IMG/VR virus record: IMGVR_UViG_3300033571_026757
Location: 1-20,711 of that record
Length of the DNA: 20,711 nt
From: a virus
Reading direction: 5' to 3' (one strand)
Shown piece by piece: positions 1-20,711 of the stretch (position 1 is its first letter; each line of letters begins with the position of its first letter). The notes beneath the pieces were generated by a model, which was not told where the DNA came from, searched no databases, and was given only the letters and a program-made list of their open reading frames with translations. A program made the translations under genes and the position numbers.

Positions 1-345
1 CCAATAATCTCCGTTTCTGAGGTTTCCCTGAGAACCCCAGAGGGTGATGCTGTTGTTCAGATGTTCGAAAGAGACTACATAGTTCACCGTTATGGAATTG
101 ACATGTACCGGGCCATGCCCAACGACGAAGTAACCGTCACCTACACAGCCGGTCTAGACGGGGACCAAATCCACGTATTTAAACTCATGATTCTTCGCGC
201 AGCTACACGAGAAATGCAGAACATGCATGACGACGTCGTTGGCGTAAAGGACCTCAATCCACGCGGCGTTGCCCCAATGGAGACTGGATTTCTTGAGAAG
301 GAGCTCATGGCAATCAAGCGCTGGAGAAGGCGTCGTATCGCATGA
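1..345 (+). CDS. Head-tail adaptor-like protein (5' partial)
   Basis: The reading frame is open from the first base of the window, so the gene begins upstream and at least 114 C-terminal residues are visible. The first internal ATG is at base 61, but upstream residues continue without a stop. The segment DEVTVTYTAGL followed by an amphipathic helix (HVFKLMILRAATREMQ) resembles the 'VTVTYTAGY...lk.AILLLa' pattern of gp6/gp15-type head-tail connectors, which form the ring below the portal. The C-terminus is very basic (KRWRRRRIA), which could suit DNA-channel or portal contacts. The stop overlaps the next start as ATGA, implying translational coupling to the gpG-like gene, and gene order (adaptor, gpG, terminator, sheath) fits. 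Another neck protein is possible; the assignment rests on motif resemblance and position. Confidence 0.55.
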   Translation, partial: PIISVSEVSLRTPEGDAVVQMFERDYIVHRYGIDMYRAMPNDEVTVTYTAGLDGDQIHVFKLMILRAATREMQNMHDDVVGVKDLNPRGVAPMETGFLEKELMAIKRWRRRRIA

Positions 346-806
346 GCGACAAGGTAAAACTGTCCGTCAGCATAGACATCGGAAACCTTGACAAAAAGCT
401 TTTCAAGATGTCCTCACGGGCCCTGACGATGCTTCCACTACTTCCGGAAGCCAAGACGCGTCTAGAAATGTCTAACGCTGCAAACTTCGCGTCTAACGGG
501 CTTCTGGCGGGCGGATGGGCTCCACTGGATGCCCAATATGGTTCATGGAAGGCAATTGCGTTCCCTGGTGCTCCGCCAATGGTTAGAACTGGTCGGCTGT
601 TTTCAAGCCTTGCAAACCTCTCTAATACAGCCCTCCGCATGTCCAATACCGAGTTTGAATTTGGAACTACGGTTTCGTACGCCAAGTTTCATCAGATGGG
701 GACAGAAAAGATGCCCAAGCGTCAAATAGTTTTCGTTCCTAGAAAGTTTGCCGAGTGGGTTGGCTCATCTTACGCCTCTTGGGTTGTACAGGGAGAAGTC
801 TCATGA
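342..806 (+). CDS. Virion morphogenesis / tail completion protein, Mu gpG-like
   Basis: This 154-aa protein resembles the phage virion morphogenesis family typified by Mu gpG and P2 gpS, which act at the head-tail junction or in tail completion. Family-like features in order are a mid-protein GGWAPLDAQYGSWK (the 'W.pl...y...K' segment), PPMVRTGRLFSSL at about residues 80-92, FGTTVSYAKFHQMGT at about 106-120 and the closing PKRQIVFVP. The pattern 'tG.L..sl....v.....yA..hq.Gt..mp.R.fl' is characteristic. The ATG overlaps the preceding stop and its own stop overlaps the next ATG, both as ATGA, so three neck genes are likely translated as a coupled set. The length is normal for the family. Confidence 0.8.
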   Translation: MSDKVKLSVSIDIGNLDKKLFKMSSRALTMLPLLPEAKTRLEMSNAANFASNGLLAGGWAPLDAQYGSWKAIAFPGAPPMVRTGRLFSSLANLSNTALRMSNTEFEFGTTVSYAKFHQMGTEKMPKRQIVFVPRKFAEWVGSSYASWVVQGEVS

Positions 807-1393
807 CGCTGGAAACAATGTTTGGGGCTCAGTTTGCTAAGCAATATGTCAACGGGTATCTGGAGAAAGATATTCCGCAAAGAATCATCAGATACAGAAA
901 CTCATGGAATCTCGACTCAACGGCGCTTCCTTCCCCGGAAAAGTACATAACGTACGAGCCACTAGCTCTCGATGAATGGCCAACAATTATTACTGTTGCC
1001 ATATCGACAAAGAGATTTGAACGAGAAAACTACGTTGGCAACAACGACCCGATGTACACCGTCATCTATGGAATGCGTACGTACGTCTGGGTCAGAACAG
1101 AGGGCTCAGAGGCTGCAACGCTAATGAGAGACCAGCTAACAACGGTTGTCAGGTCTGCCCTTCTTGACCACCCATGTTTGTCAAGGGCATACACAACAAG
1201 AAGCGCAAAAATACTAGAGGAAACATTAACAGAAGAGTTTTCTGAATTAACGCTATTAAAGGGTGACCGTGTAATGGCTGGTGCTTATTTAGGTTATGAT
1301 ATAGAGCTAGAAGAAGTAATTACGCGTGAACCGTATGGGACGCTTAATGAAATAGACTTTACTGCAATGACAATGAATCAGCTAGAGGCCTAA
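803..1393 (+). CDS. Tail terminator candidate (neck protein)
   Basis: The chosen start is the ATG overlapping the previous stop (ATGA), giving 196 aa; an in-frame ATG 48 nt upstream lies inside the gpG-like gene and is less likely. The protein is mixed alpha/beta. It has a beta-strand segment (WPTIITVAIST), a YTVIYGMRTYVWVRTEG strand pair, then a helix TLMRDQLTTVVRSALLDH. This order, a strand pair with 'v.v' alternation followed by a helix ending in VRsALl, resembles gpU-like or neck-type tail terminators, which cap the finished tail and bind the head. Its position just before the sheath gene supports this. The C-terminal half (about residues 130-196) is acidic and not recognised. The identification is by architecture and position only. 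Confidence 0.5.
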   Translation: MTLETMFGAQFAKQYVNGYLEKDIPQRIIRYRNSWNLDSTALPSPEKYITYEPLALDEWPTIITVAISTKRFERENYVGNNDPMYTVIYGMRTYVWVRTEGSEAATLMRDQLTTVVRSALLDHPCLSRAYTTRSAKILEETLTEEFSELTLLKGDRVMAGAYLGYDIELEEVITREPYGTLNEIDFTAMTMNQLEA

Positions 1394-1397
1394 AGTT

Positions 1398-1763
1398 ATG
1401 AAAATTTTTAAAACAGCACAAACTTCACTCCCCGGTGATTGTGAAGGAATGACGCAGTATGTCAACGAGACAGGTGGACCAATTCAGGTCAGCTCCACAG
1501 GAGACTACATCGGTCCAGGAGAAGCTGTAGTTTCTTTTGAGAACCTTCAAATAAAAATAGCTCTCAAAAATGGTTTTCTTGCTATTTACGATTTTTCTTC
1601 TTCTGAAAAAGAAGTTGCATCAAGTGATGCAAAAACTGGAAAAAAATACAAGAAAGCTGATTCTGCGGCAGAAGTTGCCGAATTAGAAATCACAGAAATA
1701 GCGCCTACTGAAGAAACAGCAGAAGAAGATTCAGTAGTTGCAACAGAAACAACCGAAATCTAA
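1398..1763 (+). CDS. Acidic protein of unknown function, before the sheath gene
   Basis: This 121-aa protein is not recognised. Residues 1-60 look beta-rich (ETGGPIQVSSTGDYIGPGE), consistent with a small folded domain. From about residue 70 there is a Lys-rich patch (KTGKKYKK) and then a long Glu/Ala/Thr-rich acidic tail with almost no hydrophobic core, probably disordered. A GAGG stretch lies about 10 nt upstream of the ATG, inside the end of the terminator gene. Its place between the neck and sheath genes suggests a virion protein or assembly factor. The acidic tail might act in protein-protein contacts, or as a scaffold-like element; both are inference. Confidence 0.6.
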   Translation: MKIFKTAQTSLPGDCEGMTQYVNETGGPIQVSSTGDYIGPGEAVVSFENLQIKIALKNGFLAIYDFSSSEKEVASSDAKTGKKYKKADSAAEVAELEITEIAPTEETAEEDSVVATETTEI

Positions 1764-1805
1764 CTATAATCAGTTAGGTTTTATTTTAATAGTTCCATTT
1801 GGGAC

Positions 1806-1810
1806 GGAGG
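1806..1810 (+). promoter_or_regulatory. Shine-Dalgarno site fixing the sheath start
   Basis: GGAGG lies six nucleotides before the ATG at 1817. A TTG at 1799 would extend the frame by six residues (MGRRNS), but it lies upstream of this site. The ATG gives the N-terminus MPGVVVTT, typical of sheath proteins. The ATG is therefore the preferred start. Confidence 0.7.
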
Positions 1811-1816
1811 AACAGT

Positions 1817-3280
1817 ATGCCAGGTGTAGTCGTTACAACAGCAGTAAGAACAGGGCCAACAGCGGTTCAAGTCATTCCAACAGCTACTGCTTTTGTTGCT
1901 GGTGTTACAAGCCGCGGTCCTTCGGGTTCTGCGACGCTTATCTCTAGCTTTGCTCAGTATGAAGCGTTGTTTGGCGGTTACACATCCTCCGGTTATGTAC
2001 ATCAAACTGTAAAGACCTTTTTCGAAGAAGGCGGAGCACGCATTTACGTGTCTCGCGCAGTTGGAACAGATTCAGAATCAGCAACCTGCGTTCTTTTGAA
2101 CAGTGAATCAACACCAGGTACATCCATCACGCTAACAGCTGCAGGAAAAGGCACATGGGCACACTCCGGTGTTCTTGAGGCAACCGTAACAAACCCAGCA
2201 AGTACAAGCTTTAGAGTTTCGATTTTGCTAAACGGTGCAGAGGTTTACACTTCAGGAATATACACCTCTGCAACAAAGGCTGATTTCATCAACGAAATCA
2301 ACAACAGCCCTGTTGCTGCTCTCTACGTGACCGCAGCATCAACCGGCTCAACAATTCCAGTAGCTGTTGCTGCAAAAGATTTTAGCTCTGGTGACGATGG
2401 CGATACGGTTGTCGCGGCAAACATCGTCGCAGCGATTGGTTACTTCACCTACGACCTTGGCCCCGGCGCACTAATGGCTCCAGGTTTTTACGACTCAACC
2501 ACCGTTGATGCTCTTGTTGCAAACGCAAACACCAACCACAGAGTGGCTTTGTCAAGCGTGGCAGCTGGAAGTAACGCCGCAGACGCAGTGACAGCTGCCT
2601 CTGCATACCTCGGTGATGAAAACTCAGAACACCTTGCGGTCTACTGGCCATGGGTAAAGGTGCCAAATGGTGGTCTCACAATGACAATTCCACCAGAAGG
2701 ATTTGTTGCTGCCCGCAGAGCCGCTACACAGAACTCTCGTGGCGTATGGTTCCCATATGCTGGAGAAGCTGGCGCTGCATCTTATGTGGTTGGCCTCGAG
2801 ACTGTTGTTTCAAAAGAAGACACAGACACTGTTGATGCCGGAAGCGTAAACGCCATTCGCATTGTTCAGGGAAGCCTTCGAATTTACGGAGCTCGCTCGA
2901 TGTCCGCAGACACTGACAACTTCCGCTTCATAACCGGACAAGAAGTTCTTAACTACATCGTCTACTTGGCAGAACGAGACCTCGAAGCTCTCATCTTTGA
3001 ACCAATCGATGGTCGTAGAACATTGTTCGCTCGTGTTGCTTCAACACTTACAGCAATTCTTGACCCAATCGCAAAAGCTGGCGGACTTTTTCCGGCTTTC
3101 GATGTTAACGGAAACCAGATAGACGCTGGATATTCTGTAGTTGTTTCAGACGCACTCAACCCAGTAACACAGCTTGCAGAAGGCAAGATTGTTGCCAAGG
3201 TTGGAGCACGCGTTACTGGAATAGGTGACAAGATTGAAGTCGAAGTCACAAAATCATCACTCACATCTTCACTGGTTTAA
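1817..3280 (+). CDS. Contractile tail sheath protein
   Basis: This 487-aa protein forms the contractile outer tube of the tail. The N-terminus MPGVVVTT, followed by FVAGVTSRGPSG, a SFAQYEALFGGY segment and VHQTVKTFFEEGGARIYVSR, is the standard sheath N-terminal arrangement ('G..p..p..i.S...fe..FGg......a...FF.nGG..~yv.RV'). A central region rich in Ala, Ser and Thr (about residues 85-270) is the variable outward-facing insertion domain. From about residue 355 the conserved C-terminal domain follows, with IYGARSMS, the FRFITGQEVLNYI helix, FEPIDGRRTLFARV and a closing IEVEVTKSS strand. These C-terminal strands mesh neighbouring subunits in known sheaths. The start is set by a GGAGG site. The tube gene follows 12 nt downstream, the usual order. 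Confidence 0.93.
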   Translation: MPGVVVTTAVRTGPTAVQVIPTATAFVAGVTSRGPSGSATLISSFAQYEALFGGYTSSGYVHQTVKTFFEEGGARIYVSRAVGTDSESATCVLLNSESTPGTSITLTAAGKGTWAHSGVLEATVTNPASTSFRVSILLNGAEVYTSGIYTSATKADFINEINNSPVAALYVTAASTGSTIPVAVAAKDFSSGDDGDTVVAANIVAAIGYFTYDLGPGALMAPGFYDSTTVDALVANANTNHRVALSSVAAGSNAADAVTAASAYLGDENSEHLAVYWPWVKVPNGGLTMTIPPEGFVAARRAATQNSRGVWFPYAGEAGAASYVVGLETVVSKEDTDTVDAGSVNAIRIVQGSLRIYGARSMSADTDNFRFITGQEVLNYIVYLAERDLEALIFEPIDGRRTLFARVASTLTAILDPIAKAGGLFPAFDVNGNQIDAGYSVVVSDALNPVTQLAEGKIVAKVGARVTGIGDKIEVEVTKSSLTSSLV

Positions 3281-3292
3281 TTGAGGTAAAAA

Positions 3293-3778
3293 ATGGCAAA
3301 AAGAATTTCACAGCGGCAGGTACTGGCTGAAATAACGCCCGACGCTACTATGGGCACAGCAGGACCGAGAATTGGTAGCAATGCCGAGGCTGGAACCTTC
3401 TTTGCTCAGGTTTCGGGTGGAGAAATAACTGCTTCGGTAGAAAAAATTTACCTTGGTGGACAGGCTTTTCCTGAAACACTTTGCGCTCCGGCAGAAGTTG
3501 GTGACATTACAGTCACCAAGCACTACTCAGACAGCGAAAGAACACTCCTTCACCAGGCACGTCAGGTCGTTGGCCGCGCGTACTACACGATTAAAATCTA
3601 TGATGCCGATTGTGATATAGCTAACTTTCAATCAGAGCGAATTTATTCAAAGGCTCTCCTTGTTGGTGTAACCGAACCAGAGGGTGACTCATCTTCCGGT
3701 GCTCCAGCAACATATGCGCTTACATTTGCAATCTCTGGTGTTCCTTCCCAGGGAAGCACCGCGACTCCTGGTCGATAA
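3293..3778 (+). CDS. Tail tube protein, gp19-like
   Basis: This 161-aa protein matches the size of contractile tail tube subunits (T4 gp19 is about 163 aa). It follows the sheath gene directly, with a GAGG site upstream of the ATG. The sequence is beta-rich with a central ITVTKHYSDSERTLLHQAR segment, a strand-helix-strand pattern that fits tube folds, and it ends in YALTFAISGVPS, a typical last strand. Subunits would stack as hexameric rings inside the sheath and around the tape measure, forming the DNA channel. There are few sequence-level signatures beyond size, fold pattern and order. The gene is followed by a 47-nt spacer before the chaperone gene. Confidence 0.8.
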   Translation: MAKRISQRQVLAEITPDATMGTAGPRIGSNAEAGTFFAQVSGGEITASVEKIYLGGQAFPETLCAPAEVGDITVTKHYSDSERTLLHQARQVVGRAYYTIKIYDADCDIANFQSERIYSKALLVGVTEPEGDSSSGAPATYALTFAISGVPSQGSTATPGR

Positions 3779-3785
3779 ATAATAC

Positions 3786-3833
3786 GTTCACTGCATAGCA
3801 GGAATGTCGTGATAGTGTTCACTTCATGACAGA
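3786..3833 (+). repeat. Imperfect direct repeat over the chaperone start
   Basis: Two 17-nt copies match at 13 positions: GTTCACTGCATAGCAGG at 3786-3802 and GTTCACTTCATGACAGA at 3817-3833, offset by 31 nt. The second copy contains the ATG of the chaperone gene. No Shine-Dalgarno sequence lies in front of that ATG, unlike at many neighbouring genes. The repeat may be a binding site for a repressor or may be chance. Confidence 0.45.
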
Positions 3834-4332
3834 CGAACTGTATTTTATCCCAGAAGAAGAAACCCAAACGAGCGACTTTGCCGCTAGTGAGGAAACGATT
3901 CTCGACCAGCTCAAGGACGTTATCTCTAAAAAGGTATCGCGCCCAGAAATTTTTATTGATGTTCCTGAACGCCCAGGTGTAAAGCTTCTGATTAGCCCAA
4001 ACATCTCTCAGAATCAGCTTCGTGCATGGCAGCGTAGTTGTGGTTCAGAGTCCAAGAATGGTCTTGATGCAATCAAATTTGCCTGCACCGTTATTGGACA
4101 AACCACTCGTGGTATCTACTTCAATGGTCAGGAAGTTTTTGAATCAGGCAAACCTCTTGGCTTCGCCTCTCCTTCAGTGCTTGCGATGACAGGGGCAACT
4201 CGAGCCATTCCTGATTGTGTTCAGACTTTCTTTGGTCTTGACCCCCACCTTGAGTCTGCCGCTCTTGCGATTATTGACTCGGCAGGGTACGGGGACACGA
4301 TTGAGGCGGAAAAGGAAAACCCTACGAAATAG
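3826..4332 (+). CDS. Tail assembly chaperone, gpG-type (unshifted product)
   Basis: This 168-aa protein sits between the tail tube and tape measure genes, the invariable position of the tail assembly chaperone pair. It has an acidic N-terminus, a beta-strand region (PEIFIDVPERPGVKLLIS), and helical segments with NQLRAWQRSC, as in many tail chaperones. It would bind the tape measure and recruit tube subunits during assembly and is not part of the finished virion. The ATG is the only possible start, because an in-frame TAG lies 30 nt upstream, yet no Shine-Dalgarno site precedes it. Near the end the frame overlaps a -1 frame that is open on to 4505, the classic arrangement for a shifted G-T product. 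The family is recognised from position and frame overlap rather than strong sequence motifs. Confidence 0.82.
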   Translation: MTDELYFIPEEETQTSDFAASEETILDQLKDVISKKVSRPEIFIDVPERPGVKLLISPNISQNQLRAWQRSCGSESKNGLDAIKFACTVIGQTTRGIYFNGQEVFESGKPLGFASPSVLAMTGATRAIPDCVQTFFGLDPHLESAALAIIDSAGYGDTIEAEKENPTK

Positions 4333-4505
4333 TCCTTGACGAGCTAGTTAAGGACTCGCGGATTATTTCCGCGGCGAGAATGGGTAAGGCCTTTGGAACT
4401 GACCCGGTAGAGATACTTCGCTGTTCAGAAGAAGAATGGCTAATAAGGCACGCATGTGCTAAAGTTATTGAGGCGGACAACGAAGAGCAGAACGCTGCGA
4501 CTTAG
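4305..4505 (+). CDS. Tail assembly chaperone T domain, made by -1 frameshift from G
   Basis: In the -1 frame relative to the chaperone gene, a stop lies at 4302-4304 and the frame is then open to TAG 4503-4505. The slip must therefore occur at 4305-4332, before the G stop. A slip at either candidate site gives a 226-residue fusion with 61 to 63 residues read in this frame. The T part reads PYEIVLDELVKDSRI and continues with EILRCSEEEWLIRH, a helical domain as expected for the T half, which contacts the tape measure. The frame has no start with a ribosome binding site; its only early ATG is at 4380. It ends 15 nt before the tape measure start. The shift itself is inferred and has not been seen directly. 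Confidence 0.8.
   Translation, partial: GGKGKPYEIVLDELVKDSRIISAARMGKAFGTDPVEILRCSEEEWLIRHACAKVIEADNEEQNAAT
4308..4320 (+). promoter_or_regulatory. Candidate programmed -1 frameshift site
   Basis: The sequence GGAAAAGGAAAAC holds two overlapping slippery-like heptamers in the G frame: G GAA AAG at 4308-4314 and G GAA AAC at 4314-4320. In each, A-site AAG or AAC can re-pair as AAA after a -1 slip. The first differs from the lambda site GGGAAAG at one base. P-site pairing (GAA to GGA) is imperfect in both. A GC-rich hairpin lies downstream (4355-4362 with 4368-4378), but about 34 nt away, farther than usual for a stimulator. Confidence 0.6.
4355..4378 (+). other. GC-rich hairpin inside the chaperone T region
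   Basis: CTCGCGGA (4355-4362) pairs with TCCGCGGCGAG (4368-4378) around a TTATT loop, with a 3-nt bulge in the 3' arm. It lies just past the frameshift window, inside the T frame, with no U-run after it, so it is unlikely to be a terminator. It may stimulate the frameshift or slow ribosomes, although the spacing is long. Confidence 0.4.
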
Positions 4506-4520
4506 TAAATAGGATGTCGT

Positions 4521-7500
4521 ATGGCAGAAGTTGAAAACGTAGTTGTCAGGGTTGCTGGGCAAGGATTTGAAAAGCTATCGGCAAAGATGGCCGCCCTTGG
4601 CGCACAATCAAAGTCTCTCGACAGCAGAATAAACAAGACCTCAAAAAGTTTTACAAAACTAAATGGGTCGATGTCTGCGTCAACAAACCAGCTAAGAAAA
4701 CAAGCTGCGGCAACGACCAACCTTGCTCAAAAACAACAAATTCTTACCGAGTATATGAATCGCGGTTCAAGAGGTTTTTCGAAGTTTGCTAAAGCTGCAA
4801 GATTTCTTATGTTTGCGGTTATTGGTTTGGGTATTGAGTTTGCTGTCACTGCTGGCTCACTAATGCTAGTTAATGCCGCGTTTGCTGCAGGTAATGCAAT
4901 AATGAAGGCATACAAGTGGTCAATGGGTGGTGTAGCTGCCGCCGCCGCTGCCGTTGGCGCTGCTCTTGCTATAGCAGCAGCAGCTCAAAGAGAATATACA
5001 GCAGCCCAGTTTGCTCATACTCAAAAAGCAACACCAAAATTTGGTTCGGCAATGAACTACAGCGTGTCGATGCTGAGAAACCTAACATCAGATACCGAGC
5101 TTGCGGTGTTTGGCATTGAAAACCTTAATGCCGCGTTTGCTGCGGTAAGCAAGAACAGTCAGTTTACTGGAAAGTCACAGCAAGTAATTAGAGCTTTGAG
5201 AGACTTTGCCGCTATAGGTGGAGACCCGGGGAAGAACCTTGCGGGAATAGGTGAGTTTGTAGGTCTTCTTCAAAAAGAAGGAAAAGTTACCGCCAAGGTA
5301 AGTGCAGCAGCTCAGGCTATTGGCCCAGAGTTTGAAAAAGCCTTTAAGAAAATAAAGAAGAGCGGTGGCGGGGTAAACGAAATATTTAGCTCAATCTTGT
5401 CTGGCGACATGTCTGCTGCTGCTGGAATCACTGGACAGGCAGACCTAGTTGGCAATACCCTTGTAGGAACGTTTAAGAAGTATAAAACGATTCTCGTTGG
5501 CTTGTTTGCCGACATAGGAACACCTTTATTAGCAAGTGCAACAGACACACTGAGACAATCGTTTAACATCATTAAAAATGGCGTTCAAAGAATATCTCCA
5601 GGACTAACACAATTTGGAAAAGGCAGCCTTCTCCCAACAATCCTTAAAGCTGTCGAAAAAATAACAGAATTTACTGTAAAACTTTTTAACGAATACCTGC
5701 CCAAATCAGAAGGAATGCTTGGAGACATAAAAGGCTGGTGGCTTCAGTTTAAAAGCATTTTTGAAAGAACAAAAAATACACTCAACGAGCTAAGAGAGGG
5801 CGGCTCGATAGTTATTGACATGTTTGCAATACCTCTCAAAGAATTATTTAAAGGTATTGGCGAAAACGTCAAAGCTTTCGCTCAACTTGCTGTTGAAAAT
5901 AAGGACGACTTTATAGCCTTTGGCGAAGGCCTTGGTGGCGTGGTCGACAAACTAATGCTTTTTGCCCAAAAGTTTAAAGAGGCGTTTGCGGCCGCCTTGC
6001 CAACTATTAACCAAATACTCACTATTGTTGAAAAAGTAATTGCCGCAGCTGCAAAAATTGTTGAAGTTATTGCGAAAATACCTTTTGGTGGAGAAATGCT
6101 CATGGGCATCGCCGGATATGGTGCGTTCAAAGGGCGAAGAAGTGCTCAAAGAGCTGCGCGGGCAAGCGGAGGGAAGGCTCAGAACAAGTACCAGCACATG
6201 GGTAACGCTGCAATGGCAATGATGGGAATGCCAATGTATGCAGGACAGGGTTTGTATGACTTTGACCCAAACACTGGAGATGCACTCTTGGACCCCAATA
6301 CAGGAAGGCCAATATCTGCCGCTAGAAGAAATACCGACGCATCGCGAGCAAGAATAAAGACAGGAAGAGTTGGCTCAAGATTATTTGCTGGCGGGAAACG
6401 CCAGGGATTACTAAACGTAGCAAGTAGGATTGGTGGACAATTTAACCCATCGGCATCCCGGCAAATAGCAATGGATGAATGGACTTTTCATAACGAAAAC
6501 ATCTATGACCCCGACAAGGTAAATAGAGTTCCGGCAGGTACGCCGGGAGCAAAATATGACCCAGCTCTTGGTTACTACACAACAAAGGGTGGATTAACCG
6601 CAAACCCAAATCAGCTAACCGGTCGTAAAGCAAAAATAGGTCGTGCCAAAGCCGGACTAAAAGGTGGGTTTGGCATGGGTGGAATGGCTGCCGGTATGGC
6701 TATATCGGCTTTTGCTAACTCAGGTATGGCTCCCTCTTTTATGAAAGAAAACTCTGGAGCTATAAACATGGGCGCAGGACTGATGGCTATAAACCCAATG
6801 CTTGGTCTTGCAGCAATGGGTGGAGGAACTCTTTTTAATCTAATGAAGGGAACTGGAGCAAGAACAGCCGGAGGAGGAGCATTGACCGGCGCTGCTGCTG
6901 GCGCGGCAATGGGTGCATTTGCAGGACCTATAGGAATGGCCGTAGGTGGACTTATTGGTGGTGCAATTGGATTTTTTGGTGGTAAAAAAGCCGAAAGAAT
7001 GGTTGCAAAAGAAGCAGCAAAAAGCGCTTCAGCAAAAAATATTGGTAAAGTTGTAAATAAGTTTATTGCGGGAGATACAAGAGGCGCAAAAGGTGTTGTT
7101 GGAGAGATGACCGCAAACGCATCAAAATTCAATGCGATGACAGCTTCCCAGCAAGAGACATACATATCTGGTCTTGAAAAAAGCGGTGTTCTAACAAAAA
7201 CCCAAGCCCAAAGAGCCAGACAGAACAAAGGGACTTTTGGTGGAGAACTAGAAACAATAGCCAAAGACACTGGTGTTGTAACAAAATCTCTTACCAATTC
7301 TTTTGAAAACCTTATGAATGGTCTTCAGGGCTCTACAGGAATGGCGCGAGACGAAATACTCGACCTGGCCAAAAGCATGGGTGTAAACCTTTACGACCCA
7401 ACATTGAAGCTAACTGACGCAATCAGTGGACTAGGCAAACAAATGGACCTTACTGTTGAAGGTCTAGCTGCTTCTGGAACAGATGCAATCCTTAGAGCAA

Positions 7501-8702
7501 ATCGTACTTTTGATGACATGTTTAAAGCAGAAGAAATAACCAACGCAATGAACTCGGCAGGAAGGGGTATTTCACAGGCTGGGGGAGGTTCGCGTAATGA
7601 CTACATCGACTTGATGCAAAAAACTACAGAATATTTAGCAAACCAAAACCCCGACAACCCTCTTGCTCAGCTTTACGCTTTTCAGGGAATGTACGGCGAG
7701 GGCGGAACGGCATTCACTGCAGGCAATCAGCTTTCCAATGTTGGTAGAGAAAATTTTGTTGCAAATGCAGGTCCGCAATATGAGCAGCTAGTTGCAGCGC
7801 AGGCATCAAATCTGGCCACAGACAGGTCGAGAGCTATAACGCAGCTAATGAACGAGGGTGGATTTGAATTCACAGATGGAGCAGCCGGTTTTGCCGGAAT
7901 TAAATCACAACTTGAGGCTCTATATACATCTAAAGACCCAGCAGACCAGGCAAAAGCAAAGAATCTGGAAAATCTCCTAATTAGCGGAACTGGCCTTGGA
8001 GGTAGTGCTGCTGAAATAACACAAACTCTCACAAACCTTGGTTTTGATATATCTGCAGGCGGAAAGCTAAAAGAGAGCACTGCGGGTACTCTGACTGAAC
8101 AGCTTACAAATCAGCAAGCCGCCCTCAAACAGGACATTGTAGCCGCAATTGGCACTGGGTTTGACGTCAAGCCTGACTGGTGGAATGGAACTCCAGCATG
8201 GTGGAACGACCCACCTGGCGACGACACATCATCTCCACGTGCTTCTTCCGTTGGAGACACTGTTTCTTCTCGTCTTGGGCGCACCATGTCAAGGCACAAT
8301 TACTTTGATTCAACAATGACTGGCAAACGTACAGTTACATCAGCATGGAGAAACTATGGACTTGGCTCTCCTAGCTCCGACCACGTAACAGGAAATGCAT
8401 ATGACCTGGTTGGTCAAAACCTTGGCCAATATGCCACTACAATCAACAAAGCTGGCGGATTTGCAGAATTCCACGGAGCAGGCGGTTCAAGACACCTGCA
8501 TGTTGTGCCTCCTTCGTCACCGGTGGGAGACTCTGGAACTTCAAGAATAGGACAAGTCGCGCCACCTGCTAACCAGCAACCAAGTGGCGGAGCTGTAACA
8601 ATAAATGTGTACGCATCAGAAGGTCAGAGCGAGCAAGAAATAGCAAGAGTAGTTATGAATGAAATATCAAAAGCTCAAAGAAACTGGAAGGAGAGAAGAT
8701 AA
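4521..8702 (+). CDS. Tape measure protein with C-terminal M15-type peptidase domain
   Basis: At 1393 aa this is the longest gene, placed after the chaperones, and it sets tail length. The ATG has AGGA 6 nt upstream. Residues 1-90 are helical. Residues about 94-125 and 134-156 are strongly hydrophobic and could insert into the host membrane during DNA entry. A second Gly/Ala/Met-rich hydrophobic region spans about 719-821. Residues about 1218-1232 hold a tandem P-x-WWN motif. At about 1260-1335 lies a metallopeptidase-like segment: SSDHVTGNAYDL (H1288, D1295) is the HxxGxAxD zinc motif of M15 D-Ala-D-Ala carboxypeptidase/endopeptidase enzymes, followed by E1316 and HLHVV (H1325, H1327). The C-terminus (VTINVYASEG and a charged helix) is typical of tape measures. 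The domain probably opens peptidoglycan during infection. By the rule of about 0.15 nm per residue the protein allows a tail up to about 200 nm. Confidence 0.93.
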   Translation: MAEVENVVVRVAGQGFEKLSAKMAALGAQSKSLDSRINKTSKSFTKLNGSMSASTNQLRKQAAATTNLAQKQQILTEYMNRGSRGFSKFAKAARFLMFAVIGLGIEFAVTAGSLMLVNAAFAAGNAIMKAYKWSMGGVAAAAAAVGAALAIAAAAQREYTAAQFAHTQKATPKFGSAMNYSVSMLRNLTSDTELAVFGIENLNAAFAAVSKNSQFTGKSQQVIRALRDFAAIGGDPGKNLAGIGEFVGLLQKEGKVTAKVSAAAQAIGPEFEKAFKKIKKSGGGVNEIFSSILSGDMSAAAGITGQADLVGNTLVGTFKKYKTILVGLFADIGTPLLASATDTLRQSFNIIKNGVQRISPGLTQFGKGSLLPTILKAVEKITEFTVKLFNEYLPKSEGMLGDIKGWWLQFKSIFERTKNTLNELREGGSIVIDMFAIPLKELFKGIGENVKAFAQLAVENKDDFIAFGEGLGGVVDKLMLFAQKFKEAFAAALPTINQILTIVEKVIAAAAKIVEVIAKIPFGGEMLMGIAGYGAFKGRRSAQRAARASGGKAQNKYQHMGNAAMAMMGMPMYAGQGLYDFDPNTGDALLDPNTGRPISAARRNTDASRARIKTGRVGSRLFAGGKRQGLLNVASRIGGQFNPSASRQIAMDEWTFHNENIYDPDKVNRVPAGTPGAKYDPALGYYTTKGGLTANPNQLTGRKAKIGRAKAGLKGGFGMGGMAAGMAISAFANSGMAPSFMKENSGAINMGAGLMAINPMLGLAAMGGGTLFNLMKGTGARTAGGGALTGAAAGAAMGAFAGPIGMAVGGLIGGAIGFFGGKKAERMVAKEAAKSASAKNIGKVVNKFIAGDTRGAKGVVGEMTANASKFNAMTASQQETYISGLEKSGVLTKTQAQRARQNKGTFGGELETIAKDTGVVTKSLTNSFENLMNGLQGSTGMARDEILDLAKSMGVNLYDPTLKLTDAISGLGKQMDLTVEGLAASGTDAILRANRTFDDMFKAEEITNAMNSAGRGISQAGGGSRNDYIDLMQKTTEYLANQNPDNPLAQLYAFQGMYGEGGTAFTAGNQLSNVGRENFVANAGPQYEQLVAAQASNLATDRSRAITQLMNEGGFEFTDGAAGFAGIKSQLEALYTSKDPADQAKAKNLENLLISGTGLGGSAAEITQTLTNLGFDISAGGKLKESTAGTLTEQLTNQQAALKQDIVAAIGTGFDVKPDWWNGTPAWWNDPPGDDTSSPRASSVGDTVSSRLGRTMSRHNYFDSTMTGKRTVTSAWRNYGLGSPSSDHVTGNAYDLVGQNLGQYATTINKAGGFAEFHGAGGSRHLHVVPPSSPVGDSGTSRIGQVAPPANQQPSGGAVTINVYASEGQSEQEIARVVMNEISKAQRNWKERR

Positions 8703-9736
8703 TGGCTTTAGTAAATGGAAGATATACACCAGAATCAATAACAAGTATTTCTAGAAAAACAATTCCTAGTACAACAACGATAATTGTTAGAACAAGAATT
8801 CCAACCGAAGAAAATAAGAGTCTTTTTGACTACGCGACAGCCAACATTTCCATAGGGCAAACAGCTGCAACAAGAAAAATGATTCAAAAAGTAAACCCAG
8901 CTAATTTTTATGAATTTACATTTCCTCCAACACAGATTGCCTACGAAGGAATGGGTGTTGATATTCAAGAAATACCTCGTCCTCTTCTTACCCCATTAAT
9001 CGACATAAGAGGCAGCAGGAACTATAAGGCCGTATTTGAGTTTCTTGTTGCTGAACAATTTGACGGCTTAAGTAAAACTGTAGAACAACAGCTTTCAACT
9101 CTTGAGTGGTTTGCAAACTCTAGTGAGCCTGTTTATTTCGAAAACTTCGATACTTTCTTAACAAACGGATATTGGTATATAGCAGAGTTTTCAATAAAAA
9201 CAAGCAGGGTAAATACAAACGGAGAAATAGTTGCTGCGCAGTGTTCTATTGGTCTTCTTGAGTATCAGTCAACTGATACTAAATTCGCCAAATTTCCAAA
9301 AATTAACTACACTTCTTTGTCTGGTAGAAAAAAGGGAGGCGGAGGCGGAGGCGGGCAAACCGGCACTGACCTAAACCCTTTAGGTACTTCTGCTACGCAA
9401 TCGGGTTCAGCAACAGGACCAACAGGACCTACTGGACCAACAGGCGCGACCGGGCCAAGCACCGTTGCGCCAGTGGTTGTTGGCTACAGGTGGGTCAGGG
9501 ATATCGCTCCAAATCAAAACGATAGATACAAAAATGCATGGATTCAAAGAAAAGGAACAACTCAATGGGTTCTTTACTCTAAAACAGCTGCATTTCCATA
9601 CAGCAATGGATTTATAGACTTATACAAGGCGACTGCAACACCTGAGCAAGTTTTAAGCACGGACTATAAAGGCGGCGTAAGGGCTAGCTATCTAAAATCT
9701 ACGAATGCTCTAGCTGCGGTAAGCCAGAATAGGTAG
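8702..9736 (+). CDS. Baseplate hub or tube-connector candidate with collagen-like linker
   Basis: This 344-aa gene starts on the last base of the tape measure stop (TAATG). Residues about 65-190 form the recognisable part: EFTFPPTQIAYEGM, then the ELFDGLS-like segment AEQFDGLSKTV and a helix, SSEPVYFENF, and AEFSIKTSRV. This is the layout of the small tube-initiator/LysM-N-terminal baseplate proteins that follow tape measures in contractile phages. No LysM repeat is evident. A basic patch leads to seven glycines (212-218), then a Ser/Thr-rich spacer and a collagen-like run at about 238-252 (TGPTGPTGPTGATGP). The last 92 residues form a separate Trp/Tyr-rich domain (YRWVRDI, NAWIQRKGTTQWVLY) that is not recognised. 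A collagen-type linker would project this domain away from the baseplate. The hub role rests on position and weak pattern similarity. Confidence 0.6.
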   Translation: MALVNGRYTPESITSISRKTIPSTTTIIVRTRIPTEENKSLFDYATANISIGQTAATRKMIQKVNPANFYEFTFPPTQIAYEGMGVDIQEIPRPLLTPLIDIRGSRNYKAVFEFLVAEQFDGLSKTVEQQLSTLEWFANSSEPVYFENFDTFLTNGYWYIAEFSIKTSRVNTNGEIVAAQCSIGLLEYQSTDTKFAKFPKINYTSLSGRKKGGGGGGGQTGTDLNPLGTSATQSGSATGPTGPTGPTGATGPSTVAPVVVGYRWVRDIAPNQNDRYKNAWIQRKGTTQWVLYSKTAAFPYSNGFIDLYKATATPEQVLSTDYKGGVRASYLKSTNALAAVSQNR

Positions 9737-9741
9737 ACAAA

Positions 9742-11094
9742 ATGTCCTACTCTGTCTCTCTTGATGATTTTTTTCTTGACTTTGAGCTTGCTTTCTCTCA
9801 GGGGGATTCGAGTATTTACGACACAGAAACTTTAAGAAAAAGCGAAACATTTAACAAATATGGTTTTGGTTCTTTAATACGACTATACGCATTGCCAGAT
9901 GTTTTTAATTCTGGGAACATAAAACCAACTGTCGACTCAACAGAAGTACTTAGCTCTCTTGCAATTTCATATAATTACAATAAGGGGTTGACTTCAGCTT
10001 CTTGCTACGTAATAAAAGATAAAAATCTCTGGGTCGTACTTCCTTCTGTAATTACAACAGGTAAAACAGCTAAACAGATTTCTCAACAAGATGCTGTAAA
10101 AAAATATAAACGCGACGCAAAACATCTTGGCAAATTCAATAACGAGCAAAACGCCAAAAAATACAAGACGTATGTTGACTCCTATTTCGAGGCTTCACTA
10201 AAGGCAAGAGCTGGTTCCTCTGACACTAGAGCATTCGGTCCATATGTAACATCTTTTGAAGTTAGCTATTCAATAGAAGGAGCTAATCAAATTCAGTTTA
10301 CGGTCATAGATAAAGACTATGAAATGATGGAAAAAAACTTTTTTATGAATCGCCGGCAAATTATGTACAGAGGTGAAATGTATGAAATTGGAGTAGTTGA
10401 GGTGGGCCAAGGCCCTGCCGGTTCTCCTCAGGTCACAGTAACGGCATGGAATGCTGCTGTACAAAAAATGAAACGCGATAAAAAACCAGAAAATTTATCT
10501 GGAAGCTCTGCCTACGAATACGCATTTAATGCTGCGAAAAAATACGGTCTTGCTTTTGTTGCGGAAAAACAAGGAAGAGTTCAAACCGTAAATAAGGGAA
10601 ACGGAAACGACAGCGACGAAAGCGTTTGGTCGGTACTTCAATCTGCTGCCAACGCTGATGAATTCGTTTTGTACGTAATGGAGAATACGATGTTTTATGG
10701 CTCGCAAAAGTGGCTTATGTGGAAATTTGGTACAGATTCAAAATCAACAACTAACACTAAAACCAAAGTAACTACAACAAAAAAATATTCTCGTTTATAT
10801 TTTGACCCGGGGAAGACTATTCCTGCCGACGCTCAAAAATTTCAAGTAGCCCAATACCCCACCATAAGACAGTCTGAAAATGACCCGCTTGAGGGGGATG
10901 GCACAATAGAGGTCTTCAAGCCAAATGGGTGCATAATCAGACCTGGACACACTGTTATTATTGGTCCCAAGCCAAGTTTGTTTCAAGGTGGTTACCTAGT
11001 AACCGAAGTATCTTTTTCAGAAGGAACTAATAGCCCAGTACAAATTTCGTTTAGAACGCCAGAAAAACCATCAACACAAACGGATACGCCGTAA
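9742..11094 (+). CDS. Baseplate hub, gp27/gpD-like
   Basis: This 450-aa protein follows the tube-connector candidate after 5 nt. From about residue 160 the text FGPYVTSFEVSYSIEG and QIQFTVIDKDYEMM matches the gpD/gp27 hub pattern in which a beta-barrel tube-like domain begins with 'i.s..v......ia....f.v.D.d'. MYEIGVVEVGQGP and QVTVTAWNAAVQKMK continue it. A middle segment, SAYEYAFNAAKKYGL, then SVWSVLQSAANADEF and KWLMWKFG, corresponds to the helical and second barrel parts. The last 80 residues contain IEVFKPNGCIIRPGHTVIIG, typical of the final barrel. The N-terminal about 150 residues are an additional Tyr/Lys-rich region not needed for the core. As in T4, the trimer would adapt the sixfold tube to the threefold spike. 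The next gene is the OB-fold protein, which supports this order. Confidence 0.75.
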   Translation: MSYSVSLDDFFLDFELAFSQGDSSIYDTETLRKSETFNKYGFGSLIRLYALPDVFNSGNIKPTVDSTEVLSSLAISYNYNKGLTSASCYVIKDKNLWVVLPSVITTGKTAKQISQQDAVKKYKRDAKHLGKFNNEQNAKKYKTYVDSYFEASLKARAGSSDTRAFGPYVTSFEVSYSIEGANQIQFTVIDKDYEMMEKNFFMNRRQIMYRGEMYEIGVVEVGQGPAGSPQVTVTAWNAAVQKMKRDKKPENLSGSSAYEYAFNAAKKYGLAFVAEKQGRVQTVNKGNGNDSDESVWSVLQSAANADEFVLYVMENTMFYGSQKWLMWKFGTDSKSTTNTKTKVTTTKKYSRLYFDPGKTIPADAQKFQVAQYPTIRQSENDPLEGDGTIEVFKPNGCIIRPGHTVIIGPKPSLFQGGYLVTEVSFSEGTNSPVQISFRTPEKPSTQTDTP

Positions 11095-11099
11095 ATATT

Positions 11100-11420
11100 A
11101 TGTCAATGTTTAATGCTTTAATAGGAACAGCCGAGTACACGAACCCTACAAAGGGTTCTTCAAAGCTGTCCAACCCGACAGCTATTTATATTGGAACAGT
11201 AACTCGAGTGACCGGCTCTCAGGTGATACTCAAAATACCAAAACTTAACCCTGTTTCAGAGTTTGGGCCGTGCGACGTTTACTGTCAATTTCCAGTAGTT
11301 GGAGAGAACGTTTTGTGCTCTTATATAGATGGAAGATATGAACACATAGTTGTTTTGGCTAAAAAAACACTATCTGATACGTCTCTTAGTGATATGGTAG
11401 AAAGTCAGGTATTTGGATAA
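11100..11420 (+). CDS. Baseplate spike-base OB-fold protein, gp5/gpV-like
   Basis: This 106-aa protein contains IYIGTVTRV, VILKIPKLNP, EFGPCDVYC, FPVVGENVLCSYIDG and EHIVVLA. That is the five-strand OB-fold pattern of the gp5/gpV N-terminal domain found at the tip of contractile tails, in the variant form seen in actinobacterial phages. It would dock on the hub trimer. Nothing follows the OB domain: there is no lysozyme and no beta-helix needle, so the protein is a base without a visible spike. The ATG has no clear Shine-Dalgarno site; a second in-frame ATG is two codons later. The stop overlaps the next start as TAATG, so the two are probably coupled. Confidence 0.7.
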   Translation: MSMFNALIGTAEYTNPTKGSSKLSNPTAIYIGTVTRVTGSQVILKIPKLNPVSEFGPCDVYCQFPVVGENVLCSYIDGRYEHIVVLAKKTLSDTSLSDMVESQVFG

Positions 11421-11713
11421 TGGACACACTAGGATTCCCAATACGTTTTAAGGATAACCACATAGTTTCGCATTATGAGGGAACAGACGACTACTACAAT
11501 CAGTTGATTTCGCTTTCTCTTCAGACAGCACCAGGAGAAATAGCTTTAGCTGTTGATTTTGGAATGAAAAATATGACTTTCGATAAACCAATAATTTCTG
11601 GGATAAAGCAGACTTTAAGTTTTTATTTTCCTGAAATAACTGTTAGCAGTTTAAATATTTTTGCGACAAGAGACACCGCAGATTATTCAATAGAATTATC
11701 TTATACATACTAG
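11420..11713 (+). CDS. Baseplate wedge protein, gp25-like
   Basis: This 97-aa protein matches the small gp25/gpW wedge family. It starts with GFPIRFKDNHI, continues with an I-S-L-S-L-Q helix region (QLISLSLQTAPGEI) and DFGMKNMTF, and closes with YFPEITVSSLNIF and a final YSIELSYTY strand. This agrees with 'd...l...i..~l.t..GEr...p.fG......f' followed by 'P.i.v..v'. In gp25 the 'G...' segment begins with an EPR-type motif; here it is APGEIAL. Gp25 helps to start sheath polymerisation on the wedge. The start overlaps the OB-protein stop, and the J-like gene follows after a 6-nt gap, the normal order. Confidence 0.85.
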   Translation: MDTLGFPIRFKDNHIVSHYEGTDDYYNQLISLSLQTAPGEIALAVDFGMKNMTFDKPIISGIKQTLSFYFPEITVSSLNIFATRDTADYSIELSYTY

Positions 11714-11719
11714 GAAACC

Positions 11720-13324
11720 ATGGCATCACCAGATTTTTCAGAATACGTAGACCTAACAGTCAATGACCTTCAACCGCCAGAGCTGTATGCCGCTGCGGTT
11801 GACTATGCAAGAACAGCTCTTCCAGAGTTTGAGCCTCGAGCGGGCTCAGTAGAGGACGCATTACTGCAGGCCTTTGCCCTAATGAACTCTCTCTATATAG
11901 CCGCAGCAAACAGAATTCCTAACGGAACGATAGAAGGTGTTTTGAGACTTTTGGGTCTTGAAAGAAGAGAAGCAGGCGTATCGACAGTTAATGCAAACTT
12001 TATTGTTCTGACTTCTGGAGGAACTGTCGAACAGGGAACATCAGTAGCGTACTTAACAGAAGAAGACGGGAACACGGTTCAATATCCATTCTTTGTTCGC
12101 GAAACAGTAATAGGCTCTCCAGGCTCATTCTCTGTTCCAGTAGTGCTTGAATCTACGGTTTTGGGGCCACTTCCTGCAATCCCTGCGGGAACTCGGTTTA
12201 TAATAACCCAGCCATCCTCTGAGCTTATTTCATGCACTACATCATCTTCCCCAACGTCTGTAACCGCATCTGAAACGGATGAAGAATTTATACGACGTGG
12301 TGTAACTTACCTTGACTCCCTGTCTAACTCGCTATGCACTGCAACACAAATCGAGTCCTACATACTCACCGCGTACCCATCTGTTACCAGATGCAAGGTT
12401 TACGACCTTGCTTATGGTTCCTCAACATCTCCAGTATCAACGACAACAACACAAGCAACAGTTAGTGGAAGCAATATAGATGTTGTAATTGACTGCTCGG
12501 ATGAAGAAGGTCAAATGTTTGCTTTCAACGATGGTCTCGGTCTTGATTTGGACGGAAGTTCTCTCTGGCTAACCACTCAAGAAATGCTGGGTAACGCAGA
12601 AGTGACAAAAGAGCTTTGCCCCTCGGGATTAGTCTCAACAGCCGGAGGGCAGACAATATCCATAGACTTATCTACGCAAGAAATAACAATTGAAGACATA
12701 CCTGCAGTAACTGAAACTACCGCAGCTTTTGGACAATCAATGGTTCAGCTTGTTAGCGGACTTCAGTTTTCAACGCTTGCAACTGCTCCGGCCCTCAGAA
12801 CTCCAGACGCAAGAGGAATGTATGTAATTTTTATATGGGGCACGGATGGTTTACCAGTTTCATTTGACGAAAAAAATGCAATATACGAAGATATTTCCAC
12901 AAGAACGCCAGTAGGTATAGATGCTTTTATTCACACTGCAATGCCTGTAGATATATATTTAACTCTTGAAATTGAAGTGTTGAACGGTTTTGTCGGCTCA
13001 AGCGTGGCAGCAGAAGTACAGGATTATTTGGATGCATATTTTAGCCCTGAGTTTTATGAATCATGGACAGAATATATATATAGGAATGAATTTATAGTAA
13101 AGGCTTCTGAGGTCTCCGGAGTAAAAAGAGTTGTTTCTTCTGTTATGTATCTTCCAACATATGGAACTGGAGAAATAGGGACAACGACCGGAAGCTCTTA
13201 TGTAAACAATCAGCGTATGGCTACTCTTGATACCGGTACACCATTAAATCCTCAATTCATAAGGTTTACATACGCCGGAACAATGCCTAAGGTAAAATCG
13301 GTGGTCACTCTTTATGGTTCCTGA
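11720..13324 (+). CDS. Baseplate wedge protein, gpJ/gp6-like
   Basis: The 534-aa protein belongs to the baseplate J/T4 gp6 family. AGGA lies close before the ATG. The N-terminal region reads ALPEFEPRAGSVEDALLQAF and then an ALMNSLYIAAANRIP helix, as in J proteins ('p.w.....~S.~~~ll...A........n'). GVLRLLGLERREAGVST follows, then a beta-rich central region with the motif GTSVAYLTEE. The C-terminal third has VDIYLTLEIEVLNGF, AEVQDYLDAYFSPEFYE, then FIVKASEVSGVKRVVSSV, the 'v.v...v....~~~~v...i.~y~' and 'gV..v' elements of the family. It builds the sixfold baseplate ring with gp25- and gpI-like partners. Its 3' end overlaps the next gene by 11 nt. Confidence 0.85.
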   Translation: MASPDFSEYVDLTVNDLQPPELYAAAVDYARTALPEFEPRAGSVEDALLQAFALMNSLYIAAANRIPNGTIEGVLRLLGLERREAGVSTVNANFIVLTSGGTVEQGTSVAYLTEEDGNTVQYPFFVRETVIGSPGSFSVPVVLESTVLGPLPAIPAGTRFIITQPSSELISCTTSSSPTSVTASETDEEFIRRGVTYLDSLSNSLCTATQIESYILTAYPSVTRCKVYDLAYGSSTSPVSTTTTQATVSGSNIDVVIDCSDEEGQMFAFNDGLGLDLDGSSLWLTTQEMLGNAEVTKELCPSGLVSTAGGQTISIDLSTQEITIEDIPAVTETTAAFGQSMVQLVSGLQFSTLATAPALRTPDARGMYVIFIWGTDGLPVSFDEKNAIYEDISTRTPVGIDAFIHTAMPVDIYLTLEIEVLNGFVGSSVAAEVQDYLDAYFSPEFYESWTEYIYRNEFIVKASEVSGVKRVVSSVMYLPTYGTGEIGTTTGSSYVNNQRMATLDTGTPLNPQFIRFTYAGTMPKVKSVVTLYGS

Positions 13325-14723
13325 TTTACTTCCGTCAAGCTTAAAAAACTTAAGAGTTATTGGTAGCAATCTGGTTGGATGGGACAACCCTGACACAGAA
13401 ATTCATGACATTGGTGATTCGGACCTAACCTTGTTAGCTGCAGGGCCAAGAACTACAAGACTTAGACCTTCGTACACTTACCCGACAGAATATAGGCCAA
13501 GAGTATGGATGGGAACAAACTCTATTCCATATGACCCAAGATTTGATGACCGAGAAGTTGGATTTACTTTTTTTGCTCAAATAAACGATGCAGCGACTGT
13601 AAACGTTTTTATATACGACACTGCTTCCGACGAGTATCACAACACAACTGGCGCAAATGAATCTTGGTTTCTAAACTGGACTACGGATTTTCCGCATGAT
13701 GGAGATTTTGCAGGATGGGACCATCTACCAGAAGAAATAGACCTTGAAACTTTTGTAAACAACCATGAAATAGAAGGGACTTTTTCAACTTTTACTTTCA
13801 ACAAAAGTCCATACCAAATCGATGGAAAAGGGTTCCTGACAGACAACAAATGGCATGTCATAAGAACTGCGTGGCATCAGCTCCCTGGAGTTTCTTTGTC
13901 TAGAAACCTTGGCGTGTTCATAGAAGTTATATATGAAACTCCTGGAATTTCTCCGGAAAATGCTTCAACATACATCACTTATCCGGCGTTGACAACAAGA
14001 TATGGATACTGGAATAGCACTATTGGGACGAGGCTTACCTACTTATCTCTCCCTGACGTTATTGTGGAAAATGACTCCATAAACGCAAGCTTGGATAGAC
14101 CGCTCGGAAGACTTGTTGATGTTCTAACTCACAGCTCTGAAGTAATAGACGAGTTTGCTGAAAAATGGTCATACGTAGACATTGCTGGCGGATATTCAGA
14201 AGATGACAATACACAGAGAAGTCTTTTGACCGACCCAACGGTCGCTCCACTTAACAACCTAATGTGGCTGTCTCAGTTTGTTAGCTCAAAAAAGGAACTA
14301 GTCAGACCGACTTCTACGGCCTGGTCTGGAGTTCCATCAACATGGACAGATATTGAAGAACTGGTCGACGCCGACGAGAACTCAGAAGTTAGCTGGGAGG
14401 AGTTGCATGTTTACTCTCCAAGCTTTTCAAAACTAATCGAATACTTAAGATTTACGCTCACCACCGGGTTTGTAGGTTTTCGTGCAGGCAGTGAACAAGC
14501 CATAGTTGAAACAGTTAAATTTTTCTTAGAGCACAACAAAGTTGCCTATATTGACAAAAACCCGACTGGTACTAACCGATTCTCGGTCACATTGTATACT
14601 TATATTGGCGATACCCCTGATGCTACGGGCGTCGGAGGGACGAGCGAATCAGTCAGGGCCGCCATAGAAATATCTAAGCCGATAGGCATAGAGGTTAAAC
14701 ACGTAATTTTGGCGGACTTATAA
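13314..14723 (+). CDS. Baseplate wedge protein, gpI-like C-terminus
   Basis: The ATG lies 11 nt inside the J-like gene. Of 469 residues, the last about 200 resemble tail protein I of P2-type phages: LSQFVSSKKELVRPTS, then W-rich, GFVGFRAGSEQAIVETVK, and a final strand pattern leading to KPIGIEVKHVIL ('W..~~...g~r.Gt..ai......', 'kPag....~v'). The first about 250 residues are not in P2 gpI (about 176 aa). They are beta-rich with aromatic and Gly/Asp turns (VWMGTNSIPYDP, GFTFFAQINDAATVNVFIYD) and may form one or two sandwich domains that bind fibres. This suits a T4 gp7-like role as a larger wedge subunit. The next gene starts one nucleotide after the stop, and the host-contact genes follow. 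Confidence 0.65.
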   Translation: MVPDLLPSSLKNLRVIGSNLVGWDNPDTEIHDIGDSDLTLLAAGPRTTRLRPSYTYPTEYRPRVWMGTNSIPYDPRFDDREVGFTFFAQINDAATVNVFIYDTASDEYHNTTGANESWFLNWTTDFPHDGDFAGWDHLPEEIDLETFVNNHEIEGTFSTFTFNKSPYQIDGKGFLTDNKWHVIRTAWHQLPGVSLSRNLGVFIEVIYETPGISPENASTYITYPALTTRYGYWNSTIGTRLTYLSLPDVIVENDSINASLDRPLGRLVDVLTHSSEVIDEFAEKWSYVDIAGGYSEDDNTQRSLLTDPTVAPLNNLMWLSQFVSSKKELVRPTSTAWSGVPSTWTDIEELVDADENSEVSWEELHVYSPSFSKLIEYLRFTLTTGFVGFRAGSEQAIVETVKFFLEHNKVAYIDKNPTGTNRFSVTLYTYIGDTPDATGVGGTSESVRAAIEISKPIGIEVKHVILADL

Positions 14724-14724
14724 A

Positions 14725-15147
14725 ATGGCTATAACAGAAACACCGAGATTTTTGCTTACAAGATGGAGTTCGGATGACGACGAACTTTTGCGGCTCCAGT
14801 TTGACAGTACCCACGCAAGGCTAGATGCCACAGCTGCAAAATTTCTTGTGGGGACTGGCTCGCCTCCCACTGGAGCGGCTGAATACGTTGGAGCTTTTTT
14901 CTTTAATACGTCAACTGATGTTCTGTGGTTCTATGACGGCTCTGTCACTTCTGGCGGAGTATTTACAGCAGGCAGCTGGGTAAAAATTAACGAAATAGCT
15001 AAGACTAGGGTTGATACCGCAGTCACTGGCGGGCCTGGTGTTTATTACAACGGAACAGGAACTGGCGGTGGCGCAATCACGTATGGAACAGCAGCCCCAA
15101 GCGGAACAGCCAACGAAGGCGACATTTACCTTCGGTATTTAGCGTAG
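14725..15147 (+). CDS. Small fibre-associated tail protein
   Basis: This 140-aa protein starts immediately after the gpI-like stop. A helical N-terminus with acidic residues (DDDELLRLQF) leads into a Gly-rich beta segment (PTGAAEYVGAFFFNTSTDVL and FYDGS) that resembles repeats in phage fibres ('g.~yyNt....~~yng..W'). It ends with AAPSGTANEGDIYLRYLA, a typical terminal fibre motif. The 430-aa fibre has a similar stretch (FAGRMYYNSDNGVVRLFNG). It could be a baseplate-to-fibre connector or a short fibre itself. No catalytic motif is seen. Function is inferred from position and repeat resemblance. Confidence 0.5.
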   Translation: MAITETPRFLLTRWSSDDDELLRLQFDSTHARLDATAAKFLVGTGSPPTGAAEYVGAFFFNTSTDVLWFYDGSVTSGGVFTAGSWVKINEIAKTRVDTAVTGGPGVYYNGTGTGGGAITYGTAAPSGTANEGDIYLRYLA

Positions 15148-15154
15148 GCGCAAA

Positions 15155-17206
15155 ATGGCCTACCCTGAGCAACCTTCCTATTTACGAATTGGCTCTAGCT
15201 GGAAAGTTATAGAGCAGGCTTTTGTATATAAAAGCAGCGCCTGGAAACGAATAAACCAGGCTTATATTTATGAGGCTGGGGCTTGGAAGCGTGTATATGC
15301 CTATGACACCATAGCTCCTACAATTTTGCGGTTTTCGCTTACTGATACCGTTTCTGGCCAGACGTATGGCTCATCAAAAACAGCGGCGTCTTACGTTCTT
15401 GAGTTCAGCGAGCCTATAACTGGGTGGGACGATGACATGATTACGATTTCATCAAATCCCGGAAACGCTTGGGAAATAGAATCAATAACCACATCGGACG
15501 ACACTTCCTATGTAGTGGAGATAAATAAGTCTGGAACACAAACGTCAGGAACGGTCACTCTTTCGGTTGACCCATCTGGAGTAACTGATGAATCTGAAAT
15601 CAATGCATGGGCCGGTTCACCTACTGCTTCTCAGTCTTTTTCTATAGACGTAACTCGGCCAGCTGTATCTGAGTTTGCTTCCGCGTCGGCAAGTGCTTCT
15701 CGTACTGTTACTTTTTCTCTAAGGTTTTCGGAGTCAATAACAGGCCTGATTCAATCAGAATTTACTATTGGCGGAACATCCACAGGATGGCAAATAAGCT
15801 CTTTTTCCGGTTCCGGAAGTCTTTACACGATAGTTCTAACAGAAACGTCTTTGGGCTCAACAACCAACGGGACATTGACTTTGTCTATACCCCAAGATTC
15901 AGTCGTAGACGCTATCGGTAACACTGGACCGGCTGCTACGGCGACTTCTTCAACTTTTACTGTTAGCAGAACTCCGGTGACCCCATCCGTTTCTGCTGTT
16001 AGCTCAACAGACCTGACTCTCCACAACAGAAGAGTCAACTACACAGTTAGTGTTCCCGCTGGACTTACGACAATAACCCACGTTTATGGATATCTGTATA
16101 ACGAAAATGACACATATATTACAGAGCAGGCTATTGACGTAACAGATACACAGTCCGCATTTACAACAAACGGTTCTTTTGATGTTGGTAGAAACCCAGG
16201 AACGAAGTACTACGTTCGAGCCAGAACGCTCAATACCGCGTCTTTGTATAGCGAATACTCGTTAAGGCAGGAAATAACCACAGGTGGCGACAGAACACCG
16301 CCAGTATTGGCTGCCCCGACTGTTACGGCGAACACTCCTGCCGACCCTGGTGTAAACACTACTGTCGTCAGGTCTTTGTCTTACTCTTTCGCTTCTCCTT
16401 CTAGCTATCTGACGGATGAAGTCGAAAAAGTGAATATTTACTGCATTCGTTCTTCGGACGGAGCACAAGTAGGAACTACCGAGGTATCAAAAGGCGCTGG
16501 ATGGGGAACGACCGCTTTGACCGGAACGTTTGGAAGCCTTGCATCAAGCACAAACTATTACATATATGCAAAATCAACTGATATATATGGCGGAACAAAC
16601 AGCACAGCTAACAGTGATTCAACAACCAGGTCTACAACAGCAACGGTCACCGTTCAGACAGGTTCTTTGTCTTACGACTGGGGTGCAGAAACAGACGTTG
16701 ACGACAGACAAACCGGAGAATTCATGGTAACTGGAAACACCTTTACGCAAGTTTCCTCTGTATTTTCTGTGCCTGGATATAGAACGCGAAATCTAACTAT
16801 CTCCCCAATGGTCGAAGGAGAAGAAACATATAAGGTCACCGACGTTATGGTGACAGCCTACGTTGTTATTGCCAGTCTTACCCTATGTACAGATGGAAGA
16901 TATTTCCGCGTTGATTGGTCTGGAGCCGCAACAAGTTTTCCATCATCAGGGCAGGCAGATACATACAATGCTCTTCAGGCCCCATTTAATCAGGCCGGTA
17001 AAGATGTAGTAAGAGAAGAGTCCGCAGGATTTACTCTAGGCTACGACAACGGCGGAGGCGGAAGAATACGGGTTAGGGGTGATGGCTCGATTGGAACATG
17101 GTCAGCTCCACCGTCAGCTGACCAGAGAATACGCGTAAGAATGATAATTAAGATGAAGAAAAAAACCTGGACAAAAACAGACACTCGAAACAGTTACTCA
17201 TATTAA
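15155..17206 (+). CDS. Large tail fibre protein with Ig-like domains
   Basis: This 683-aa protein is almost all beta. Residues 16-45 hold three Trp-Lys repeats with exact 14-residue spacing (W16, W30, W44; SSWKVIEQAFVY, SAWKRINQAYIY, GAWKRVYAY). Two similar bacterial Ig-like domains follow at about residues 52-165 and 166-270: LEFSEPITGWDDDMITIS and LRFSESITGLIQSEFTIG are matching strands, and both end in a 'VTDesE'/'VVDaIGN' calcium-type turn. About 275-475 hold two fibronectin-III-like segments with YYVRARTLNT and YYIYAKSTDIYG. The final 200 residues are unassigned. The layout is that of a long side or central fibre carrying adhesion modules. No peptidase or glycosidase motif is seen. The short upstream spacer (7 nt) has only a weak GG-containing site. 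Confidence 0.75.
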   Translation: MAYPEQPSYLRIGSSWKVIEQAFVYKSSAWKRINQAYIYEAGAWKRVYAYDTIAPTILRFSLTDTVSGQTYGSSKTAASYVLEFSEPITGWDDDMITISSNPGNAWEIESITTSDDTSYVVEINKSGTQTSGTVTLSVDPSGVTDESEINAWAGSPTASQSFSIDVTRPAVSEFASASASASRTVTFSLRFSESITGLIQSEFTIGGTSTGWQISSFSGSGSLYTIVLTETSLGSTTNGTLTLSIPQDSVVDAIGNTGPAATATSSTFTVSRTPVTPSVSAVSSTDLTLHNRRVNYTVSVPAGLTTITHVYGYLYNENDTYITEQAIDVTDTQSAFTTNGSFDVGRNPGTKYYVRARTLNTASLYSEYSLRQEITTGGDRTPPVLAAPTVTANTPADPGVNTTVVRSLSYSFASPSSYLTDEVEKVNIYCIRSSDGAQVGTTEVSKGAGWGTTALTGTFGSLASSTNYYIYAKSTDIYGGTNSTANSDSTTRSTTATVTVQTGSLSYDWGAETDVDDRQTGEFMVTGNTFTQVSSVFSVPGYRTRNLTISPMVEGEETYKVTDVMVTAYVVIASLTLCTDGRYFRVDWSGAATSFPSSGQADTYNALQAPFNQAGKDVVREESAGFTLGYDNGGGGRIRVRGDGSIGTWSAPPSADQRIRVRMIIKMKKKTWTKTDTRNSYSY

Positions 17207-17222
17207 TCTAGACAAATTTATT
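17207..17222 (+). repeat. Copy 1 of a short repeat flanking the 72-aa gene
   Basis: TCTAGACAAATTTATT lies directly after the fibre stop. A related TCTAGA is at 17495-17500 and a related TCTACAATTTATT at 17515-17527, on the other side of the small gene. The match is partial (TCTA and CAA[A]TTTATT). Confidence 0.35.
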
Positions 17223-17274
17223 CATGTCAACGTTGGTCGCCAAATAACCAACCTTTGCAGGACTGGAAAACATT

Positions 17275-17493
17275 ATGGCAAACAACGAAGAGATGAATGA
17301 AATATTTCGGGAATTGGTTCACAAGTCAATGCCTGAAAAACTGATAGTCAACTTCGTGATAGTCGCGGAAGTTGCCGACGAAAAAGGTTCACAGCTAAAT
17401 CTTTTTGTGAGCGACACCATGTCCCCTTGGCTAGCTCACGGGATGCTCGAATACGCAATAGACATGATTGCATCAGAAGACGAAGAAGAATAA
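17275..17493 (+). CDS. Small acidic protein of unknown function (72 aa)
   Basis: This protein is clearly not a fibre domain. It has a charged helical start (NEEMNEIFRELVHKSMP), a central strand VNFVIVAEVADEKGSQLNLF, then the motif SDTMSPWLAHGMLEYAI and an acidic tail (EDEEE). A similar plan, 'fvlvaEv.d..g...l......~.~W...G~L..a', occurs in short phage proteins of unknown function; that comparison is from memory. The fold suggests a small regulator or host-interacting protein rather than a structural part. AGGA lies about 12 nt upstream, a poor distance. It has its own spacer on each side (68 and 51 nt), larger than most here. Confidence 0.65.
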   Translation: MANNEEMNEIFRELVHKSMPEKLIVNFVIVAEVADEKGSQLNLFVSDTMSPWLAHGMLEYAIDMIASEDEEE

Positions 17494-17494
17494 G

Positions 17495-17527
17495 TCTAGA
17501 AAAGCAAGTATTGGTCTACAATTTATT
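17495..17527 (+). repeat. Copy 2 of the short repeat flanking the 72-aa gene
   Basis: TCTAGA (17495-17500) and TCTACAATTTATT (17515-17527) lie just after the stop of the 72-aa gene and echo TCTAGACAAATTTATT at 17207-17222. The resemblance is short, so it is weak evidence of a cassette boundary. Confidence 0.3.
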
Positions 17528-17531
17528 AGTT

Positions 17532-17539
17532 AGGAGGTG
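17532..17539 (+). promoter_or_regulatory. Perfect Shine-Dalgarno site
   Basis: AGGAGGTG lies 5 nt before the ATG at 17545. It is the strongest ribosome binding site seen in the window. It fixes the start of the 121-aa protein and suggests high expression, or independent initiation after the 51-nt spacer. Confidence 0.85.
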
Positions 17540-17544
17540 GGCAA

Positions 17545-17910
17545 ATGCTTGCTGGAAATTACAACATGGTCTGCGAGCAGGGAACGACATACACCCGAAG
17601 ATTCGAGCTTCAATACCCAGACGAAACCGACCCCACAATTTACCACCCATGGGACCTGGATGGGTATAAAGCCAGAATGCAGGTGAGGCGCACTATTGAG
17701 TCCTCCACAGCAATGATTACCCTGACTACGGAAAATGGCGGAATAACCATAGACGACGAAGAAGGTGCAGTGACCGTACAGATGACCGCGTCTCAGACCT
17801 CGTCGATAACCAATAGTGGTGTTTACGACATTGAGCTCATAGATGCTTCTCTTAACGTATCCAGGCTTGTTCAGGGTGAATTCATACTTTCTTATGAGGT
17901 AACTCGGTGA
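17545..17910 (+). CDS. Small beta-rich structural protein (121 aa)
   Basis: This protein looks like a single Ig/BppU-N-type sandwich. EQGTTYTRRFELQYPDE, then WDLDGYKARMQVRRTIES, NGGITIDDEEGAVTVQMTA and SGVYDIELIDASLNVSRLV follow the pattern 'G.~~...~.~.d....~DLtG~.a...ir', 'G.i.~......', 'g.Y.~dl.~....g....l~.G.i.v...vTR', common in phage baseplate or fibre-attached proteins. GEFILSYEVTR closes it. It has the strongest ribosome binding site in the window and its stop overlaps the next gene's GTG start (GTGA). It probably attaches to, or makes up part of, the host-contact apparatus. The exact role is not recognised. Confidence 0.65.
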   Translation: MLAGNYNMVCEQGTTYTRRFELQYPDETDPTIYHPWDLDGYKARMQVRRTIESSTAMITLTTENGGITIDDEEGAVTVQMTASQTSSITNSGVYDIELIDASLNVSRLVQGEFILSYEVTR

Positions 17911-18218
17911 GCAATAACGTCCCCAATAACGTCAACGTCTTCCAGGACACCCCCAACCAGGTTCTTGTAAATGAGCAGGCCCCCAACTTGGTTGTTATTC
18001 GCTCTGGCGGAGGCGGCGGAAACACGCGCAGATTTGTCTACGAAAAACCTATAGTTTCTAGCGAATGGGTCATTACCCACACCCTGGGAGGCTTCCCATC
18101 CGTAACTGTTGTCGATTCTGCAGGTACACAGGTTATTGGTGAGGTAAAATATGACAGTACGACGCAAATAACTGTCAAGTTCACCGCTGCGTTCTCAGGA
18201 TACGCATACCTAACCTAA
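17907..18218 (+). CDS. Small tail/fibre-tip protein (103 aa, GTG start)
   Basis: GTG overlaps the previous stop as GTGA, and no ATG follows early in the frame, so a GTG start is inferred. The N-terminus is Asn/Val/Pro-rich (NNVPNNVNVFQDTPNQV), then a Gly-rich hinge (GGGGG). The C-terminal 55 residues, with SEWVITHTLGGFPSVTVVD and FSGYAYLT, match a domain common at the ends of phage fibres ('w.i.HnLG..P.v.v.d..g..v.~.v.y....~i.v.f.....g.ayl'). The 430-aa fibre ends in a diverged copy. It may be a fibre tip or attachment subunit. A GAGG site for the next gene follows, with an 11-nt gap. Confidence 0.65.
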   Translation: MSNNVPNNVNVFQDTPNQVLVNEQAPNLVVIRSGGGGGNTRRFVYEKPIVSSEWVITHTLGGFPSVTVVDSAGTQVIGEVKYDSTTQITVKFTAAFSGYAYLT

Positions 18219-18229
18219 ATTGAGGAAAA

Positions 18230-19522
18230 ATGGCAACTAAATTTCTAACAAATCTTGACCTAAATCAAAATCAGATTTTAAGTGGTCGCTTTGAGGTTTT
18301 AGGCACAGACCCAACCGGTTTCGCCGGCAGAATGTACTACAACAGCGACAATGGTGTTGTTCGTCTGTTTAATGGCACGGCTTGGGTAAATGCGATTAGT
18401 TCCATTACTTCAGCTGGGACTCATACCGACGCAATTACGATTACTCCGTCCACAAACGGAACTGTTACCATCACCCTGAACCTTGCAGATACAGACTCTG
18501 CCGGTTTGCTTTCCGCCACTTTTTGGAACGACCTTACCGACGCAACAGCTAATGCCACAGCTTCAAAACTGGTCAAAAGAGACGCAAATGGAAACATTAA
18601 GGTTGCCACCCCTACGGATGCCGACCATGCTGCAACAAAGGGCTATGTAGACGCTGCTCGTTCTGGGCTTGATGTTAAGCAGTCTGTTCGTGCAGCAACC
18701 ACTGTCGCTGTAAACCTCACGTCTGAGCTTGAGGCTGGCGACACAATTGACACTAGCGTTACGCTGGTTGCTGGCGACCGAGTACTTGTAAAGAATCAGG
18801 GGACCGCTTCAGAGAACGGTATCTATGTTGTTCAGGCTTCTGGCGCAGCAGTTCGTGCGACAGACTTTGACGGTACTGGCGAAGTTTCCGGTGGAGCATT
18901 TACATTCGTTGAAGAAGGAAATGTAAACGCCGACTCTGGCTGGGTTGTATCAAGCAACGGAGCTATTGCTGTTGGCACCGACGCTATTAACTGGGTTCAG
19001 TTCTCCGGTGCTGGTCAAATCACTGCTGGTGACGGTCTTACAAAAGACGGAAACACAATCAATGTTGTCGGAACAGCTGACCGAATTACCGCTAATGCAA
19101 ACAGCGTGGACATTGCCTCTACGTATGCTGGTCAATCAAGCATTACAACCCTTGGAACAATCACCACTGGTACGTGGAATGGCACAGACATTGCTGTTGC
19201 AGACGGTGGTACTGGCTCCTCAACCGAATCTGGGGCTAGAACAAACCTCGCTTCAGCGACATCCGAGGCAACTGGAAGAACAACAAGCACCCCATCTTTG
19301 TCTCGAGTGGCCAAGCAGGGTTGTGCAGCGTCTTCTGCTGGTGTATCGACAACAACGGTAACTCACAACTTCGGAACATCTGACGTAATGGTTCAAATAT
19401 ACGAAGTAATAAGCGGCGCTACTGTTTTTGGAGATGTGTCTCGTTCAAACGGAAACACAATTTCAGTAGTTCTCAATGGAACAATTTCAGCAAACGACTA
19501 CATAATTGTAGTCACTGGATAG
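18230..19522 (+). CDS. Tail fibre protein (430 aa)
   Basis: GAGG precedes the ATG. The N-terminus (FLTNLDLNQNQILSGRFEV and FAGRMYYNSDNGVVRLFNG) resembles baseplate-attached fibre starts. A middle region carries TDADHAATKGYVDAA, the well-known phage fibre 'AatKgYVD' motif, then VRAATTVAVNLTSE and DRVLVKNQGTASENGIYVV, a repeat-rich shaft with trimeric fibre character. TWNGTDIAVADGGTGS is a 'gGTGa' fibre motif. The last about 60 residues (TTTVTHNFGTSDVMVQIYE, then ISVVLNGTISANDYIIVV) form a tip domain related to the end of the 103-aa protein. No enzymatic motif is seen. It is most likely a host-binding fibre trimer. The holin-like gene follows 7 nt downstream. Confidence 0.8.
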   Translation: MATKFLTNLDLNQNQILSGRFEVLGTDPTGFAGRMYYNSDNGVVRLFNGTAWVNAISSITSAGTHTDAITITPSTNGTVTITLNLADTDSAGLLSATFWNDLTDATANATASKLVKRDANGNIKVATPTDADHAATKGYVDAARSGLDVKQSVRAATTVAVNLTSELEAGDTIDTSVTLVAGDRVLVKNQGTASENGIYVVQASGAAVRATDFDGTGEVSGGAFTFVEEGNVNADSGWVVSSNGAIAVGTDAINWVQFSGAGQITAGDGLTKDGNTINVVGTADRITANANSVDIASTYAGQSSITTLGTITTGTWNGTDIAVADGGTGSSTESGARTNLASATSEATGRTTSTPSLSRVAKQGCAASSAGVSTTTVTHNFGTSDVMVQIYEVISGATVFGDVSRSNGNTISVVLNGTISANDYIIVVTG

Positions 19523-19529
19523 GAGTAGT

Positions 19530-19718
19530 ATGAAAATTACAGAAGAACAAAAAGCAATATTTGCATCATATGCAAGAAGCGTATTGGGTGCTGCGGTTGC
19601 TACCTATGCAGCTACTGGTGATATTAAACTGGCAGCAAATGCTCTTTGGGCAGCAGCTCTTCCAGTGGCACTTCGCTACCTAAACCCCAAAGATACAGCA
19701 TTTGGTAAAAAGGCTTAA
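19530..19718 (+). CDS. Small membrane protein, holin-like
   Basis: This 62-aa protein has AGGAG just before the ATG. It contains two hydrophobic helices, at about residues 15-29 (RSVLGAAVATYAATGD) and 34-51 (AANALWAAALPVALRYL), followed by LNPKDTAFGKKA. The closing pattern 'lR.lNP.D.afG.' is found in short phage membrane proteins commonly annotated as holins. A polar N-terminus and basic C-terminus fit a class II-like topology. Endolysin is not in the window, so pairing cannot be tested. It may instead be a small membrane protein linked to adsorption. Holin function is inferred. Confidence 0.5.
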   Translation: MKITEEQKAIFASYARSVLGAAVATYAATGDIKLAANALWAAALPVALRYLNPKDTAFGKKA

Positions 19719-19761
19719 TGCCTAGCCTCGAGGGGCGCTAACAAGAGAATCGACCGAGGTC
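19719..19761 (+). other. Spacer with pairing potential before the collagen fibre gene
   Basis: The 43-nt spacer holds a CCTCGAGG palindrome (19726-19733). Its CCTCG can pair with CGAGG at 19755-19759, the only ribosome-binding-like sequence of the next gene. A seven-codon frame (ATG 19718 to TAA 19741) overlaps the holin-like stop. Whether either matters is unknown. Confidence 0.3.
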
Positions 19762-20711
19762 ATGGCTCAAAAATTTATAACTCCAATTACAATCAGACAG
19801 CTGTCTTCTGCTGGCTCCGATGGGTTAACGATTTTTGTAGACGGCGAAACTTACGCAAGACTTCAGGTTCAAGCCGGTGGTCGTCTTGTATGGGGCGATG
19901 GAACCGCAGTTGGCGATGTAAACCTCTACCGTGACGAAGCAAATGTTCTCAAGACTGACGACACGTTAAAAGTCCCTGCTATCTATATTGACGGAATTGA
20001 AGTTGATACCTCGGGTGCAGCTTCTGGTCAGGTGCTCCGTTTTGACGGCGCAAAGTTTGTTCCATACACAGTAACTGATGGAGCCACTGGTGCAACCGGA
20101 CCACAAGGCGTAGCTGGCGCGACTGGCCCTGCTGGTGCAACAGGTGCGACCGGCCCTGCTGGCGCAACGGGTGCGACCGGCCCAAGTGCAAACATTTCAG
20201 CAACAGACACTGTCGTTACTGGGAAGTTGTCTAGCGACCAAACAATTGCAAGCAACACCAACGATGTACTTATCTCATTTGTAGATGACATTGACCCTAA
20301 CAATTGGTGGAATGCAACCTCTAAACAGTTCACGCCAACAATTGCTGGCTACTACAACATCGCCTTGCAAGTATGGTGGACTGCTGCTAGCGGTACAGCA
20401 AATCAATACAATGTTCAGATTCGCAAGAACAGCAGCACATCTGCTATCTTCCAAAATCAAACAGTAACAGGTTCTGGTTCTTCTCAGGGTGGAAGCAGAA
20501 TTATCTACCTCAATGGTTCCACGGACTATGTAGATTTCACTGCATACAACGGTGACTCTGTATCAAGAAGTCTTCAATGGGGTGGCGCTGGTCAAGGAAC
20601 ATGGTTCTCTGCCGCTTTAATGACTACTGGAGTAGGCGCAACTGGTGCAAGCGGTGCTGATTCAACAGTGCAGGGTCCGACTGGAGCAACTGGACCCGCT
20701 GGTGCAACAGG
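19762..20711 (+). CDS. Collagen-like fibre with C1q-like domain (3' partial)
   Basis: The frame runs from ATG 19762 to the window end without a stop (316 full codons). The N-terminal about 105 residues (FITPITIRQLSSAGSDG, VPAIYIDGIEVD) form an attachment domain common in phage fibres. Residues 107-141 are a collagen-like Gly-X-Y-type run (GATGATGPQGVAGATGP and two copies of AGATGATGP). About residues 145-288 resemble a C1q/TNF-like jelly roll: QFTPTIAGYYNIALQVWW, VQIRKNSS, SRIIYLNGSTDYVDF and TWFSAALM match the family's aromatic strands. A second collagen-like run starts at about residue 290 and continues out of the window. The fibre is likely a trimer that binds the host surface. GAGG lies only 2-3 nt before the ATG. 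Confidence 0.8.
   Translation, partial: MAQKFITPITIRQLSSAGSDGLTIFVDGETYARLQVQAGGRLVWGDGTAVGDVNLYRDEANVLKTDDTLKVPAIYIDGIEVDTSGAASGQVLRFDGAKFVPYTVTDGATGATGPQGVAGATGPAGATGATGPAGATGATGPSANISATDTVVTGKLSSDQTIASNTNDVLISFVDDIDPNNWWNATSKQFTPTIAGYYNIALQVWWTAASGTANQYNVQIRKNSSTSAIFQNQTVTGSGSSQGGSRIIYLNGSTDYVDFTAYNGDSVSRSLQWGGAGQGTWFSAALMTTGVGATGASGADSTVQGPTGATGPAGAT
20131..20184 (+). repeat. 27-nt tandem repeat in the collagen-like segment
   Basis: Two adjacent 27-nt units (20131-20157 and 20158-20184) differ at few positions and each encodes AGATGATGP. This is probably recent repeat duplication or slippage in a collagen-type shaft, a site that can change fibre length. Confidence 0.8.

Follow-up and report, generated by a model that had tools for sequence, protein, structure and literature searches.

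The tape measure protein (TMP) encoded in the window, the 20,711-nucleotide stretch of viral DNA analysed here, carries in its last tenth, near the C-terminus, a domain of ~100 residues that is, as judged from sequence profiles, distantly homologous to the M15_3 peptidases. The domain is probably an M15-type zinc peptidase that is delivered with the TMP at entry and cuts the cell wall locally. It belongs to a large, strictly conserved branch that is absent from the sequenced phage genomes that we searched. Since wall hydrolases borne by tape measures are already established, the surprise is limited; this M15-type branch is the new part.

A tape measure protein with a peptidase-like domain

The TMP gene (4521..8702, on the + strand like the sheath and baseplate J-like genes) is an ORF coding for 1393 residues. 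Its product matches the PHROG tape measure family phrog_1272 weakly (E 4.7e-05). Directly upstream are the genes for the tail sheath (1799..3280; phrog_23, E 2.4e-40), the tube (phrog_5102) and the tail assembly chaperone (phrog_5088), and baseplate genes follow downstream, including that of a baseplate J-like protein (11720..13324; PF04865, E 1.7e-08). Based on this gene order and the weak PHROG match, the ORF codes for a tape measure, and the phage has a contractile tail. Its N-terminal region is common to all 141 related long proteins that we collected. Hydropathy analyses revealed hydrophobic segments at residues 92-118 and 133-156 (4794..4988), and a hydrophobic segment is found within the first 300 residues of 86 out of 89 distinct related TMPs. 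Further along the window, positions 18230-19522 code for a probable head-decoration or fibre-like protein, and a fibre gene with collagen-type repeats (19762-20709) continues past the window end.

The domain spans residues 1235 to 1337 approximately (8223..8531), as delineated by conservation in 49 and 78 homologues, hhalign comparisons and slow evolution. It is followed by a C-terminal tail predicted to be helical (residues about 1359-1393; 8595..8699). The preliminary description had proposed an M15-type domain at 8280-8530; this covers the active-site half, but by conservation the domain begins earlier, at around residue 1235. The five residues that it singled out, H1288, D1295, E1316, H1325 and H1327, are indeed found at these positions of the 1393-residue ORF, with HVTGNAYD coded from position 8382 and HLH from position 8493.

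Four motifs stand out in the domain. S1274-A-W-R1277 (8340..8351) corresponds to the S-x-x-R motif that is invariant in M15_3 peptidases and whose Arg is a putative substrate-binding residue; it aligns with VTSGYR/ITSGHR, and both its Ser and its Arg are invariant. The putative zinc ligands of H1288-VTGNAY-D1295 (8382..8405) align with the SxHxxGxAxD motif of M15_3 and are present in all 87 distinct copies of the domain. E1316-F-H1318 (8466..8474), which is invariant in the 78-sequence family alignment, provides candidate catalytic or structural residues. Lastly, H1325-L-H1327 (8493..8501) includes a putative third zinc ligand, H1327, which the extended alignment places on the one invariant C-terminal His of the M15_3 peptidases; an HxH motif occurs in 87 of 87 copies. 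The TMP contains only eight His residues, five of which (1259, 1288, 1318, 1325 and 1327) are in the domain region. When the TMP sequence was shuffled, HxxGxAxD alone appeared in 0.5% of the shuffles, and its combination with an HxH motif 15-60 residues later in none of 200,000. The hydrolase-like domain and the tape measure form a single polypeptide in the window, and likewise in all complete relatives. In the latter, which are about 1350-1820 residues long, the first His is located about 100-109 residues from the C-terminus.

Relationship to M15 peptidases

Single-sequence searches of Pfam, NCBIfam and PDB sequences gave nothing above cut-off. In Pfam, the domain of the window scores 12.9 bits (E 0.13) against PF08291 (Peptidase_M15_3), the curated cut-off of which is 23.2 bits. 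Weak matches to PF08291 were found for 36 of 49 homologues, with a best E of 9.5e-4, and none clearly reaches the Pfam cut-off. For a profile-profile comparison, we collected and aligned 13 PF08291-type phage and microvirus peptidases as an M15_3 set. Using hhalign, the 49-member family alignment matched this set with 95.7% probability and a score of 56.6, and column-shuffled controls (n=60) scored at most 21.9. The probability was again 95.7% with 78 members. In the confident part of the alignment, which extends only from the S-x-x-R motif to D1295, residues S1274, R1277, S1286, H1288, G1291, A1293 and D1295 fall on invariant residues of M15_3. Beyond D1295 the alignment is extended with low confidence, and there H1327 coincides with the last His, also invariant in M15_3.

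The M15 type assigned in the preliminary description is thus borne out by the profile-profile match, the conservation and the selection, although the single-sequence HMM search remains below the Pfam cut-off. Because of this score, we do not assign the domain to PF08291 but place it next to that family, as an M15-type family of its own. Of the residues earlier taken as the zinc and catalytic positions, the HxxGxAxD motif and the final His are diagnostic features of M15 enzymes. For E1316, the PF08291 phage set has no Glu at the matching place, which leaves this residue as a candidate for a catalytic role, even though by eye it matches a Glu of 1LBU.

Phage endolysins of the PF08291 type, exemplified by the Escherichia phage K1-5 enzyme, have the same succession of S-x-x-R, SxHxxGxAxD and a last zinc-ligand His as the domain. 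In contrast with them, the domain of the window has a shorter loop between Arg and His, an additional His (HLH) and a GGFAEFHG block, it is fused into a tape measure, and it scores below the Pfam cut-off. The M15_3 profile also finds 1LBU, the muramoyl-pentapeptide carboxypeptidase of Streptomyces albus G (E 4.7e-14). Its GFTEILG...DHTH stretch resembles GFAEFHG...RHLH of the window by eye, and both proteins have HxH and SxHxxGxAxD motifs. In a direct profile comparison, however, the score of 22.8 is low and only slightly exceeds that of shuffles (up to 19.1), the final His is out of register, and 1LBU is a secreted bacterial enzyme, unlike a domain in a tail protein.

Two AlphaFold2 models of the domain are of middling confidence (pLDDT 67 and 75, pTM 0.48 and 0.69). 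They show the order helix-strand-strand-helix-strand-strand. Foldseek searches of the PDB with these models gave no match below E 0.001. Hedgehog N-terminal signalling domains, eukaryotic fold relatives of M15 within the Hedgehog/DD-peptidase superfamily, occupy most of the top ranks with the first model and appear again with the second, at E values above 0.1. A weak sequence link to them also comes from the M15_3 profile. However, their Z score in VIA-align is about 4, and unrelated domains reach 5.7-6.1. Since XcpY/PulL-type domains rank above the Hedgehogs in VIA, the fold alone does not decide. Solved M15 structures are not among the structure-comparison matches listed. The sole significant matches in the viral library are two proteins of this kind from uncultured phages (46-51% identity), one of them named tape measure protein.

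Conservation and distribution of the family

In two scans, 349 and 374 stretches of viral contigs were found to code for relatives of the domain. HxxGxAxD, SDH and GGFxEFH are present in all 87 distinct copies, and RHLHVVP in 85, the other two having RHLHAVP. Across 78-87 divergent copies, the S-x-x-R motif and the three putative zinc positions are invariant. The rest of the TMP is far more variable. Compared with two relatives, L013 and L021, the TMP regions are 28-37% and 27-37% identical, respectively, and the domain 82% and 73%; overall, TMP bodies are 27-38% identical where the domain is 73-82% identical. In every pair compared, dN is lower for the domain than for the TMP body (residues 100-530 and 531-1215). 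The domain is the slowest-evolving of the large TMP regions and is under strong purifying selection; in the comparison with L001, the closest relative, the short C-terminal tail alone has a lower dN (0.016, against 0.022 for the domain). The related loci were mostly found through the peptidase domain itself and are therefore a biased sample for its presence in TMPs. A close N-terminal TMP query, used to search for related tape measures devoid of the domain, returned only already known relatives.

Searches by tblastn of 50,697 deposited phage records with the domain of the window or the family consensus yielded no match. One distant family member gave weak matches only, some of them to annotated microvirus peptidases. 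The preliminary description had mentioned related domains in actinobacterial phage tape measures. This does not hold for the family in the phage records searched, and the domains described in the literature covered are of other types. Our literature search found no report of an M15 tape measure, which is weak evidence as many subscription papers are outside its coverage.

Wall-degrading domains are known in the tape measures of phages TM4, T5 and phiIPLA35 (PMC1796659, PMC6116005), and the hydrolase motif of the TM4 TMP (motif 3) aids the infection of stationary-phase cells (PMC1796659). Mycobacteriophage TM4 thus resembles the phage of the window in having a wall hydrolase domain within an actinophage tape measure. 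However, its motif is related to other metalloendopeptidases and is not described as M15, and its tail is non-contractile. Gordonia phages GMA6 and DalanDe are contractile-tailed actinophages whose genes are similarly ordered and whose baseplate J proteins match distantly. Their tape measures are devoid of the domain, yet they end in a similar-looking C-terminal tail, and GMA6 harbours NlpC/P60 in a separate, neighbouring tail gene.

Host and role in infection

The window is 100% identical over its full length to bases 398-21108 of IMGVR_UViG_3300032295_003787, a viral contig of 64,386 bases that gives access to more sequence of this phage. This parent contig harbours a whiB gene (PF02467; 47175-47366). 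Of 67 related records, 24 have a whiB gene, and every one of the 14 related records exceeding 100 kb has it. They are restricted to Actinobacteria and serve to recognise freshwater actinophages (PMC6802176, PMC10202952). Based on whiB in the parent contig and in the 14 longest related records, the host is almost certainly an actinobacterium, in agreement with the earlier hint at the host from the wall enzyme. The nearest deposited matches of the baseplate J protein are from Arthrobacter and Gordonia phages, and the window has a G+C content of 45%, near that of phages of 'Ca. Nanopelagicales' (44.7-44.8%). Among cellular genomes, the domain was found only on two short contigs (L088 and L089), from MAGs labelled Bacteroidetes and proteobacterium. 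These contigs are probably mis-binned phage, and we therefore took the host from whiB rather than from the MAG labels. The names of these two MAGs (LaPlata, ErkenSummer), rather than sample data of the window, suggest a freshwater habitat.

Pfam analyses identified no other peptidoglycan-hydrolase family among the 66 ORFs of the parent contig, in which the long fibre gene was partly scanned, or among the 51 ORFs of a 77-kb relative. Both contigs might be fragments, and a further hydrolase may be encoded elsewhere in the genomes or have escaped recognition. None of 29 related records has NlpC/P60, unlike phage GMA6, the tape measure of which is devoid of the domain. Beyond the spike, noted earlier to have no lysozyme, neither the tail genes nor the 64-kb contig revealed any further wall hydrolase that could be recognised. 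This pattern of hydrolases fits, without proving it, a wall-cutting role placed in the tape measure.

In the mechanism that we propose, the domain would sit with the TMP inside the tail tube of the virion, near the C-terminus that is thought to be at the tail tip. Upon sheath contraction, the TMP would exit before the DNA. The domain would then meet the actinobacterial cell wall and cleave peptide bonds of the peptidoglycan locally, and the resulting gap would let the tube and the DNA through. The hydrophobic segments of the TMP may then enter the membrane. We infer zinc binding, catalysis, the bond cut (by a D-Ala or L-Ala-D-Glu endopeptidase activity), the timing and the delivery.

An enzymatic role has to be weighed against a degenerate M15 fold that would serve only for peptidoglycan binding or tail-tip cohesion, its conserved residues being structural. 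The peptidase activity is a prediction, E1316 has no match in the M15_3 phage set, and much of the domain beyond the active site is invariant too, which would suit a module for packing or binding. However, in degenerate enzymes some of the ligands are usually lost, and here the three zinc positions and the S-x-x-R motif are kept in each of the 78-87 divergent copies, which makes loss of activity unlikely in our opinion. The enzyme might also act on a substrate other than the wall, as a protease of phage tail proteins involved in TMP or tail maturation. Some tape measures are processed during assembly, and the domain is part of the would-be substrate protein. Nevertheless, the M15 enzymes that have been characterised have the stem peptides of peptidoglycan as substrates, and the phage members that we collected are annotated as endolysins or peptidases. 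We give very little credence to such a tail protease.

If the domain does cleave peptidoglycan, it might do so mainly for lysis, as the endolysin of the phage, freed late in infection from unassembled or processed TMP. Consistent with that role, an endolysin family was recognised on neither the 64-kb nor the 77-kb contig. However, the contigs may be incomplete, endolysins can diverge past recognition, and the domain is fixed within the TMP with more TMP sequence after it. Altogether, a lytic function appears rather improbable. A broader proposal, that the domain is the sole peptidoglycan-cleaving enzyme of the group, tuned to uncultivated freshwater actinobacteria and serving for entry and perhaps for lysis in contractile-tailed phages without a spike or hub hydrolase, is speculative, and we consider it quite unlikely as a whole.

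With local cleavage at entry as the preferred reading, a large uncultivated group of contractile-tailed actinobacterial phages apparently breaches the wall by means of the tape measure and not with the spike or hub. In metagenomes, the domain is a good marker for these phages; it is also a compact candidate for an enzyme acting on actinobacterial walls. As for the rest of the parent contig, it codes for a tryptophan halogenase, a PAPS reductase, a macro domain protein and a 2OG-Fe(II) oxygenase, as well as a glycosyltransferase and a proteasome/HslV-like subunit.
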